In this document: positions 1 to 64,000 of the stretch, one piece after another | Layout of the letters: every line of letters starts with the position of its first letter | Numbering within the stretch: the stretch's first letter is position 1 | Assembly: GCA_029593915.1 (NCBI GenBank) | Contig: CP046147.1 | Coordinates: 1,178,001 to 1,242,000, forward strand | Origin: Candidatus Lucifugimonas marina | GTDB taxonomy: Bacteria > Chloroflexota > Dehalococcoidia > Lucifugimonadales > Lucifugimonadaceae | DNA: 64,000 nt | Direction of reading: 5' to 3' | Position numbers and translations under genes: made by a program | The notes under the pieces: generated by a model | What the model was told of the DNA's origin: nothing | Databases searched by the model: none | Seen by the model: the letters and a program-made list of their open reading frames with translations, nothing else

Positions 1-293
1 GATTGCCGTTGCTGGCATTGATAGGCGCTTCAATCAGCTTCTGCATGATCTCGATGTCGGTGGTGCTGATGACCTTCACCAAGTTCGAAATGCGCGGACG
101 TGTAATGGGCGTTCGAATGCTCGCCGTTTACGGACTTCCGATGGGCCTGGTAATTGGCGGATGGTTGATCGAGCAGTACGGAGTGCCAATGGCTATCACG
201 GGTTACGCCGTGGGGGGACTTGTCGCGGTCGCGCTTTCTGTCTTGAATTGGCCAAAACTACTGACGGGATTTTCAGCTGATGAGCGAGGGTAG
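1..293 (+). CDS. MFS transporter, C-terminal fragment (cut by window edge)
   Basis: The reading frame is open from the left edge to a TAG at 291-293, so the gene begins outside the window. The roughly 96 visible residues hold about three hydrophobic helices separated by short charged loops. The loop FEMRGRVMGVRMLAVYG and the glycine-rich GLVIGGWLIEQYG resemble the last helices of a major facilitator superfamily permease. It would be an inner-membrane solute transporter of unknown substrate. The DUF2332 gene starts 11 bp downstream on the same strand, so the two are probably co-transcribed. The family call rests only on the C-terminal part. Confidence 0.7.
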   Translation, partial: LPLLALIGASISFCMISMSVVLMTFTKFEMRGRVMGVRMLAVYGLPMGLVIGGWLIEQYGVPMAITGYAVGGLVAVALSVLNWPKLLTGFSADERG

Positions 294-304
294 GGTATTT
301 ATTC

Positions 305-1345
305 ATGGGTGACTTGATCGATAAATTTGCAACTCGATTTCGGGAATTTGGCGAGATCCATATTCCGGAAATGTCACCGTTTTATGCTCATCTCTCTTTG
401 CGTATTGCTGACGATCGCGAATTACTGGAGATCGCCTTAGCATCTGGGGGTGGGCAGCCTCCCCCGAATCTACTGTTTGCTTCAATTCGATTCTTACTTG
501 ATCGGGGGGCGAACCCTGATTTGCTTGCTAGATATCCAGTTCGGTTCGATACAGATATCGATCCTGCAGTATTTGATCATTTCCGTGAATTCGTTTTCGA
601 TCATCGAGAACAGGTCGAAGAACTTTTATTTACGAAACCTGTTCAATCCAATGTTGTGAGAAGGAGCGCTGTTCTTCTGACAGGATTGATGCGAATTTCG
701 AGTGAAGTTGAACACCGACCGTTTGTAAATATCGAGATTGGAGCAAGTGCAGGTCTCACACTGTTGTGGGAGCAGTATTCCTATCGGTATGGCGATGGAC
801 CTGTGGTTGGAAATGTAAAATCCGACGTAGAGATTGAAACCGAACTGAGAGGCTCAAATCCGTTCGATTATTCGTTAGACATGCCGTCCGTTATCGACAA
901 CCTCGGAATTGAGCTAGATCCGATCAGCGATGCCGACGGTTCGGCCATGGACTGGCTACGAGCATTGATTTTTCCGGAGCATGAAGACAATCGGGTTCTC
1001 TTCGATAGCACCACTAAAATTCTGAAGAATTCAACGCCGCGTCTGATACACGGGGATGCGCTCGTAATATTGCCTGAGATGTTGGCGGATTTGCCGACCG
1101 ATCAGCCGGCAAATATTTATCACAGCCACACACTCAACCAGTTTTCTCCGGAGATGCGTAAACGACTTGACTTGCTGCTGCGCGATGCTTCAAAAGGGCG
1201 ACTAATTACTCGATTGGGATTCGAGGCAACCCCGCAGGGGTACTCAGATCTTCGTCTCATCAAGTACGAGAACGGTGTCCAGAATCAAGACGTTGTCTTA
1301 GCTAACTGTGAAGCTCACGGACGCTGGATCGATTGGGTTGGCTAG
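305..1345 (+). CDS. DUF2332 family protein
   Basis: A 346-residue soluble protein with no signal peptide or membrane helix. The start ATG follows a purine-rich GAGGGTAGGG about 10 bp upstream. It fits the DUF2332 family in overall length and in three features: an early segment QPPPNLLFASIRFLL (around residues 51-65), the conserved QSNVVRRSAVL (114-124), and IEIGASAGL (143-151), which looks like a glycine-rich nucleotide or SAM-binding loop. A later IYHSHTLNQF is also typical. Members are often described as methyltransferase-like, but I know of no established reaction. It follows the MFS gene closely and converges on the enolase-superfamily gene, whose stop is 7 bp away. Confidence 0.75.
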   Translation: MGDLIDKFATRFREFGEIHIPEMSPFYAHLSLRIADDRELLEIALASGGGQPPPNLLFASIRFLLDRGANPDLLARYPVRFDTDIDPAVFDHFREFVFDHREQVEELLFTKPVQSNVVRRSAVLLTGLMRISSEVEHRPFVNIEIGASAGLTLLWEQYSYRYGDGPVVGNVKSDVEIETELRGSNPFDYSLDMPSVIDNLGIELDPISDADGSAMDWLRALIFPEHEDNRVLFDSTTKILKNSTPRLIHGDALVILPEMLADLPTDQPANIYHSHTLNQFSPEMRKRLDLLLRDASKGRLITRLGFEATPQGYSDLRLIKYENGVQNQDVVLANCEAHGRWIDWVG

Positions 1346-1352
1346 TCCTCAC

Positions 1353-2474
1353 CTACTGCATGTGGCCCCATACGTCGGATAGTTCCGATGGTCGGTCGCT
1401 ACTTCGGCTTCGCATCTTTTCGAGGTTGTAATCGAGACCAAGTCCAGGTCCGTCTGGAATACGGATGAAACCGTCTTCAACTTCATAAGGAGTATCGAGA
1501 ATTGAATCGTTGTCTCGAATTCCTACTTCCTCGATGTTGTATTCCTGTGCATATGGGAAGTTGTTGCTCGGCGCGAGCAGGTGAGCGTGTGCAGCTGTTG
1601 ATCCGTAGGGCTGGGTGTTGTGAGTCGTCATAGTGGCACCATGAGCCGAGAGTACTGCTTCAATGCGCAGGAATTCAGTGATGCCGCCAACTTTTACAAC
1701 GTCTGGCTGGACGATGTCTGGTCGACCTTCTCGAATAAGAGTTAGGTGCTCCCAACGGGTGAATGAGTTTTCGCCAGACGCGACGGGAATATCGAGAGCG
1801 TCGGCGACTTCTGCCATACCAACGTAATTTCGAACATGCACCGGTTCTTCGAAGTGGAATACTCCGAGATCCTGAAGCTGTCGACCGATTTCGATGGCAT
1901 GGTGAACTGAGTAAGCGCTGTTCACGTCGACAAGCACGTCCATCTCGTAGCCGACTTCTTCTCGAATGGCTTTGACCGTCTCGATTGTGAGGTCACGCGG
2001 GTCGTCGATTTTCCCGGGAATGGCAGAGTGCATCTTGTATGCCGAAAATCCCTGGTCGCGGAAATGAGCAACCCGTTTGGCTTCGTCCTTTGGGGCGATG
2101 TCTCTGGCAAGGGAACTGGCGTATACCTTGATTTTGTCCCGACGCTTGCCACCGATCAGATTGTAGATCGGAGTATCGAGCGCTTTGCCTTTGAGATCCC
2201 ACAGAGCCAGATCGACTCCAGCTGCTGCGGTCAACAATGCACCTTGCGGGCCGGCAACAGCACCAGCCTTGAACATGCTGTCCCAGATTTCCTCGGAATC
2301 GAATGGAGATTTACCGACCACGAGCGGAGCGAAAACAGTTTCTATAGTCGCTTTCGAAACATACGGGGCGCGGCGAAAACACTCGCCGAATCCTGTGATT
2401 CCCTCGTCTGTGTGAAGGATTACGTATGGATACTCTTCATCGAGTACCAGGCACTCGACGCTAGTTATCTTCAT
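1353..2474 (-). CDS. Mandelate racemase / muconate lactonizing enzyme family protein (enolase superfamily)
   Basis: A 373-residue enzyme with the N-terminal capping domain and (beta/alpha)7-beta barrel of the enolase superfamily. Visible active-site elements are K147-x-H149 at the end of strand 2, metal ligands D183 (VDVN), E209 (FEEP) and E235 (SGEN), D258 (QPDVVKVGGITE) and H285 (THN). Such enzymes abstract a proton alpha to a carboxylate with Mg2+ and most often dehydrate or epimerise acid sugars. The KxH in place of the mandelate racemase KxK means the exact reaction cannot be assigned. Its first 14 bp overlap the end of ispH on the same strand, so translational coupling is likely. A second, divergent paralogue lies at 54152-55252. 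Confidence 0.88.
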   Translation of the reverse strand: MKITSVECLVLDEEYPYVILHTDEGITGFGECFRRAPYVSKATIETVFAPLVVGKSPFDSEEIWDSMFKAGAVAGPQGALLTAAAGVDLALWDLKGKALDTPIYNLIGGKRRDKIKVYASSLARDIAPKDEAKRVAHFRDQGFSAYKMHSAIPGKIDDPRDLTIETVKAIREEVGYEMDVLVDVNSAYSVHHAIEIGRQLQDLGVFHFEEPVHVRNYVGMAEVADALDIPVASGENSFTRWEHLTLIREGRPDIVQPDVVKVGGITEFLRIEAVLSAHGATMTTHNTQPYGSTAAHAHLLAPSNNFPYAQEYNIEEVGIRDNDSILDTPYEVEDGFIRIPDGPGLGLDYNLEKMRSRSSDRPSELSDVWGHMQ

Positions 2475-3423
2475 CGGGTATTAGCTCTTCTTTGCTGCTG
2501 CTTCGTGTTCCGTCGCCAACCATTGATCGCAGGCTTCGTGGAATGGCGAATGTAGTGCTTTCCTCGCCGGGGCCGACGCGGAAAATGTTTGCGGGTGAAA
2601 TGGCTTCGATTACGGCTTTCACCTGTTTTTCAGGAGTTGAAGCTCCTGATGTAATGCCGATTTTCTCGACGCCATTGAGCCAACTGTGGTCCAGCTCCTC
2701 GGGGCCGTTTATCAAATATGCCGGCACGCCTTTTTTGATGGCGACATCTTTTAGCCGATTGCAGTTCGAACTGTTTTGGGCACCGATCACGAGCACGAGT
2801 TCGGTGATGTCGGCGAGCTCTGTTGCTGCGGCCTGACGATTCGTTGTGGCGTAGCAGATGTCGTCACGCACGATAGCGTTCGGGTGGCTTTTCTTGATTT
2901 TCGAAACAGCTAACGCCGTGTCGTTCACTGAAAGAGTGGTTTGCGTAAGAACGGCTACTTCCGTCTCATCGTCCCAGTGCGGAAGATTCCAGTCCTGTCG
3001 TTCATCGACTAATTCCATTTCAGCCTGGCCTGTAGTGCCGATCACTTCTTGGTGACCAGCGTGGCCTACCAAAACGATCTTCTTGCCCTCACGCGTGTAC
3101 TTTTTGGCTTCATTGTGGACGCGGGTGACAAGCGGGCAGGTAGCGTCGAGTACGGTTAGATCACGCTGTTTCGCCTTCTCGTAATCGGAGGGAGGGGAAC
3201 CGTGTGCCGAGAAGACAACAACTGCGCCTTCAGGGACCTCTTCGACGTGTTCGACAGTTATCGCACCTTTGGCTTCGACATCGGCAACCACTTTGGGGTT
3301 GTGAACGATCTGGTGCTTCACGTAGACCGGCGTTCCATACTGCTGGATCGCTAGGTCAACGATGTCGACTGCAAGATCGACACCGGCACAAAAGCCTCTC
3401 GGGCTAGCGAGGAATACGTCCAT
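2461..3423 (-). CDS. ispH: 4-hydroxy-3-methylbut-2-enyl diphosphate reductase
   Basis: A 320-residue match to IspH, the last enzyme of the MEP isoprenoid pathway, which converts HMBPP to IPP and DMAPP in the cytoplasm. It starts with SPRGFCAGVDLAVD, giving the first [4Fe-4S] cysteine at residue 12. The other two cluster cysteines are in DATCPLV and DDICYATTNRQ. The GHAGHQEVIGTTGQ segment carries the conserved catalytic region, and the SGASTPEKQV end is typical. Length is normal for the family. The gene runs directly into the enolase-superfamily gene with a 14-bp overlap; no functional link between the two is obvious. Confidence 0.96.
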   Translation of the reverse strand: MDVFLASPRGFCAGVDLAVDIVDLAIQQYGTPVYVKHQIVHNPKVVADVEAKGAITVEHVEEVPEGAVVVFSAHGSPPSDYEKAKQRDLTVLDATCPLVTRVHNEAKKYTREGKKIVLVGHAGHQEVIGTTGQAEMELVDERQDWNLPHWDDETEVAVLTQTTLSVNDTALAVSKIKKSHPNAIVRDDICYATTNRQAAATELADITELVLVIGAQNSSNCNRLKDVAIKKGVPAYLINGPEELDHSWLNGVEKIGITSGASTPEKQVKAVIEAISPANIFRVGPGEESTTFAIPRSLRSMVGDGTRSSSKEELIPDEDN

Positions 3424-3548
3424 TTATTGAAGGTCCAGTCCCAGATTCGTGTTAGCCAACATGCAAGCGGGTACGAGTGACTCGTGCGATTTTGCATTCG
3501 AATGAAATCGAAACAACAGTATATCGGCGTAGTGGCTGAAAATCGGAC

Positions 3549-4973
3549 TTAGTCGGGCGCCGATCTCGCAGGTGCAGATTCTGTGGTTGTGCCCGCAGTG
3601 AATGTTTCTGAATCTCTGACCAATCTGGCGAGAATGATCGATGACAATGCGAACCCTACTGCTGCCGACACGAGAATTGCTTTGTATCCGAGATTTGGGG
3701 ACGCATTGTTGAGTTCATCGATACCTATTCCAGCAAATCTGGCCGCGGTCGCCCCGGCGAGAGTTGCGATGCTCGTATAACCGAGTTCCCTGGCTGCCGA
3801 GGATCGACTTACGAGGTCGTTTGCCACCGCCCACGTAAGCGTCATATACAGCCCGACCGTGATACCGACGATTACTCCAACGACGAGCACCGGACCGATA
3901 GAACTGACGAGCAGGAGCAGTAGCGAGGATGTGACACCGCTGATCCCCGCGATGACGAATAGATTTGTCTTGCCGTATTTATCTGAGAAGTAGCCGGCAG
4001 GGAAAACTGTGAGTCCGGCAGTTGCAGCGATAACGACAACCAGCAGGTCGGCACCATCAGCTGGGTTCTCCAGACCTACAACATCTTGAAGAAAAAACAG
4101 CGCGTAGATCTGCATTGAAGACATCGACGCGAGAGCGAACGCCAAAGCCACTAAAAAAGCTAAGTAATTTCGACTGATTTTCGGTTTCGAGATTTTGGAT
4201 GAACTGGGTTCAGCAGTCGCAGACTTAGTCCGCTTGGGTCGCTTGAGGGTGGGAATAAACAAGCCTGTTTTAGGTCGCACGGTTACGACAGTCCACACCA
4301 CTCCAATAAGCAGGACTATCACCATCAGACCGATCGAATACCACAACCACTGAGGGGCGTCTTGATTGTCGTAACGCGCCATGAACTGAAGAACTATCAC
4401 TGTGATAGAGCCGGCACCAAGGAGGCGCCAAAGATTTAAAACGCCTGCGGCTTCACCTCGCTTGTGAACTGACACATGATCGATTATCAGTGCGTTCGCA
4501 GGCCCCTGTGCAAAATTTCCAAAAAGCTGCATCGCAACCATCGCCAGCAAAAGACTCACGAACGAGGCCGTGAATCCAAACAGAACGGTGAGCCCCGCGA
4601 GTCCGACTGCTCCTATCAATAGAAATGGGAGGCGTCGACCGATTCGCGGGTCACGGTCACTCAGTGCTCCAGAGCCGAGTTGGGCTGCAGCTGCGACAAC
4701 TAAACCCATCAGGGAAAGCATTCCAAGCGCACCGTTTTTATCGAGCGAGTAACCGATTACAGTGACATCGCCGAGTTCGAGGGCTTCCAGCACTTTGAAT
4801 GGAAGAATGCCGGCGCCTATACCGGTCCACACTCCCGAAATACCAAATGTGTAAAGGCTCAAGTTGGTGAAGTTGTTAGAGCCACCACGAGCACCGTTCT
4901 TGGCGCGCTCAAGCAATGAGCGGTGCGGTCGCTCTTGAATATCAGCCGCATTGTCGTGGGATTGGTTACTCAT
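3549..4973 (-). CDS. MFS transporter
   Basis: A 474-residue integral membrane protein with about 12 hydrophobic helices and a long charged central loop (PKRTKSATAEPSSSKISKPK) between the two halves. Motif-A-like loops GALSDRDPRIGRRLPF and GYFSDKYGKTN occur in each half, as expected for the major facilitator superfamily. The N-terminal tail (about 35 residues) is hydrophilic and cytoplasmic. Substrate is unknown; the loop sequences resemble sugar or cation symporters more than drug exporters. It is transcribed divergently from the candidate selenoprotein gene at 5113, with a 139-bp shared upstream region. Confidence 0.85.
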   Translation of the reverse strand: MSNQSHDNAADIQERPHRSLLERAKNGARGGSNNFTNLSLYTFGISGVWTGIGAGILPFKVLEALELGDVTVIGYSLDKNGALGMLSLMGLVVAAAAQLGSGALSDRDPRIGRRLPFLLIGAVGLAGLTVLFGFTASFVSLLLAMVAMQLFGNFAQGPANALIIDHVSVHKRGEAAGVLNLWRLLGAGSITVIVLQFMARYDNQDAPQWLWYSIGLMVIVLLIGVVWTVVTVRPKTGLFIPTLKRPKRTKSATAEPSSSKISKPKISRNYLAFLVALAFALASMSSMQIYALFFLQDVVGLENPADGADLLVVVIAATAGLTVFPAGYFSDKYGKTNLFVIAGISGVTSSLLLLLVSSIGPVLVVGVIVGITVGLYMTLTWAVANDLVSRSSAARELGYTSIATLAGATAARFAGIGIDELNNASPNLGYKAILVSAAVGFALSSIILARLVRDSETFTAGTTTESAPARSAPD

Positions 4974-5112
4974 CGAGTGCCTTTGCTGTTACGGTGCAGC
5001 GTACTCCATCCTGGTAGATATGGGTTGCGTGGAACGAGGGTGAAAGCGATAGTGAATACGCATTCGGCACTCCCAACCAATTTAGTCGATTCGAAATACG
5101 GAGAAATCTCAA

Positions 5113-5460
5113 GTGTCTGCTGATCTGAAGTTTTATTGCTGGTCTCGTTGAAGTACGTGTCAGAAAGCCCGTCGGGCTCTCAATGAATCTAGTTCTGAGT
5201 ACGAATTTCGCGATTTCTTTAAAGACGAGTTATCGGCTGACGAGATTCGAAATCTCGCAAAGCTCACTTCGATCGACGAAATGTTTGCTTGGAAAAGTCC
5301 TAGTTCAAAGCCGTACCGCGACCGCCGAGGCGAAGCTACCGACGATGAGTTGATCGAGTTAATGCTCGAAAATCCGCGACTGATCAGGCGACCGATGCTT
5401 ACCGATGGTTCACAAATAGTTTTCGGATTCAAGCAGGGCGCATACGACGAAATCCTCTGA
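5113..5460 (+). CDS. Candidate selenoprotein: ArsC/Spx-family redox protein with in-frame UGA (UxxC)
   Basis: One frame from GTG 5113 to TGA 5458-5460 encodes 115 residues and contains a single internal TGA at 5149-5151 (codon 13). Read as selenocysteine, the N-terminus is SADLKFYCWSR-U-STCQKARR. The UGA falls exactly where ArsC/Spx/YffB proteins have the first cysteine of their CxxC motif, giving UxxC with C16. The C-terminal part (NPRLIRRPMLTDG, then VFGFKQGAYDEIL) is a clear match to the family's conserved RP-x-L-x-DG and GF end. GGAGA at 5100-5104 is a ribosome binding site 8 nt before GTG. A SECIS-like hairpin follows the UGA. The predicted role is a thioredoxin-fold reductase or oxidoreductase; the substrate is unknown and arsenate is only one option. 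The alternative is a pseudogene with a point nonsense mutation, but the position of the UGA and the otherwise intact frame argue against it. Confidence 0.78.
5163..5181 (+). promoter_or_regulatory. SECIS-like hairpin within the candidate selenoprotein gene
   Basis: Directly after the in-frame UGA (5149-5151) the mRNA can fold: AGCCC (5166-5170) pairs with GGGCT (5174-5178) around a 3-nt loop GUC (5171-5173). The stem continues through one A.C mismatch into GA/UC. The apical loop begins 19 nt after the UGA and its first base is G. Both agree with the general bacterial SECIS rules (short loop with an early G, loop about 16-37 nt after UGA). SelB would bind this element to deliver Sec-tRNA. Visible by eye; not folded by software. 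Confidence 0.6.
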
Positions 5461-5639
5461 TCTTCGTATGAGTCGTGCGGTTAATACTCGTCGTTATTGC
5501 GGGCAAGCAACTAAAGGGTCACAGATTTGTGTGGAGGCACGCATTAATCGTGTCGGCGTGACCTGTCGGTAGGTTTGGGTGAGCGGGCTAATCTTTTCGC
5601 ACTTCTTAATCGATCCTGAAAACAGGAAAGAGGACCGGA

Positions 5640-5831
5640 ATGCTGTACTTGAAATCATGCCCGCGATGCACAGGCGACATTAACGCCGATAGCGACACTC
5701 ACGGAACTTTCTTGAAGTGTTTGCAATGTGGATTCTCGAAAGACCTTTCGCACGATATGGCTGCACGGCTGTTCGGACGACGAATGACTCCGGCTGTGCC
5801 GATCATCGAACCAGGGCAACAGGCTGCTTAA
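5640..5831 (+). CDS. Small zinc-ribbon protein
   Basis: A 63-residue protein with two CxxC knuckles, SCPRCTG (Cys 8 and 11) and CLQCGF near residues 32-35, spaced as in a zinc ribbon. The tail is basic then proline-rich. The ATG is preceded by AGAGGA about 8 nt upstream. Proteins of this kind bind one zinc ion and usually serve as nucleic-acid or protein adaptors; nothing in the sequence fixes the role. It stands alone, between the candidate selenoprotein gene and the enoyl-CoA hydratase gene, with about 180-200 bp of non-coding sequence on either side. Confidence 0.7.
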   Translation: MLYLKSCPRCTGDINADSDTHGTFLKCLQCGFSKDLSHDMAARLFGRRMTPAVPIIEPGQQAA

Positions 5832-6034
5832 TCACACAGTTCGAACTGAGTAAGTGACTCTAGCTGGCAAGCCGACAGTTGAACCGCAATCAAGCGCTGT
5901 TCGGTGGTTGTAAGTCGGCTCGGGCATGAATACTCGTGATTTGTTGATTGCTACTAGTTTTTACGTATTACTCACTTCATGCGAGTGCTAGAATCTCGGC
6001 ACATTTCCGACAGTTTTGATGGGCAGAGGTTCTA

Positions 6035-6850
6035 ATGAGTTCAAGCGTGATTCGAGAGATTGACGGCAAACACGGATTTGTCACTCTCACGCTTAATCGT
6101 CCTGATCGTCTCAACTCCCTTAGCAATGATCTCCTTGAATCTCTTTCCGATGCCCTCGATGACGTCGCGGTTGACGACTCGATCCGGGCTGTGATCATTA
6201 CTGGCGCCGGACGGGCGTTCTGCTCTGGCGCCGACACTGACGAACTTACTGGCGGCCCGGGCGAAGGCCCACACAAACCGGGACCTGGCGGTGCCGAAGA
6301 ATTACGTCGTGGATTTCGACTTGCTAGAAAAGTGATTCTTGGCATTTACGAGATGGAAAAGCCGGTAATCGCAGCCATTCACGGCTCAGCAGTAGGTGCG
6401 GGATTTGATCTCGCCTGTGCGTGCGATATCCGCATCGCCGCCGATACTGCCCGGTTCATGGCAGCTTATATCCACGTTGGTTTGTTCCCCGGCTACGGCG
6501 GAACCTGGCTGTACCCGCGGCTAGTAGGCCCTGCCAAAGCCGCAGAGTTGATGTACACCGGGAATTTCATGGAAGTCGATGAAGCGAAATCACTCGGCTT
6601 TCTCAACAGTGTAGTGACTGAAGAGGAACTGCTTCCCGCTGCCCAGAAAATGGCGCGCCGGATAGCTTCAGGCCCTCCGATTGCTATTCGTCTAGCGAAA
6701 ACAATGATGCGGCGCGGAATGTCGATGGACCTCGAAACTTCTCTCGAAATGTCCGCCGCTGCCGAGGCAATCACGTTATCCTCAGAGGATCATGTTGAAG
6801 GCATGGGCGCGCTGCGCCAAAAACGACGTCCAGAGTTCAAGGGGATCTAA
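6035..6850 (+). CDS. Enoyl-CoA hydratase/isomerase family protein
   Basis: A 271-residue crotonase-fold protein. The CoA-binding and oxyanion-hole elements are GRAFCSGADTDEL (around residues 60-72) and AAIHGSAVGAGFDLACACDI (around 112-131). PGYGGTWLYPRLVG carries the region where hydratases place the second catalytic Glu; a clear Glu is not seen there, so isomerase, lyase or hydrolase activity is equally possible. Crotonases act on acyl-CoA thioesters in the cytoplasm, for example in beta-oxidation. The gene ends with TAATG overlapping the start of the PRPP synthase gene by one base, so the two are translationally coupled. AGAGG lies just before the ATG. Confidence 0.9.
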   Translation: MSSSVIREIDGKHGFVTLTLNRPDRLNSLSNDLLESLSDALDDVAVDDSIRAVIITGAGRAFCSGADTDELTGGPGEGPHKPGPGGAEELRRGFRLARKVILGIYEMEKPVIAAIHGSAVGAGFDLACACDIRIAADTARFMAAYIHVGLFPGYGGTWLYPRLVGPAKAAELMYTGNFMEVDEAKSLGFLNSVVTEEELLPAAQKMARRIASGPPIAIRLAKTMMRRGMSMDLETSLEMSAAAEAITLSSEDHVEGMGALRQKRRPEFKGI

Positions 6851-7803
6851 TGTACGGGGTCAATGGAAATCCGGTAATTTTTGCTGGTAACTCTCACCCG
6901 GAGCTGGTGCAAAACATTTGCGACTACCTTCAGCAAGATGTCGGTCAGGTCGAGGTGTTCAAGTTCACGAACGACAATACCTTTGTGAAGATTCTTGAGA
7001 ACGTTCGACAGAAAGACGTTTTCATCGTTCAATCGGATGTTGAGCCGGTGAACGACAACATCATGGAGATGTTGATCATGATTGATGCCGCAAAACGGGC
7101 ATCGGCAGGTCGTATCACCGCTGTAATTCCTTACTACAGCTACGCTCGTACCGATAAGAAAGATCAACCGCGAGTGCCAATTACTGGCCGACTTATCGCT
7201 GATCTTTTGGAAACAGCTGGAGCTGATCGCGCCATCATGGTCGATCTTCACGCTGGGCAGGTGCAGGGCTTCTTCCACGTTCCCGTTGACGAGCTGACGG
7301 CTATGCCGCGGTTGGTCGACTATTTCGTCGAACGTAATCTAGACAATCCGATGGTTGTAGCCGTCGATATTGGTATTTCTAAAAAGGCGCGCTACTTTGC
7401 CGATGCAATCAGCGCCCCACTCGCCATCGTTGAAAAACGTCGACTCGGAAATGAAGACCGCGTCGAGAGTATGAACGTAATTGGTGATATCGGTGATCAG
7501 CCGATCATCTTGTTCGATGATGAAATAAGCACGGGTGGAACGGTGATATCAGCGGTCGAAGCAATTACCGCCCGAGGAGCGAAAGAAATCTACATCGTCG
7601 CTACTCACGGAGTCTTGCCAGGAGAGGCGTCGCAGCGGATCACGAGCATTCCACATATCAAAGAATTGGTAATTACCGACACAGTGCCTTTGTCGGAACA
7701 CAAAGTAAACTCAAAGATCAAGGTTATTTCAGTCGCACCGCTTCTTGGAGAAGCGATAAGGCGAATCCACGAAGGCCGATCAGTCGGAGAACTGTTCACT
7801 TAG
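6850..7803 (+). CDS. prs: Ribose-phosphate pyrophosphokinase (PRPP synthase)
   Basis: A 317-residue PRPP synthase, which makes PRPP from ribose 5-phosphate and ATP for nucleotide, His and Trp synthesis. Visible motifs are IPYYSYARTDKKDQPRVPI (ATP and flexible loop), MVDLHAGQVQGFF (Mg/ATP region), the KRR of the catalytic loop (EKRRLGNEDRVE), and the PRPP loop LFDDEISTGGTVISA. The PRPP loop differs from the common DDM-I-DTAGT form (here DDEISTGGT), and VAVDIGISKKARYFA replaces the usual SPDxGG segment. This points to one of the less common, possibly differently regulated, classes. It overlaps the upstream hydratase gene by one base and secA starts 54 bp downstream. Confidence 0.92.
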   Translation: MYGVNGNPVIFAGNSHPELVQNICDYLQQDVGQVEVFKFTNDNTFVKILENVRQKDVFIVQSDVEPVNDNIMEMLIMIDAAKRASAGRITAVIPYYSYARTDKKDQPRVPITGRLIADLLETAGADRAIMVDLHAGQVQGFFHVPVDELTAMPRLVDYFVERNLDNPMVVAVDIGISKKARYFADAISAPLAIVEKRRLGNEDRVESMNVIGDIGDQPIILFDDEISTGGTVISAVEAITARGAKEIYIVATHGVLPGEASQRITSIPHIKELVITDTVPLSEHKVNSKIKVISVAPLLGEAIRRIHEGRSVGELFT

Positions 7804-7857
7804 TAACAAGTGAGTAGTTCCAGATGACGCTTGTCGATGGTGAGCCAGTAGCTATAT

Positions 7858-10617
7858 ATGTTTAAGCTGTTCAGTAAACTCGTTGGCGATTCCAACGAAA
7901 AAGCCCTCAAAGATATTCAACCGCTCGTTGACGAGATTAATAATCTCGAACCTGAGTTTGAAAAACTCAGTGATGAAGAGCTAAAAGGCGTAACCGCCGA
8001 CTACCGAGCTCGATACCAGAGCGGTGAAAGTCTCGACGACATTCTCCCTGAGGCGTTCGCAGCCGTTCGAGAAGCATCTCGGCGTGTGGTTGGAATGCGA
8101 CCGTTCGACGTGCAGATGATCGGTGGAATCGTGCTTCACCAGGGCAAGATCGCTGAAATGCGAACTGGTGAAGGTAAAACCCTTGTCGCAACAATGCCGG
8201 CGTACTTGAACGCTATTACTGGCGAAGGTGCACACGTCATCACGGTTAACGACTACCTAGCCAAGCTTCATGCTGGCTGGATGGGCAATGTTCATCACGC
8301 ACTCGGAATTACCGTGGGATGTTTGCAAAATGATGGTTCGTGGGTCTTCAACCCCGACGCTCCACTTGCAGCGGGTTCAGGCGAAGAGCACAACGAAGAT
8401 GATGCTGACGCCGCACCGCCAGTTCGAACTCCTGAAGACAATTTCAATGCTGCCACTAAGCAAGAGGCATATGCCTGCGATATTACTTACGGCACGAACA
8501 ACGAATTCGGCTTCGACTATCTTCGCGACAACATGGTGGAAGAGTCTGACCGTCGTGTTCAACGAGGGCGCACGTACGCGATCGTCGATGAAGTCGATAG
8601 CATCCTAATTGACGAAGCACGAACACCGTTGATCATCTCGGGGCCTGCCAAAGAGCAAGGTCAGGAATACCGACGATTCTCTGTGCTAGCGAAGCGCCTT
8701 ACCCCCGACGTGCACTTCGAAATCGAAGACAAACGCAAGACGATCATGCTTTCCGACGAGGGAATCGCAGCAGTTGAGCGTGAGCTAAAGGTAGAGAACC
8801 TCTACGCACCCGAAAACGACGTACTCTCTCACTTCACCGAGAACGCCATCAGGGCAGAGCACGTTTATGCCAAAGATCGTGAATACGTCGTTCAGGGACA
8901 GGAAATCATTCTTGTCGACGAATTTACTGGACGACTAATGACAGGTCGTCGATTCTCAGATGGTCTGCATCAGGCTCTCGAAGCTAAAGAGGGTGTAAGG
9001 GTTCAGCGTGAATCGAACACCTATGCAACGATCACGCTTCAGAACTACTTCCGCATGTACGACAAGCTCTCCGGAATGACTGGTACGGCTGCGACTGAAG
9101 CTGAAGAACTCGACAAGATTTACAAGCTTGAAGTGGTCGATATCCCGACCAACAAGCCGATTCAGCGAGTCGACTTGGGCGATTTCATCTACATGACTGA
9201 AGAAGCCAAGTGGAACGCTATCGCTGAGAAGATTTCGGAACTTCACCACGATGGACGACCGGTGCTAGTCGGTACAACCAGCATCGATAAATCTGAGCTG
9301 CTGGGGCAGCTTCTCAAGAAGAAGCGCGTTCCGCACAACGTTCTCAATGCCAAACAGCATGAACGTGAAGCTAACGTAGTTGCCGAAGCCGGTAAGGCAG
9401 GTGCGGTAACCGTAGCAACGAACATGGCTGGTCGTGGTACCGACATCATTCTTGGAGGAAATCCTGACGTCACGACTCCATCTGATGCAGGTTGGGAAGC
9501 CGACCACAACACAATCATCCAAAAGGGTGGTCTGTTTGTGTTGGGAACCGAACGGCACGAGTCTCGCCGTATCGACAACCAGCTTCGTGGACGATGTGGT
9601 CGACAGGGTGACCCCGGCGAAACCCAGTTCTTCCTATCGACAGAAGACGATATTGTTCGCCGTTTCGGTGGCGACAAAATCCGTGGTGCGATGAACCTGT
9701 TCCGGTGGGAAGCCGACGTTCCTATTGAGAACAAAATGGTTTCTAGATCAGTCGAAACTGCCCAGACCAAAGTCGAAGCGCAAAACTTTGAAATTCGAAA
9801 ATATCTCGTCGACTACGACGATGTTGTGAACACGCAGCGCGACGTTATTTATCAGCTTCGCGACAAGATCATCGATGGTGAAGATCTTCGCCCTACGATT
9901 ACCGAGTACCTCGAAGAGGAAGTTCGAATAATCGTCAGCGAGCGGATTAACGGTGGTACCGAAAATTATGACGTTGATGGTCTGTTCCGTGATCTGATGC
10001 TGGTTTTCCCGACACCAGAGGGATTCCCGACAAGAGACGCCATATATGACATGCGCCCAGACGAGGCGGTCGAAACGTTCCTAGAATTGATCGACACGAT
10101 CTACGACAAGCGTACAGGCGAGTTTGGCGCAGAGTTGCTGCACAAGCTTGAACGCACGATCATGCTGCGAACCATCGATGAACACTGGGTTGAACACCTG
10201 ACTTCGATGGACAACATGCGGCAGGGAATTGGGCTTGAGGCAGCTGGACAGCGTGACCCGCTTGTCGCCTACAAGCGTCAGGCTTTCGAGATGTTCACAT
10301 CGCTCGACACCACGATCAAATCGTCGGTTGCTCGAACAATTTTCCGGGTCGCACTTACACAACAGCCACCACCATCGGAAGCACCGGTGACAACTGCTAC
10401 GAAGGCTGATGCCGACGTTTCGACTCAGAAGGCAAACGCCGTCGCGAATCAGAAATCGATTATGGCTGGAGTGAACTCAGGGCACGGCGGTAACCAGCAA
10501 GGCGGCAATAGCCTTGCTCAGGTGCCGACACACACGCCTGAGGGTCGAAAAATGACCCGAGCAGAGCGCCGCAAGATCGAACGCCTTCAGCGCAAACAGT
10601 CGAAGCAAGACAGCTAA
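7858..10617 (+). CDS. secA: Preprotein translocase ATPase SecA
   Basis: A 919-residue SecA, the ATPase that drives secretory proteins through SecYEG at the inner membrane. Walker A is MRTGEGKTLVATMPAYL (residues 101-117), the DEAD-type Walker B is in IVDEVDSILIDEARTPL, and the helicase II region has TNMAGRGTDIILGGNP and QLRGRCGRQGDPGETQFF. The preprotein cross-linking, helical wing and scaffold regions follow in order. A short acidic insertion (GEEHNEDDADAAPP) sits in nucleotide-binding domain 1. The C-terminal tail is Gln/Gly rich and ends in a basic helix, with no CxCx(n)CH/C zinc motif, so SecB-type tail binding is not expected. Downstream of prs in the same direction. Confidence 0.98.
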   Translation: MFKLFSKLVGDSNEKALKDIQPLVDEINNLEPEFEKLSDEELKGVTADYRARYQSGESLDDILPEAFAAVREASRRVVGMRPFDVQMIGGIVLHQGKIAEMRTGEGKTLVATMPAYLNAITGEGAHVITVNDYLAKLHAGWMGNVHHALGITVGCLQNDGSWVFNPDAPLAAGSGEEHNEDDADAAPPVRTPEDNFNAATKQEAYACDITYGTNNEFGFDYLRDNMVEESDRRVQRGRTYAIVDEVDSILIDEARTPLIISGPAKEQGQEYRRFSVLAKRLTPDVHFEIEDKRKTIMLSDEGIAAVERELKVENLYAPENDVLSHFTENAIRAEHVYAKDREYVVQGQEIILVDEFTGRLMTGRRFSDGLHQALEAKEGVRVQRESNTYATITLQNYFRMYDKLSGMTGTAATEAEELDKIYKLEVVDIPTNKPIQRVDLGDFIYMTEEAKWNAIAEKISELHHDGRPVLVGTTSIDKSELLGQLLKKKRVPHNVLNAKQHEREANVVAEAGKAGAVTVATNMAGRGTDIILGGNPDVTTPSDAGWEADHNTIIQKGGLFVLGTERHESRRIDNQLRGRCGRQGDPGETQFFLSTEDDIVRRFGGDKIRGAMNLFRWEADVPIENKMVSRSVETAQTKVEAQNFEIRKYLVDYDDVVNTQRDVIYQLRDKIIDGEDLRPTITEYLEEEVRIIVSERINGGTENYDVDGLFRDLMLVFPTPEGFPTRDAIYDMRPDEAVETFLELIDTIYDKRTGEFGAELLHKLERTIMLRTIDEHWVEHLTSMDNMRQGIGLEAAGQRDPLVAYKRQAFEMFTSLDTTIKSSVARTIFRVALTQQPPPSEAPVTTATKADADVSTQKANAVANQKSIMAGVNSGHGGNQQGGNSLAQVPTHTPEGRKMTRAERRKIERLQRKQSKQDS

Positions 10618-10680
10618 GTTCTTCCCAAGAAATCGAATTTTGTTGGGTAGCCAGCGGTTACTGAATGGGTGCTATTAGGG

Positions 10681-10708
10681 GTGACTCTGACTCAAGTTCA
10701 GAATGACA
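10681..10708 (+). repeat. Copy of a short imperfect palindrome ending TTCAGAATGACA
   Basis: Lies in the 177-bp secA-polX gap. GTGACTCTGACTCAAGTTCAGAATGACA is a degenerate palindrome (ACTCTGAC-TCAAG-TTCAGAAT). Its right half, GTTCAGAATGACA, is repeated exactly at 43792-43804, where the palindrome is perfect. This suggests a dispersed intergenic repeat rather than a terminator; there is no T-run. Confidence 0.4.
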
Positions 10709-10794
10709 GACGTTAGCGTAATCATCTGGCAAGTTCGGTTGAGTCTGTGCCTAATTCCACCTCGGTAAGCCCGCTTCGCGATAACCTGTAGGGC

Positions 10795-12558
10795 ATGGAT
10801 AACAATTCGATTTCTCAGGTGCTTGCCGACGTTGCCGTGCTGATGCAGGCGAAGGGCGAGAACGTATTCAAAGTTCGTGCTCATTCGAAGGCGTCAGACC
10901 AGATCAAAAGTCTGTCGTATCCGATCAGCGATATTGCTGACGATGCCGACAAACTCGGAGATATCCCCGGCTTTGGTGCAGGAATAATCGACATCGTTCA
11001 AGAGCTTGCTCGAACGGGGCGTCTGGGGCTATTCGAAGAGTTATCTGAAGAACTTCCAGATGGCGTTTTAGAGCTTGTTCAAATTCCAGGAATTGGCCCG
11101 AAGATTGCTGTTACGGCAGCCAATGATCTTGGGATTAGCACTTATGAACAGCTTGCTGCATCGATTGAATCGGGTGATTTTCAGCGGCTTCCTCGTATCA
11201 GTAAGAAGGGCGCTGCTCAGATACTTCGTCATGTGAAGATGAGGGTTGATCAGGGTAAACGGATAGGAATTGGGCCTGCGACTCAGGCTGCGTCGGATGT
11301 GATCGCCGAGCTGCGTGATCGATGTCCAGAAATAACGCAGATCGAAGTCGTTGGTAGCGTGCGAAGATCGGCAGAGCTGATCGGGGATATCAACATTGTT
11401 TGCGCTGTAGCAAATTCCGATGAGTCCGAGACAGTAATCGATGCGTTCACAACACTGTCCAACGTCCACGAAGTACAAAGCCATGACGAACAAACTGCCG
11501 AATTCACTGATCGAACGGGATTTGGTTATTCGGTAACTGTTGTAACCGACGATGCCTTTGCTGGAGCGTTGGTTTACGGCACGGGATCGGTGTCTCACGG
11601 TCAGCAATTGGAGAAACTGGCTATCGAACAAGGGCTCGAACTAACTCGCTTCGGACTTCTTGATTCTGACGGATCAGTCGTGGCCGGGCAATCTGAAGAA
11701 GAACTGTACAAGCGTCTAGGACTGGAACCGGTTGCTCCAGAGATACGAGAAAATACCGGGGAGTTAGAACTCGCCGCGAAGCAAGCCTTGCCACAGACCA
11801 TCACTCTTGGCGATATTCGCGGTGATCTTCATTCCCACACCAACTGGTCGGACGGTCGATACCCAATGGAAGACATGGTTGCAGCTGCTCAAGAGCGTGG
11901 TCTTGAGTATCTGGCTATTACCGATCATTCCCCGAGCGCCACGGTTGCGAACGGACTCAAGCCCGACATGCTGCTTGCTCACAACACTGCTGTTCGGGAG
12001 ATGGCTGAGTCTTCGGGAATGCCATTGCTGACGGGGACTGAAATGGACATCAAACCGGATGGTTCGCTCGACTACAGCGATGAACTGCTTGCTGATCTCG
12101 ATATCGTTATCGCCTCGATTCACTCCGGAATGGAGCAGGATAGCTCTACTATGACCCAGCGCGTGATCGATGCAATGGAAAGTCCGCATGTCGATGTGAT
12201 CTGCCATCTGACGGCGCGGCTGCTTGGAAAGCGAGCACCTGTCGAGATAGACATCGATGCAGTGCTCGAAGCAGCTGTTCGAACTGGCACAGTGATGGAG
12301 ATAAATGCCTCACCAGACCGCATAGATTTGAGGGCTGACCACGTGCGGAAAGCGGTCGATCTAGGTGTAATCTTTGCTATTAACACCGACTCGCACAGAG
12401 TTTTGCAGTTCGACAACATGCGATTTGGTGTAAATACGGCGATTCGCGGTTGGGTGGAGCCCAATCGTGTGATCAACACGCTTCACTATGCGGAGCTCAT
12501 GGCGTTCCTAGCGCTCCCAAAATCAGAACGATACGCATTCAACGAGTCTCGTGGTTAG
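10795..12558 (+). CDS. PolX-like protein: helix-hairpin-helix/Pol beta-type domain fused to a PHP domain
   Basis: A 587-residue protein with the layout of bacterial PolX: N-terminal 8-kDa-like and HhH regions (IPGFGAG near 57, IPGIGPK 97-103), a Pol beta-type palm (about 180-315), and a C-terminal PHP phosphoesterase domain (about 340-575). The palm is damaged. GSVRRSAELIGDIN keeps D198 but has N200 where the second metal Asp belongs, and the third Asp position reads SVTVV (246-250). The PHP metal ligands look intact: DLHSHTNWSDG, ITDHSPS, GTEMDI, ASIHSG, ICHLTAR and NTDSH. The protein therefore probably lacks nucleotidyl transfer but may keep 3'-5' exonuclease or phosphoesterase activity in DNA repair. 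The next gene starts 8 bp before its stop. Confidence 0.85.
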   Translation: MDNNSISQVLADVAVLMQAKGENVFKVRAHSKASDQIKSLSYPISDIADDADKLGDIPGFGAGIIDIVQELARTGRLGLFEELSEELPDGVLELVQIPGIGPKIAVTAANDLGISTYEQLAASIESGDFQRLPRISKKGAAQILRHVKMRVDQGKRIGIGPATQAASDVIAELRDRCPEITQIEVVGSVRRSAELIGDINIVCAVANSDESETVIDAFTTLSNVHEVQSHDEQTAEFTDRTGFGYSVTVVTDDAFAGALVYGTGSVSHGQQLEKLAIEQGLELTRFGLLDSDGSVVAGQSEEELYKRLGLEPVAPEIRENTGELELAAKQALPQTITLGDIRGDLHSHTNWSDGRYPMEDMVAAAQERGLEYLAITDHSPSATVANGLKPDMLLAHNTAVREMAESSGMPLLTGTEMDIKPDGSLDYSDELLADLDIVIASIHSGMEQDSSTMTQRVIDAMESPHVDVICHLTARLLGKRAPVEIDIDAVLEAAVRTGTVMEINASPDRIDLRADHVRKAVDLGVIFAINTDSHRVLQFDNMRFGVNTAIRGWVEPNRVINTLHYAELMAFLALPKSERYAFNESRG

Positions 12559-13357
12559 CAGTCAAGAATCAAGTACAACAGTCGAATCGCTAGCGCGCGA
12601 AGCACGGGCAGTTATCTCGCGACTGAAGACAGACCTCGAACCGATAGAGATCGGCGGCGAGCGATGGAAGCTTACGATTCTCGAAACCATTGCAAAATGG
12701 CCGTTGGCAAGCGAAAAGCATGCTGGCGAAGTTCTTGTTTATTTGATTGGTGGCGAAGCGTTTGATTGGCGCCTACTTGCCCAACGATTGCTTGAAGAGT
12801 GCGGCTCTTCGATTGAAGAGGATAAGTGGCGAGAGTGGCTATCCGATCCCGTTTTGTTTGCGGGATTTGAAGAGCCTGAATTCATGCGGGCTGTGGGTGT
12901 GGACAAGGGCAGGGCGCATCTTTCTTACTTCTATGGTGTGACTGTGGAGCAGGCGTTGATAGGAGCAGTCGAAGAGGAGGTTACTCATCGACGCGTTGCT
13001 GCTGGACGTCAGTTGAGCGATCAGTCGCTAGAGACGGCGTACGAAACTCTTTACGGAAACACTCGAGATCAACTCTGGGAAGTTTTCAAGCTTGAAGTCG
13101 GCATCACAGCTCCCCGAGACGGATGGCGACATCGTGATGAGCACACTCTTGGCTCTGAAGATGCGTTCACATACTGGCTGTTCAAGTTACGAATGGAACG
13201 ATCTGATCCCGCCAAGATCGCGAGCGACACGCGCAAGGGGCTGGCGAAATTAGAGCGTATGCGACAGAACGACGTACGCAGGAAAAATATGATCCACTCG
13301 GACATGTTGCAGAAGAAAATGCGAGTGGGTCGCAAAAGCCGCCGAACGAAGCAGTGA
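12551..13357 (+). CDS. Hypothetical protein, overlaps polX-like gene
   Basis: A 268-residue soluble protein I do not recognise. It starts at a GTG inside the end of the PolX-like gene (8-bp overlap), which implies co-translation. It is rich in charged residues and predicted helix, with a Trp/Glu-rich first half (KWREWLSDPVLFAGFEEPEF) and a strongly basic C-terminal tail (KKMRVGRKSRRTKQ) that suggests nucleic-acid contact. There is no signal peptide, membrane helix or obvious catalytic motif. Its coupling to a DNA-repair-type gene hints at a role in DNA or RNA metabolism, but this is only inference from context. Confidence 0.7.
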   Translation: MVSSQESSTTVESLAREARAVISRLKTDLEPIEIGGERWKLTILETIAKWPLASEKHAGEVLVYLIGGEAFDWRLLAQRLLEECGSSIEEDKWREWLSDPVLFAGFEEPEFMRAVGVDKGRAHLSYFYGVTVEQALIGAVEEEVTHRRVAAGRQLSDQSLETAYETLYGNTRDQLWEVFKLEVGITAPRDGWRHRDEHTLGSEDAFTYWLFKLRMERSDPAKIASDTRKGLAKLERMRQNDVRRKNMIHSDMLQKKMRVGRKSRRTKQ

Positions 13358-13414
13358 CAATAATAGGCATTGCGTTCGACCTGACGAACGGCTAGCCTAA
13401 AAGTGATATTGAAT

Positions 13415-13698
13415 CAGCTTCGACGAGAAGTAGTAGCGGATTAGCAGGGTCCAAGAGAGCCGGTGGTTGGTGTGAACCGGAACCCTAGCGTTTGCGAAGT
13501 CGTCTCCGAGCTGGTGGTCTGAAATTTTTGTTTTGCTGAGCACTCAAAACTACTAAGTTCACCCGGTAGCTCCGTTACAGCTAATTGAGTGGTTCATTCG
13601 AATCTAAAAGACGAATGAGCAACGAAGGTGGTACCGCGGTCAACCCGTCCTTTGATGAAGTTATTTTGAAAACTTCTGAAGTGGATGGGTTTTTTATT
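13415..13698 (+). promoter_or_regulatory. T-box riboswitch controlling valS
   Basis: The 391-bp gap before valS holds a complete T-box leader. The diagnostic T-box sequence GAAGGTGGTACCGCGG is at 13624-13639. Stem I closes with CAGCTTCG (13415) against CGAGCTG (13507-13513). The AGAGA bulge and the GGTTGGTGTGAA distal loop are at about 13453-13476. An AGTA...GAA loop-E-like pair flanks a candidate specifier GUC (13499-13501), a valine codon. The terminator is AACCCGTCC (13642-13650) paired with GGATGGGTT (13683-13691), followed by a T-run. Uncharged tRNA-Val would stabilise the antiterminator and allow valS transcription. The specifier assignment is less sure than the T-box itself. Confidence 0.93.
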
Positions 13699-13748
13699 GC
13701 CCATTTTTATGGCTCGAAATGGTCAACAAGACCAAGTAGGAAAAGAAT

Positions 13749-16409
13749 TTGAAATCGATAGAGTTTGGCGATCTTCCAAAGCGCTTTGATATCAACGAGC
13801 GTGAACTGCACTGGCGTAAACGCTGGGCCGAGCTTGGCGTCGAGAAGCGCGACCCCAACGCACCGCGTGAGAAGTCGTTCGTCATCGATTCACCACCGCC
13901 GACCGTGAGTGGCTCGCTGCATATCGGGCACATCTTCTCGTACACGCACCAGGACTTGCTCGCTCGTTACAAGCGAATGGCGGGCTGGAACGTTGCCTAC
14001 CCAATGGGCTGGGACGACAACGGACTTCCAACCGAACGTCGGGTTCAGAATTACTTCATGGTTCGCGCCGAACGAGGTGTGCCATACATCGAAAACCTCG
14101 ATGTCGAGGCAGCGCGTGCTGAAAAAGGACTGAAGAAAAACCAACAGCTTGTTATCAACCGACAAAACTTCATAGAGCTGTGTCGCGTTGTAACCGAGAT
14201 GGACGAGATCGTCTTTAAAGAGACGTTCGACCGAATGGGGTACTCGATCGACTGGTCGGATGAATACGCGACTATCGACGAGAAAAGCCGCCGTATCGCT
14301 CAACGAAGTTTCTTGGATCTGTATGAGAAAAATCACGTCTACCAGCTTGAATCGCCAACAATGTGGGACGTCGATTTTCAAACTGCGGTAGCTCAGGCTG
14401 AGGTGGAAGATCGTGAAAAGGGCGGGGCGTATCACGACATCGAGTTTGGTGTATTCGAAGAGGATGCACCAGTTAAGAGTTTCGTTATTTCAACCACTCG
14501 ACCCGAACTACTGGCTGCCTGTGTGGGAATAACTGCTCACCCCGATGATGAACGATTCAAGGGACTGTTTGGCAAGCACGCCGTAACGCCGGGATTCTTC
14601 GCCAAAGTTCCGATCTTCCCGAGCACCGAGGCCGATCCTGAAAAGGGAACCGGAATTTTGATGGTGTGTACGTTTGGTGATCAGACCGACGTTGCGTGGT
14701 GGCGCGAGGAAGGACTAGAGCTGCGCCAGATTATGGGGCGCAACGGTCGGATTCTCGATCATGAATTCGTTGCCGAAGGTGCTGATGGCTGGGAGAGCCT
14801 GAATCCTGCTCGAGCGAATGAAAACTACAAGACCATCGTCGGCAAGCGAACGCCATCGGCTAAGTCGCTCGTTGTAGAGCTAATGCGTGATCCTGAAAAC
14901 TCGGCGACTGGTAACGGCGCTCCGCTTCAGGACGAACCAAAGCAGATTCAACACCCCGTTCGATATTACGAGAAGGGCGATAGTCCTCTCGAATACCTGA
15001 CCACTCGCCAATGGTTCGTTCGCATGCTCGATAAGACCGACCAGATGATCGAAATGGGACGCAAGATCACCTGGCATCCGGAGTTCATGCGAAAGCGATT
15101 CGAGAACTGGACAGAAAATTTGAACGTCGACTGGTGCATTTCGCGCCAACGGTACTTCGGTGTTCCAATTCCTGTTTGGTATCCGCTCGATGATCAGGGT
15201 GAGCCGCAGTACGATCAGGCAATCATCGCAACCCCCGACATGCTTCCGGTTGACCCAGAATCAGTGGCAGCCCCCGGATACGAAGAAAGCCAGCGGGGTG
15301 TTCCCGGCGGATTCTCGGGTGAACCAGATATTTTCGATACGTGGTTCACTTCGTCACTAAGTCCACAGACCGTAGCGCGCTGGGGTGATGAAGATGATCA
15401 GATGAATACGTTGTTCCCGATGGACGTACGTCCGCAGGGTCACGACATTATTCGAACGTGGGCGTTCTACACGATCGCCAAAGCGATGCTGCACCAGGAA
15501 TCGGTTCCGTGGCACAACATCAACCTTTCGGGTTGGGTGCTTGATCCCGACCGGAAGAAGATGTCGAAATCAAAGGGTAATGTAGTAACACCAGTCGATA
15601 CTCTCGACCGGTTTGGTGCCGATGCCGTTCGATACTGGTCGGCATCGTTCAAGCTGGGTACAGATGCTGCACACGACGAGGCAATCTTCAAGATTGGTGG
15701 CAAGCTAGTCACGAAGCTGTATAACGCCGGAAAGTTCGTGTTGGCGCAAACCGCTGACGAAGGTCCGATCACCAACGAGCTAGATCGGGCGTTTATCGCA
15801 GAACTCAAGGAAGTTGTTCGTATCGCGTCTGAAGCATTCGACAAGTTCGAGTTCTCGGTTGCACTACAGGAGACAGAAAAATTCTTTTGGGGTGCATTCA
15901 CCGACAACTACATTGAGTTGCTGAAACGACGTTCACGGTCGGAAGACGACCCCGAAGGTCGCGCCTCGGCGGTTGCAACTCTGCGGCTTGGTCTCAATGT
16001 TGTTTTGCGATTGTTCGCACCTGTTGTTCCGACCATCGCTGATGAAGTTTGGAGCTGGGTTTTCGCCGAAGAGACGGGTCATCCATCGATTCACAAAGCT
16101 CCATGGCCAACGGTTGAGGAGTTGGATTCGATACCTGCTCCTGAAATCGCTGGATCATTCCCAGCTGCGTGTGACGCTATTTCAGCAATTCGCAAAGCCA
16201 AGAGCGAGAGCGGTGTGAGCCTGAATCGTGAGTTGTTGAGCCTCGTGCTTGAGGCTGATGAGGCTGGCCAGTCGGATCTGCGGCTGGTGCTCGATGATGT
16301 GGCAGCCGCCGGTGGGGCAGAGGCGATCAGTTTCGCCACGGGCACACCGACTGCCGATTGGCGATACACCGCAAAGATTGAGGCCGCTGAAGCTCCTGAG
16401 AAGAAGTAG
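13749..16409 (+). CDS. valS: Valyl-tRNA synthetase
   Basis: An 886-residue class I aminoacyl-tRNA synthetase that charges tRNA-Val. The ATP site shows HIGH (residues 58-61, in SGSLHIGHIF) and KMSKS (in DRKKMSKSKGNVV). The zinc-less CP1 editing domain has the conserved STTRPELLAACV. WDDNGLPTERRVQNYF and RPQGHDIIRTWAFY are typical of ValS rather than IleS or LeuS. The start is TTG at 13749, chosen because AGGAAAAG lies 4-10 nt upstream and the protein begins at the usual place. The C-terminal tail is short compared with E. coli ValS and appears to lack the long coiled-coil arm. Expression is set by the T-box leader upstream. Confidence 0.97.
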   Translation: MKSIEFGDLPKRFDINERELHWRKRWAELGVEKRDPNAPREKSFVIDSPPPTVSGSLHIGHIFSYTHQDLLARYKRMAGWNVAYPMGWDDNGLPTERRVQNYFMVRAERGVPYIENLDVEAARAEKGLKKNQQLVINRQNFIELCRVVTEMDEIVFKETFDRMGYSIDWSDEYATIDEKSRRIAQRSFLDLYEKNHVYQLESPTMWDVDFQTAVAQAEVEDREKGGAYHDIEFGVFEEDAPVKSFVISTTRPELLAACVGITAHPDDERFKGLFGKHAVTPGFFAKVPIFPSTEADPEKGTGILMVCTFGDQTDVAWWREEGLELRQIMGRNGRILDHEFVAEGADGWESLNPARANENYKTIVGKRTPSAKSLVVELMRDPENSATGNGAPLQDEPKQIQHPVRYYEKGDSPLEYLTTRQWFVRMLDKTDQMIEMGRKITWHPEFMRKRFENWTENLNVDWCISRQRYFGVPIPVWYPLDDQGEPQYDQAIIATPDMLPVDPESVAAPGYEESQRGVPGGFSGEPDIFDTWFTSSLSPQTVARWGDEDDQMNTLFPMDVRPQGHDIIRTWAFYTIAKAMLHQESVPWHNINLSGWVLDPDRKKMSKSKGNVVTPVDTLDRFGADAVRYWSASFKLGTDAAHDEAIFKIGGKLVTKLYNAGKFVLAQTADEGPITNELDRAFIAELKEVVRIASEAFDKFEFSVALQETEKFFWGAFTDNYIELLKRRSRSEDDPEGRASAVATLRLGLNVVLRLFAPVVPTIADEVWSWVFAEETGHPSIHKAPWPTVEELDSIPAPEIAGSFPAACDAISAIRKAKSESGVSLNRELLSLVLEADEAGQSDLRLVLDDVAAAGGAEAISFATGTPTADWRYTAKIEAAEAPEKK

Positions 16410-16445
16410 GGCTGTCGGGGCATTGCGCTAGTTTGAATAAAATGA

Positions 16446-16476
16446 GACCGGGCTAATTGTTAGCCCGGTCTTTTTT
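16446..16476. terminator. Rho-independent terminator between valS and rraA-like gene
   Basis: A perfect 10-bp stem GACCGGGCTA / TAGCCCGGTC with a 5-nt loop, followed by six T on the plus strand. Read from the minus strand it is followed by a T-rich stretch, so it can end both valS and the convergent RraA-family gene. Confidence 0.93.
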
Positions 16477-16504
16477 GTTACTCACAAACCTGAAATTACC
16501 TGGA

Positions 16505-17191
16505 TTAACTCTTAGATTTCCATTCTTCCCACATTGCTGGGGTGAAGTTGGGTACTGAGAAGAACTTGTGCAGTGCACCTTCTTTGGCGCGTACTTCAGC
16601 GCACATCTTGGCAACGTCGGCAGCTTCGTCGACAGATACCCGAGTCGCACCATCGGCATCACACACGAGAATATCGCCGGGATTGATTTTCAGGCTAGCT
16701 ACGGTCACCGGAATCTCGTGTTCGATCATGTTGAACGGACCGTGACCGGGAACTCGTCCTGTTGCCCACAAGGGCAGTCCTGCCTGCTGAATCCCGGGAA
16801 TGTCTCGGGCGTTCCCTTCGACCAGCGCACCGACCGCACCAAGAGCAGCCATTTGGAACGCCATGCCATCACCGATGATTGCACCACGGCCAGACGGATT
16901 GTCGATGTCTTGCTGAACGACTATCACCGGCGCGTTGGCATTGGCGATTGAGTCGAAGTAGTCAGTTCGGGCGTAACCGTTGTCATCGCCAGCCGAGATC
17001 GGAGTCCAGGTTGACGTTAGTGCGTAACCAACCGCTGGCTTTTCACCCGGCGAAACGTACTCGTGCATTCTTGGATCGGTGTAATCGTCATCAGCGTGGA
17101 TGTAACCACGAACGAGGATACCGGCGTTTTGAACTGTGGCTGAATCGTATTCGGCTAGCGTGTCGAGAATCGACTGATCAACGGTTTTCAT
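16505..17191 (-). CDS. RraA family protein
   Basis: A 228-residue protein of the RraA / HMG-aldolase-like fold. The signature region GDGMAFQMAALGAVGALVEG followed by NARDIPGI (about residues 109-136) is the family's GxxxAxxAxxxGxxGxVVDGxxRD motif, with Asp and Arg that bind the divalent metal in the aldolase members. NPGDILVCDADGATRV is the second conserved block. Members are either regulators of RNase E or class II pyruvate aldolases/oxaloacetate decarboxylases; a catabolic aldolase or decarboxylase role is more likely in an organism with many acid-sugar enzymes. It lies 42 bp downstream of a small unknown gene and ends at the shared terminator. Confidence 0.85.
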   Translation of the reverse strand: MKTVDQSILDTLAEYDSATVQNAGILVRGYIHADDDYTDPRMHEYVSPGEKPAVGYALTSTWTPISAGDDNGYARTDYFDSIANANAPVIVVQQDIDNPSGRGAIIGDGMAFQMAALGAVGALVEGNARDIPGIQQAGLPLWATGRVPGHGPFNMIEHEIPVTVASLKINPGDILVCDADGATRVSVDEAADVAKMCAEVRAKEGALHKFFSVPNFTPAMWEEWKSKS

Positions 17192-17232
17192 TTGGGTGAA
17201 CTATTCCAGCGGTGCAATGCAAACGGCAGCGA

Positions 17233-17505
17233 TTATTGTTCGAGCGGGATGATGTCGGGTTCGATAGAGAGAACTTCACCAGGGAAGAATTCACGCCATG
17301 ACTCGAACTGTTCAACGAACGTTCGACCCTCCTCGATCGAGCTGAGGCCTTTTACTGCACGACCCGGGTCGTAACCGGTGGTTTTTGCGAGTGCTTCGAT
17401 GCCGCGCTTTGTGTCACGAACTCCACCAACCGAAAAGGTGTCACCCTCGTCGTTCTCGACGATCAGATCGATACCTTTTTTCTTCTGCTTCCAGTACAGC
17501 CGCAT
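17233..17505 (-). CDS. Small hypothetical protein
   Basis: A 90-residue soluble protein that I do not recognise. It begins MRLYWKQKKKGIDLIVENDE, which looks like a beta hairpin, and continues with two helices and an acidic end. No metal or nucleotide motif is visible. It is 41 bp upstream of the RraA-like gene on the same strand and may share its transcript. A coherent start, good codon use and absence of a competing frame support it as real, but no function can be given. Confidence 0.55.
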   Translation of the reverse strand: MRLYWKQKKKGIDLIVENDEGDTFSVGGVRDTKRGIEALAKTTGYDPGRAVKGLSSIEEGRTFVEQFESWREFFPGEVLSIEPDIIPLEQ

Positions 17506-17662
17506 TCAAACACCTCGTTGTCTATTCATTCAGGATAGGTCGACAGTAATTTATGTGGACATTCTAAGGCTAGATGTGATGATCTGGGCGATGAGAATGT
17601 GCGTCCGAGCGATGAGAAGTTAATTGTTATCCGCTGGTGATGCTCAACAGGAGGCAGTAGAT

Positions 17663-17764
17663 TTCCCGAGTGCTGCCGAGGGATCACGTGCGATTGAGTG
17701 GGGCTTGCTTGCAAGAAAGCCGTCAGCAGCAAGGTCTCTCCACTTCGCCTCGCTTCAGTCGAGT
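17663..17764. repeat. Dispersed inverted-repeat module, copy 1
   Basis: Within the 276-bp gap before coaBC. It holds TTCCCGAGTGCTGCCGAGGGATCACG (17663-17688; the first 19 bases largely match 47348-47370) and GGTCTCTCCACTTCGCCTCGCTT (17733-17755, compare 47506-47528 and 43633-43655). The two halves are separated by about 45 bp of unrelated sequence. No ORF is convincing here. It resembles a REP- or MITE-like non-coding repeat. Confidence 0.55.
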
Positions 17765-17781
17765 GCCGACGCGTTCCGAAT

Positions 17782-19017
17782 CTATCGTTCGCCTAGAAGC
17801 GGCAGTGCGCGGTCGAGAATCGCATGACCCACGTCAAGCTTGTCCATCATTGATTGGGGATCTACATTGCCGCTAGCATCGACGAACGTCACTCTATTCG
17901 TATCAGTGCCGAACCCACTACCTGGCTCACTGACGTTGTTGGCAACAACGAACGCTGCTCCCTTGGGAGCCGCTTTAGCCTGTGCGTTCGATTCGAGATC
18001 GTTCGTTTCGGCGGCAAAGGCAACTTTCACCAGATGCTTGCCCTGAGCCAGTGGCATGAAATCTTCGACTTTGGATAATTCCAACGTCGTTTTACCTGAT
18101 CTCTGTTTTTTTATCTTGCGATCGGAGACTTGAGCCGGAGTGAAATCGGAAATCGCAGCTGCCATTACTAATAGATCGGCGTTCGATGAGGCTGGCACGA
18201 TGGCATCGCGCATTTCGTCGACCGTTTCCGCTCGTACAACTTTGACGCCCGCAGGATCTGGCAGGTCGGCGGCAGTTACGAGCGTGACGTTCGCACCGCG
18301 ATCCCGGGCTGCTTCGGCGATTGCGTAGCCCATTTTTCCTGTCGAACGATTCGAGATGTACCGCACAGGGTCGATTGGTTGTTTAGTTCCGCCTGCTGAA
18401 ACGATGACGTTGCGGCTCCTGTAATCGCCGTGCCTGCCGATGACATGGCGAACTAATCCGACCAGCGTTGCCGTTTTGACCAGTCGTCCTTTTCCGACTA
18501 ACCCGGAAGCCAATCTACCTTCAGCTGGACCAGCAAATACGACTCCATCATTTTGGAGGGTGGTCACATTCCGCTGGTTCGAAGGGCTGGCGAACATATC
18601 GGCGTCCATCGCGGGTGCAACGATGACCGGAGCCTCGGTCGCAAGCACTGTCGCTGTAATTGGGTCGTCTGTGATGCCCAGAGCTAACTTGGCGATAGTG
18701 TTCGCTGTTGCTGGTGCCACAAGGACACAGTCGGCGCGCAGTGCGAGTGCGACGTGGTCGATACTCAGTTCAGAGTGTGCTTCCCAGAGTCCAGTTGTGA
18801 CAGGTCTGTGGGTGAGAGCTTCGAATGTAGATTTACCTACGAATTCGGTCGCCGATTTGGTGAGTATTACTTCAACGTTTGCCCCTGATTGGACCAATTT
18901 GCTCGCAATGTCGGCGGCTTTGTAAGCAGCGATAGAACCGGTTACCGCCAAGACAACAGTCTTGCCTTCAAGAGGTGGTCGTGAAATTGGTTGAATCGAG
19001 CCAGTAGCAGGTGTCAT
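17782..19017 (-). CDS. coaBC: Bifunctional phosphopantothenoylcysteine decarboxylase / phosphopantothenate-cysteine ligase
   Basis: A 411-residue CoaBC catalysing two steps of CoA synthesis. The N-terminal flavoprotein decarboxylase (CoaC, about residues 18-195) shows VTGSIAAYKAADIASKL, catalytic His in SIDHVALAL, and PAMDADMF. The last has Asp where many CoaC have Asn (PAMN), and the lid reads GRLASGLVGKGRL with Ser at the usual Cys. Both occur together, so this is a known-looking variant rather than random decay. The C-terminal ligase (CoaB) has SAGGTKQPIDPVRYI, SNRSTGKMG and the dimer/substrate segment KIKKQ. It is 33 bp downstream of coaX, within a CoA-related minus-strand cluster. Confidence 0.95.
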   Translation of the reverse strand: MTPATGSIQPISRPPLEGKTVVLAVTGSIAAYKAADIASKLVQSGANVEVILTKSATEFVGKSTFEALTHRPVTTGLWEAHSELSIDHVALALRADCVLVAPATANTIAKLALGITDDPITATVLATEAPVIVAPAMDADMFASPSNQRNVTTLQNDGVVFAGPAEGRLASGLVGKGRLVKTATLVGLVRHVIGRHGDYRSRNVIVSAGGTKQPIDPVRYISNRSTGKMGYAIAEAARDRGANVTLVTAADLPDPAGVKVVRAETVDEMRDAIVPASSNADLLVMAAAISDFTPAQVSDRKIKKQRSGKTTLELSKVEDFMPLAQGKHLVKVAFAAETNDLESNAQAKAAPKGAAFVVANNVSEPGSGFGTDTNRVTFVDASGNVDPQSMMDKLDVGHAILDRALPLLGER

Positions 19018-19050
19018 GCCGAGTATTCCGTGATCAAGCGATCAGGTTGG

Positions 19051-19836
19051 CTAAGCGTTGTTCATTTCGTGAACCAATCGAAGACCAACGAGCGTCAGTT
19101 CCGGGTTCACGTGGTTGAAAGATTCTGTGTGTTCAGCTATGAGATTCGCCAGTCCGCCGGTGGCAACGACTGTTACATCTTCCGGTGCGTCTGGGTTGAG
19201 TTCCATCTTGAACCGGGCAAGCATCCCTTCGATCAGTTCGGCAAAGCCGTAGACAAATCCCGACTGCATGGAGGCGACTGTGCTTCTGCCTATCACCTGA
19301 TCTGGTGCGATAAGTTCGACCCGTCGCAAGAGCGAAGTGTTGCGGAACATGGCGTCGGCGGCGATTTCCATACCTGGTGAGATAGCTCCGCCGATGTAAT
19401 CACCATCAGCGGTTACGGCGTCAAACACGGTCGCTGTCCCAATGTCTACAACGACAAGCGGACCACCGTAAAGCTGGTGGGCTGCAACTGCATCGACGAT
19501 TCTGTCGGCACCGACGTCTTGCGTTCGGTCGTAGTGGATACGAATTCCAGTTCGTACGCCGGGACCAATTACGAGCGGCTCGACTGTTGTGAGTTGGGCA
19601 AGTGCGTCGACGTAGGCTTCGGTAAGTGGTGGGACTACTGAGCAGATAACAACAGCGTCGAACGAATCGGGTTCAACGCCCTTGGAACGAAGGACACCTT
19701 GAAGTGCCCAGGCATGTTCATCGACGGTGCGTGTTTCGCGGGTAGCCAACCGCCAAGTTGCGGTTAGTTCCTGATCGTCAAATGCACCGATCGTGATGTT
19801 TGAATTGCCGATATCGACAGCGAGTAAGGAAGTCAC
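19051..19836 (-). CDS. coaX: Type III pantothenate kinase
   Basis: Phosphorylates pantothenate, the first step of CoA synthesis. ASKHA-fold motifs are LLAVDIGNSNITIGAF (phosphate 1), GADRIVDAVAAHQLYGGP, VVVDIGTATVFDAV (phosphate 2) and GGAISPGMEIAADAMF. The start is taken as GTG 19836, which puts the motif at the N-terminus as in the family (261 residues); an upstream in-frame start would add nine unlikely residues. GGGA precedes the GTG. It lies between nnrDE and coaBC on the same strand, so two CoA steps are grouped. Confidence 0.94.
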   Translation of the reverse strand: MTSLLAVDIGNSNITIGAFDDQELTATWRLATRETRTVDEHAWALQGVLRSKGVEPDSFDAVVICSVVPPLTEAYVDALAQLTTVEPLVIGPGVRTGIRIHYDRTQDVGADRIVDAVAAHQLYGGPLVVVDIGTATVFDAVTADGDYIGGAISPGMEIAADAMFRNTSLLRRVELIAPDQVIGRSTVASMQSGFVYGFAELIEGMLARFKMELNPDAPEDVTVVATGGLANLIAEHTESFNHVNPELTLVGLRLVHEMNNA

Positions 19837-19934
19837 TATTTCCCAATTATAAGAGCGTTGCATCCGAAAACGCGGGCAATTACACGCGAACGGGTGCGTT
19901 CATACCCGAAATTGGCCATTCAGGACGGGTTCCG

Positions 19935-21497
19935 CTACTGGCGGTCGACCTGAACGGTGTCGCGGTAGAAACTACCGAGCCTTGAGATGACATCGGTGGG
20001 CCGCATGCCAGTTTCACCAAATTCACTGCGAGCTGAATCGGCCGCGTAGCCGTGGATGAAAACGGCAAGAGATGCCATTTCGAAGAGGTCTTCAGGCTGC
20101 TGAGCGACTAATCCTCCAAGCAGGCCCGCCAGTACGTCCCCGCTTCCACCTTTGGCGAGTCCTGAGTTCACCCATGGGGATACGTTGAGTCGTCCGTCGG
20201 GCGATGCGATGAGCGTTGCTGCGCCTTTTAGCACCACGACCCTGTTAAATTTTTCGGCGGCTTCGAGGGCGATGGCTAGTCTGTTTAATTGAACTTGTTC
20301 TGTGGAAATTCCGAGCAACCGACTCATTTCACCGGGATGCGGCGTCAGGACAGCAGGATTTTCAAATCGTTCCCACCATCTATATGTTTTGGCGAGGATG
20401 TTCAAAGCATCGGCGTCGAGGACGACAGGCTGATCGGGCTGCAGTTGTGAAAGCAAGGTCGAAACAAACTCTGTTGCCGAAGAGTTGGAGCCTAAACCGG
20501 GACCCACAACGATTGAGGTGCGCCGGCTTGCCATTTCAATGGCTGTCAGCGCTGCTTCTGTTGGAGACAGGTCACCATTGGCGTGAGATTCCAATGGTCG
20601 ATACATCGCCTCGGGAACTAGCCCGCCGATTCGGTCGTAGGCGGATTTTGGGGTAGCAACGAACGTAAGTCCTGCTCCGGAACGAGTCGCGGCATCTGTC
20701 GCCATGGTCACAGCGCCAAGATAGTCCTTCGAGCCACCGACGATCAGAGTAGAACCGAACGTTCCCTTGTGACCGTCGATAGGACGTTCAGGCAGTAGCT
20801 CTGTCGCATCATCGGCAGTGATAAGCGTCGCAGTGATCTGAGAATCGAGACCGTCCGGAATCCCAATATCTAGAACGGATGATTCTCCAGTAACGGTGAA
20901 ATCGCCCGAAAGCGCTGGACCAATTTTTGGATAGCCCAGCACAAGTGTTGTCTCCGCTGGGAGTCCCGCCACATCGTATTCACCAGTATCGGAGTTTAAA
21001 CCGGTCGGGAGATCGAGTGCGACGACGGGTACGGCCGATTCGAGAACGGTGAACAATAGCGACGATAGTGGCTCCGCTATTGGGCGTGATGCGCCTGTGC
21101 CAAGTACTGCATCTATCACCAAATCGGTGGTAGCTAATCGCTGCTGAAGCAGTTGGGTGCCGGAGTCGGTCAGCCCGTCTTCAACTGTTACTCCTGCTTG
21201 TTCCGCCGGGTCACGTTTGAGGTCTGGTGTCTTGCGATTGGCGCAGAGAACAGCTGTGACCTTCGCACCCCAGTTGGAGAGGTGCCTGCCTGCGACGAAG
21301 CCATCGGCGCCGTTGTTGCCGGGACCAATGAGAATGACAATCCGTTTGCCGAATAGTTCTGCGTGAGTACCGAGATCATCTCGAATAGCCTCTGCCACCG
21401 CTAGCCCAGCGTTTTCCATCAAATCGTCGAGCGACACACCAGCTTCTACGCTGGATTCCTCAATTGCTTGCATCTCGGCTGCGGTTACGAGTTTCAT
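19935..21497 (-). CDS. nnr: Bifunctional NAD(P)H-hydrate epimerase / ADP-dependent NAD(P)H-hydrate dehydratase
   Basis: A 520-residue nicotinamide-nucleotide repair enzyme. The N-terminal YjeF_N epimerase domain (about 1-215) has VILIGPGNNGADGFVAGRHL and VIDAVLGTGASRPI. The C-terminal ribokinase-like dehydratase (about 230-510) has GHKGTFGSTLIVGGS, VVGPGLG, LTPHPGEMSRLLG and the catalytic glycine-rich GLAKGGSGDVLAGLLGG. It restores damaged NADHX and NADPHX. Its start overlaps the stop of acpS by 4 bp (ATGA type), so the pair is translationally coupled. Confidence 0.95.
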   Translation of the reverse strand: MKLVTAAEMQAIEESSVEAGVSLDDLMENAGLAVAEAIRDDLGTHAELFGKRIVILIGPGNNGADGFVAGRHLSNWGAKVTAVLCANRKTPDLKRDPAEQAGVTVEDGLTDSGTQLLQQRLATTDLVIDAVLGTGASRPIAEPLSSLLFTVLESAVPVVALDLPTGLNSDTGEYDVAGLPAETTLVLGYPKIGPALSGDFTVTGESSVLDIGIPDGLDSQITATLITADDATELLPERPIDGHKGTFGSTLIVGGSKDYLGAVTMATDAATRSGAGLTFVATPKSAYDRIGGLVPEAMYRPLESHANGDLSPTEAALTAIEMASRRTSIVVGPGLGSNSSATEFVSTLLSQLQPDQPVVLDADALNILAKTYRWWERFENPAVLTPHPGEMSRLLGISTEQVQLNRLAIALEAAEKFNRVVVLKGAATLIASPDGRLNVSPWVNSGLAKGGSGDVLAGLLGGLVAQQPEDLFEMASLAVFIHGYAADSARSEFGETGMRPTDVISRLGSFYRDTVQVDRQ

Positions 21498-21877
21498 GGT
21501 CGCCAGGCGTCGTCTCGTGCCTCACCCACGGCAGAAGCTGTAGCGAAATCACGAGAGTGTGAAAGGCTAAGTGCTATTCGAGTAATTCCCATTTTCTCGG
21601 CACGAGCTTTGGCAGGACCATGGAGCAGGATTTCAGGCGGTCCACCACGTTTACGGGTCACTTCGATCGATTTCCACGGCATACCCCGCACACCAGTTCC
21701 GAGCACCTTCATCACTGCTTCTTTGGCGGCGAATCGGCTAGCTAGCTGGTGTGCCCGACCACGAGCGTATCGCTGTTCGCCCTCGGTGAATACTTTCTCC
21801 AGAAAGCGTTTCGGGTAGCGCTCGAGCACTCCGGCAACTCGAGGAATTTCGATCAAATCGATTCCGGTATAGATCAT
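21494..21877 (-). CDS. acpS: Holo-[acyl-carrier-protein] synthase
   Basis: A 127-residue phosphopantetheinyl transferase that moves 4'-phosphopantetheine from CoA to ACP. The start ATG at 21877 gives MIYTGIDLIEIPRV, the family's normal N-terminus with the Mg-binding Asp in GIDL. The second metal motif is RFAAKEAVMKVLGTGVRG with the conserved K-E-A. Longer in-frame extension upstream to 22072 is not homologous-looking and is rejected. It is first in the minus-strand run acpS-nnr-coaX-coaBC and is divergent from folD, with a 185-bp gap. Confidence 0.95.
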   Translation of the reverse strand: MIYTGIDLIEIPRVAGVLERYPKRFLEKVFTEGEQRYARGRAHQLASRFAAKEAVMKVLGTGVRGMPWKSIEVTRKRGGPPEILLHGPAKARAEKMGITRIALSLSHSRDFATASAVGEARDDAWRP

Positions 21878-22062
21878 GCGAGTATTGCCTCCGAGTTGGT
21901 TCTCTCTAGATCGATCATATGTAGATATTGGGTCGATCAGACGAGAACGGGTCAAAAGATGGTCGAAATGATACTTGTTTGGTGATTTCTCGGTTACGAT
22001 TTTAAGCACGCGATTACGAATTTCGACACGGCTTCGTTTTAGGTGAGATTGGGGACCATCTG

Positions 22063-22950
22063 GTGACAGCACGAATTATTGACGGCAAAGAAGTTGCCTC
22101 AAAGGTCCACGAAGAGGTAGCGGCTGGTGTCGCTGAGTTCAAATCCAAGTACGACAAGGTTCCCGGACTGACTGTGGTGCTTGTTGGTGACGATCCTGCC
22201 TCACACTCTTATGTAAAAGGAAAAGAGCGTGCTTGCGAGAGGGTTGGGATCGCAACTGAAACCATTCGTAAAGACGCATCGATATCGCAGGAAGAGCTTG
22301 TCGAGATCATTCAAGGACTGAACAACGATCCTGCGGTCAGCGGAATTCTTGTTCAGCTTCCGCTTCCAAAGCATCTTGACGAAGACGCTGTTATCCACGC
22401 CATCGATCCTATGAAGGATGTCGATGGTCTTCACCCCGAAAACGCAGGGTTGCTCATGCTTGGGCAGCCACGTTTCGCCCCGGCGACACCTCTTGGAGTT
22501 CAGCGCATGCTAGTTGAACAGAACGTCGATATGAACGGTGCACAGGTGGTAATCGTCGGGCGCAGCAAGCTCGTGGGTATGCCGCTTACGGCTTTATTGC
22601 TGCAAAAGGGGGTTGGTGCTAATTCGACAGTTACTGTTTGCCACACTGGGACGAAAGACATGGCCGCCGAAACTCGTCGTGCTGATGTTCTGATCGCTGC
22701 AGCAGGATTTCCCGGCGCTGTTACTCCCGATATGGTGAAGCCAGGTGCTGTGGTCATAGATGTAGGTGTTTCACGAGTGGAAGATTCGACCCGTAAACGC
22801 GGATATCGATTGACCGGAGATGTGGAATTTGAAGGTGCATCGGAAGTGGCTTCGGCTATTACCCCAGTTCCCGGTGGGGTTGGTCCGATGACTATATCGA
22901 TGCTTCTGGTCAACGTACTGCAGGCTGCGAATATCGCAGCTTCAAACTGA
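22063..22950 (+). CDS. folD: Bifunctional methylenetetrahydrofolate dehydrogenase / cyclohydrolase
   Basis: A 295-residue FolD interconverting 5,10-methylene-, methenyl- and 10-formyl-tetrahydrofolate. Catalytic Lys is in SHSYVKGKERACERVG; ILVQLPLPKHL and DPMKDVDGLHPENAG are the signature substrate segments; the NADP-binding loop is VIVGRSKLVGMPLTALL; and ITPVPGGVGPMTISMLL closes the family pattern. The start is GTG at 22063 (protein begins TARIIDGKEVA). A weak ATTAGA-GAA-TCTAAT hairpin followed by ATTTT occurs just after the stop. Divergent from acpS. Confidence 0.97.
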   Translation: MTARIIDGKEVASKVHEEVAAGVAEFKSKYDKVPGLTVVLVGDDPASHSYVKGKERACERVGIATETIRKDASISQEELVEIIQGLNNDPAVSGILVQLPLPKHLDEDAVIHAIDPMKDVDGLHPENAGLLMLGQPRFAPATPLGVQRMLVEQNVDMNGAQVVIVGRSKLVGMPLTALLLQKGVGANSTVTVCHTGTKDMAAETRRADVLIAAAGFPGAVTPDMVKPGAVVIDVGVSRVEDSTRKRGYRLTGDVEFEGASEVASAITPVPGGVGPMTISMLLVNVLQAANIAASN

Positions 22951-23000
22951 GATCACATTAGAGAATCTAATATTTTCGGGTAGAATGATCGCTTCGTCGC

Positions 23001-23040
23001 TGACGCCAGCGTAGAGATCAGGGTAGTTTGTTTGGCGTCA
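23001..23040 (+). other. Inverted repeat in the leader of the E1 alpha gene
   Basis: TGACGCCA (23001-23008) and TGGCGTCA (23033-23040) form a perfect 8-bp inverted repeat with a 24-bp spacer, ending 30 bp before the E1 alpha start. It could be an mRNA hairpin or a regulator site; no family can be named. Confidence 0.3.
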
Positions 23041-23070
23041 TTAGTTCGCTTGTGCGCATTCAGATAATTT

Positions 23071-24129
23071 ATGGCCAGTTCCACAAAATCCAGCTCAAAG
23101 ACCTCGTCCAAATCCGCGAAGTCGTCTAAGAACGGCAAAAGCGGTACCGCAGGTCAGGATGACAGTGGGGTCGGTGCCAAGACTGACCATCTCGAACTCT
23201 TCAGGCAGATGTACCTCATTCGCCAGTTCGAAATCGCATGTGGTGAGAACTATTCGAAGGGGCTGATTCGCGGTTTCCTTCACCTCTACATCGGTCAGGA
23301 AGCGACTGGTGTCGGAGCAATAACATCTCTACGTGATGATGACTACATCGTTAGCGCATACCGAGACCATGGCCACGCACTCGCACGCGGGCTCGACGTA
23401 AATCGTTCAATGGCAGAGCTGTTTGGTCGTGCAACTGGCACGTCGAAGGGCAAGGGCGGATCGATGCACCTGTTCGACGCTGCTAAAGGCTTTATGGGTG
23501 GTCACGCTATCGTCGGTGGTCAATTGCCGCTCGCAGCAGGACTTGCTCTTGCGCAGCAGTATGAAAAAACCGACGCACTCACTATCTGCTTCTTTGGTGA
23601 CGGATCGACCAACCAGGGTATTTACCACGAGACGATGAACTTGGCAGCTGTTTGGAAATTGCCGGTGTTGTTCTTCCTCGAAAACAATATGTACGGAATG
23701 GGCTCATCAATTGAGCGTGTTCGAGCGGGTGGAATTGATTTCTACCCTGGCATGGCAACCTACGGTATTCCAGCCGCTGAAGTCGATGGCATGGACGTGC
23801 TTGCCGTGAAGGAAGCCACTGAACTTGCTGTTGAGCGAATTCGTAACGGCGAGGGACCTCAGTTCATCGAGGCCAAGACGTTCCGATTCGTGGGACACTC
23901 GCTTGCTGACGGTCAAAAGTACCGAGGGCAAGAAGAGGTAAAGGAGTGGGAAGAACGCGACCCGATCGTCACATTCCCGGCTCAATTGATCGAACGAGGA
24001 CTCGCCACTGCCGATCAGGTCGACGAGATCAAAGCCGCCGTCGACGAAGAAGTCGCTAAGGCTGTTGAGTTTGCCGAGCAGAGCCCTGAACCTGAACTAT
24101 CTGAAATCCACAACGACGTACTCGCCTAA
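23071..24129 (+). CDS. pdhA: Pyruvate (or acetoin/branched-chain) dehydrogenase E1 component, alpha subunit
   Basis: A 352-residue thiamine-diphosphate-dependent E1 alpha. TPP-binding GDGSTNQGIYHETMNLAA with a distal N (ENNMYGM), the channel segment GGSMHLFDAAKGFMGGHA, and the phosphorylation-loop-like RFVGHSLADGQKYR are typical. It decarboxylates a 2-oxoacid and passes the acyl group to E2 lipoyl. The first 30 residues are an unusual Ser/Lys/Thr-rich, likely disordered tail (MASSTKSSSKTSSKSAKSS) not needed for catalysis, possibly for E2 contact. The E1 beta gene follows after 5 bp; E2 is separated by rsgA. Substrate (pyruvate or acetoin) is not settled by sequence. Confidence 0.9.
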   Translation: MASSTKSSSKTSSKSAKSSKNGKSGTAGQDDSGVGAKTDHLELFRQMYLIRQFEIACGENYSKGLIRGFLHLYIGQEATGVGAITSLRDDDYIVSAYRDHGHALARGLDVNRSMAELFGRATGTSKGKGGSMHLFDAAKGFMGGHAIVGGQLPLAAGLALAQQYEKTDALTICFFGDGSTNQGIYHETMNLAAVWKLPVLFFLENNMYGMGSSIERVRAGGIDFYPGMATYGIPAAEVDGMDVLAVKEATELAVERIRNGEGPQFIEAKTFRFVGHSLADGQKYRGQEEVKEWEERDPIVTFPAQLIERGLATADQVDEIKAAVDEEVAKAVEFAEQSPEPELSEIHNDVLA

Positions 24130-24134
24130 TTTAT

Positions 24135-25112
24135 ATGACTGAAATTGTTCTTAGAGAAGCACTAAAACGGGGACTCGAGGAAGCACTCGAAAACGACCCA
24201 AGCGTATTCATGATGGGTGAAGACATCGGTGAGTACGGTGGTGCTTATGCGGTTACCGACGGCTTCTTGAAGAAGTTTGGTCCGGACCGAATCAAAGACA
24301 CTCCCATTTCCGAGCAGGCATTTCTTGGCGCCGGTATCGGTGCCGCTGCGGCTGGACTTCGACCAATCGTCGAATTCATGTCGATATCGTTCACGCTCGT
24401 GGCATTCGACCAGATCGTGAACATGGCTGCCAACCTTCGATACATGTCGGGCGGGCAGATCAGTGTTCCTATGGTTATTCGAGCGCCTACTGGTGCTGGA
24501 GTTCAGCTTGGAGCAACACACTCACAGAGTTTCGAGACCTGGCTTGCGGAAGTTCCGGGAATGAAGGTTGTTTGTCCTTCAAACCCATACGACGCACTCG
24601 GTTTAATGCGCTCGGCGATCAAAGACAAAAATCCTGTCCTTGTTGCCGAACCTGCTTTGCTCTACGGAGCTAAAGGTGAAGTTCCTGACGAATACTACGA
24701 AGTCGAGATTGGTAAAGCCGACGTTACCCGAGAGGGCAGCGATATAACTTTGGTTTCGTACGGTTACGGAATGCGACCCACGAACGACGCTGCCGATGTG
24801 CTTGCCGAGCGTGGGGTGTCTGCTGAGGTAATCGATCTGCGTTCGCTTAGCCCCGTCGATTTGGAAGCCGTTGTGAACTCGGTCAAGAAGACCAACCGAG
24901 CGGTGGTAGTCGATAACGCCCGCCGCAAGGGTGGAGTTATGGCTGAACTCGCCGCTGATCTGCAGCAGCAGGCAAGCGAGTGGCTTGATGGCCCAGTAAT
25001 GCGAGTTGGATCAGTAGACGTGCCGTGGCCTTACAACCGTGGGCTCGAACGAGAAGTTCTCGTTGACAAAGACAACGTTCTCGACGCCGTTGCCGAAGGC
25101 TACGGGCTTTAG
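24135..25112 (+). CDS. pdhB: Pyruvate (or acetoin/branched-chain) dehydrogenase E1 component, beta subunit
   Basis: A 325-residue E1 beta subunit. It opens with EIVLREALKRGLEEALENDP and FMMGEDIGEYGGAY, where the Glu activates the TPP aminopyrimidine ring. TPISEQAFLGAGIGAAAAG and LGATHSQSFETWLAEVPGMK carry the active-site and subunit-interface histidines. The C-terminal transketolase domain has DLRSLSPVD and ends normally. With the alpha subunit it forms the alpha2beta2 E1 of the 2-oxoacid dehydrogenase complex. Spacing of 5 bp from the alpha gene shows one transcript. Confidence 0.93.
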   Translation: MTEIVLREALKRGLEEALENDPSVFMMGEDIGEYGGAYAVTDGFLKKFGPDRIKDTPISEQAFLGAGIGAAAAGLRPIVEFMSISFTLVAFDQIVNMAANLRYMSGGQISVPMVIRAPTGAGVQLGATHSQSFETWLAEVPGMKVVCPSNPYDALGLMRSAIKDKNPVLVAEPALLYGAKGEVPDEYYEVEIGKADVTREGSDITLVSYGYGMRPTNDAADVLAERGVSAEVIDLRSLSPVDLEAVVNSVKKTNRAVVVDNARRKGGVMAELAADLQQQASEWLDGPVMRVGSVDVPWPYNRGLEREVLVDKDNVLDAVAEGYGL

Positions 25113-25272
25113 GCTTCTCGGGCGCTGAATCCCGTTCTCACTCACCAATTCTTGTGAGTGAATCTGAACAATTCCCGGTAACGCTGTAACATCTGTTCAG
25201 TTAGTGTAGGTCTCAACTACGACCAGACCAGTTCCTGAAGTTTGGAATCTGGGTGCGAGGAGGATCGATTCA

Positions 25273-25356
25273 ATGAATGTGCTTGAACTCAATCTCCGAC
25301 AAATCGCGCCCACATCTGAAGTCAGTTCAGGTCAGTCGCTCGTATCCCTCATCTAG
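25273..25356 (+). CDS. Possible 27-residue small ORF in the gap before rsgA
   Basis: In the 321-bp gap after the E1 beta gene, ATG 25273 follows a strong AGGAGG-like site (GAGGAGGA, 25255-25262) and runs 27 codons to TAG 25354. The peptide begins MNVLELNLRQIAPTSEV and has no known motif. The good ribosome site suggests it may be translated, perhaps as a leader peptide. No other feature was seen in the rest of the gap. Confidence 0.3.
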   Translation: MNVLELNLRQIAPTSEVSSGQSLVSLI

Positions 25357-25433
25357 GCACCTATGTTGAGACGTGCGGTAGATTTTCCCGAGCTCCCTGA
25401 AATCATGTGGGGAAGTTACAGGGAACACCCACG

Positions 25434-26606
25434 TTGAACTCGTCTCCTCAAAACGACAACTTAGATCAGCCAGTTGCTGAACTCGCCAATCTCGTGCAAT
25501 ACGGACTTACCGAGTCTGTCGCTGCTCGATTCGCTTCTATTACATCCAAAGATTCCGACTTAGTGCCCGGCCGCGTTGCTCGTGTCGATGGTATTTCGAC
25601 ATTTGTGCACGCCGATTCGGTCGATTATCGTGCAGTAAGTACGTACGCTCGAATCGCCCACGACGATGAATTCGAGATCGAGCCTGCACAGCCAACAGTC
25701 GGCGACTGGGTATTAATTCGTCCCGGTCAAAATCAAGATCCCGATGAAATCGAACTCGTCCTACCACGATCTTCGTTGCTGGCTCGGAAACGAGTGCAAC
25801 GTGGGAAAGAAGAAGGCGATGAGCAGGTTCTAGCAGCGAACATAAGCACCGTGTTCGTTGTTCAAGCCGCAACGTACTTCAATCCCGGTCGACTTGAACG
25901 TGAGATAGCTCTTGTTTGGGGGAGTGGTGCGACACCGGTGGTCGTGATTTCTAAAACCGACCTGCTGATGGAAGACAACGATGCGCCGACTGAAGAGGAA
26001 GTCATCGAACAGGCTCGATCATCAGCGCCGGGTGTTGAAGTCTTTGCTGTAAGCGGAATTACGGGAGCGGGGACAGATCCGCTTCGTGAATACACGATAG
26101 CCGGATCGACGGTTGTACTAATCGGGGCATCCGGAGTTGGTAAATCGACGCTGGTGAACCAGTTGATGGGGCACGAGGCAATGGAGACCGGAGACATTCG
26201 TGAGTCGGATACCCGCGGTCGTCACACTACTGTCACAAGGCAGTTGCTTCCGCTTCCGAACGGCGGAGTATTAATTGACACTCCGGGAATTCGTTCAATA
26301 GCTCTCGTGTCGGGTAGTGAAGAGGCGCTTGCAAAAACTTTCTCGGAAGTCGAGCAATATCTTGGTCAGTGCCGTTTCCGAGACTGTGGCCACAACGGTG
26401 AGCCGGGTTGTGCGATTGGGAAAGCAATTAAAAAGGGCGAATTGTCCGCCGATCGATTCGAGTCTTACAAGCGGATGGGGCGTGAGCTCGAATACGAAGA
26501 AACCAAGCATAATCCTGCGGTGAAAACCGAGCATCAGCGACGTATGAAAGTGATAGCGAAGAATAATCGCCAGAGGTCACGTTCAGGCAAACGTAAAAAT
26601 TCTTGA
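25434..26606 (+). CDS. rsgA: Small ribosomal subunit biogenesis GTPase
   Basis: A circularly permuted GTPase that matures the 30S subunit. Order: N-terminal OB fold (GRVARVDGISTFVHAD), G4 SKTDLL, G5-like VSGITG, G1 GASGVGKSTLVNQL, G2 Thr in RGRHTT, G3 DTPGIRS, then the C-terminal zinc site CRFRDCGHNGEPGC. About 390 residues, slightly longer than usual because of an N-terminal extension and a basic Arg/Lys tail (NNRQRSRSGKRK). The start is probably TTG 25434 with AGGGA upstream; a GTG at 25407 is the alternative. It interrupts the E1-E2 gene series on the same strand. Confidence 0.94.
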   Translation: MNSSPQNDNLDQPVAELANLVQYGLTESVAARFASITSKDSDLVPGRVARVDGISTFVHADSVDYRAVSTYARIAHDDEFEIEPAQPTVGDWVLIRPGQNQDPDEIELVLPRSSLLARKRVQRGKEEGDEQVLAANISTVFVVQAATYFNPGRLEREIALVWGSGATPVVVISKTDLLMEDNDAPTEEEVIEQARSSAPGVEVFAVSGITGAGTDPLREYTIAGSTVVLIGASGVGKSTLVNQLMGHEAMETGDIRESDTRGRHTTVTRQLLPLPNGGVLIDTPGIRSIALVSGSEEALAKTFSEVEQYLGQCRFRDCGHNGEPGCAIGKAIKKGELSADRFESYKRMGRELEYEETKHNPAVKTEHQRRMKVIAKNNRQRSRSGKRKNS

Positions 26607-26685
26607 CGGAATCTTGCGTTTAGAGAGCCTCTATTGAGGGGCATTTCTGCTCACCTTTGGTGGATTCTTGTGTACCCTCTATCGA

Positions 26686-26703
26686 CGGGTCTTTTAAGAC
26701 CCG
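26686..26703. other. Perfect palindrome between rsgA and the E2 gene
   Basis: CGGGTCTT-TT-AAGACCCG, an 8-bp stem with two central bases, 80 bp after rsgA and 61 bp before the E2 start. With no T-run it is a weak terminator at best; a regulator site or mRNA hairpin is as likely. Confidence 0.35.
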
Positions 26704-26764
26704 CCCGGCAAGAGTGCCGAACCTACGATTTTTGCGACCTAATCGTTCCCGCAGGAGTGCAGAT

Positions 26765-28027
26765 TTGATCAGTGAAGTGACTATGCCCTCGATGGGTGCC
26801 GACATGACCGAAGGCACCATCGCAAAGTGGCTCAAGGCCGAGGGTGATGCTGTTAGCCGTGGGGACAAGATTGCTGAAATCGAGACCGATAAGACGGTCG
26901 TCGAGATGGAAGCATATTCGGAAGGGCTCCTTCGTAAGATCGTAGTTCCTGAGGGAACAATGGTTGATGTTGGAACTGTAATCGCATTTATTGGCGATGC
27001 AGAAGACGATATTCCAGAAGTCGCTGAAGCTGCTCCAGCAGCTGAAGCTCCCAAAGCTGAAGCAGCTGCGCCAGCTCAGGCTGCTCCAACACCTGCTCCA
27101 GTTCAGCAGGCAACTCCAACGCCACCTCCTGCGCCAGCTCCGGTCGCGACCGCAGCAGTTGGTGGTCGAGTCAAAGCTTCGCCAATAGCTCGAAAAATTG
27201 CTGAAGAAAAAGGGTTCGACATCAGTCAGGTCCCTGGTACCGGACCTGGCGGTCGAATCACTAAGTCGGACGTAGAGAATTTCACTCCTTCACCGCAGTT
27301 CGCCGCATCAGGCGGTCGAGCTCCTGTTGTTATGGACGGATCGGACACTCCTTTGTCGTCGATGCGACAGGCTATTGCTCGTGTAACCGTGAAGTCGAAG
27401 ACCGAAAATCCTCACTACTACGTGACTCACGAAGTGAACATGGGACCTGCCATGACCTTCCGAGCACAGCTTAACGAAGCGCTGGTAGATGACGGTGATC
27501 GAGTTTCTGTAAATGACATGGTGCTAAAGGCGGTTACAACTGCACTACTGAAGCACCCGAAATGGAACTCTTCGTTCGACGGCGACAAACTGATTGGACA
27601 TTCTGATATCAATCTTGGAGTTGCAATAGCGCTTGAAGAGGGGCTAATTGTTCCTGCTGTTCTCGGTATTCAGAACATGTCGTTGATCGAGATTTCTCGA
27701 GCTGTTCGAGACTTGGGCAAGCGTGCTCGAGGCGAGGGTGGTTCACTAACTCAGGCTGAGATGACGCAGGGAACGTTTGGTACTTCAAACCTCGGAATGT
27801 TTGGAACCGACACTTTCGCAGCGATTATCGTTCCACCCAACGCTGGAATTATCGCAGTGGGTGCAGTCAAGGAAGTTCCTGTCGTCAAAGACGGTCAGAT
27901 CGTTCCTGGCAAAGTGATGAACGCGACTATTTCTGCTGATCACCGGGTTGGTGATGGTGCGGAAGCTGCGATTCTGATGGGCGAATTCCAGAAGACACTT
28001 GAGAACCCTGCACGCTTGATGCTCTAG
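26765..28027 (+). CDS. pdhC: 2-oxoacid dehydrogenase E2 component (dihydrolipoamide acyltransferase)
   Basis: A 420-residue E2. The lipoyl domain (about 1-80) has the lipoylated Lys in EIETDKTVVEMEA. An Ala/Pro-rich linker follows, then the peripheral subunit-binding domain (KASPIARKIAEEKGFDISQV...GPGGRI). The catalytic domain ends with the active-site ISADHRVGDGAEAA (His and Asp). The start is TTG 26765, with AGGAG 7 nt upstream and the protein beginning LISEVTMPSMGADM as the family does; the in-frame extension upstream to 26657 is not lipoyl-domain sequence. It receives acyl groups from the E1 at 23-25 kb. No E3 gene is in the window. Confidence 0.94.
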   Translation: MISEVTMPSMGADMTEGTIAKWLKAEGDAVSRGDKIAEIETDKTVVEMEAYSEGLLRKIVVPEGTMVDVGTVIAFIGDAEDDIPEVAEAAPAAEAPKAEAAAPAQAAPTPAPVQQATPTPPPAPAPVATAAVGGRVKASPIARKIAEEKGFDISQVPGTGPGGRITKSDVENFTPSPQFAASGGRAPVVMDGSDTPLSSMRQAIARVTVKSKTENPHYYVTHEVNMGPAMTFRAQLNEALVDDGDRVSVNDMVLKAVTTALLKHPKWNSSFDGDKLIGHSDINLGVAIALEEGLIVPAVLGIQNMSLIEISRAVRDLGKRARGEGGSLTQAEMTQGTFGTSNLGMFGTDTFAAIIVPPNAGIIAVGAVKEVPVVKDGQIVPGKVMNATISADHRVGDGAEAAILMGEFQKTLENPARLML

Positions 28028-28053
28028 GCGTCTGGTTCGAAAATACGATTGAT

Positions 28054-28119
28054 TCACTTCTGCTTGGGTTGGGCAGAAGTGAGATGGCGAACATCAAACT
28101 CCCCGTTCGGTGAACGGGG
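28054..28119. terminator. Two hairpins after the E2 gene
   Basis: Hairpin 1: TCACTTCTGC (28054-28063) with GCAGAAGTGA (28073-28082), perfect 10-bp stem and 9-nt loop. Hairpin 2: CCCCGTTC-GGT-GAACGGGG (28101-28119), perfect 8-bp stem ending 21 bp before the ThyX-like start. Neither has a T-run, so transcription end is likely but not certain; the second could affect translation of the next gene. Confidence 0.5.
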
Positions 28120-28140
28120 CAGTCGATAGGCTCACGAACG

Positions 28141-29757
28141 ATGTACGTACGGGAAACATTCAGCACAGAAGAACGAGCGGTACTTAGCCGATTCTTCACG
28201 AATATTGATGGTCCCGTATTTGCTTTGACCAATCTGCCAGAGGTTGTCAAAGGTGCACTGTTTGCAAGATACAGTCGTTCGCCAAAATCTTTACGTCGAC
28301 TCTTTTTAGACGAGTTTTACGATCAGCCAGAGGTTCCTATCGAGGAACTCGCCGAAGATTCAGACAATCAGCAGATGGTTTCGCTGAATCGGGCCGAAGG
28401 TCTATACGATCGAGTGTTCTCGCAGTATGGTGACGACTCTGTTGCCCAGCTCGGCGGAGCTCATATCGCATGTGAGCAAGCTTCGAATCTGCTTACTAAG
28501 GTTCTGGAATGGGGGCGACTTGCTGCCTATCTTGAGCAGTCGACCCGGTACATTTTTTACGATCAGAAGCTTGGCGATCGATACCGCTACATCGCTCCGC
28601 CTGAGGTGGAGACAGGTCCACTCGCAGGTGAATACACCAAGACAATGGACTGGCTGTTCGACGAGTATTCAGAACTGGTTCACAAATGTGTGCCGTTCTT
28701 TGAAGACCAGTTCCCTCGGCAAGATGGCGATTCGAAATTTATTTACACCGCTTCGATTCGAGCTAAGGCTTGTGACTCGGCGCGAGGTCTGCTTCCTGCT
28801 GCGACTACTTCCAACGTAGGAATATTTGGGACAGGGCAGGCGTACGAGTCGATGCTGATTCGAATGAACAGCCATCCTCTCGAAGAAGCACGCGACTACG
28901 CTCGCATGATGTTGGAAGAGCTTCGGAAGGTGATTCCTTCGTTCCTGAAGCGTGTCGATATACCGGATCGCGGCGGTGCATGGTCGGGATATTTCCGGGA
29001 CAACCATGAGGCGATGGAACGCATTGCTGCTGGATTTGACGTTGAGCCAGATGGCATCGAAGAGGTCTCGTTAGTCGAGTGGGATCACGACGCTGAAGAC
29101 AAGATTGCAGCGGCTGCTTTGTATGCGCACACCGATCTACCTGATGCGCAATTACAGGCTCTCGTCAATGGAATGAGCGATTCAGACAAAGCTGAAGTGA
29201 TTCGGGCCTATTCTGGCGATCGCCAAAATCGTCGGCACAAGCCGGGTCGAGGTATGGAACGGTCGTTCTATCGCTTTGACGTTCTTTCAGATTTCGGAAG
29301 CTTCAGAGATTTGCAGCGTCACCGAATGATGACTCTCGATTGGCAGCGATTGGGCGTGAAGCACGGCTATTCGACCCCGCCTGCTATCGAAGAGGTTGGT
29401 TGGACCCAGCGTTGGGATGACGCCATGGGACGGATGAGCGATTTCCACGACACTCTGATGAACGAGCACGGTCCTGATGTGTCTCAGTACGTGGTGCCAT
29501 TCGGATACAAGCTCCGCTATTCGATGCAGTTCAACGCTCGTGAAGCGTTCCACATGCTCGAACTTCGAACCTCGCAGCAGGGGCATCCGGACTACCGACG
29601 TGTGTGTCAGGAGATGCACAATTTGATTCGGGACAAAGCTGGACACAAGGCACTTGCCGATGCGATGTCGTATGTCGATCACGGTTCGTACGATCTTGAA
29701 CGACTCGAGGCTGAGCGTAGGGCAGAGCAGAAGCGAGAAGCTTCGACGGCTGACTAG
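28141..29757 (+). CDS. Double-length ThyX-like protein (tandem FAD-dependent thymidylate synthase fold)
   Basis: A 538-residue protein made of two ThyX-like halves. ThyX normally has about 220-250 residues and one RHR-x7-S-x-R-Y signature. Here the first half keeps LEQSTRY (131-137) but has VLEWGRLAAY where RHR would be. The second half keeps QRHRMMTLDW (RHR 393-395) but lacks the S-x-R-Y end. Late-half elements occur in both copies: IRAKACDSARGLLPAATTS in the first, and NAREAFHMLELRTSQQGHP in the second. ThyX active sites form between subunits, so the two halves may complement each other in one chain. A methyltransferase on dUMP is possible but not certain. The stop overlaps the convergent MFS gene by 4 bp. 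Confidence 0.8.
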   Translation: MYVRETFSTEERAVLSRFFTNIDGPVFALTNLPEVVKGALFARYSRSPKSLRRLFLDEFYDQPEVPIEELAEDSDNQQMVSLNRAEGLYDRVFSQYGDDSVAQLGGAHIACEQASNLLTKVLEWGRLAAYLEQSTRYIFYDQKLGDRYRYIAPPEVETGPLAGEYTKTMDWLFDEYSELVHKCVPFFEDQFPRQDGDSKFIYTASIRAKACDSARGLLPAATTSNVGIFGTGQAYESMLIRMNSHPLEEARDYARMMLEELRKVIPSFLKRVDIPDRGGAWSGYFRDNHEAMERIAAGFDVEPDGIEEVSLVEWDHDAEDKIAAAALYAHTDLPDAQLQALVNGMSDSDKAEVIRAYSGDRQNRRHKPGRGMERSFYRFDVLSDFGSFRDLQRHRMMTLDWQRLGVKHGYSTPPAIEEVGWTQRWDDAMGRMSDFHDTLMNEHGPDVSQYVVPFGYKLRYSMQFNAREAFHMLELRTSQQGHPDYRRVCQEMHNLIRDKAGHKALADAMSYVDHGSYDLERLEAERRAEQKREASTAD

Positions 29758-31241
29758 TTACCTTCGCTGCTCGAGATCGGTCTCGACCTAGTCATCAGCC
29801 AAGCAGGAATCAGAGCTGCAACTGAAATGACTGCGCCGTACAGGAAGAACCTAGTGAACACTTCCACTCCGGCGTGAGTAGCGCTATCAAGAATCTCTTT
29901 TTGCACATCCGGATCAAGCGAGAACGCAGGAACGTCGGCAACTAGCTCCTGGAATTGGACAGTACCGAGCGCCGTCATGGCTGCGAGCCCTGCTGTCATA
30001 CCAACCATTCTGGAAACACTGAGGAGCGATGATGCTGCTCCACGCTGATCGGCCTGAACGCCCCAGAGCGCCGTTTCGGCGATAGGGGAGACAAGTAATC
30101 CGAGCCCGATTCCTGTGATCGCCAAATGGATCGTCAGCGCTGGCTCAGCAATGTCGACTGTCCAACTGGCTAACAGAAGGAATCCGGCGGTCGTAATCAG
30201 TAAGCCGGCGATGGACGGAATGCGGGCGCCGAATCGTTGAGTCACATAGCCACCAACGACAGCTCCGAACCCGATTACGATAGTCATTCGAAGTAATTGG
30301 AGTCCGCCTTCCAGAGGTGATTTTCCAAATACTGAGGCTGCCATCAAAGGCACGGTAACCATACCGATGATCAGCACTGCACCCACCAGGAAGTGAGTGA
30401 GGTTGGAGTAGTTGAACGACTGCAGTTGGAAGAGTCGTTTCGGGAACAACGGATCTGCAGAGCGATTGTTCAGTGCCACGAGCACTCCAAGCAAGACCAC
30501 CGATAGCGCAAGAGATGACGCCATTAATGCGTCGGGTTCACCAATGCGGACGAGACCGATAGTGAGCAACGAGAGTAGGGCAGCGAATACTGTTGCAGTT
30601 GGTAAATCGATTTTCACTGAGTGTCGTTTGCCGGGCGGAATTCGAAGAATCCAAATCGCAGCGATCACTGTGAACGGTATGTTTAACCAGAACGCCCACT
30701 CCCAAGATAACCAGGTCGTTATTCCGCCACCCCAGAGAGGTCCGAATACACCTCCCGCCTCAGCGCTCGCACCGATTAGTCCGTAGGCGATGGCGCGATG
30801 TTTGCGGTCGACTAATTCACTAGCTGCAGCTATAGAAATCGGAATGACTGCTCCGCCGCCGATAGCCTGAAATACCCGAGTGCCGACAAGCCAGTTGTAC
30901 TCGGGCGGTCCACCGTAAAGCCAACGAGGAATGTCAGGTGATACTGCGACCAATGCTGAGCCAAGCGTGAACGCTGCCATCGCTAATAGAAAGGCGCGCC
31001 GATAGCCGGTGCGGTCGGATATTCGTCCCATGAGCGGCATCGCTGCTGTGTAGCCGATCAGGTAGCCGGTTATCGACCACGAGGCGCGGTCGAGTTCGCT
31101 AACACCCACTCGCAAATCGGCGAGCATATCGGGCAAAAGCGTCACGACAACCGTCTGGTCGTCGGCTGCGATAAACACACCAAAACAGAGCGGCAGTAGC
31201 AGCTTGTATGGGGCGATAAGATTTCCGAGTTTGGTGAACAT
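29754..31241 (-). CDS. MFS exporter, DHA2-type (14 TM)
   Basis: A 495-residue membrane protein with about 14 hydrophobic helices, as in the DHA2 (EmrB/QacA) group. TM1 carries the motif D1-like AADDQTVVVTLLPDM, loop 2-3 has the motif A GRISDRTGYRRAF, and the motif C region shows GASAEAGGVFGPLWGG. It lies 3 bp downstream of an LppX/LprG-like lipoprotein gene. This is the same pairing as mycobacterial lprG and the P55 transporter, which move lipids to the outer layer; by analogy this exporter may handle a lipid or amphiphile. The substrate is inference. Confidence 0.88.
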   Translation of the reverse strand: MFTKLGNLIAPYKLLLPLCFGVFIAADDQTVVVTLLPDMLADLRVGVSELDRASWSITGYLIGYTAAMPLMGRISDRTGYRRAFLLAMAAFTLGSALVAVSPDIPRWLYGGPPEYNWLVGTRVFQAIGGGAVIPISIAAASELVDRKHRAIAYGLIGASAEAGGVFGPLWGGGITTWLSWEWAFWLNIPFTVIAAIWILRIPPGKRHSVKIDLPTATVFAALLSLLTIGLVRIGEPDALMASSLALSVVLLGVLVALNNRSADPLFPKRLFQLQSFNYSNLTHFLVGAVLIIGMVTVPLMAASVFGKSPLEGGLQLLRMTIVIGFGAVVGGYVTQRFGARIPSIAGLLITTAGFLLLASWTVDIAEPALTIHLAITGIGLGLLVSPIAETALWGVQADQRGAASSLLSVSRMVGMTAGLAAMTALGTVQFQELVADVPAFSLDPDVQKEILDSATHAGVEVFTRFFLYGAVISVAALIPAWLMTRSRPISSSEGN

Positions 31242-31244
31242 CGG

Positions 31245-31964
31245 TTAGATGGGCGGCTCCAGCGAAACCTGCTTGTCGAACTCTGAAAGTGTGATTACGC
31301 GAATTGTTCCAGCTTCGTCTTCGGGTTGGACGATCCCGTTGATGACGATCTTTTGAAGAAGATTATTGTTCGGACTGATGAACAAGACAACTTCGGGATT
31401 AGCCTCGGGATCGACAGTTCCGACAAGTGCAGCTAAAGATTGCGCCGGAATGGTTCCGAGTATTTGTAATTCGTCGGTGGCGTGCGAATCGGGATAGGCA
31501 GAATTTTGCGTGTCTCCAAGAATATCGGCGACTAATTTCACTGGGTCTAGGAATGAGAACGGGCTGTCTTCTGGTGCAATTTCCGACCACACACCCGTGA
31601 GTGGATTTGTCATCCAAGTTTGTTCACCGATCACTACTGCTTCGACCCGAACGAATGCACGACCTATGTTGGCTTCCGCTTCTAGGTCTAACCCGTTGGT
31701 GGCAACCAAACCGACTGCTCTGGTGAGCTCCAAGGCCCCCGAAAGAGTTGTGTGTCCTGAATCGTGAGTCAGTTGGAAACTGAAACTTTGGAGATCGGCC
31801 ATTGACTTCCGGGCCAGTTCTACGGCTTCGGTGGCTGATACTGGAGTGGCGACGGGAGTGGGAGTTGGCTCCTCGCTTGAACAGCCGACAATCGCTAAAA
31901 GCAACAGTGTTGCCAGCGAAATGAAAATAGTTGCCGGTAGCGTTTGGCGCGTGCGAATGAACAT
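31245..31964 (-). CDS. LppX/LprAFG-like lipoprotein
   Basis: A 239-residue lipoprotein. The ATG at 31964 starts a signal peptide (basic FIRTRQ, then hydrophobic ISLATLLLLAIV) ending in the lipobox VGC, followed by a Ser/Glu/Pro-rich linker. The mature part has the LppX_LprAFG layout: repeated beta strands (FSFQLTHDSGHTTLSGALE) and a segment ATDELQILGTIPAQSLAAL typical of the half-barrel that holds lipid. A longer frame to 32120 lacks a signal sequence at its N-terminus and is not used. It sits 3 bp upstream of the DHA2 exporter and likely works with it at the cell envelope. Confidence 0.78.
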   Translation of the reverse strand: MFIRTRQTLPATIFISLATLLLLAIVGCSSEEPTPTPVATPVSATEAVELARKSMADLQSFSFQLTHDSGHTTLSGALELTRAVGLVATNGLDLEAEANIGRAFVRVEAVVIGEQTWMTNPLTGVWSEIAPEDSPFSFLDPVKLVADILGDTQNSAYPDSHATDELQILGTIPAQSLAALVGTVDPEANPEVVLFISPNNNLLQKIVINGIVQPEDEAGTIRVITLSEFDKQVSLEPPI

Positions 31965-32253
31965 GTTCGAAATTTTGACCCCTGATAGGTCTTCACGATA
32001 CATGGAACCCGTGTTGAATTGCACTAGCTTTGGGTTGTCTAAGGATCGCTGCAATCGCGCATGAAGCCACATCGGTCGCATCGCAATTTGCAGTGCAAGT
32101 CGACGAGCTCGGCGTGGCATCGATCACACACCCAGATTTTTGTATCTGAATCTGTAGTCATCTGAATCGAATTTAGTCAACGATTGTTCATCAGCGTAGA
32201 TTCGCTGAACTGTTAGTCGAAGTCTATGAATTCCCGGTGCGCTGTGACAGTTA

Positions 32254-33303
32254 TTAGTTGGTTTCACCAAAGATGACCATAGTGCCCGACGGGTCGTTGC
32301 CGATACCGTTCACTCGTTCCTGTGTCACCATAACGCTCGAGTAGAACTGAAGCGGAGCGGGGAGCAAGAACGCCACGGTTGCCGAACCAATTTCGCTTAC
32401 TTCAAACTGAGAAACCGGGGTTGGATCGCCGTTTCCCATCAGCCACAGAGTATAGGCATGGTCTGGCTGCGGTTGCGGAAGTCCGTGTACTTGGAATACT
32501 GCTTCGTTGCCAACCACTCGGACTGCGATGAGTCCTGCGGCATCGGGATCGGCTGTTGCGACCTGTTGAGTATCGTTCGCAAGCCAACTTTCGACCTGAT
32601 AACCCTCTTTCATCGCAACGTAGGTGAGCCAGCTCTGATCTCGCAGAGCCTGACGTAGCGCGTCGTTAGCCACGGCTAGTTCTGAAACCATTTCTTCCTG
32701 ATGATTAACCATTTCCGTGGTTGCACCAAATTCGTCTTCCATCACTTCCATTTCCGATTTCATGGAAGCGACTCTGGATTCGGAATCGTTCAGGGTGGTG
32801 GCCAGCTCGTTCTGGAGATTGGCAACCAGAACGGTTTCGGCTGCGAGATCGGATCGGAGGGAATCGATTTCGTTGCCAAGCTGAGTGTTCTGGTAACTCA
32901 GTACGCTGCCGACGACTATCACGAGCATCGCAGCAGCAGCAGATACTGCGTAACCGGACTGGAATACACGTTGCCACCAGGGTGCGCTGTTCGAACGGTT
33001 CGACGCAATTTCGGCTGCTACGAGTCGTGCGACCGAAGGAGCCGATTCCTTCTCAGCCTGTTTCAGAATGTTGGCTTTCAAATGCGCCGGAGGTTCGACT
33101 GGGGTAACGCTTGCCGCTAGATAGTCAGTAGCTTCTGAAAGCTCTTCGTATTCGGCCCGGACTTCAGGGAATTGCTCAATGAGGTGTTCGACGGCAGCGC
33201 GTGATTCCTCGTCATCGAGTGCCCCAAGCGCGTAGGCCGCGAGATTTTCAAATCTCGGGTCCATGTCGTCATTTAGTTCAATATTGTCTTTGGTTTCGGT
33301 CAT
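32254..33303 (-). CDS. RskA-like anti-sigma factor
   Basis: A 349-residue, single-pass membrane protein. The cytoplasmic N-terminus (NLAAYALGALDDEESRAAV, about 20-38) is an anti-sigma helix bundle without a zinc HxxxCxxC motif. A membrane helix (VSAAAAMLVIVVGSVLSY) follows at about 125-145, then an extracytoplasmic coiled coil of about 90 residues and a C-terminal anti-sigma-K domain (LPQPQPDHAYTLWLMG). It should bind and hold the ECF sigma factor encoded just upstream, with which it overlaps by 4 bp, until a signal triggers proteolysis. The long coiled coil is larger than in mycobacterial RskA. Confidence 0.88.
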   Translation of the reverse strand: MTETKDNIELNDDMDPRFENLAAYALGALDDEESRAAVEHLIEQFPEVRAEYEELSEATDYLAASVTPVEPPAHLKANILKQAEKESAPSVARLVAAEIASNRSNSAPWWQRVFQSGYAVSAAAAMLVIVVGSVLSYQNTQLGNEIDSLRSDLAAETVLVANLQNELATTLNDSESRVASMKSEMEVMEDEFGATTEMVNHQEEMVSELAVANDALRQALRDQSWLTYVAMKEGYQVESWLANDTQQVATADPDAAGLIAVRVVGNEAVFQVHGLPQPQPDHAYTLWLMGNGDPTPVSQFEVSEIGSATVAFLLPAPLQFYSSVMVTQERVNGIGNDPSGTMVIFGETN

Positions 33304-33893
33304 ACTTGCGCGCCCATTTCAGCACTAAGTGCCGTGCGTAACTTTTTCAATGCCAACCGCATTCGTGTTTTGACCGTGCCGAGCGGTTGGCCGGTTTTGG
33401 TTGCAATTTCCGTTTGGGTGAGCCCTTTGAAATAAGAGAGTTCGACCACCTGTTTTTGTTCTTCTGGGAGATTTTCCATAGCTGCACGAATCTTGGCGTA
33501 CTCCGACTGAGCGACTGCAGCATCTGCAGGAGAAACGTCTCCCGACTGGATGTTCAAATGGTCGTTAATATCGTCCTTATCTCTGCTTCGGTCCCTGCGT
33601 CGTTTCCTTAGTTCATCGATTGTTCTGTTGTGTACAATTGAAAACAACCAAGTTGTGAATTTGCCCTTTTTCGATGTGTAGGTAGCGCCGCGTCGCCACA
33701 CACTCATGAAAACGTCTTGCGTTACTTCTTCCGATCCAACAGGGTCGTTGAGCATTCGAACAGCGAGCGCGAACACCCGCCGACCGTACCTTTCGTACAA
33801 AGTCGCGAGTGCTTCTCGATCTTGTTCACCGATCTTCGCAAGTAATTCCAGATCTTCTAGATCTTGGTAGTTCAAGCGGTACACCTCGTCCAT
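33300..33893 (-). CDS. ECF RNA polymerase sigma factor (SigK-like)
   Basis: A 197-residue sigma-70 family factor with region 2 (SEEVTQDVFMSVWRRG and FTTWLFSIVHNRTIDELRKR) and region 4 (NLPEEQKQVVELSYFKG and TQTEIATKTGQPLGTVKTR helix-turn-helix). It is typical of ECF group members paired with RskA-type anti-sigma factors. A short N-terminal Asp/Glu-rich segment precedes region 2. It is followed, with a 4-bp ATGA-type overlap, by its presumed anti-sigma factor, so the two are made in step. The regulon is unknown; autoregulation is usual in the family. Confidence 0.94.
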   Translation of the reverse strand: MDEVYRLNYQDLEDLELLAKIGEQDREALATLYERYGRRVFALAVRMLNDPVGSEEVTQDVFMSVWRRGATYTSKKGKFTTWLFSIVHNRTIDELRKRRRDRSRDKDDINDHLNIQSGDVSPADAAVAQSEYAKIRAAMENLPEEQKQVVELSYFKGLTQTEIATKTGQPLGTVKTRMRLALKKLRTALSAEMGAQV

Positions 33894-34021
33894 TCAGGAC
33901 CCGACCGACCGTGCAGCGTGTTCACCGTGCGTAAAAACGTCTAGCCGTTCAGGTAACCAATAGAGAATACGTCAGCTATGCGGCAGCGGTTTTCATGTTT
34001 GCCGCCAATGTTTGCGACAGA

Positions 34022-34891
34022 TTATTCGGGAGAATCGTCGTTACCGCGAGCAGTGAGTGCTTTTAGCTTGCGGAGTGCACTTTCGGCTTGTTCGGTGTTG
34101 GAACCGGCTGGTGCACGTTCGAGGAACTGAGTGAGGGAATCGACAGCATCTCCGAAGTTGCCGACTTTAGTCTGCAAGTGTGCGAGTTCGCTGAGGTTTC
34201 GCAGGTTCGAAGGGTCGAGTAGTTGAATTCGTTCTGAGGCTGAGAGCGCAAGTTCGTAGTTCTTGTGCTTCTCGTGAGCGACTTTGAGATTACTGAGAAG
34301 TCGACGGAGCATTGCTCTTTTGGTCGCTGGATTCAGGAACTTACGTTCCAGATCGTCGAAGTCACCGTTCTTGATTCGGTCTTTGCCGAGAATATTGGTG
34401 ATGCACTCCTTGCGAGAGAGTAAGCCACCGTTGTGGAAAGGATCTACGAATATCCTCTCTTCACCCGTGCCGATGGCGACGACGAAGTGCTTCCTTAGCG
34501 ATATTCCGTCTACTGCCACTCCTGCAACTCGGGCTACCTCGATGTAGAGAATCGAGAGGGCAACGGGGTTGCCTTTGAGGTGGTCGATCACCTCGTTGAG
34601 GTGACTGTTGTTTGGGTTGAAGTAGTCCTTCGAATCGCCGGTGAACCCCGCGTTTTCAAAAAGCACTTCATGCATCGCACCTACGAAATCGTAGTTGGTG
34701 TGCTGAGCATTAAGGCGAGACTTGACCTTGGCACCGAATTGAGCGATGCGCCCTTGATAGGCGATTACGTCGAGATCTGGGAATTCGTTGGAGGCTGCGT
34801 AGAGGCTCGCCGCGCCGAGGTTTATCTCTTCGTCTGGGCGGCGAATCGCCCGGGCGAAATTTTCTTTTGGTGAGAGCGAGCTAGTTCCCAA
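34022..34891 (-). CDS. SirB1-like transglutaminase-fold protein with TPR repeats
   Basis: A 289-residue protein of the SirB1/UPF0162 type. The transglutaminase-like core 2 (about 60-190) shows NSHLNEVIDHLKGNPVALSI, VAVDGISLRKHFVVAI and FVDPFHNGGLLSRKEC; the first part of the triad (Cys) is replaced by Ser/Asn, as in most SirB1 proteins. The C-terminal third is TPR helical (YELALSASERIQLLDPSN and NFGDAVDSLTQFLERAP). The function of this family is poorly known. Transcribed alone on the minus strand, divergent from the TPP riboswitch and transporter. Confidence 0.85.
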   Translation of the reverse strand: MGTSSLSPKENFARAIRRPDEEINLGAASLYAASNEFPDLDVIAYQGRIAQFGAKVKSRLNAQHTNYDFVGAMHEVLFENAGFTGDSKDYFNPNNSHLNEVIDHLKGNPVALSILYIEVARVAGVAVDGISLRKHFVVAIGTGEERIFVDPFHNGGLLSRKECITNILGKDRIKNGDFDDLERKFLNPATKRAMLRRLLSNLKVAHEKHKNYELALSASERIQLLDPSNLRNLSELAHLQTKVGNFGDAVDSLTQFLERAPAGSNTEQAESALRKLKALTARGNDDSPE

Positions 34892-35087
34892 AATTTAAGG
34901 CTAAATCCTACGCTTTAATATGCGCTTCCAAACTGCGTTAGGCGCATTCTAGCTGCCACCGCAGTAAGCCGCAAACTGGTAGTGGTGAGGAATAACTGGA
35001 CGATTTGACATTGGCTGCTTTGATTGCAAAACTTGCCATAGACGAAGCATCGCTTTGTTGGTGTTGATTGCCTCATTGTGATCGACA

Positions 35088-35180
35088 TACGGGGAGCTCG
35101 GGTAGCCGGGCTGAGAGGGCAGACACAATACTCTGCCAACCCTTGAACCTGATCTGGGTAATGCCAGCGTAGGAAACCGG
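35088..35180 (+). promoter_or_regulatory. TPP (THI-element) riboswitch
   Basis: Within the 355-bp gap before the ABC transporter. The conserved core reads TACGGGGAGCTCGG, then GGCTGAGAGGG (pyrimidine-sensing J3/2 region), then ACCCTTGAACCTGATCTGGG and TAATGCCAGCGTAGGAAA (pyrophosphate helix). The variable P3 arm is GCAGACACAATACTCTGC. The aptamer ends about 67 bp before the ATPase start, space for a switch at the ribosome site or a terminator. It should shut off the transporter when thiamine diphosphate is plentiful. Confidence 0.97.
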
Positions 35181-35246
35181 CCTTAGAGCCACATCCGAGC
35201 GAATATTACTCAGAGTAAAAAGTTATCTGGGGATTCCGCAGGAACG

Positions 35247-36071
35247 ATGAGCTCGGCCCGACCGAATACTGATACTCGAGCAAACGACGGTGCTTTAGGC
35301 ATCGCCGAAAACGCGCTCGTCTCTGTTTCAGGTGTTGGTTTCGATTATGAAGATGCTCCGATTCTTGAAGATGTGAGTTTGACCGTAGAACGTGGCGAGT
35401 TCGTTGCACTGGTTGGTCCTTCGGGTTGTGGCAAGAGCACCATTCTCAATTTGATTTCCGGTGTGCTGTCACCTCGAAACGGAACTGTGAGTGCGAACGG
35501 ATTAAGCAATCGGTCCGAGAGGCTCGGCAACGTTTCGTACATGCAACAGAAAGACTTGCTGTTGCCGTGGCGATCAGTCGCCGAGAATAGTCGACTTGGT
35601 TTGGAGTTGCGTGGGGTCGGTTCAGTTGAATCTGGTGCTGCAGTGGCAGAGCTCGCCGATTCGTTCGGGATAGCTGATGTTCTAGATTCAATGCCATGGC
35701 AACTTTCCGGCGGTATGCGTCAGCGCGTTGCCCTGCTCAGAGCTGTTCTTCCCGATAACCCGGTGCTGCTGCTTGACGAACCGTTTGGTGCGCTCGATGC
35801 AATCACTCGAAGATCGTTGCAGCAGTGGCTGTTGAACGTTCTTGATACAGACAACAAGGCTGTTGTGCTCGTCACTCATGATGTAGAAGAGGCGATTCTT
35901 CTGGCCGACCGAGTTCTAGTGATGTCTTCGAATCCTGGGCAGATCATCGACGAAGTGGTGATCGATTTGAGTGATGCTGAAGCGAGTGGGGATCTGACCA
36001 CGGCTCCTGATTTCATCGAACTCAAAAAGAGAATACTTTCCTCCTTAGATGATCAGGAGACGGTTCGATGA
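35247..36071 (+). CDS. thiZ: ABC transporter ATP-binding protein (thiamine precursor uptake)
   Basis: A 274-residue ATPase. Walker A GPSGCGKST (about residues 60-68), Q-loop QQKDLLLPW, signature LSGGMRQR, Walker B VLLLDEPFGALD and the switch His in VTHDVEEAI are all present. The N-terminal 30 residues are an extra hydrophilic tail. It energises the permease and ThiY-like binding protein encoded after it; the stop overlaps the permease start by 4 bp. TPP control makes a thiamine-precursor substrate likely. Confidence 0.9.
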   Translation: MSSARPNTDTRANDGALGIAENALVSVSGVGFDYEDAPILEDVSLTVERGEFVALVGPSGCGKSTILNLISGVLSPRNGTVSANGLSNRSERLGNVSYMQQKDLLLPWRSVAENSRLGLELRGVGSVESGAAVAELADSFGIADVLDSMPWQLSGGMRQRVALLRAVLPDNPVLLLDEPFGALDAITRRSLQQWLLNVLDTDNKAVVLVTHDVEEAILLADRVLVMSSNPGQIIDEVVIDLSDAEASGDLTTAPDFIELKKRILSSLDDQETVR

Positions 36072-36871
36072 AGCCATTCTCCATCTGGTGGAAACGATTG
36101 TTCGACTGGTTGCCAGCTATCGTCACTATCGTTGCTCTTGTAGTTGCATGGGAAGTGCTTGTCGACGTGTTGGATGTACAGCGTTGGCTGTTACCTGCAC
36201 CGAGCGTTATAGCCGCCGAAATTTCGGATGAGTTCGGGTTCCTGATGAAGCACGCAAGAGTCACATTGTCGGAAACGATTGTTGGTTTTGCGTTTTCTGT
36301 CGGACTCGCTGTGATTTTGGCTTCAGGGATTATCTGGTCCCGCACCGTCGAACGATCTGTTTACCCACTCATCATCACTTCTCAGACGATTCCGATCATC
36401 ACCCTCGCTCCGTTGCTGATTATCTGGGTGGGCACAGATATGCGATCAAAGGTGATCGTAATCGTGCTCTTCACATTCTTCCCAATTGTGATCAGTCTGG
36501 TTTCTGGGTTGCGATCTGTCGATCAAGAGATGGTCGACATGTTCCGAACTATGGGAGCCTCTTCATGGCAAACCTTCCGGAAACTAATGATTCCTGCCGC
36601 ACTTCCTAATTTTTTTGCCGGGCTCAAAGTCGCCGCTGTCTTCTCCGTTATCGGAGCGGTAATTGGTGAATGGTTCGGCGCAAGTGCAGGACTCGGCTGG
36701 CTGATGAAAATCGCTGGCGGTCAATTTCAAACGGCGAGAATTTTCGCCGCGATTGTTGTGCTTTCAATTTTGGCGATGCTGCTATTTGCAGCGGTGGTCG
36801 CCATAGAAAAATGGGTGCTAAGGAAGTACCCACCAACCGCGGATCGAGTGATTCGCTTAGGAGATTCATGA
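36068..36871 (+). CDS. thiX: ABC transporter permease (thiamine precursor uptake)
   Basis: A 267-residue permease with about six membrane helices and the cytoplasmic EAA loop RTMGASSWQTFRKLMIPAAL. It belongs to the SsuC/TauC/ThiX group of binding-protein-dependent permeases (for example LAPLLIIWVGTDMRSKVIVI). It is encoded between the ATPase and binding protein with 4-bp overlaps on both sides (36068-36071 and 36868-36871), so all three are translated together. It forms a homodimer in the inner membrane. Confidence 0.92.
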   Translation: MKPFSIWWKRLFDWLPAIVTIVALVVAWEVLVDVLDVQRWLLPAPSVIAAEISDEFGFLMKHARVTLSETIVGFAFSVGLAVILASGIIWSRTVERSVYPLIITSQTIPIITLAPLLIIWVGTDMRSKVIVIVLFTFFPIVISLVSGLRSVDQEMVDMFRTMGASSWQTFRKLMIPAALPNFFAGLKVAAVFSVIGAVIGEWFGASAGLGWLMKIAGGQFQTARIFAAIVVLSILAMLLFAAVVAIEKWVLRKYPPTADRVIRLGDS

Positions 36872-37920
36872 AAAAGTTAGTGCTACTTGTAGCAATTGTT
36901 GCGTCGATAGCAATCGTCGCATGCGCGAGTGATTCGGAAGAATCCACACCGGTATCGGTTGCCCCAACTGCAGTGCCGGCAACAGCTACTTCGGTTCCGC
37001 CAATCGAAGTTCCAGAGCCAGACGACGTTGTGGTAACGCTCGACTGGTTCCAGAACGCAAACCATGTTGGAGTTTACGAAGCAGTAGGTAAAGGCTTCTT
37101 CGAAGACGAGAACCTGAACGTTTCGGTCGAGCCACCTGCCGACCCTGCAGCGATTCTCGGACTCGTCGCAACCGGTGAGAGCGACTTCGCGTTCTACTAC
37201 CAGCCCGACCTGCTTCAGGCTCGTCAGGAAGGTATTCCGGTTGTAGCGGTCGCAGGAATCGTTCAGCGTCCGTTGAATTCGATCATGACGCTCGCATCAT
37301 CTGGCATCACCGAACCTGGTCAGCTTGCTGGCAAGAAGGTTGGTACGCCCGGACTACCTTGGAACGACGCTATGCTCGACACGATGCTCAAAGCCGACGG
37401 CGCATCAATTGACGATGTTGAAGTTGTAGATCTTGGCTGGAACGTCAGCCCTGGTCTGATGGCTGGAGAAGTCGACGCAATCATTGGCGTTTACTGGACG
37501 TACGAATCGATCATCATGGGGAACGCAGGTCACGAGACTACCGTTATCTACCCTTATGAGTGGGACGTGCCGAACTACTACGAACTGGTTCTCGTTACTT
37601 CCGAAGATAACGTGAAAAACAACCCCGAACTAGTCGAGCGATTCGTTCGAGCGTTCAACAAGGGCTACGCTCAGGCTGCTTCCGACCCGCAAGGTTCGGT
37701 CGACACAATGCTTGAACTCAACCCTGAAGCTGAAATCGACGAGCCTACCGACCGCGAAGGTGTTGAGCTACTCGCACCATTGTGGAAGTCAGAGGGTGCT
37801 CCTGTTGGATCGCTTTCGAGCGAACGATGGGAATCTCTCGTCGAGTGGATGAAGAGTCAAGACTTGCTAGACGACTCGCAGAACGCAGCTGATGCGTTCG
37901 ATGCGAGCTTCAGTAAGTAG
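36868..37920 (+). CDS. thiY: ThiY-like substrate-binding lipoprotein (NMT1/THI5-like)
   Basis: A 350-residue binding protein. ATG 36868 starts a signal peptide (KKLVLLVAIVASIAIVACA) with a lipobox Cys near 19, then a Thr/Pro/Val-rich linker. The mature domain has the NMT1/THI5-like pattern: TLDWFQNANHVGVYEA, FYYQPDLLQARQEGIPVV, GKKVGTPGLPW and GWNVSPGLMAGEVDAIIGVY. ThiY proteins carry N-formyl-aminopyrimidine or HMP-type pyrimidines salvaged from degraded thiamine. AGGAG lies 6 nt before the start, and the upstream in-frame extension inside the permease gene is ignored. Confidence 0.9.
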   Translation: MKKLVLLVAIVASIAIVACASDSEESTPVSVAPTAVPATATSVPPIEVPEPDDVVVTLDWFQNANHVGVYEAVGKGFFEDENLNVSVEPPADPAAILGLVATGESDFAFYYQPDLLQARQEGIPVVAVAGIVQRPLNSIMTLASSGITEPGQLAGKKVGTPGLPWNDAMLDTMLKADGASIDDVEVVDLGWNVSPGLMAGEVDAIIGVYWTYESIIMGNAGHETTVIYPYEWDVPNYYELVLVTSEDNVKNNPELVERFVRAFNKGYAQAASDPQGSVDTMLELNPEAEIDEPTDREGVELLAPLWKSEGAPVGSLSSERWESLVEWMKSQDLLDDSQNAADAFDASFSK

Positions 37921-38002
37921 TTGCGATCAGGCTGGCCGGCGATTCTCAAGTCCGAATATTGAGGGTCGTCGGTCACGCTCGGTGAATCTCCGGGACACCA
38001 GG

Positions 38003-38899
38003 TTACAGAAACATTTGCTGTTTCGCGGTCGATCCGTCGAGTTTGGTTAATTTCGTGATTGACGTGATCCCGTGGTCGAGCAAATACCGCCGACCCACCG
38101 CTATATTTTCACCCACTGCACTAGTTCTGTGACTGTCGTCCCCGAAGCAGAACGGAATTCCAAGCTCTTTTGCTTTCTCGAGGATTTTCGGGGCAGGGTA
38201 GGGGTGCTCTAGCTCTTTCCGAATTGCGCTGACGTTTAGATCGAGAATGCTGTCCGCTTTTAGGCACGCTTCCAGCGCTGCGTCGATGGCGTCGAGAACA
38301 GGTACTGAATCGAATTCTGGGGCGTCGCCTGTATAGAGTCTTGGTCGGTCAATATGTCCCACGACCTCAGGCCGTAGATCACTCACCATTTGCTCCACCA
38401 GATTGAAGTACCTAACGAGGAACGGCTCTAAGCCATCTCTGTTTTCGACCGCCTCATCGAAGAGTTCTCTGGTTACGTCTATCGGCAACTCGTCGACCCA
38501 GTGAACCGAGCCGACGATGTAATCTAGCTTGTGTCGACGTCTGAGGCTTGTGACCTCCTCCACATATCCCAATTCAGGAACGATCTCGATTTCAGCGCCT
38601 ACTAGTACTTCAAGTCGATCCTCGAATTTCGTAGCCAGTTCACGGCATGTGGATACATAGTTCGTGAAATCACGATCTAGATCAGCGGGCGAGTAGCTAG
38701 CTTCTATCTCTTCTGGGTAAAGAAACTTTGCGTCTGTCCGAGGCGAATGTGCGGTTACTCCGAACGTCGCGTAGCCGAACTCGACAGCTGCTTCGAGCAT
38801 CTCTTCGAGTGTGTCGCCCCCGTGCAGACAAAAGTCGCCGCTGTGCCCGCCGTGAAGCGATACTTTCCAGATCTCCGCTGTCATTCGTTCAGAAGACAC
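38003..38899 (-). CDS. PHP-domain histidinol-phosphatase-like protein (HisJ/HisK type)
   Basis: A 298-residue PHP phosphoesterase. Metal-binding elements: GGHSGDFCLHGGDTLEEML (N-terminal His cluster), FGVTAHSPRTDA, VGAEIEIV, YIVGSVHWVDELP, VVGHIDRPRLY and FGDDSHRTSAVGEN. These match the trinuclear site of HisJ/K-type histidinol phosphatases, which release histidinol for histidine synthesis; other small phosphate esters are possible, as no his genes are near. The start is GTG 38899 or ATG 38884 five codons later; neither has a strong ribosome site. It lies 3 bp after the SMP-30 gene on the same strand. Confidence 0.85.
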   Translation of the reverse strand: MSSERMTAEIWKVSLHGGHSGDFCLHGGDTLEEMLEAAVEFGYATFGVTAHSPRTDAKFLYPEEIEASYSPADLDRDFTNYVSTCRELATKFEDRLEVLVGAEIEIVPELGYVEEVTSLRRRHKLDYIVGSVHWVDELPIDVTRELFDEAVENRDGLEPFLVRYFNLVEQMVSDLRPEVVGHIDRPRLYTGDAPEFDSVPVLDAIDAALEACLKADSILDLNVSAIRKELEHPYPAPKILEKAKELGIPFCFGDDSHRTSAVGENIAVGRRYLLDHGITSITKLTKLDGSTAKQQMFL

Positions 38900-38902
38900 C
38901 GG

Positions 38903-39799
38903 TTAGAACCGGCGTTGCGGGAAGGCGAGGTGTCCGGTGTGACCGACGTTATCGACTTGATAGACCTCTCCACCGGCGAACGTCACAAACAGCGTTCCAA
39001 GTGAAGAACCACCGAACGTGCAGTTTGTTGGATTGTCGGCCGGCGTTGGATGAGTGCGAACGACTCGACCTGAGGCTTCAAATTCGTAGATCATCGCTCC
39101 GGGACCACCCGACGAGTTCGATCCTGCTGTCGCCAGAATTGTTCCAGACGATGTCATCGTCATTCCGTCAATACTTCGACCACGTCCGAAGTCGTGAAGA
39201 ACCTGACCTTCGCCCAGTGTGCCGTTGTCGTTCACTGGATAGGCGAGCAGTCGTTTTGGCTCGTCAGGACCGTTTGGGGTGTCGGCAACAAACAGGGTCT
39301 TCTGGTCGATAGAAAACAAAACCCCGTTTGGCTTGTGGGTATCGAACGTGACCCGAGTGGTGTTCCAGTTTCCACCGAAAGTGTGCTCGATCATGTAGAC
39401 CGATTCGTGCTCAAGATTGTTAGGTCCGCCGGTGTAGTTGGGGTCGGTGAAATAGACTCGCCCCTGTTGGTCGACTGCGAGATCGTTGGGCCAGTTGATT
39501 GTCTCGCCCTTGAACGCATCACTGAGTACCAGCGGTTCAGCATTTGGATCTTCGGCGTCGATCTTGGTTACGCGATGCGCTCCACCTTCGCAGCAGAACA
39601 ATTGACCCTGACGGTCGAATGTCATTCCGTTGGTTTCGCCCGTGTTCGTGCGCCACACCGTGCTTTCGTTCGTCTTGGGGTCCCAGCGGAACGTAGTGCT
39701 GGCTGCGCACTCGTTGTAAAGCAGGGCCTTTCCGTCCCACACTGGCCCTTCGGTCAATGTGTCGTGATTTGCGATCTGAGTCCAGTTCCAGTCGGACAT
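38903..39799 (-). CDS. SMP-30/gluconolactonase family protein, copy A
   Basis: A 298-residue six-bladed beta-propeller lactonase. Metal ligands expected in the family are visible: Glu in TLTEGPVWDGK (residue about 17), Asn in NWPNDLAVDQQGRVYFTD, and Asp in RSIDGMTM. DPNYTGGPNNLEH and KPNGVLFSIDQKTLFVADT are typical loops. It probably opens sugar or other lactones to acids, upstream of dehydratases such as the enolase-superfamily enzymes. A second copy is at 40694-41563 (about 40% alike by eye), separated by a broken unrelated gene. Confidence 0.9.
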   Translation of the reverse strand: MSDWNWTQIANHDTLTEGPVWDGKALLYNECAASTTFRWDPKTNESTVWRTNTGETNGMTFDRQGQLFCCEGGAHRVTKIDAEDPNAEPLVLSDAFKGETINWPNDLAVDQQGRVYFTDPNYTGGPNNLEHESVYMIEHTFGGNWNTTRVTFDTHKPNGVLFSIDQKTLFVADTPNGPDEPKRLLAYPVNDNGTLGEGQVLHDFGRGRSIDGMTMTSSGTILATAGSNSSGGPGAMIYEFEASGRVVRTHPTPADNPTNCTFGGSSLGTLFVTFAGGEVYQVDNVGHTGHLAFPQRRF

Positions 39800-39842
39800 A
39801 TTTTTTCTTTCAGTTTGAGATGTTGTTGGCTGTGGTGAGTAG

Positions 39843-40611
39843 TTAGCGTGTGATCATTGGAAGCATCTCTTCGCCCAGATCAGTGACTGTTTTCCAGATG
39901 CTACGGAAAACGTCCATGACGTTCTTTTGTTCGACAGGAGTGTCGGGTCCGAACGCAATTCCGAACGTCGGTTCGAAATCTATTTCTTCTTGGTTGACCT
40001 TGACCTTCAAGAATTCAGTCCCACGGCTAAGTGTGCCCGTGTGCATGGTGATTTCCATTGTTTCTTGGGGGGGCAAGTTTGATGGTCTCTCTCATGTTAA
40101 TTTGTTCGAGATGAACATAAATCACAGGCAACTCTCGGTGTTTGTCGATGTTGCCAAGCGAATTGAGATGGGCGAGGGCAATCTTATCCTCGTTGATCGG
40201 TTGATATCGATCGATCACCGAAATCGCATCTTTACGCACTCCTTGCAGTCGACGATTTTTTGCTCGTTTGTATTCGGACGGTGAATCAAAGATCGGGAAT
40301 TGATTTTGGATTGAAGGCTTTTCTCCGTTGGCCAATACTAACTGCCAAATCATGTGGTCAAGGGCTGACCTGAAGTTGTACAGCATGTCGCCGATTAGCG
40401 CACTAAGGTCCGATGGAACAACCGGTGGTTCCGATTTCAGAATCCAGCCATGTTCGTGAAGGTTCGGTCGCTGTAAATAGCTGATACGTGCAGGATGCGA
40501 ATTGATGAATGAACGAATACGCCCGTCCAATTCCTGCCCGTGCGCGTGCGCTCGGGCAATCTTGGTTCGTATACCAATCATTCGGAGGTGATCTTCAGGT
40601 TTGTATTTCAT
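39843..40611 (-). pseudogene. Conserved hypothetical protein, frame broken at a G7/C7 run
   Basis: Two minus-strand frames look like parts of one gene. Frame 1 (40611 to 40027) starts ATG and reads through ALIGDMLYNFRSALDHMIW, FPIFDSPSEY and LNSLGNIDKHRELPV, then leaves at RETIKLAPP. Frame 2 (40076 to 39843) carries on with PQETMEITMHTGTLSRGTE and ends LGEEMLPMITR. The switch point is a run of seven G (40067-40073). With six, the frames join into a 256-residue protein of the type found in many bacteria (N-terminal helical part, conserved NIDKHR, C-terminal beta part). It may be a sequencing or assembly error, true decay, or slippage during expression. No function known. Taken alone, the 3' frame could start at 40058 or 40046. 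Confidence 0.65.
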
Positions 40612-40693
40612 CGTGAGATGAATAATATTCTGGTTGCCCTCAACCTTGCGATCTCGATGTCATACGGGGCGCAAATTTCATTGCTGCTGAGGC

Positions 40694-41563
40694 TTAGTTG
40701 GGCCAGAGTAGGTGTCCAGTCATGCCGGTATTGCGTGCGACGAGGCAGTGTCCTTCGATCGACGAAACGTAAAGATCTTCGCCAACGAACGTGCAGTTTG
40801 TTGGGCGTTGTGCTGGTGTCGGGTGAGTCTCGATGATCCTGCCTTTGGGATCGAAGACCGTGATCATACCGCCGGGACCAGAAAGCTCCCATCCTGTGCA
40901 AGCAACTATGTTGCCTTCGCTCGAAAGGGTCATACCGTCGATACCGCGGTGCGGACCGAAATCGTGCAACAGCTCGTATTCACCGAGTGAACCGTCATCA
41001 TTCACAGGGTAGGCGCGAAGGTGTCGATCTTCGCTTGCTCGGTAGTCGCTTTGTGCAACGTAAAGGGTCTTGTAATCGGCAGAGAAAAGCAGCCCGTTCG
41101 GCATGCTGGAATCGAACGTGCGTCGAACGGTTTTGTAGGTTCCGTCGTCTTGCGGCTCGGCAGAAATGATTGCCGAGTAAGAAATTCCGTTATCGGGGCT
41201 AACATCGCCAACACGGTCGGAAAAATAAATCGAACCTGAAGGAGTGATCGCAAGGTCGTTCGGCGAGTTGATTCGTCGACCATCGACACGATCAGCAACA
41301 ACCACCATTTGACCGTTTGGATCGAAACGAACGATTGCTCGACCATCGCCTGAGCAGCCGAACAATCGGCCTTCGCTATCGAAATTTAGGCCGTTGGTGC
41401 CTTGAGTGTCTTCCCGGAAAACCTCGACCAGACCAGTCTTCACATCGAGGGACATGATGCGGTTCATCGCGATGTTCGAGTAGAGCATCTTCTCGCCGGT
41501 CCAGGCATTTCCTTCGGTGATGGAGCCAATTACCGGCGCCGCATGTTCAAATTCCCAGCTCAT
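40694..41563 (-). CDS. SMP-30/gluconolactonase family protein, copy B
   Basis: A 289-residue propeller lactonase like copy A. Glu in SITEGNAWTG, Asn in NSPNDLAITPSGSIYFSD and Asp in RGIDGMTL mark the metal site. LLHDFGPHRGIDGM and THPTPAQRPTNCTFVG closely parallel the same places in copy A (LHDFGRGRSIDGM, HPTPADNPTNCTFGG), showing common origin. Substrate unknown. It lies 67 bp downstream of the HAD gene and 82 bp before the broken gene, same strand. Confidence 0.9.
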   Translation of the reverse strand: MSWEFEHAAPVIGSITEGNAWTGEKMLYSNIAMNRIMSLDVKTGLVEVFREDTQGTNGLNFDSEGRLFGCSGDGRAIVRFDPNGQMVVVADRVDGRRINSPNDLAITPSGSIYFSDRVGDVSPDNGISYSAIISAEPQDDGTYKTVRRTFDSSMPNGLLFSADYKTLYVAQSDYRASEDRHLRAYPVNDDGSLGEYELLHDFGPHRGIDGMTLSSEGNIVACTGWELSGPGGMITVFDPKGRIIETHPTPAQRPTNCTFVGEDLYVSSIEGHCLVARNTGMTGHLLWPN

Positions 41564-41630
41564 TTTTTCTCTCTTAGCATGAGGCGTTCATGCCTCAGGT
41601 GGTTGATTGGTCGATATGGATTGTTCGCCA

Positions 41631-42347
41631 TTAGTCGCAGCCTAGTTGGTCAGCGAGGTCGTGGAAATCTTTTGCGAAATAGTTGAAATCGGGGTCTGGT
41701 TCGAGATCAGGCTTTTTAGCGTCACCGAACTCATCGGGTCTCGTGACGAGTGCAGCTTTTAGTCCTGCTTTTATAGCACCACGCAGGTCGTCATTGTGCG
41801 CTGCAACCAGCATTACTTCGTCGTATTCGAGTCCGAGTAACTCGGCTGTTTTTGTGTAGGCACGTGGGTGTCGTTTGTACTTGCCAGCAAGTTCTGCTGA
41901 GAGAACGGCGTCCCACGGAAGATTTGCGTACTTTGCCATGTTCGTGAGCAGAGCGATATTGCCGTTCGACAACGAAGAGATTATGAATTTCGATTTGAGC
42001 CGGGTAAGACCAGTCGTTGCATCGGGCCAGCCATCGAGTCGGTGCCATGCTTTGTTGAATTCTGTGAGTTCGTCGTCGTTGATATTTGGAAAACCGTACT
42101 CGTCGAGAATCACTTCGAGTCGTTCGCGGTGAATCTGGTCGACGATCTTCCATTCGTCTTCGCCAGAATTAACTTTTGCCATTCCGGCACCGTAGCCAGC
42201 GCGCCAGTCGTCGGCGAACTTGTCCCAATCGGCGGTTACACCGTGTTTCGCTCCGAACTCCGCAGCCTGTCGTGAGATCGAAGTGCGCCAGTCGACAACC
42301 GTTCCGAAAACGTCGAACACCAGTGCTTTGATTTCGCCACTGCTCAT
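41631..42347 (-). CDS. HAD superfamily hydrolase, haloacid dehalogenase type II-like
   Basis: A 238-residue HAD protein. Motif I is LVFDVFGTVVDWR (nucleophile Asp 11). The Arg that binds the halide side follows (RTSISRQ). Motif II is SSLSNGNIALL, motif III the Lys in YKRHPRAYTKTAELLG, and motif IV VAAHNDDLRGA. This order and the Ser-Asn and Asn-Asp pairs are those of L-2-haloacid dehalogenases, which hydrolyse short haloacids; related proteins act on other substrates, so dehalogenation is likely but unproven. Divergent from the ornithine cyclodeaminase-like gene. Confidence 0.87.
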   Translation of the reverse strand: MSSGEIKALVFDVFGTVVDWRTSISRQAAEFGAKHGVTADWDKFADDWRAGYGAGMAKVNSGEDEWKIVDQIHRERLEVILDEYGFPNINDDELTEFNKAWHRLDGWPDATTGLTRLKSKFIISSLSNGNIALLTNMAKYANLPWDAVLSAELAGKYKRHPRAYTKTAELLGLEYDEVMLVAAHNDDLRGAIKAGLKAALVTRPDEFGDAKKPDLEPDPDFNYFAKDFHDLADQLGCD

Positions 42348-42544
42348 CTGGTTACTCCGTGCTTCGGTTTGCTACTGCGGTCGTGAAAATAATCAAACTG
42401 TCTGAAAACAAGATTGTGGAAATGGGTTCGACCGGCGGTATTCTAGTTGCCCGCGTTGGTATGTCCAGATCAGACTCACCGCTTGAGCGGTAATTTTGTC
42501 AAAATCATCCCGAATATTCAGCCACACTAAGGAACGCCCCGACC

Positions 42545-43498
42545 ATGCCAGATAACGTAAAACGACTCTACCTAACCGAAGCAGATGTGAACGAAATGCT
42601 CGACATGAATCTGGCACTTGAGTCGCTGGACGAAGTGTTCAAGGCACGTTCGGCAGGTGAAGTTCGAAACGAGCCACGACATCGTTTGGCGGCAGGAAAT
42701 GGATCGATGAATTTTATGGCTGCTACGTGGCCAGAAAAGGGTTGGGCAGGGCACAAGTCGTACGTGAGTGGCGACTTCCGAGTGACTTTGTACGGAACGA
42801 ACGGCGAAGGCCTGCTTGCGTTGATCGGCGCGGGGCGGATGGGGCAGGTGCGCACTGGTGCAGCATCAGGAATTGCCACGAAGTACATGGCGCGTGAGAA
42901 CTCCTCGTCGGTAGGAATAATTGGGTCTGGCTATCAGGCGGAAACACAACTTGAAGCGGTTTGTGCGGTTCGAGATATCAAAGATGTGAAGGTGTTTTCT
43001 CGTACTGTGGAGAAGCGAGAAAAATTTGCTTCGACTATGAGTGAACGACTCGGCGTGAATGTTGTTGCTGTCGATTCGAAGGAAGCAGCTGCCGAAGGCA
43101 TGGACGTTCTTGTCGCAGTGACTTCTTCGGTGGAGCCGGTAATTACTGGCGAAATGGTCGAGCCGGGCATGCACATCAACGCTGCCGGGAACAACTCGTG
43201 GATGAAGCGGGAGCTAGACACGGCTGCGATTGTGAAGGCTGATCTGGTGGCGTGTGACGACATCGACCAGACTCGAATCGAGTGTGGAGAGCTTATGCGG
43301 GCAGTGGAAGTAGGACGATTTTCGTGGGAGTCGATGGTTCGGCTGGATCGAATTGTGGCTGGACTGCGAACAGCGCGCTATTCAGACGACGATGTAACTC
43401 TGTTCGAGTCGCAGGGCGTGGCGTTCGAGGATCTGGCAGTCTGCGGTCGGCTTTACGAATTGGCGCTTGAGCGCGGCATTGGGATGGAGTTGGGTTAG
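42545..43498 (+). CDS. Ornithine cyclodeaminase / mu-crystallin family protein
   Basis: A 317-residue Rossmann enzyme. Substrate Lys is in GWAGHKSYVSG; the NAD-binding loop is SVGIIGSGYQAETQLEAV (about 120-137); the conserved Arg-rich VKVFSRTVEKREKFA and INAAGNNSWMKRELD follow. The family includes ornithine cyclodeaminases, alanine and ketimine reductases and 2,3-diaminopropionate synthases; none can be picked here. ATG 42545 lies 197 bp from the divergent HAD gene. Confidence 0.9.
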   Translation: MPDNVKRLYLTEADVNEMLDMNLALESLDEVFKARSAGEVRNEPRHRLAAGNGSMNFMAATWPEKGWAGHKSYVSGDFRVTLYGTNGEGLLALIGAGRMGQVRTGAASGIATKYMARENSSSVGIIGSGYQAETQLEAVCAVRDIKDVKVFSRTVEKREKFASTMSERLGVNVVAVDSKEAAAEGMDVLVAVTSSVEPVITGEMVEPGMHINAAGNNSWMKRELDTAAIVKADLVACDDIDQTRIECGELMRAVEVGRFSWESMVRLDRIVAGLRTARYSDDDVTLFESQGVAFEDLAVCGRLYELALERGIGMELG

Positions 43499-43534
43499 AG
43501 GCGATGTGCTGCTCGAAACACCGATGCACGATTC

Positions 43535-43804
43535 CCCGAGCGCAGTCCTCGGAGTCGAGGGGTCTCGGTGGAAGTGATTAGCTGAGTCAGCCTTCCTGGT
43601 CGTTTCCAGCGGGTGAACGTTGGTTCCCACGAGGTCCCGCCACTTCGCTTTGCTACGGTCGGGAAATCGATTTAGGCAATTGCGATTGTCGATTCCACGA
43701 GCTGATGGATTTCTCGCAATGACATTAACGACAGTGACCGAAGCTAGGCTGCTTCGGTCATTGAGCGAGTTTGTTTGCGATTCTGAATCTAGTTCAGAAT
43801 GACA
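43535..43804. repeat. Cluster of inverted repeats (dispersed family, copy 2)
   Basis: The 342-bp gap contains no gene but several elements: GAGGTCCCGCCACTTCGCTT (43631-43650), matching the modules at 17732 and 47504; a perfect 10-bp hairpin TGACCGAAGC-TAGGCT-GCTTCGGTCA (43735-43760); and the palindrome ATTCTGAA-TCTAG-TTCAGAAT (43780-43800) followed by GACA, whose right half recurs at 10696-10708. The first part (43535-43560) has CCCCGAG and TCGAGGGG facing each other. The mix suggests accumulated small non-coding mobile repeats. Confidence 0.6.
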
Positions 43805-43840
43805 TCGTCGAGATTGCCGGTGGTTGGCAACCAGAATCTC

Positions 43841-44101
43841 TTACTTGCCGCCCATGCTTACTACTTCGTGGACGTCGTGTTCGGACATTGGGACGCCTTT
43901 TGAGGTGTGCGAGCTGACCACCGAAGCGACATCGGGTGCGTCGGTAATGCAGAACGCAGTGCCATCGTTTCCGGCGAGAACGTCGATTGCGGTGGCGTTG
44001 AACTCATCGGCCGCTCCGCTGGCGATTCGGTCTTTCACCTGCTGAACCATCTCGGCCGGCATTTCAGGCATTTCGTTGTGGATGTCTATGAATCGTGGCA
44101 T
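43841..44101 (-). CDS. DUF4242-like small protein
   Basis: An 86-residue soluble protein starting MPRFIDIHNEMPEMP. The pattern fits DUF4242: an N-terminal beta strand ending in H-N, then a later GTAFCITDAPDVASVV where the family has xxFCLxEAPxxxAV, and a His in the C-terminal part (SEHDVHEVV). DUF4242 members are ferredoxin-like; some have been reported to bind nickel. The role here is unknown. Its ATG (44101) is preceded by AGGAGG (44108-44113 on the complementary strand). Confidence 0.72.
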   Translation of the reverse strand: MPRFIDIHNEMPEMPAEMVQQVKDRIASGAADEFNATAIDVLAGNDGTAFCITDAPDVASVVSSHTSKGVPMSEHDVHEVVSMGGK

Positions 44102-44209
44102 TTTGTGCCTCCTATTTTTGTATGCGTTTGTCCAAACCCACTCGAAATTAAATTGTCGTGAGCGTTCGGAAATCTTTTGTTGGACGCCTACTCTGGCGTT
44201 GGGGCGTTC

Positions 44210-44674
44210 CTAAGCGTCAGCAGGTGGGTTGGCTACGGGGTCAGGACCTGCATCGCCGCCGGCCGCAGCGATTGCGAGTCTTGCCAGGTAGTGATCCCAA
44301 CCACCGCCGTGCTCTTCAACAGCCGCAACAAGCTCAGAGTGGAACAGGTTCACCAGCGTAGAACCGCCAGATTCTTCGAGAGTGATTTCAACCCTTGATG
44401 ACCCGACCGTCACCGGGTTTTCTCCACCCTCCCAGCCGAACGTGTAGACAATCTTCTCGTCCTGAACCACCTCCAGAACCTTGCCGCCTGCGACGATGTT
44501 TTCGTTGATCTCGCAGCGATACTCGCCGCCCTCAAACGGTTCGAATACACAAGCCTGACCCATCCATGTGCACATGAGATCTGGATCGATCAGGTACTTG
44601 AATACCGTCGCCGCTGGGGCTTCGATAGTGATCTGTCGCGTAAGACTCGTGGTGTTAGCGCTTGGCGTTGTCAT
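44210..44674 (-). CDS. SRPBCC (AHSA1-like) domain protein
   Basis: A 154-residue START-like ligand-binding fold of the activator-of-Hsp90 homologue 1 type. ITIEAPAATVFKYLIDPDLM and CTWMGQACVFEPFEGGEYR start the fold; EVVQDEKIVYTFGWEG and LVNLFHSELVAAVEEHGGGW complete it. Such proteins bind hydrophobic ligands. It overlaps the upstream ArsR gene by 20 bp; ArsR-SRPBCC pairs are common and the ligand may be sensed or modified by this protein. Function unproven. Confidence 0.88.
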   Translation of the reverse strand: MTTPSANTTSLTRQITIEAPAATVFKYLIDPDLMCTWMGQACVFEPFEGGEYRCEINENIVAGGKVLEVVQDEKIVYTFGWEGGENPVTVGSSRVEITLEESGGSTLVNLFHSELVAAVEEHGGGWDHYLARLAIAAAGGDAGPDPVANPPADA

Positions 44675-44987
44675 CGCAAGATTCCTCTTTTTTGGTTTCT
44701 GCTTCTACAGCAGCCTTGAGCCGACTGAGTCGCACGTCCCAGAACATCTCTAGAAACGCTTTTAGCTCTGCCATGCCTTCTACCCTCGTTCGGTACAGGC
44801 GCTTTACACCTGATCGTCGTTCGTCGATAAGACCCGCCGACTTGAGCACTGCCAGGTGCTGCGAGATTGCTGGGCGGCTTACGGTGAAGTTCGACGCGAT
44901 TGCTCCTGCGGGAAGTTCTTGATGCTGTACAAGCTGAAGAATTTCGCGCCGGGTGGGATCGGACATTGCTTTGAGTGCGGCTTCCAT
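44655..44987 (-). CDS. ArsR family transcriptional regulator
   Basis: A 110-residue winged-helix repressor. The DNA-binding unit is MSDPTRREILQLVQHQELPA then GAIASNFTVSRPAISQHLAV, with a wing at DERRSGVKRLYR. It has no metal-binding CxC box, so it is of the SRPBCC-coupled, non-metal group. Its C-terminal helix is charged. It overlaps the SRPBCC gene and has three inverted repeats immediately upstream (44997-45028), the likely autoregulatory operator. Confidence 0.93.
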   Translation of the reverse strand: MEAALKAMSDPTRREILQLVQHQELPAGAIASNFTVSRPAISQHLAVLKSAGLIDERRSGVKRLYRTRVEGMAELKAFLEMFWDVRLSRLKAAVEAETKKEESCDDNAKR

Positions 44988-44996
44988 GTCAAATAT

Positions 44997-45028
44997 GTAA
45001 GCATAGTCTTACGTAAGTGTCAACTTAC
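44997..45028. promoter_or_regulatory. Probable ArsR operator
   Basis: Ten bases upstream of the ArsR start. Linked inverted repeats: GTAAG-CATAGT-CTTAC (44997-45012), CTTACGTAAG (45008-45017) and GTAAGT-GTCA-ACTTAC (45013-45028). Repeated GTAAG/CTTAC half-sites fit an ArsR dimer and would cover the promoter. The divergent Ldh_2 operon starts at 45139, so it may also be controlled. Confidence 0.65.
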
Positions 45029-45138
45029 AAAAGAATATTGGCGCACTGGTTCTGCATTAATCTGCTGCACAGGCGTACACTCCCGCCGAACTGCTTTTCG
45101 AACGGCGGATTGCAGCTACCTAAAGAAAAGAAACGCAC

Positions 45139-46218
45139 GTGGCACTCGACTATCTGAAACTGAATGATTCGAACTCCGTAAGGGTTCCTAAAGAAGATCT
45201 GCACAAGCAGGTATCAGCAATCTTGCAAGGTGTGGGAACGCCCGAGCCACACGCCGAAATCGTGGCGAAGGTTCTGGTTTCATCGAGCCTGCGAGGCGTC
45301 GAAACTCACGGTGTTGGGAATGCCGTCCGCTACGCAGAGTCGATTGAAAGCGGCGAGTACACCGTTCCACAGACAGTCGAAACAATCACCGAAACCGACA
45401 CCACAGCATTGCTAAGTTGCGGGAACGGCCTTGGATTTGTTGCTGCTCATCAGGGGATGGAGATGTCGATAGCCAAAGCCCGAGAGTTCGGAATCGGGAT
45501 GACAACTATCAAAGACGGACACCACATTGGCATGGTTGGTTACTACCCGATGATGGCGGTAGCCGAGGACATGATCGGCATGGCAATGACGAACGCCAGT
45601 CGCGCCGTTCGACCTGCGCTTGGTGCACGTCCTCGAGTGGGTACAAACCCGATAGCGTTCGGTGCTCCAGCTGGTGAAGAACGTGATTTCATTTTCGACA
45701 TGGCGACATCGACAATCGCCAGCGGGAAAATTGCACTCGCCAAACGACTCGGTGTGCAGATGCCGGTTGGTTGGGCAGTTACAGCCGAGGGCGAACCTCT
45801 TAGAGAACCTCGTGGAGATCGTGGCGAAGACTGGGCGATGAACCCTCTTGGTGGAACTCGTGAGCAGGGAGCACACAAAGGCTACGGTCTGGGACTGGTG
45901 GTCGATATTTTGTGTGGTGTTCTCTCTGGTGGTGGTTTCGGAGCACAGCTTTCTGGCGGCGAGAACATGACCTGGACCATGGCGATCGATATATCAAAGT
46001 TTCGTGATGTCGATGAGTTCAAGGCGATGATGGACGACATGGTTCGTGAGTTGCACGCTACACCTGCCTTACCTGGCGAAGAAGGAGTGCTTGTAGCTGG
46101 AGATCCCGAAGCCGATTTTGAGGATGATCGAACTGTGAACGGCGTGCCAGTTGAGAACGGCCAGTACGACGAGATGCGGCAGAAAGCGATTCAGCTAGGC
46201 GTCGAGGTATTTATCTAA
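45139..46218 (+). CDS. Ldh_2 (malate/L-lactate/ureidoglycolate) dehydrogenase family protein, copy A
   Basis: A 359-residue NAD(P)-dependent oxidoreductase of the LDH2/MDHG2 fold. Catalytic His and neighbours are in IKDGHHIGMVGYYP; SSSLRGVETHGVGNAVRYA at the N-terminus and GTNPIAFGAPAGEERDFI, FDMATSTIASGKI, and QGAHKGYGLGLVVDILCGVLSGGGF are the family's signature blocks. Substrates are 2-hydroxy acids or imines such as sulfolactate, malate or ureidoglycolate; the choice cannot be made. Start GTG 45139. The stop overlaps the start of a close paralogue by one base (TAATG). Confidence 0.9.
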   Translation: MALDYLKLNDSNSVRVPKEDLHKQVSAILQGVGTPEPHAEIVAKVLVSSSLRGVETHGVGNAVRYAESIESGEYTVPQTVETITETDTTALLSCGNGLGFVAAHQGMEMSIAKAREFGIGMTTIKDGHHIGMVGYYPMMAVAEDMIGMAMTNASRAVRPALGARPRVGTNPIAFGAPAGEERDFIFDMATSTIASGKIALAKRLGVQMPVGWAVTAEGEPLREPRGDRGEDWAMNPLGGTREQGAHKGYGLGLVVDILCGVLSGGGFGAQLSGGENMTWTMAIDISKFRDVDEFKAMMDDMVRELHATPALPGEEGVLVAGDPEADFEDDRTVNGVPVENGQYDEMRQKAIQLGVEVFI

Positions 46219-47297
46219 TGGTCAGCAAAGTAAAACTCAACGATTCCAACTCGACTCGTGTACCCGCCGAGGCACTGCAAACACAGCTATCGTCGATTTT
46301 CGAAGCGGTTGGTTGCACGAGCAGGCACGCAGAAATCGCTGCGAAAGTTCTGGTGGCTGCCAGCGTTCGCGGTGTTGATACCCATGGTGTCGCCAACGTT
46401 GTTGGATATTCGAAGAACGCCGCCGACGGTACGTACACAGTTCCTCAGGAAACTAGAGTGATTAGTGAATCTGAAACCACGGCGCTCGTGAGCGGTGGAA
46501 ACGGGATCGGGCTGGTATCGGCGTACGAAGCGATGGAGATCGCTATCGAAAAGGCCAAGAAGCACGGGCTTGGCATGGTGAGCATCAAAGACGGTCACCA
46601 CGTTGGGATGGTCGCTTACTACGCTTCTATGGCTCTTGAGCACGACATGATCGGCATGTCGATGACCACTGCGGCTCCTGCGGTTAGACCGGCGCTTGGT
46701 GCGAAGAAGATGCTGGGAACTAACCCGATTGGGTTTGCGGCTCCGGCTGGTGAAGAGCGGGATTTCTTTCTGGACATGGCGACTTCAACTGTCGCTAGCG
46801 GAAAAGTAGGGCTCGCTCGGAGGATTGGTGTTCCGATTCCTGCTGGCTGGGGAGTGACCATTCCCGATGGTGGCGAGATTACGTCTCCGCCTGATGGTGA
46901 GAACGAAACCTGGGCGCTGAACCCGCTTGGCAACACGCGTGAGCAAGGATCACACAAGGGCTACGGTCTCAGCGTGATGGTCGATATTTTGTGTGGGGTG
47001 CTGTCGGGTGGTGGCTTCAGTTCGAAGTTAGATCGTGGCGAGAACATGAGCTGGGTGATGGCTATCGACATCGGAAAGTTCCGTGACATCGATGATTTCA
47101 AGGCGATGATGGACGACATGATTCGTGAGCTTCACGACACACCACCGCTACCGGGGGCAGAACGAGTGCTAGTACCGGGTGATCCGGAAGCCGACGCTAT
47201 GGATGATCGTCTGGCGAATGGCGTGCCTGTTGAGAACGGCCAATACGCAGCGATTCGCGAGAGGGCAGCCGAGGTTGGTGTTGAGGTGGTTATTTAG
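46218..47297 (+). CDS. Ldh_2 dehydrogenase family protein, copy B
   Basis: Same length (359 residues) and order as copy A, with which it shares roughly 60% of residues by eye (for example KLNDSN at the start and FKAMMDDM near the end). KDGHHVGMVAYYAS carries the catalytic His. Differences cluster around 205-235 (GWGVTIPDGGEI versus GWAVTAEGEPL), near the NAD or substrate lid. A direct tandem duplication is the simplest origin; the two may have different substrates or form a mixed oligomer. Confidence 0.9.
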   Translation: MVSKVKLNDSNSTRVPAEALQTQLSSIFEAVGCTSRHAEIAAKVLVAASVRGVDTHGVANVVGYSKNAADGTYTVPQETRVISESETTALVSGGNGIGLVSAYEAMEIAIEKAKKHGLGMVSIKDGHHVGMVAYYASMALEHDMIGMSMTTAAPAVRPALGAKKMLGTNPIGFAAPAGEERDFFLDMATSTVASGKVGLARRIGVPIPAGWGVTIPDGGEITSPPDGENETWALNPLGNTREQGSHKGYGLSVMVDILCGVLSGGGFSSKLDRGENMSWVMAIDIGKFRDIDDFKAMMDDMIRELHDTPPLPGAERVLVPGDPEADAMDDRLANGVPVENGQYAAIRERAAEVGVEVVI

Positions 47298-47345
47298 GTT
47301 GGTGTTGCTCACCTACTGCATGTGAGCGGCAAACTCAACTACGTA

Positions 47346-47537
47346 AATTCCCGAGTGCATCCGAGGGATCTCGAGGTAGGGGAGTGATCGTCCATCTGCT
47401 TGAATGATCGTCGACTGCTTCCAACGTGATCCCTCCTTCGTCGGGAAATTAGATTTCGGCGGGAGAGTGCGCGTAGATTGCTGTCATCGGATGCACTCGC
47501 ACCGAGGTCTCTCCACTTCGCTTTGCTTCGGTCGAGA
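47346..47537. repeat. Nested inverted-repeat element (dispersed family, copy 3, the most complete)
   Basis: In the 257-bp gap between copy B of Ldh_2 and the M24 gene. TTCCCGAGTGCATCCGAGG then GATCTCG (47348-47373) faces GATCCCTCCTTCGTCGGGAA (47429-47448): the ends TTCCCGA and TCGGGAA, and GAGGGATC and GATCCCTC, are reverse complements. CGGATGCACTCG (47488-47499) is a reverse complement of CGAGTGCATCCG (47352-47363). GAGGTCTCTCCACTTCGCTT then TGCTTCGGTCGAGAA (47504-47538) is the other recurring module. No ORF is seen. Confidence 0.65.
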
Positions 47538-47554
47538 AGAGTCCCGAAAGGCGC

Positions 47555-48775
47555 TCAGCTAGTCTCGATCTGAACGATCTCGGTTTGGCGGTTGCCGGTG
47601 ATTTCTGGACCGTCTTCGCCTAGATATACGTCCATTTCAGAGCGGACCCCGAACTCGGGTAGATAAATTCCCGGTTCGATGGTGACCCCGACGCCATTGA
47701 TTACTGTTCGGGTATCGTGCGTCTCCCAGTCGTCGAGGTTCACGCCGTTCGAGTGAACTTCGTAGCCGAGCGAGTGGCCGAGTCGGTGCACATAGTATTT
47801 TCCGTATCCGGCCTTTTCGATTACTTCACGTGAAGCTCGGTCGATCTCCCAGCCCTGCGGGTTATCGCCTTCGAGAACTCGATTTTCTAGCAGCTCAAAG
47901 GCTGCATCTCGAGCACCAGCTACAGCGTCGAAGACTTCTTGTTGTTTGGCGGTTGGTGGATCACCAAGTTTTGCCGTCCACGTGATGTCAGCGGATATAT
48001 TTCGCTGATCTGGTGTTTCTGGTTTCTTGCGTGCCCACAGGTCGATCAGTAGCCAGCCTTCCCGGCGAATGACGGCAGCTTCTCCGGGCTTAGGTTCGTA
48101 ATGGGGATCGGAAGAATGTTCGTTAAATGCTACCGACGGCCCATCGTCCCATTCGAGTCCTGCACGATCAAACCTGCCTCGAATGTGCTCGGCGATGTCG
48201 TGTTCAGTCAGTGCCCACCGAATGTTTTCGCCGATGTACTTGAATGTCTGCTTCACTATATTGTCGAGAGCGTCGACTGCGAAGAAGTGAGATTGAAGCT
48301 GCTCGGGAGTCCAGCGTTCGGTCGAGTATTGAATTACGTCGCCAGAAGATACGATTTCGGGTCCGAGTGAGCGGATTAGCTCGATCGTTCCTGCATCGAC
48401 TCGACCGACTCTTGGAAGTTCATACAGCGGCGAATATTCCATCGCTACTTTTGATGCCGAGCCCACGAACGCTTTTAGGCCTGCGATCATCTGATCACGA
48501 TTGCCGTATGCAGTTATCTCTGGTGAATCGGCAGGGAAGCGAGCTGAGTCGACTTCGTGCGCAAGAATCTGCGGTTCGTTGTTGGACGGAATCCAGAGCC
48601 AAACCGGACGGGTCAGATGTCCAACTCGCTTGCCGAGTGCTGCTTCGAAAACCGGATTTGTGTAGCGATAGTCCCGCGTGAGCCAACCGTCGATTCCGGC
48701 TGACTGCAGGAATTCTCGGGCGTCGTCGAGGGGTTTGCCCCCGAAGGAATTTAGATCGATATCGCTAAGGCTCAT
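47555..48775 (-). CDS. M24 family metallopeptidase (Xaa-Pro aminopeptidase-like)
   Basis: A 406-residue pita-bread-fold hydrolase. All five metal ligands are visible: Asp in LIDLWARKKP, Asp in SADITWTAKLG, His in HRLGHSLGYEVH, Glu in VTIEPGIYLPEFG and Glu in RSEMDVYLGE. The N-terminal creatinase-like domain (1-150) is present. It may cleave Xaa-Pro peptides or, as in relatives, creatine-like compounds. The gene start overlaps the end of the small membrane gene by 11 bp. Confidence 0.9.
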   Translation of the reverse strand: MSLSDIDLNSFGGKPLDDAREFLQSAGIDGWLTRDYRYTNPVFEAALGKRVGHLTRPVWLWIPSNNEPQILAHEVDSARFPADSPEITAYGNRDQMIAGLKAFVGSASKVAMEYSPLYELPRVGRVDAGTIELIRSLGPEIVSSGDVIQYSTERWTPEQLQSHFFAVDALDNIVKQTFKYIGENIRWALTEHDIAEHIRGRFDRAGLEWDDGPSVAFNEHSSDPHYEPKPGEAAVIRREGWLLIDLWARKKPETPDQRNISADITWTAKLGDPPTAKQQEVFDAVAGARDAAFELLENRVLEGDNPQGWEIDRASREVIEKAGYGKYYVHRLGHSLGYEVHSNGVNLDDWETHDTRTVINGVGVTIEPGIYLPEFGVRSEMDVYLGEDGPEITGNRQTEIVQIETS

Positions 48776-49139
48776 AGTATTTGTTCTTGATCGGACCTTT
48801 CGGTCGATCCTCGCCAGTCTTTGCGTACCACAGAGTGTGTTGATCCGTGTACTTCTTTTCCCATTTTTCTTTGCGTTTGAAATCGCGGTACTTCCAGATT
48901 ACAAACCAATCGGCGATGAGCAAGGGGACTAGGATGATTATCCCGCCGATAACCCTCGATTCAGGAGCCCATTCTGGCGCGACGATGGGTGTACAGGCAC
49001 AAGCGAACTCAGCGCCAGCGAGGTGCAGCAGTGCCCAGACGTAGAGTGCTGGGATTCCGAGGAAAATCAGCGCAGGCCAGTAAAGAATTTTGACCCAGCG
49101 TTTTTCACGAACGGGAGTTGGTGACGACATGGTCGCCAC
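48765..49139 (-). CDS. Small membrane protein, two TM helices
   Basis: A 124-residue protein with helices ILYWPALIFLGIPALYVWAL (about 19-38) and VIGGIIILVPLLIADWFVIW (about 64-83), and a charged C-terminal tail (RDFKRKEKWEKKYTDQ, then WYAKTGEDRPKGPIKN). Between them is an external loop with two cysteines (FACACTPIV). Not recognised as a known family. Start is ATG 49139 or the in-frame ATG 49130. It overlaps the M24 gene and lies 3 bp after the MocA-like gene, so belongs to the same transcript. Confidence 0.65.
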   Translation of the reverse strand: MATMSSPTPVREKRWVKILYWPALIFLGIPALYVWALLHLAGAEFACACTPIVAPEWAPESRVIGGIIILVPLLIADWFVIWKYRDFKRKEKWEKKYTDQHTLWYAKTGEDRPKGPIKNKYYEP

Positions 49140-49142
49140 ATA

Positions 49143-49766
49143 TTACAGCTTTGACTTAGCGAGCTCTGTGTAAGACGCTAGCGCATCTTCGTAAGCTTCG
49201 GGCGTGTTGATGTCGAGTCGAACCACCGCTGAGTCGAACTCTATCCTATGGTGGTCGATATCGGGTTTCTTGAATATGGCGCGTACGCCTTCACCCTCTT
49301 CAGTGATAGCGGCTAAGTCGGTTCGCAGTCCCGCATCGAAAATCAAGGGGTGCCCACCGTGACCGTCGTAGCCGGGTGAGGTGATGTCAGCTCCGAAATC
49401 AGTGTGCTTTCGCAAGACTTTTTCGATCACCCATGCAGGTCGGGGTTGATCGACTGCGAGTAGGACTACCGAGTGGATTCCATCGGGCAGTTCCCAAACT
49501 CCGGCTTTGATAGATGTGGTTTTACCTTCGAGATATTTTGGGTTGTAAACCCTCGTGATACTTGGGCGGTCTTTTAGCAGCGGAGCCATCTCTTCGTCGT
49601 ACTTCCCTGTAACGACGATCACTCGGTCGCACCCGCCCTGAAGCAGCGAGTTCATCTGGTATTCGACCAATGTCGTACCGCGCCAGGGAAGAAGTCCTTT
49701 GGGACGGCCCATTCGGCTCGATTCACCGGCGGCAAGCAGTATTCCGACCGCGTTGTAGTCGGGCAC
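49143..49766 (-). CDS. MocA-like molybdenum cofactor nucleotidyltransferase
   Basis: A 207-residue GT-A fold protein. LLAAGESSRMGRPKGLLPW (9-27) is the nucleotide-binding signature of the MobA/MocA group; VVLLAVDQPRP holds the metal-binding Asp; GGHPLIFDAGLR is the usual substrate loop. Such enzymes add CMP (MocA) or GMP (MobA) to molybdopterin. The neighbour XdhC, one base away, and the CoxS/CoxM genes at 52.7-54.1 kb support a job in maturing a xanthine-dehydrogenase-family enzyme that carries the cytosine form. Confidence 0.88.
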   Translation of the reverse strand: MPDYNAVGILLAAGESSRMGRPKGLLPWRGTTLVEYQMNSLLQGGCDRVIVVTGKYDEEMAPLLKDRPSITRVYNPKYLEGKTTSIKAGVWELPDGIHSVVLLAVDQPRPAWVIEKVLRKHTDFGADITSPGYDGHGGHPLIFDAGLRTDLAAITEEGEGVRAIFKKPDIDHHRIEFDSAVVRLDINTPEAYEDALASYTELAKSKL

Positions 49767-49767
49767 G

Positions 49768-50919
49768 TTAATCGGCGCCTACCGGCGTTTGCCTGTCGGC
49801 GTTGCGAGCTGCCTTTTCGGCAGCCTTATCGATGAGTCGCTGGTCGAGCTTGAGCGTACCGCCATCGCCACCGAGCCTGAATCCAACAATCTCTGCCATG
49901 ATCGAAAGAGCAATTTCTTCTGGTGTGCGTGCCGAAATATTGAGTCCTATAGGTGACCGAACACTCTGGACTTCTTCCATCGTGAAGCCTTCGGCGAACA
50001 ATTCTTCGAATATAAGAATTGTCTTGCGCTTCGAACCGAGCAATCCAACGTAGCTGGCTGGAGTTCGCATTGCCGAGGCTGTCGCCGACGCGTCGTAGCG
50101 GTGACCGCGAGTTGCAATCACGATGAACGAGTTTGTGCCGATAGGAAGCTTTTCGAACGCAGATCCGTAGTCGGAAACCACAGTCTGTTCAGCTTCAGGG
50201 AATCGGTCAGGGTTAGAAAATTCTTCTCGGTCGTCGATGATGAAAATGCGGAAACCTAAACCTGCCGCAATACTCGATATCGCCTTTGACACGTGGCCAC
50301 CACCCGCCAAAACTAGCGTTGGAGGTGTTGTGTACGCCTCGACAAAGTACTCGTCGCCCGACTCGGCGGTGATGTAATCGTTCTTGCCCATGGCCATCAG
50401 CTTTCGAGCTGAGTTCATAGCGTGGGAATCGAGTTTCTCATCGCCAAGCGACTCTGAAGTAGAACCGTTTTCTCTTATGAGAAGTTTTGATCCGACTGCA
50501 AGCTCTGAGCCTTCAGGGACTTTCATTAGGCTGGCGACAGCGACAGGTGCACCGCCTTCGTAGGCAGCTACAACTTCGTCGGTGAAATCTTTGGCGACTT
50601 CAGGTTTACGAATTGGGTCGAGCAGGAAGTACATCGTTCCACCGCAGACCAGTCCGTCTTCGGCAGCAAGATCTTCGTTCAGCTCGTAGTCGCGCATCTC
50701 AGCGGCACCACCGCTCTTGAGAAGCTGTGAAGCTGCGAACCAAATGTCGCCCTCAACGCAGCCGCCACCGAGCGTACCGACACCTGAACCATCGGCTCGG
50801 ACGAGAAGTTTCGCTCCGGGCTTTTGAGGTGTTGAACCAGAAGTTTTCACTACAGTCGCAACGACCATATCGTTGCCAGCTGTAATTTCATCTGACGCAG
50901 CTCGAAATACCTGTTCCAT
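49768..50919 (-). CDS. XdhC/CoxF family molybdenum enzyme maturation factor
   Basis: A 383-residue protein. The N-terminal XdhC_CoxI domain has VKTSGSTPQKPGAKLLVRAD, GGGCVEGDIW and EDGLVCGGTMYF, with the conserved Cys pair. The C-terminal Rossmann domain has LVLAGGGHVSKAISSIA and DDREEFSNPDRFPEA, then GLLGSKRKT. XdhC proteins bind molybdenum cofactor, help sulfurate it and insert it into xanthine-dehydrogenase-family enzymes. It is followed by the MocA-like gene after 1 bp. Confidence 0.92.
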   Translation of the reverse strand: MEQVFRAASDEITAGNDMVVATVVKTSGSTPQKPGAKLLVRADGSGVGTLGGGCVEGDIWFAASQLLKSGGAAEMRDYELNEDLAAEDGLVCGGTMYFLLDPIRKPEVAKDFTDEVVAAYEGGAPVAVASLMKVPEGSELAVGSKLLIRENGSTSESLGDEKLDSHAMNSARKLMAMGKNDYITAESGDEYFVEAYTTPPTLVLAGGGHVSKAISSIAAGLGFRIFIIDDREEFSNPDRFPEAEQTVVSDYGSAFEKLPIGTNSFIVIATRGHRYDASATASAMRTPASYVGLLGSKRKTILIFEELFAEGFTMEEVQSVRSPIGLNISARTPEEIALSIMAEIVGFRLGGDGGTLKLDQRLIDKAAEKAARNADRQTPVGAD

Positions 50920-51218
50920 TTATTAAGTCACGCCTAGCGGTTGTATTAGTGGGCTTTGATCTTTAGATGCTATTAACTACGGTCACGATACGAGTTTGAT
51001 TCGTCACCGGTTTCTAGTTGCAGCGTGAGTTCAGATTAGCATATCGGTGCTAAAAACCGTCCGAACGAGATACGGTGCTTTGGCGGTATTGATCGTTCGG
51101 TCGAGCTCGTGACTACCTGACGTTGGAATGCGACCGGATTGGTTGAAATCGCGGTGCAGACCCAAGGTCAAGTCCAGCCGTCGGGTTTTGAATCAGCGAT
51201 TACGAAGAGATTCCCACT

Positions 51219-51269
51219 GCCTTTTCGCTGCGGATAGACCGGTTTTCGGTCCAATCCAAGCGAAAAAGC
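51219..51269. other. Nested hairpin in a long non-coding gap
   Basis: The 390-bp gap from 50920 to 51309 has no believable gene. It contains an 8-bp outer stem TTTTCGCT/AGCGAAAA (51222-51229 and 51259-51266; two more pairs beyond one mismatch) enclosing GACCG-GTTTT-CGGTC (51237-51251). A second inverted repeat, CCGAACGA/TCGTTCGG, is at 51061-51100. It could be a small RNA, a terminator for the gene at 51310, or chance. Confidence 0.35.
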
Positions 51270-51309
51270 GTGGTGGAATTTATCGTTTCCACGGAACTAA
51301 GCTGCGAAC

Positions 51310-51549
51310 CTAGTGTGGCTTCACGTCTCGGTCACTCTCGTCACGAGGAGTGCGAATTGCGTCGGGGCGTGCCGACTGTCGAATTTCACCCTTCCATCGT
51401 TCGATGACGTCTGGGGAATTCAGCTCCTCTTCTGAGTAGCCGTGGAATTCTAGAGAGTGATGTTTGATGCCACTGAGGATCTGGTCCATATCTCGACCAG
51501 TGACTCCATATCCGCAGTCGTAACCCATTGCGGCACAGGTGATTGTCAT
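51310..51549 (-). CDS. DUF1059-like small protein
   Basis: A 79-residue protein starting MTITCAAMGYDCGYGVTG. This resembles DUF1059, where a Cys, then GYDC(D/G), precede a helix and an HxxxxHG near the end of the domain (here KHHSLEFHGYSEEEL). The tail after residue 60 is charged and probably disordered. Start ATG 51549 chosen because AGGAGG (51557-51562 on the complementary strand) sits upstream; an in-frame start at 51597 adds non-homologous residues. Function unknown; a small metal or redox role is possible from the paired cysteines. Confidence 0.65.
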   Translation of the reverse strand: MTITCAAMGYDCGYGVTGRDMDQILSGIKHHSLEFHGYSEEELNSPDVIERWKGEIRQSARPDAIRTPRDESDRDVKPH

Positions 51550-51803
51550 TGCCAATTGAGTCCTCCTCTGGACGTGGTAAAAAACATTGCGGTCCAAATC
51601 AACAAAATCAAATTACTGAAGATTTATGAAAGTTTACTGATTCATCCGCTCAAATGAGATGCCAAATTGTTCAATTCGATTCAAATCTGGCTCGTGCTGG
51701 GCTTTTTGTACGCCCAGAGCACGAAATATTAAGGTGTAGATCGAGTCGTAAGGCTGCTAGTCTCTTGGACCGTTTCCAGAAACTCAGCTCAACGAGGTTC
51801 TCA

Positions 51804-52544
51804 TTGACCAGTTCCGAAGATTTTTTCAGATCGTCCGCCAGCTACTACACGGACTATCGAAAGCCTCTTCCCAATCAGCTGTTCTCGCTAATTAGAGAGA
51901 AGTTTAAGCTGACCGGTGACGGTTCACTGGTCGATATTGGCTGTGGTACGGGGCAATTGGCGCTCCCGCTCAGGGGCGACTTTAGAACGATCGTGGGCGT
52001 TGATCTATCCGAAGTGATGATCGAGTCTGCTTGGCAACGTGCAACAGAGCTAAAGGCTTCAAATGCTGAATTTCTGGTGATGCCTGGCGAGGAAATCGAC
52101 TCTCTTCCAGAGTCATTTGATCTAGTGACCTTCGGTAGTTCGATTCATTGGATGGACATCTCAAAAACACTTACTGCTAGTTACAAGTTGCTCAAAGATG
52201 ATGGTGGCGTTGCAATTATCGGTATGCGCAGCATTTGGGGCGGCAGCGATGAATGGGAGCAGGCTGTTGTTCGCGTGGTCCAGAAATGGATGGGTACGGA
52301 GCGAAGAGCTGGTTCGAGCACATTCCAGATTTCGACCAAGACAGATGTTACCTTCGAAGAGTCACTCGAGCTTGCCGGATTCAGCGTGTTTTCAAGCGGT
52401 GTCGTAGATGCGAGCTATTCGGTAGATATTCCGTTCATTATTGGACATCTTTACACGACTTCGTATTGCAATCGTGACTTGTTGGGCGAGAACGTTAATG
52501 CGTTTGAAGGCGAGCTGACAGACGAGCTTCTAAGGCTCGATTAA
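51804..52544 (+). CDS. Class I SAM-dependent methyltransferase
   Basis: About 246 residues from the likely TTG 51804 (GAGG 6 nt upstream). SAM motif I is LVDIGCGTGQLALPL; the acidic end of strand 2 is VGVDLSEVMIESA; FDLVTFGSSIHWMD is motif IV with the W typical of the UbiE/biotin BioC-like group; KDDGGVAIIG is post-motif. A longer frame begins at 51654, but its first 50 residues (basic, Arg/Ser-rich) do not resemble the family. Substrate unknown. No near neighbour on the same strand. Confidence 0.82.
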   Translation: MTSSEDFFRSSASYYTDYRKPLPNQLFSLIREKFKLTGDGSLVDIGCGTGQLALPLRGDFRTIVGVDLSEVMIESAWQRATELKASNAEFLVMPGEEIDSLPESFDLVTFGSSIHWMDISKTLTASYKLLKDDGGVAIIGMRSIWGGSDEWEQAVVRVVQKWMGTERRAGSSTFQISTKTDVTFEESLELAGFSVFSSGVVDASYSVDIPFIIGHLYTTSYCNRDLLGENVNAFEGELTDELLRLD

Positions 52545-52660
52545 GCCGGTACGTTCACGTGGTCGCCGGATGCTAGCTACATATTCGCTCGTAAGTAGAT
52601 TCCGGCGTGAGACGGCCAGCATCACCGCAACTCATGATGCCAAGTATTTTCATCTGCCGG

Positions 52661-52684
52661 CGAGATCCCTCCTTCGTCGGGAAG
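52661..52684. repeat. Dispersed inverted-repeat module, copy 4 (partial)
   Basis: CGAGATCCCTCCTTCGTCGG then GAAG, in the 202-bp gap between the methyltransferase and coxS, nearly identical to 47427-47448. Only this half of the element is recognised. Confidence 0.5.
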
Positions 52685-52746
52685 TGGAAATTGGAGGGCT
52701 GTGGATGCCGTTAGCTATTCTGTGGAATTAAGTGAACCGGGACGAC

Positions 52747-53223
52747 TTACGCCTTGTTCAAGCGCTCTGCGGCGTCCTGAACCGAGCGAACGATCTTGTC
52801 GTAGCCAGTGCAGCGGCACAGGTTTCCGGCAAGCTTTAGGCGGATTTCGTTCTCGGTTGGGTGCGGATTGTCGTTCAGTAGGGCAGTCGTTGCGATCATG
52901 AAGCCGGGTGTGCAGAAACCACACTGAAGCCCAGAGTTTTCAACGAACGCATCTTGCACTGGTGACAGATGACCGTGATCAGCCAATCCTTCGACGGTCG
53001 TGATTTCCCGACCGTTTGCTTCGGGGGCAAGAACGAGGCATGAGCACGACGACTGGCCGTCGACCATGACAGTGCAAGCGCCGCAGTTGCCGTTCGAGCA
53101 GCCTTCCTTGGTGCCTGTTAGTTTGAGCTGGTCTCGAAGCGTTTCGAGCAGTGTCCAAGTTGAGTCAACGAGAATCTCGTGCTCGACGCCGTTCACAGTG
53201 GTTTTGATTTGTTTCTTGCTCAT
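52747..53223 (-). CDS. Xanthine-dehydrogenase-family small subunit, two [2Fe-2S] (CoxS-like)
   Basis: A 158-residue iron-sulfur subunit. The plant-type cluster cysteines are in [16 protein letters not shown] (C42, C47, C50) and SSCSCLV; the second cluster cysteines are in [11 protein letters not shown] and [15 protein letters not shown]. It transfers electrons between the molybdenum centre of a large subunit and FAD of the medium subunit. coxM ends one base before its ATG. The large subunit is absent from this window, so its partner is encoded elsewhere. Confidence 0.95.
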
Positions 53224-54087
53224 TTAGGCGAGTCGCTCCAGGCAGATAGTCAGGGTTCGTCTGGTCAGAACTCTGATCAGTTCTTTTCGATATTCGGCAG
53301 AGCCTCGGACGTCCGTGATCGGCACAGCTGAACCAACCGCGAGATCGGCAGTTTTGTCGATCGCATCGGCGTCGATTTTCGTACCTTCAAGGAACTCTTC
53401 GGCTGCGTAGGCTCGTACTGGAGTTGGAGCTACGGAAGCGAGTGCGATTCGCGCTTTGGTTACTAGGTTGGTTGAAGGATCGACTTCGATGAGCGATCCA
53501 ACTCCTGCGACGGCGATATCCATTTCGTTTCTAGGAATGAATCGCAGGTAGGCAGATGCGGTGTTTGCCGAGGGAGTGGGAAGCACGAGTTCTTTTAGGA
53601 TCTCGCCCTTTTCGAGCACCGTCTGCCCGGGACCCGCAAAGAAATCGATAAGTGGGATTTCTCGTTCGCCCGAAGCGCTCGCCGTGTGTGCGACAGCTTC
53701 GTGGATGAGTAGTGAGGGGATCGTATCGGCTGAAGGAGCAGCGTTACAGACATTTCCGCCGACGCTTCCGCGGTTTTGAATGTGTACCGAACCGACCAGT
53801 TCCGTGGATTCTGCGAGCGCTGCGAATCCACCTTTTTCCGTTGTGAAGTTGTGAACTTCAGTGCAGGAAACGGCTGATCCGACGTGCAAACCCGATCCGT
53901 TGGATTCGATGTTAAGCAGTTCGGGAATTCGTTTTAGATCGACGACAAGGTCGGCGTTTCTTCGGTTGCTTTTCAACTGGTCGATAACATCGGTTCCTCC
54001 GGCAAGAGGTCGATTTTCGCCAGGTTGTGCCAGCAGTTCCAGCGCACTCATCAGGGACGTTGGCGCTTCGTAATCAAAGTTCGGCAT
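53224..54087 (-). CDS. Xanthine-dehydrogenase-family FAD-binding medium subunit (CoxM-like)
   Basis: A 287-residue subunit of the FAD_binding_5 type. The FAD contact loops are RPLAGGTDVIDQLKSNRRN (first) and SVHIQNRGSVGGNVCNAAPS then ADTIPSLLI (second). The C-terminal CO_deh_flav_C domain has the usual NEMDIAVAGVGS and ASVAPTPVRA. It accepts electrons from the CoxS subunit. Its TAA is directly followed by the ATG of coxS. Confidence 0.93.
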   Translation of the reverse strand: MPNFDYEAPTSLMSALELLAQPGENRPLAGGTDVIDQLKSNRRNADLVVDLKRIPELLNIESNGSGLHVGSAVSCTEVHNFTTEKGGFAALAESTELVGSVHIQNRGSVGGNVCNAAPSADTIPSLLIHEAVAHTASASGEREIPLIDFFAGPGQTVLEKGEILKELVLPTPSANTASAYLRFIPRNEMDIAVAGVGSLIEVDPSTNLVTKARIALASVAPTPVRAYAAEEFLEGTKIDADAIDKTADLAVGSAVPITDVRGSAEYRKELIRVLTRRTLTICLERLA

Positions 54088-54151
54088 TCGTTCGTGCTTC
54101 TCCAGTATTTACTTGAGCGTATAAAGCTCGTTCGGGCGAGATTGTACGCCT

Positions 54152-55252
54152 CTAACCGACTCGATAAGGGGCCAGGGTGTCCCATTTTGGGGTCAGACCG
54201 AGGCCGGGCAGGTCGGGTGCGTAGACGAATCCGTCCTTGATGGTCAGTTCGTGCTCCCAAACTTTTCCGTGCATTGGGTTCACCGAATCGCGGTAGTACT
54301 CGAGGATGAGTCCGTTCGGAATCGCTGCCACGAGGTGAATGTGGACTTCCTGTGCTCCGTGCGGAGAAACATCAAGATCGTTCGCCTGTGCGAGTGCCGC
54401 AACCTTCATGAATTCAGTGATACCGCCGACGATCAAAGCGTCGGGCTGCAGAATATCTACGGCGCGAGCGTTGATCATGTCGCGGAATCCGTATCGGGTG
54501 TATTCGTTTTCACCAGCTGCTACCGGTACTGAAGTCGCCCGCGTGATTTCAGCTTGGCCGATGTAATCGTCTGGCTCGACTGGCTCTTCGAACCAGAAGA
54601 GGTCGTACTTTTCAGCCTTTCGAGCAAATTCAATTGCCTGATAGTGACGGTAGGCGTTGTTGGCGTCGACCATCAGCCGAACATCGGGCCCGATGGCCTC
54701 TCGGCACACCCGAACTCGCTCGATGTCTTCGTTGATAGAAACAGCACCGACCTTGATTTTTACCGCACGTGCGCCAAGTTCGACGTTTTCTTCCATCTCC
54801 TGGGCAAGCTCTTTGAGTCCTTTGCCTTCCTCGTAGTATCCGCCAGCGATGTAGGTATCTACCTTGTTCGTGAACCCGCCAAGCATCTTGTAAACGGGCA
54901 TGTTTGCGACTTTGCCCTTGATGTCCCAGAGAGCAATATCGATACCAGCGATTACACGAGTCGAGATACCACGACGACCAACTAGCTTGGGTCGCCACAT
55001 TGCGTGCCAAAGCGCCTCGTTGTTTAGAGGGTCTTGACCGATCAGCCCCTTTTTAAAATGCTCAACGAAGGCGAGTCCTACTTCAGGAGTGGTTTCGATT
55101 CCGCCGGCGAGACCAATTCCTTGGATATCGGGATCGTCAGTGTCGATAACCACGATGTTCAGCAGGTTGTGGGTGTAGGTGTACAGACCGTTCGTGATCG
55201 GGACAGCGCGTGGCCACTTGAACATTTCCAGTCGTACATCTGTGATCTTCAT
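54152..55252 (-). CDS. Mandelate racemase / muconate lactonizing enzyme family protein, second paralogue
   Basis: A 366-residue enolase-superfamily enzyme with the full mandelate-racemase-type set: K165-x-K167 (VKIKVG), D196 (MVDANNAY), E222 (WFEEPVEP), E248 (AAGENEYT), D271 (LQPDALIVGGITE) and H298 (SPHGAQEVHIH). KxK and the His-Asp dyad on both faces fit a dehydratase or racemase of a hydroxy acid. Its KxK differs from the KxH of the paralogue at 1353-2474, so the two likely have different substrates. It is 64 bp upstream of the coxM start on the same strand. Confidence 0.9.
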   Translation of the reverse strand: MKITDVRLEMFKWPRAVPITNGLYTYTHNLLNIVVIDTDDPDIQGIGLAGGIETTPEVGLAFVEHFKKGLIGQDPLNNEALWHAMWRPKLVGRRGISTRVIAGIDIALWDIKGKVANMPVYKMLGGFTNKVDTYIAGGYYEEGKGLKELAQEMEENVELGARAVKIKVGAVSINEDIERVRVCREAIGPDVRLMVDANNAYRHYQAIEFARKAEKYDLFWFEEPVEPDDYIGQAEITRATSVPVAAGENEYTRYGFRDMINARAVDILQPDALIVGGITEFMKVAALAQANDLDVSPHGAQEVHIHLVAAIPNGLILEYYRDSVNPMHGKVWEHELTIKDGFVYAPDLPGLGLTPKWDTLAPYRVG

Positions 55253-55460
55253 CGAGAATTACCTTCGTTGGTTTGCGGTCGGGCTAGAGCTACTTCGCAC
55301 CGTGAATTCGATGACGAAGTTTGTAATCGGGCGGAGTGTAGCAGTGGGTAGGGCTGGATGTGGGGATTCTTCAGCAGTGGTTTCTGTGGTTCGAGAAGTT
55401 ATTCGCCAATAGTCGATTCTCACCACTCTTTTGGGGGAGGTAAGTGCTACCGTTGAATGT

Positions 55461-56180
55461 ATGGAAAGCATCCCTTCAACAGAATCGTCGTTCAGGCAAA
55501 GCTACGTAGATCGAGATCGAATCGAAGAAGATCGATTCGAAGACGACCGTCGACGTCGACGTGGCATGGCTATCTCCTTAATTCCGCTCGGAATTGCTAT
55601 GGCGCTAATCATGCACTACACGAACATTGTGGTCGCAATTGATGACGCCGACTGGCAGTACGTGCTTCACCGACCTGCATTAGTGAACGTAATGAAGCTA
55701 TCGCTGGCTCCGATTCTAGGTGGCGGGATAGCGATGTTGATTGCTGGACTGATCGCAACGGCGATCGCCGGCAGGGAAGGCCGCTACTTACCGCTCGCAC
55801 TAACCGTGTTCATGTACATGATCTTCATGCCGCTAACTGTGGGGCTGTTGCTTCCTGCGAACTTGTTCTTGCTGGATGTCACCGGGCTTTCCGTCGTTGA
55901 CGTATCGGTTGGAGATGCAATTTCGTCGTGGATTTGGGGAACACCGTTCTTCGTGCTCACTTACACGATGACTGGCATGAAGCAGGCGTTTTGGGCTGGT
56001 GCGGGTGCGGTGCTGATCGGTGCATTTGTCTTCCGCTATCTAGGACCTAACAGCGAGACGTTCAGCCTGAAGAAAACTCTTGGCGCCACCTCGCTCGCAG
56101 GACTGATCATCGTGTTCTTGATCATGTTTGGTCCGCTTGGCATCTTCGAGATATTGTTCAACCAGTTCCGCGCTGCTTAG
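55461..56180 (+). CDS. Membrane protein of unknown family, paralogue A
   Basis: About 239 residues from ATG 55461. A charged N-terminus (RIEEDRFEDDRRRRRG) leads into five or so membrane helices. It is clearly related to the next gene: shared elements are P-x-N-x-F-x-LD-x-x-G (here LLPANLFLLDVTG) and the TGM-x-x-A-x-W-x-x-AG motif (MTGMKQAFWAGAG). Not recognised. GGGGGAGG at 55433-55440 is too far from the ATG, so a different start is possible but no better one is seen in frame. Confidence 0.7.
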   Translation: MESIPSTESSFRQSYVDRDRIEEDRFEDDRRRRRGMAISLIPLGIAMALIMHYTNIVVAIDDADWQYVLHRPALVNVMKLSLAPILGGGIAMLIAGLIATAIAGREGRYLPLALTVFMYMIFMPLTVGLLLPANLFLLDVTGLSVVDVSVGDAISSWIWGTPFFVLTYTMTGMKQAFWAGAGAVLIGAFVFRYLGPNSETFSLKKTLGATSLAGLIIVFLIMFGPLGIFEILFNQFRAA

Positions 56181-56299
56181 AGAACTTCTCTCAACCAACT
56201 ACCTCAGATCCTATTAGTTTCTCGAAGGCGACATTCGCTTTCATGCTGTAAGTTCATGCTTCAAACACGATGTGAAATCGTCGGAGAGATGGTGAACGC

Positions 56300-57082
56300 A
56301 TGGAACGACTGCTCGAAAAATCGCTCGATGACCAGTACGCCTTAGAGCGAGAACGCAAGGCTGTTGAAGACGTTCTCAACAGGCGACTCAGATGGGCGTT
56401 ATTGCCGTTGGGCATCGTTTTTGCCATAGCCGCACTTTATCTCGACATTTCCACGCGTATTGCGATTCCCGTTTTGGTCGAACGTTTGGACACGGTGACA
56501 GTTGTAGGACAACGTGCTGATTACGATGTGTTCAGTTTGAACGCTGGGGCGTTTTTACGTATCGCACCATCTGCTGTAGTTTCGGGCGTTATCGCAAGCT
56601 GGATAGCCGTCTGGGCTGGAACCTACTATCGGCGTGATTTCATCGCCCCGATGTACGTCCTAATTGGGCTCGTTTATGCAGCCGTTCTGACTGCATCGCT
56701 GGCGCTACTGATTCCGCTGAACGTGTTTGCGTTGGATCTGTTTGGCATGGCAATTACTGATGCTGAGATTCCGCACAGTAGCGAACTTTCATTGTTTTCA
56801 AGAAAGCTTTCCGGGATAGCACCGTTCTCGTATGTGGTGACTGGGATGGAGCGAGCTATGTGGACGGCGGCTGGCTTCGTAGTGTTCGGACTTGTTGGAG
56901 TTCGGCTTGTGGGCGGTTTAGGTTCGTCTGTTCGCGTGAGCAGGGCAGTGATCGTGAACGCGATTATCGGAATCGTTTTTATCGGCGTGCTTCACTCGGG
57001 GGCAGCAGGGATTCACCAGTACTTGTTCGACCGATTCGTTCAGCCGAGTTCAGAGGAGATACTGGATTATGACGAAGTCTAG
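56300..57082 (+). CDS. Membrane protein of unknown family, paralogue B
   Basis: A 260-residue protein with a charged cytoplasmic N-terminus (MERLLEKSLDDQYALERER) and about five membrane helices. LLIPLNVFALDLFG and VTGMERAMWTAAGF match the same places in paralogue A, so the two arose by tandem duplication. GGAGAG is 9-14 nt before the ATG. Function is unknown; the shared cytoplasmic charged tails and similar topology suggest a two-component membrane complex. Confidence 0.72.
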   Translation: MERLLEKSLDDQYALERERKAVEDVLNRRLRWALLPLGIVFAIAALYLDISTRIAIPVLVERLDTVTVVGQRADYDVFSLNAGAFLRIAPSAVVSGVIASWIAVWAGTYYRRDFIAPMYVLIGLVYAAVLTASLALLIPLNVFALDLFGMAITDAEIPHSSELSLFSRKLSGIAPFSYVVTGMERAMWTAAGFVVFGLVGVRLVGGLGSSVRVSRAVIVNAIIGIVFIGVLHSGAAGIHQYLFDRFVQPSSEEILDYDEV

Positions 57083-57147
57083 ACTTTGTAGATCAGAATC
57101 ACTCGGCACTGTCTGAGGATCACGGATTCGCAGCAGAGACGATGTGT

Positions 57148-57699
57148 TTATTCGCCGAGCGCGTCTGACAAGGCCAGGCAAGCGTCGATCGACTGTTCGC
57201 ACAGCATCACGGTGTTTCCAACTACTGCGAAAGCCTTGAACTTGGTAACCGCCACCGACCCAGCACCGCGGTTGCTAGCTCCGAACTGGCCACCTTCTCG
57301 GAAGCTTTGGTCGATATCTTCCGAAGCGTCGGTCACACCCGCGTTCTTCGCTGAATCATGAGATGCGTAGACGCGTAGCTCGATGTCCTTGGCGGAAAAG
57401 AAACCGAAGTAGACCTCTGTTGCTTCGGGGACGGTGCTAATGTCGTCGTACTGTTTCGACTGCTTCCAGCCCGCGGCAATGTAGTCGTCGACGGAGTAGG
57501 TGCTGTCGGGGTTGAGAATTCGAGAAACCTCGGCTAGTTCGTCATCAGCTTCTTCGGCAGCTGGGGCAGCTTCATCTGAGCTAGAGTCGTCGTCACCCGA
57601 TCCACACGCCATTGCCATTGCTAGTGCGCCCAAAAGCATGGCGAGCAGCATCCAGCGAGATAGTTTGGCGAGAGAGCCGATGTTGATGACTTGCGACAT
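57148..57699 (-). CDS. Lipoprotein of unknown function
   Basis: A 183-residue secreted lipoprotein. A signal peptide (SRWMLLAMLLGALAMAMAC) ends in a lipobox Cys near 32, followed by an acidic linker (GDDDSSSDEAAPAAEEADDE). The mature domain (about 110 residues) has two cysteines near its C-terminus (MLCEQSIDACLAL), likely a disulfide, and no known motif. Convergent with paralogue B. It is anchored to the outer face of the cell membrane. Confidence 0.75.
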   Translation of the reverse strand: MSQVINIGSLAKLSRWMLLAMLLGALAMAMACGSGDDDSSSDEAAPAAEEADDELAEVSRILNPDSTYSVDDYIAAGWKQSKQYDDISTVPEATEVYFGFFSAKDIELRVYASHDSAKNAGVTDASEDIDQSFREGGQFGASNRGAGSVAVTKFKAFAVVGNTVMLCEQSIDACLALSDALGE

Positions 57700-57903
57700 G
57701 CTGGTGACCTTTGGGTTCGGGCGAGTTTTGAATAATTCTTGAATAGCGTACTGTTGGCGGTGAGGTTACCAATTGCGCCAAATTCCCACAATGGTTTGCG
57801 AAATTGCTGTTGGCGGGATTGGATTAGAGTGTTGCTCACACAGAAACTCGTGAGAGAATCAATGTCGTTCCACCGCACGCCACGCTAGCTGTGCGGAACA
57901 CGT

Positions 57904-57980
57904 GGGCCCGTAGCTCAGTCGGTTAGAGCAGTTGACTCATAATCAATTGGTCGGGGGTTCAAGTCCCTCCGGGCCCACCA
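57904..57980 (+). tRNA. tRNA with anticodon CAU (tRNA-Ile2 or tRNA-Met)
   Basis: A 77-nt cloverleaf with encoded CCA. Acceptor GGGCCCG pairs with CGGGCCC; D arm GCTC...GAGC; anticodon stem GTTGA/TCAAT around the loop CTCATAA (anticodon CAU); T arm GGGGG-TTCAAGT-CCCTC with one weak pair. CAU can be methionine or, after lysidine modification, isoleucine AUA. The TTGGTC variable region and GG at the acceptor start resemble Ile2, but identity is not settled. G1-C72 pairing rules out initiator. Confidence 0.95.
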
Positions 57981-58068
57981 ATATTTTCTAAACTCGATTT
58001 CACATCGCTAGTCGACGTGGAAAATTCGGAACACTTATCGGTGCGCCAGCACACACACCAACCCCGGT

Positions 58069-59016
58069 TTACTCAAATGGCGGCAGGTTGACGCCGAGGA
58101 TTACTCTTAGGTAGTTGACGTTGTGGGCGAGGTAGTCGTCGACCGCTAGGTCGAGGTTTCCGCCGATTGCGTCGAAGCCGTCGTCGCCTTCTCGTGGGCC
58201 ATCCATGTCGAATACCACCCAGCCTTTGTAGTGCTTTTCTCGGAGCATTTTCATCAAGGCAGGGAAGTCGACACCTCCGCCGCCCATGTTGTGATAGACG
58301 CTGCCTTCGCTCCAGTGCTGCTCTTTTGAAGGGGTTTCAGTGTTGTTGCGGTACTTGGCGTATGTGTCTTTCAGATGGACTTCGGCAATGCGAGGGAAGT
58401 ACTCGTCCATGATCTCGACTGCGTCCATGCCGCCGAGCGTCAGGTGTCCGGTATCGGGAGTCATCCAAACGTAGTTGGGGTCGGTAAAGTCGAGCATTGC
58501 TCGTACTTCGTGTTCACGCTCGATCGGTCCCCAGATGTGCGGGTGCGGAGCCAGCCGTACGCCCATTTCGATAGTCTGGCGACCGATTTCGTTCAGCGTG
58601 TCGGCGATTCTTTTCAGTTCATCGTCCGAGGTGCCGGCTTCGGGTCGAACTCCCATGTTGCACTTGAAGAGCGTGCTGCCGACCGGCTGTAGAAAATCTC
58701 GAGCGAAAGCTACGTGGTCTTCGATGGTCTGCGGGATCTGGTCGGGGTCGATGAAATTGGTCGACTGATTTTCTGCACCATTCGAAACGTCGATCAGCGT
58801 CACGCCAGCTTCATCGAACTTTTCCTTGAGTGCCAGCGGGTCGGCTCTGTGATTCTCGATCTGCTTAGCGTAGGGCTCGATTCCTTGAAGTCCGAGAGCG
58901 GCGATTCGCTTGATTCCCCATTCAATCGGGTGTCGAGCATCCCAAAGCGAGCTGGTGGATCCGTAAAGGATGTCTGGATTTTCAGGGTCGAGGGGTTTGT
59001 GATTTACCGCGGGCAT
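58069..59016 (-). CDS. Sugar phosphate isomerase/epimerase family protein (TIM barrel)
   Basis: A 315-residue xylose-isomerase-like TIM barrel protein. Its metal-ligand regions are LAPHPHIWGPIEREHEVR, WMTPDTGHLTLGGMDA, AEVHLKDTYAKYR and VVFDMDGPREGDDG (Glu/His/Asp/Glu pattern). SSLWDARHPIEWGIKRIAAL opens the barrel. Such enzymes act on sugars, inositols or hydroxypyruvate. It is separated from the SGNH hydrolase gene by 112 bp on the same strand. Confidence 0.87.
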   Translation of the reverse strand: MPAVNHKPLDPENPDILYGSTSSLWDARHPIEWGIKRIAALGLQGIEPYAKQIENHRADPLALKEKFDEAGVTLIDVSNGAENQSTNFIDPDQIPQTIEDHVAFARDFLQPVGSTLFKCNMGVRPEAGTSDDELKRIADTLNEIGRQTIEMGVRLAPHPHIWGPIEREHEVRAMLDFTDPNYVWMTPDTGHLTLGGMDAVEIMDEYFPRIAEVHLKDTYAKYRNNTETPSKEQHWSEGSVYHNMGGGGVDFPALMKMLREKHYKGWVVFDMDGPREGDDGFDAIGGNLDLAVDDYLAHNVNYLRVILGVNLPPFE

Positions 59017-59080
59017 GAAGTGCTTTCTTCGGATGGTGTTTGATGGCGACGGAGTATAACTCTCGCAAGTGCGTCAGGGC

Positions 59081-59097
59081 GACGGCGTTTTGCCGTC
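59081..59097. terminator. Terminator-like hairpin
   Basis: GACGGC-GTTTT-GCCGTC, a perfect 6-bp stem, 31 bp downstream of the SGNH hydrolase stop (minus strand) and 64 bp before the isomerase start. Without a T-run the termination role is only likely. Confidence 0.4.
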
Positions 59098-59128
59098 TCG
59101 GTCACTGCACGGGGATCGAATTCAGCTT

Positions 59129-59707
59129 TTAGCCCTTGAGGTACTTGATGATCTGATTGCAGATGAAGAGATGACCTCGATTGTTGAAGTGGAGCCCGTC
59201 TTCGAAGATGAATTCGTTGAACCGCTCAGTGGTGATCATCCCGAAAATATCTATGACGTCGATGCCGGTGTTGAGAGCGGTTTCTTTGCCTCGCTGTACG
59301 TACTCTCGAGTTAGTTGCGGATCGAGACTACGCATTTCGTGGTCGACCGGGTACTGGGTGAGGTATACGACATCCCCGATTTCTTGAGTGGCGCTGAGAA
59401 CTGTGTTCAACGACTCGACGTGTCGTTCGATAGGGACTCGAATTTCGGGCTTATCGTCGACTATTCGTGGGACGTCGTTTATTCCAAGCGTTACCAACGC
59501 AAGGGGATTCGTTCGAGCTTTCATATCCGCAATCACACCGGGGAGTCGGGGGATCATCACATCGGTGGTGTCGCCGCCAATGCCGTGATTTATCGCTGAA
59601 CCGGTTTCAGTATCTTGCAGATATCGATCAAGTCGAGCTATGAACCCGCCTTCGCTGTCCTTCGAGCCCGCCGCAGTGCTCGCACCGAAGCTGTACGCCG
59701 TGTTCAT
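59129..59707 (-). CDS. SGNH/GDSL-type hydrolase
   Basis: A 192-residue esterase-like protein. Block I is FGASTAAG with Ser in GAST rather than GDSL; block II GIGGDTT gives the Gly; block III LGINDVPR the Asn; block V FEDGLHFNNRGH the Asp and His. No signal peptide, so it is cytoplasmic. Members hydrolyse esters of lipids, sugars or acetylated polymers; no substrate can be given. ATG 59707. Confidence 0.87.
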   Translation of the reverse strand: MNTAYSFGASTAAGSKDSEGGFIARLDRYLQDTETGSAINHGIGGDTTDVMIPRLPGVIADMKARTNPLALVTLGINDVPRIVDDKPEIRVPIERHVESLNTVLSATQEIGDVVYLTQYPVDHEMRSLDPQLTREYVQRGKETALNTGIDVIDIFGMITTERFNEFIFEDGLHFNNRGHLFICNQIIKYLKG

Positions 59708-59955
59708 TTGTTTATTCGATTCCTTTTTGGTTGGCTGAATTGATCTTTATTCATCGATGGGTGTCGGGAAGATATCGCGTTCGTCGTTGTTAAGTGGTGA
59801 TGCGAGTGTGACTACTCGGGCAATTTAGAGCATGTTTTTGTGCTTGATGTCGATGTTCTGTAATCACATTCCAACTGTGATGAAACCCGGAAGCACTCCT
59901 AAGTTTCATGCCCCGGTCTGAGTTGTCTGGGAAGATCAGAGTGAGGGGGAGGTAT

Positions 59956-59974
59956 TCAAGATTTCAAATCTTGA
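59956..59974. promoter_or_regulatory. Perfect palindrome upstream of response regulator gene
   Basis: TCAAGATTT-C-AAATCTTGA, a 9-bp arm palindrome ending 27 bp before the ATG at 60002. A dimeric regulator could bind it; a hairpin in the leader is the alternative. The rest of the 294-bp gap shows nothing else. Confidence 0.45.
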
Positions 59975-60001
59975 GTTGATCTGACTGAAACGAGTTCGTC
60001 G

Positions 60002-60808
60002 ATGACGAAAAAGATACTAATTGTCGAAGATGAAGCCGACATTCGTGCTGCACTGACTGCATGGTTTGAAGATGAAGGTTTCGAGACCGCTGAAGCTGAT
60101 AACGGAATCGGTGGTTTAGTCGAGTTCGAGCGCAGTTCTCCCGATATAGCACTCCTTGACGTGAACATGCCCGGAATGAACGGCATCGAGCTGTGTCACG
60201 AGATTCGTCAGTTTTCGCGTACTCCACTGGTGATGTTTACCGCTGATGCGGACGTGGATGAGGTGAAATCGGCAATTGCTGAGGGTGCGACCGATTGGGT
60301 GCTAAAGACTGGTGGGTTTGACGCGCTGATTGATCGTATAACCGAGCATCTCAAGATTACTCGAAGCGGAATAAGTGAATCGGAGCTTGAGGAGCCAGTA
60401 TCCGCTCAGGTCCTATCGTCGATCGAACCTGTTGTCGACGGTCACGATCAGCTCGTTGAACTCGATGCCGCAGGGGAGTTGAAGCTCGACGCACCGTCTC
60501 CCGATGATTTGTTTGCCTGGAACGGCGCATATTTTGGCTTTAGAGACGGCGCAGAACTGTACACATATCTGGGCAAGCACGTTGGACGATTCCGACGGAA
60601 CGGCGATATCTATCGACCGAATGGTTTGTACATGGGTGATGTTCGGGATGGTCGATTAATAGTCGACTGGCACAAAACTGCCCGGCGAGCGAGTTCATTC
60701 ACGCCTTCGAGCGACAGGGCAGGGCGTCCAAAATTCGCTGATCGCGAGCCGTTGGATTTGCAGATCGGGTTCAAAGATTTTCCCGATGTGGAAGATCTTC
60801 CGGTATAG
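60002..60808 (+). CDS. Response regulator receiver fused to a beta-flower-like domain
   Basis: A 268-residue protein. Receiver domain (1-120): ILIVEDEADIRAAL (acidic pair), LLDVNMPGMNGIEL (phospho-Asp 53 or so), MFTADAD (Thr) and WVLKTGG (Lys). A linker follows (about 121-160). The C-terminal part (about 165-235) has repeated short strands with Gly-Asp turns: WNGAYFGFRDGAELYTYLG, HVGRFRRNGDIYRPNGLYMG and DVRDGRLIVDWHK, like the 4-fold beta-flower proteins known mainly as stand-alone small proteins. It has no DNA-binding helix-turn-helix. No histidine kinase gene is next to it. Confidence 0.82.
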   Translation: MTKKILIVEDEADIRAALTAWFEDEGFETAEADNGIGGLVEFERSSPDIALLDVNMPGMNGIELCHEIRQFSRTPLVMFTADADVDEVKSAIAEGATDWVLKTGGFDALIDRITEHLKITRSGISESELEEPVSAQVLSSIEPVVDGHDQLVELDAAGELKLDAPSPDDLFAWNGAYFGFRDGAELYTYLGKHVGRFRRNGDIYRPNGLYMGDVRDGRLIVDWHKTARRASSFTPSSDRAGRPKFADREPLDLQIGFKDFPDVEDLPV

Positions 60809-60852
60809 CGTGTGAGCTACAGCCGTCATAGACGCAGGCGAGAAGCGAAGCG

Positions 60853-61119
60853 GTGCTGCAAAATGTCGGAATGAAAATATCCGACATGAGAGGGCTTGGC
60901 CCTAAATCTTCCGAACGGCTGTCAGCTGTTGGAATCGATACCGCTGAGAAGCTGGAAGAAATCGGTGCTGTCGCGGCGTATCGCCTTTTGAGCGATGCGT
61001 TTCCCGATTGGGTGAGCCCGAACGCACTATGGGGAATGCAGGCCGCTTTGATGGAGATCGATTGGCGGCAGTTGCCTCGCGAGCTAAAGGATCAATTGCT
61101 AGACGAGCTTGAATCGTAG
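60853..61119 (+). CDS. TfoX C-terminal domain protein (stand-alone)
   Basis: An 88-residue protein (or 82 if ATG 60871 is used). MRGLGPKSSERLSAVGIDTA then KLEEIGAVAAYRLL are the helix-hairpin-helix-like start of TfoX_C; NALWGMQAALMEIDWRQLP is its C-terminal pattern. In TfoX the domain follows an N-terminal part; here it is alone. A DNA or protein binding role is expected. It begins 45 bp after the response regulator gene. Confidence 0.8.
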   Translation: MLQNVGMKISDMRGLGPKSSERLSAVGIDTAEKLEEIGAVAAYRLLSDAFPDWVSPNALWGMQAALMEIDWRQLPRELKDQLLDELES

Positions 61120-61234
61120 ACTTTCTGGTTCGCGTAGTTGTTCTTTGAAGTGATATCGTGCGTCGGCAGATCGCGCGCTTGGTTTTTTCGGGGACTGAGC
61201 AGGGTTTCCAATATTCAAGAAAGATCGCCAACAA

Positions 61235-61849
61235 ATGATTCACGAGTTCCGAACTTACGATCTCAAACCTGGCTCTCTAGATCAGTACTACGCAAACACA
61301 GCTCCGATGATGGAGAAAAGGTTGGAGTACTCGCCATTGGTGGGCTATTTCCACACTGAAGTTGGACCCCTGAATCGTGTACTTCACATTTGGGAATACG
61401 AAGATTTGAACCAGCGCGCCGACGTGCGCTCAAAAGTGATTTCCGACGGAATCTGGCCACCGCCAAATAAAGGAATCGTGGAAAACCAGCAGGTCGATAT
61501 TTTTATACCTGCCCCTTTCTTGCCGTCGTTCGACCGGGAACGTGCGATAGGGCCGCTTTTTGAGTTACGGGTTTATCGGTATCCGGTTGGTGCAATTCCG
61601 AAGGTTTACGAAGCGTGGGCTCCGAAGATCGAAGCTCGTATGGAATTGGCGCAGCCTGTTGGAATCTGGTCGTCCGACATTGGTGGCGTGAATCAACTGG
61701 CGCACATGTGGGCATATGAAAGCTTTGAGCATCGCATGGAGTCACGGAGGAAATTCGCTTCGATTGGCTGGCCGCCTAGCTCAGGTGTAGCTCCAATCAC
61801 CATGCAAAACATGCTCATGCTCGCTGCCGATTTCTCACCGATCCAGTAA
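61235..61849 (+). CDS. NIPSNAP family protein (two domains)
   Basis: A 204-residue protein with two NIPSNAP/ferredoxin-like (dimeric alpha-beta barrel) repeats: IHEFRTYDLKPGSLDQYY...VLHIWEYEDLNQRADV (1-85) and LFELRVYRYPVGAIPKVYE...LAHMWAYESFEHRMES (105-180). Family functions are poorly known; in some gene clusters they sit with degradation enzymes. The SDR gene follows after 23 bp on the same strand. Confidence 0.87.
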   Translation: MIHEFRTYDLKPGSLDQYYANTAPMMEKRLEYSPLVGYFHTEVGPLNRVLHIWEYEDLNQRADVRSKVISDGIWPPPNKGIVENQQVDIFIPAPFLPSFDRERAIGPLFELRVYRYPVGAIPKVYEAWAPKIEARMELAQPVGIWSSDIGGVNQLAHMWAYESFEHRMESRRKFASIGWPPSSGVAPITMQNMLMLAADFSPIQ

Positions 61850-61872
61850 CTGTTCTTTTCAGGAGTTTCGAT

Positions 61873-62685
61873 TTGTCTCATCCGCTATTCGATTTGAGTG
61901 GTCGCGTCGCCATGGTTTCCGGTGGTGCAAGCGGAATGGGGCGCCAGATGGCGCTCGGATTCGCCGAAGCTGGCGCCGATATTGTGCTTGCTGACCTCAA
62001 TTTGGCGGGTGCAGAGGTTACTGCCGGCGAGGTTGAGTCGCTGGGACGCCGTGCTGTTCCGGTCGAATGCAACGTATCTGATATCGAACAGGTGAGGGCG
62101 CTGTACTCGACGATCGATGCGGAGTTTGGCCGAATCGATGTGGTCGGAAACGTTGCGGGAGAAGGACACATGGGGCGACCTGAGGAGATGCCCGTAGAGA
62201 AGCTTCAGGAAGTTTTGCAGAACCTTGTTGTTGGTCGTTTTACGTCTTGCCAGGAAGCGGGCCGACGGATGTTGAAGCAGGGTAGAGGATCGATTATCAA
62301 TTTTGGATCGATTGGTGGTTGGAATTCGCTAGGGCGTGGTCACACGCCGTATGGCATGGCGATGGGAGCAGGAATTCAGATGACACGCGAGTTGTCGACC
62401 GAATGGGCTTCTCGCGGTGTGCGCGTGAACGCTATTTTGCCGGCTCAAGTCTGGAACGAAGGCTTGAGGAAAAGAGTTGCTGCTACTCCTGAACTGGAAG
62501 ACACGTTTTTGGGTGGAATACCGATGGCGCGCCTCGGGAATCCTGAAGAGATTAAAGGCCCTGCAATATTTCTTGCATCCGATGCTTCGAGTTTCGTGAC
62601 CGGAGCTATTTTGCCAATGGATGGCGGGAACATAGCGCTGAATGCTGGTGGTACGTATCCGGGTAGTCCGAGAGCTTACGCATAA
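61873..62685 (+). CDS. Short-chain dehydrogenase/reductase family protein with altered active site
   Basis: A 270-residue Rossmann protein. The cofactor loop is SGGASGMGRQMALGF (16-30), the second signature NVAGEG (93-98), and Ser 146 is in INFGSIGG. The catalytic motif is Y160-G-M-A-M164, with Met where SDRs have Lys. Everything else, including the C-terminal FVTGAILPMDGGN, is normal. The missing Lys suggests loss of ordinary redox activity or a different proton relay. TTG start at 61873 after AGGAG (61861-61865). Confidence 0.88.
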   Translation: MSHPLFDLSGRVAMVSGGASGMGRQMALGFAEAGADIVLADLNLAGAEVTAGEVESLGRRAVPVECNVSDIEQVRALYSTIDAEFGRIDVVGNVAGEGHMGRPEEMPVEKLQEVLQNLVVGRFTSCQEAGRRMLKQGRGSIINFGSIGGWNSLGRGHTPYGMAMGAGIQMTRELSTEWASRGVRVNAILPAQVWNEGLRKRVAATPELEDTFLGGIPMARLGNPEEIKGPAIFLASDASSFVTGAILPMDGGNIALNAGGTYPGSPRAYA

Positions 62686-62721
62686 TCCGCTTGCTGATCG
62701 AATGAGCGAGCGAGGGCGGTA

Positions 62722-64000
62722 TTACTCGACCGGTTCTAGATCGCGTTCCATCTGCAACCGAACCATTCTGATTTCCTCGTATGAATAGTCGTCCCCGAGT
62801 TCTTCTTTGATTGGCGCAAGGTAACCGCTGCCGTCTGCCTTAAGAGCGTTCTGGATAATCTCGATTTTGGCGAGAGTCGGAAGAAGTTGTTCGAGATTGA
62901 ATTCTGGTTCAGCCCGAGCGATCTTTTCGAGATGAGAAACGATTGTTTTTGAAGCGAGTCCTCGTTCAGTCGCAATCTCGTCGACATTGAATCCCTCGGT
63001 AAACAAGCGTTTAGTTTCGTTAAGAGTTCGACTGAGTGATGGACGACCATTTGCTGACGTCTTACGAGATGAATTTCGACGCTTACGGCGTGGTACTCCG
63101 ATTTTTTCTCGGGGCAAGAGGTCGTGCTGATCGCAGTAATCGATGATGGTTTCTAAAAAACGTTCTCCAAATTGATTCAGCTTGGTAGTACCTACTCCAG
63201 ATATCGTGCTGAAACTGTCGAGAGAATTCGGCATGTAGTACGCCATCTCGCGCAGAGCAACGTCACCGAAAATCACATAGGCAGGAACGTCACGTTCGTG
63301 TGCCACTTGCTTGCGAAGTGCCCTTAGTTCGGCAAAAAGATCGCGGTCGAAATCGAGATTTTTACCGTTCGAACCTTCATCCATCGTGATGTTCGCTGAT
63401 GGCTCGAGCAGAACTGGCATTCGTGCGAGTGTTATGGAATCTCGATTGTTCAGGAAGCTGCGCCCTGCCGAGCTAACGGCGAGCGTTCGGTACTCCCCAG
63501 ACGAGATGGCTATTAGCCCTTCATCCTGCAACAGGCCAATAGTTTCCCTTAGCTCTTCATCTGGGACGTCGGAAGCTATCCCGTGCACCGATAGTTGGTC
63601 ATGCTCGAGTTCTCGAATTCGTTTGGCCCGAGACCCTCGAAGTACGTCGACGACATGTTTTGCTCCGAACCGCTCTCCAGTTCGAATGATGGCTGAAAGG
63701 ATTTTCTGGCTGATCTCGGTGGCATCGAACTCTTCTTTGGTCGCCAGGCACACGTCGCAACCACCACAACCTGTCGATTCTTCTGTGCCGATTCCTGAAT
63801 CGGAGGCCGAGGTGCCTACCGGGCTCTCATCGCCAAAGTAACTCAGCATGTACCTTCGCCGACAAGTACGCAGTTCGCTGTACTCGACCATCGCTGAGAG
63901 TTTTTCTGACGCGTTCTCTCGTTCCGATGGATCTTCGATTTGATTGATGAAGAAATCCTGTTTGACTCGATCACCAAATGTGTAGAACAAAACACACTCG
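62722..64000 (-). CDS. recQ: ATP-dependent DNA helicase RecQ, C-terminal part (cut by window edge)
   Basis: The frame is open to the right edge, so the helicase core lies outside. The visible part has the RecQ zinc site (RTCRRRYMLSYFGDES and CGGCDVCLA), the winged-helix RQC domain (EISQKILSAIIRTGERFGAK and VDVLRGSRAKRIREL), an HRDC domain (LFAELRALRKQVAHERDVPA, then YVIFGDVALREMA) and a C-terminal HTH_40 region (GRPSLSRTLNETKRLFTEGF). RecQ unwinds DNA during repair and replication restart. The SDR gene converges on it, stopping 37 bp from its end. Confidence 0.95.
   Translation of the reverse strand, partial: ECVLFYTFGDRVKQDFFINQIEDPSERENASEKLSAMVEYSELRTCRRRYMLSYFGDESPVGTSASDSGIGTEESTGCGGCDVCLATKEEFDATEISQKILSAIIRTGERFGAKHVVDVLRGSRAKRIRELEHDQLSVHGIASDVPDEELRETIGLLQDEGLIAISSGEYRTLAVSSAGRSFLNNRDSITLARMPVLLEPSANITMDEGSNGKNLDFDRDLFAELRALRKQVAHERDVPAYVIFGDVALREMAYYMPNSLDSFSTISGVGTTKLNQFGERFLETIIDYCDQHDLLPREKIGVPRRKRRNSSRKTSANGRPSLSRTLNETKRLFTEGFNVDEIATERGLASKTIVSHLEKIARAEPEFNLEQLLPTLAKIEIIQNALKADGSGYLAPIKEELGDDYSYEEIRMVRLQMERDLEPVE

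Follow-up and report, generated by a model that had tools for sequence, protein, structure and literature searches.

The segment at 5113-5460 of the window (the whole 64,000-nucleotide stretch of DNA that was analysed, 64 kb) is very probably a functional gene for a 115-residue protein with selenocysteine (Sec) at position 13 of a UxxC motif and an ArsC/Spx/YffB fold, whose synthesis would depend on an mRNA hairpin and on SelB. Sequence comparison gives good support to coding on both sides of the UGA, to the presence of Sec machinery in the host, to conservation of the hairpin, and to the predicted fold. The gene and its signals lie as follows:

5100-5104, + strand: GGAGA, likely ribosome-binding site, 8 nt upstream of the GTG
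5113-5460, + strand: ArsC/Spx-like selenoprotein gene, GTG start, 115 residues, Sec at 13, stop TGA 5458-5460
5149-5151, + strand: in-frame TGA read as selenocysteine Sec13 (codon 13); TGA in 37/44 and Cys in 7/44 family copies that reach the site
5158-5160, + strand: Cys16 codon TGT, second residue of UxxC; UxxC in 36/37 family TGA copies, UxxS in one
5166-5178, + strand: SECIS-type mRNA hairpin, 5-bp stem 5166-5170/5174-5178, loop GUC 5171-5173 (comparative evidence)

Reading frame, protein family and predicted fold

The frame from GTG 5113 to TGA 5460 is interrupted by TGA 5149-5151 alone, as the first-pass annotation of this DNA had claimed, and the translation around this codon reads FYCWSR-U-STCQKA. 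The GGAGA that it had placed ahead of the GTG is there as well, and GGAG-like purine-rich stretches also precede many of the relatives' genes (by eye, uncounted). Its expectation that normal ORF calling would overlook such a gene was correct, the gene being absent from the mechanical ORF list.

Several other features should be recorded here as observations in their own right. An extra Cys (Cys9, codon 5137-5139) lies four residues N-terminal to Sec and is found in 18/18 genus-1 family copies; by eye, its position holds Thr or Ser in the Cys genus and His in most other genera, and Cys9 may possibly serve as a second resolving residue. Directly after the selenoprotein gene, ORF 5640-5831 encodes 63 residues with two CxxC pairs and a weak zf_Rg match (19.7 bits, under the cut-off of 25.5). 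Elsewhere in the window there is a T-box leader at 13411-13655 (RF00230, 123.5 bits) upstream of ORF 13749-16409, which looks by eye like a class I aminoacyl-tRNA synthetase, and a TPP riboswitch at 35080-35192 that scores 55.1 bits, barely above the gathering score of 54.3.

The selenoprotein scores 55.7 bits with Pfam ArsC (PF03960; cut-off 24), in line with the claim that the TGA stands where this family has its first redox Cys, and 79.9 bits with NCBIfam TIGR01617 (Spx/MgsR; cut-off 75.05). A structure predicted with 26 aligned sequences as input reaches a mean pLDDT of 92.9. By E-value, Foldseek ranks YffB first for it (1rw1, 26% identity, TM 0.86), the nearest sequence of solved structure is that of Spx (1z3e, E 8.5e-20, TM 0.88), and ArsC of E. 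coli is matched in fold as well (1i9d, for instance, TM 0.68); all three TM values are by query length. The ArsC/Spx-like assignment made at first pass holds by sequence and by predicted fold, and membership in the ArsC/Spx/YffB family is supported at both levels.

We infer that the protein is a UxxC thiol/selenol oxidoreductase. In the earlier description of a thioredoxin-fold reductase, it is the fold that stands, and "reductase" should be taken as a putative function. The hairpin just past UGA 5149-5151 would recruit SelB with Sec-tRNA(UCA), Sec would enter at position 13, and translation would continue to the TGA at 5458. Most likely, the Sec13 selenolate would then attack an oxidised substrate, Cys16 would resolve the adduct to a selenenylsulfide, and a cellular thiol reductant would reduce this Sec13-Cys16 bond. 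The resolving Cys can be lost, since one copy (L055, genome G040) carries UxxS for UxxC, the sole such case among the 37 family TGA copies. No clue to a substrate or partner was found among the gene neighbours.

Two more specific functions should be weighed against this general one. That the protein is an arsenate reductase, in which Sec13 would attack arsenate held by Arg/Lys61 and Arg93, is unlikely. Membership in the Pfam ArsC family speaks for it, as do the structural matches to E. coli ArsC and the alignment of Lys61 and Arg93 with Spx R60 and R92, which we take to be the equivalents of ArsC Arg60 and Arg94. Nevertheless, the arsenate reductase model TIGR00014 fails by a wide interval (34.1 bits, cut-off 106.05), no arsenic-specific family was seen among the seven neighbours scanned, and the arsenate reductase selenoproteins described from the Sargasso Sea carry UxxS where the window protein has UxxC (PMC1088965).

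More doubtful again is a Spx-type regulator armed with Sec, a sensor and not an enzyme, in which a Sec13-Cys16 selenenylsulfide would switch binding to RNA polymerase alpha. The TIGR01617 match and the nearest solved sequence (1z3e) both point this way, UxxC aligns with Spx C10xxC13, and Arg93 with R92. However, the Spx "DG", including G52, which has a role in RNA polymerase alpha binding, is an insertion relative to the ArsC/Spx-like selenoprotein family and is missing here, K62 is replaced by Pro, and scores on the specific Spx models fall far short (NF002459, 44.2/123 bits; NF009885, 41.4/152; NF009210, 35.9/159). Both K62 and R60 matter for activation by Spx (PMC2801614). With neither G52 nor K62 conserved and the specific models missed, Spx-like regulation appears the less likely; were it true, SAR202-type transcription would respond to weaker oxidants than with an all-Cys Spx.

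Codon 13, selection and the decoding machinery

Whichever function it has, the reading as a selenoprotein draws strong support from the conserved TGA, the Sec genes, purifying selection, and the hairpin. The gene has a match in 45/76 genomes of the same taxonomic family, and one of these copies is truncated before the codon-13 site, which leaves 44 to be scored. TGA is present in 37 of them and Cys in the other 7 (5 TGC, 2 TGT); TAA or TAG occurs at the site in 0/44, and no second in-frame stop was found in the aligned region of the 45 copies. An alignment of homologues had been proposed at first pass as a way of looking for Cys or UGA at this codon, and these two are all that the family copies show. 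Nor do close relatives have shifted stops or decayed frames, an outcome that would have told against the proposal: the TGA sits at the same codon and the frames are otherwise open.

The wider samples agree. In a sample of the phylum Chloroflexota, 46/400 genomes match at E <=1e-12, and among the 44 of these that add new copies to the analysis there are 39 with exactly one TGA, always in UxxC, 4 with Cys, and 1 whose match stops short of the site. A collection of named genomes yields 49 loci (41 TGA, 7 Cys, 1 truncated), many from genomes identical to those of the family set, and these should therefore not be taken as additional counts. Named relatives are recorded mostly as Chloroflexi, Dehalococcoidia, or SAR202, and this kinship suggests that the host is of SAR202 type; 5/41 TGA loci of the named collection are labelled Latescibacterota or Latescibacteria. 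One contig (locus L090) is recorded as an uncultured alphaproteobacterium, with a gene 67% identical to the window's and placed within the genus-1 clade; the contig is probably misplaced. A plasmid search returned 63 records, all below 60% identity, with no informative relative among the matches listed (5 of 63).

The codons past the TGA are under purifying selection, judging from comparison of the coding sequences. Against the closest relative, 45/55 differences fall at third codon positions and dN/dS downstream of the UGA is 0.034. Eight genus-1 pairs were compared, giving a dN/dS after the UGA of 0.03-0.18 in 5/8, the other 3/8 being saturated and not computable.

All four Sec genes that the first-pass annotation had suggested searching for (selA, selB, selC, and selD) were found in the host genome, a single contig of 3,094,136 bases (3.09 Mb) listed as 93% complete, so that refutation by their absence did not come about. 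The tRNA-Sec has anticodon TCA and scores 66.4 bits; SelB (343.9 bits), SelA (513.6 bits), and SelD (365.5 bits) are likewise over their cut-offs. As a side observation, the host SelD (L023) has one in-frame TGA of its own, in the motif CAGUAGK, and is therefore probably a selenoprotein too.

Across the 37 family TGA genomes, SelA is over its cut-off in 35, and SelB is over its cut-off in the remaining two (G023 and G035). A tRNA-Sec match of at least 65 bits was counted by hand in only 30 of the 37; in the other 7, the tRNA match is at the level of tRNA-Ser or the assembly is incomplete. One should keep in mind the copy from G023 (L065), which has TGA and no convincing hairpin, in a genome with SelB and neither SelA nor tRNA-Sec over cut-off, in an assembly listed as 86% complete.

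The SECIS-type hairpin

Published criteria for bacterial SECIS elements (bSECIS) include a loop of 3-9 nt with G in one of the first two places, a stem of 4-16 bp, a loop 16-37 nt past the UGA, and an energy of -7.5 kcal/mol or lower (PMC13188914). The window hairpin satisfies the geometry, with its 5-bp stem and a GUC loop at 19 nt. The first-pass annotation was right that a SECIS-like hairpin with a GUC loop is present, but its distance of 19 nt after the UGA is that of the loop and not of the start of the hairpin. The energy is borderline: -9.2 kcal/mol for a 42-nt stretch, -7.4 for 30 nt, and -7.2 for the minimal 19-nt hairpin, the last being 0.3 kcal/mol short of the criterion. Folding of the window sequence had also been proposed; the single sequence folds no better than shuffled ones (42 nt, z -0.98; 29/200 shuffles fold at least equally well). 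Taken copy by copy, the 42 nt downstream of the site mostly do not fold significantly better than a synonymous null. Evidence beyond chance, for the hairpin and for the reading frame alike, comes from comparison.

Genus 1 was tested apart from the other copies, the two having different stems, and each defined stem was compared with 2000 synonymous-codon randomisations. In genus 1, the 5-bp stem that carries a loop of GUC type at 19 nt past the UGA is complete in 18/19 copies (null mean 1.82, maximum 7), the remaining copy (L029) having 4/5 stem pairs, and an 8-bp stem is complete in 19/24 TGA copies outside genus 1 (null mean 0.11, maximum 2). Either stem is complete in 0/7 Cys copies, in which pairing is at null level.

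Since the sequences under test had themselves supplied both defined stems, a position-free test was added, with 39 further TGA copies. Here, whichever hairpin scored highest within the published geometry, at any position, was taken from the real sequence and from each of 200 synonymous-codon versions. The group mean is 13.53 for genus 1 (null 8.35, maximum 11.37; 19 copies), 19.29 for the other TGA copies from the family and named genomes (null 9.42, maximum 12.33; 24 copies), and 17.28 for the phylum TGA copies (null 8.35, maximum 11.69; 39 copies). For the Cys copies it is 6.29 against a null of 8.00 (7 copies) and 9.25 against 8.80 (4 copies); thus, each of the three TGA groups outscores every one of the 200 null means, which neither Cys group does. 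Individual copies exceed their own 90th percentile in 2/19 cases for genus 1, 24/24 for the other TGA copies, and 34/39 for the phylum TGA copies, compared with 0/7 and 0/4 for Cys. A truncated copy (L050) and one whose protein equals that of L119 (L120) were omitted from the defined-stem and position-free tests, and L164 from the latter.

Paired changes on both sides of the stem are seen as well (e.g., +20/+30 is G-C in 16 copies and A-U in 6), in a subset of 22/24 non-genus-1 TGA copies with at least 7/8 pairs, a choice that leans towards the stem. In genus 1, synonymous identity is 0.81 at codons 5-9 past the UGA compared with 0.40 at codons 31-99.

The remaining reading takes the TGA for a true stop in a pseudogene, or for an error of assembly or of a single base in a read, with TGC or TGT mistaken for it (a misreading that the first-pass annotation had allowed for). 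Its one argument is that the window, taken literally, shows a stop codon, and it is vanishingly improbable: TGA at the same codon in 37/44 family and 39/44 further copies refutes it, a read error being excluded by so many genomes, and purifying selection past the TGA, the hairpin, and the complete Sec machinery oppose it.

Exchange of Sec for Cys and comparison with known systems

The tree of 92 rows was built without the Sec/Cys residue, from a short alignment that leaves 25 inner forks unresolved, and L094 and L164 were omitted from it. The 7 Cys copies, all from genus g2, form one clade (100/99) nested in a clade of 43 rows (100/98) whose other 36 rows have Sec; the whole tree requires at least 4 Sec/Cys changes. 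Gene order was compared at 50 loci, where the neighbours include a LytB-family gene (41 loci), PRPP synthetase (38), an MFS transporter (37), an MR/MLE-family enzyme (25), enoyl-CoA hydratase (24), and a SecA-like cluster (18), which we named from its sequence. Around the 7 Cys copies, MFS is present in all 7 cases and LytB and PRPP synthetase in 6 each, two of the contigs being short. Since the Cys clade is nested in a Sec clade and gene order is largely conserved, Sec was most likely swapped for Cys in place in genus g2.

SelA is over its cut-off in 5/7 g2 genomes, and the same 5 have a tRNA-Sec of at least 67 bits; the other two are fragmented, with SelB over cut-off in G004 and not in G002. 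A gene that stays largely in one place, and that in a single clade carries Cys instead of Sec and lacks the hairpin, amounts to a natural experiment. As SelA and tRNA-Sec persist in 5/7 of that clade's genomes, what Sec costs and gains at one active site could be put to a direct test.

The window protein is a genuine, conserved selenoprotein, and UxxC selenoproteins of ArsC type have already been published; because they are in print, the find is less novel than first suggested. Still, a lineage of uncultured ocean bacteria that the literature searched scarcely connects with selenocysteine gains by it a selenoprotein that is well supported and whose relatives can be named. A SAR202 UxxC protein of ArsC type is unnamed in the titles and abstract openings of that literature, which included few subscription papers. 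The gene also escapes both mechanical ORF listing and the curated selenoprotein model NF041106.

Among solved structures, Spx (1z3e, 3gfk, 7f75) shares the fold, the place of the CxxC-type motif, and the Arg92 equivalent, but the window protein is without equivalents of G52 and K62 and is missed by the specific Spx models. YffB is the top structural match, but its model NF008107 is missed (48.4/121 bits), and YffB is not known to have the second Cys of a CxxC.

As for selenoproteins, we take cd03032 to be the Spx branch of ArsC. It is the domain given for the "Arsenate reductase 2" of the Global Ocean Sampling (GOS) data, a UxxC family with 42 Sec forms and 238 Cys homologues, which resembles the window protein in being marine, of the ArsC superfamily, and UxxC; this likeness is one of motif and description, and the passages of that paper used here assign no organism (PMC2398784). 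The Sargasso Sea selenoproteins are likewise of the ArsC family with Sec at the nucleophile position, but their motif is UxxS (PMC1088965). The "Arsenate reductase-like protein" NF041106 has UxxC (PMC13188914; also PMC9312934). This model (ArsC_rel_Se_1, "ArsC family (seleno)protein") likewise describes an ArsC-like UxxC selenoprotein, but the window protein reaches 37.7 bits, below the curated cut-off of 85. Its relatives match the model at E 1e-5 or better in 24/26 scanned (best E 2e-10), the best presumably at about 41 bits, judging from the window protein's score, and so below the same cut-off.
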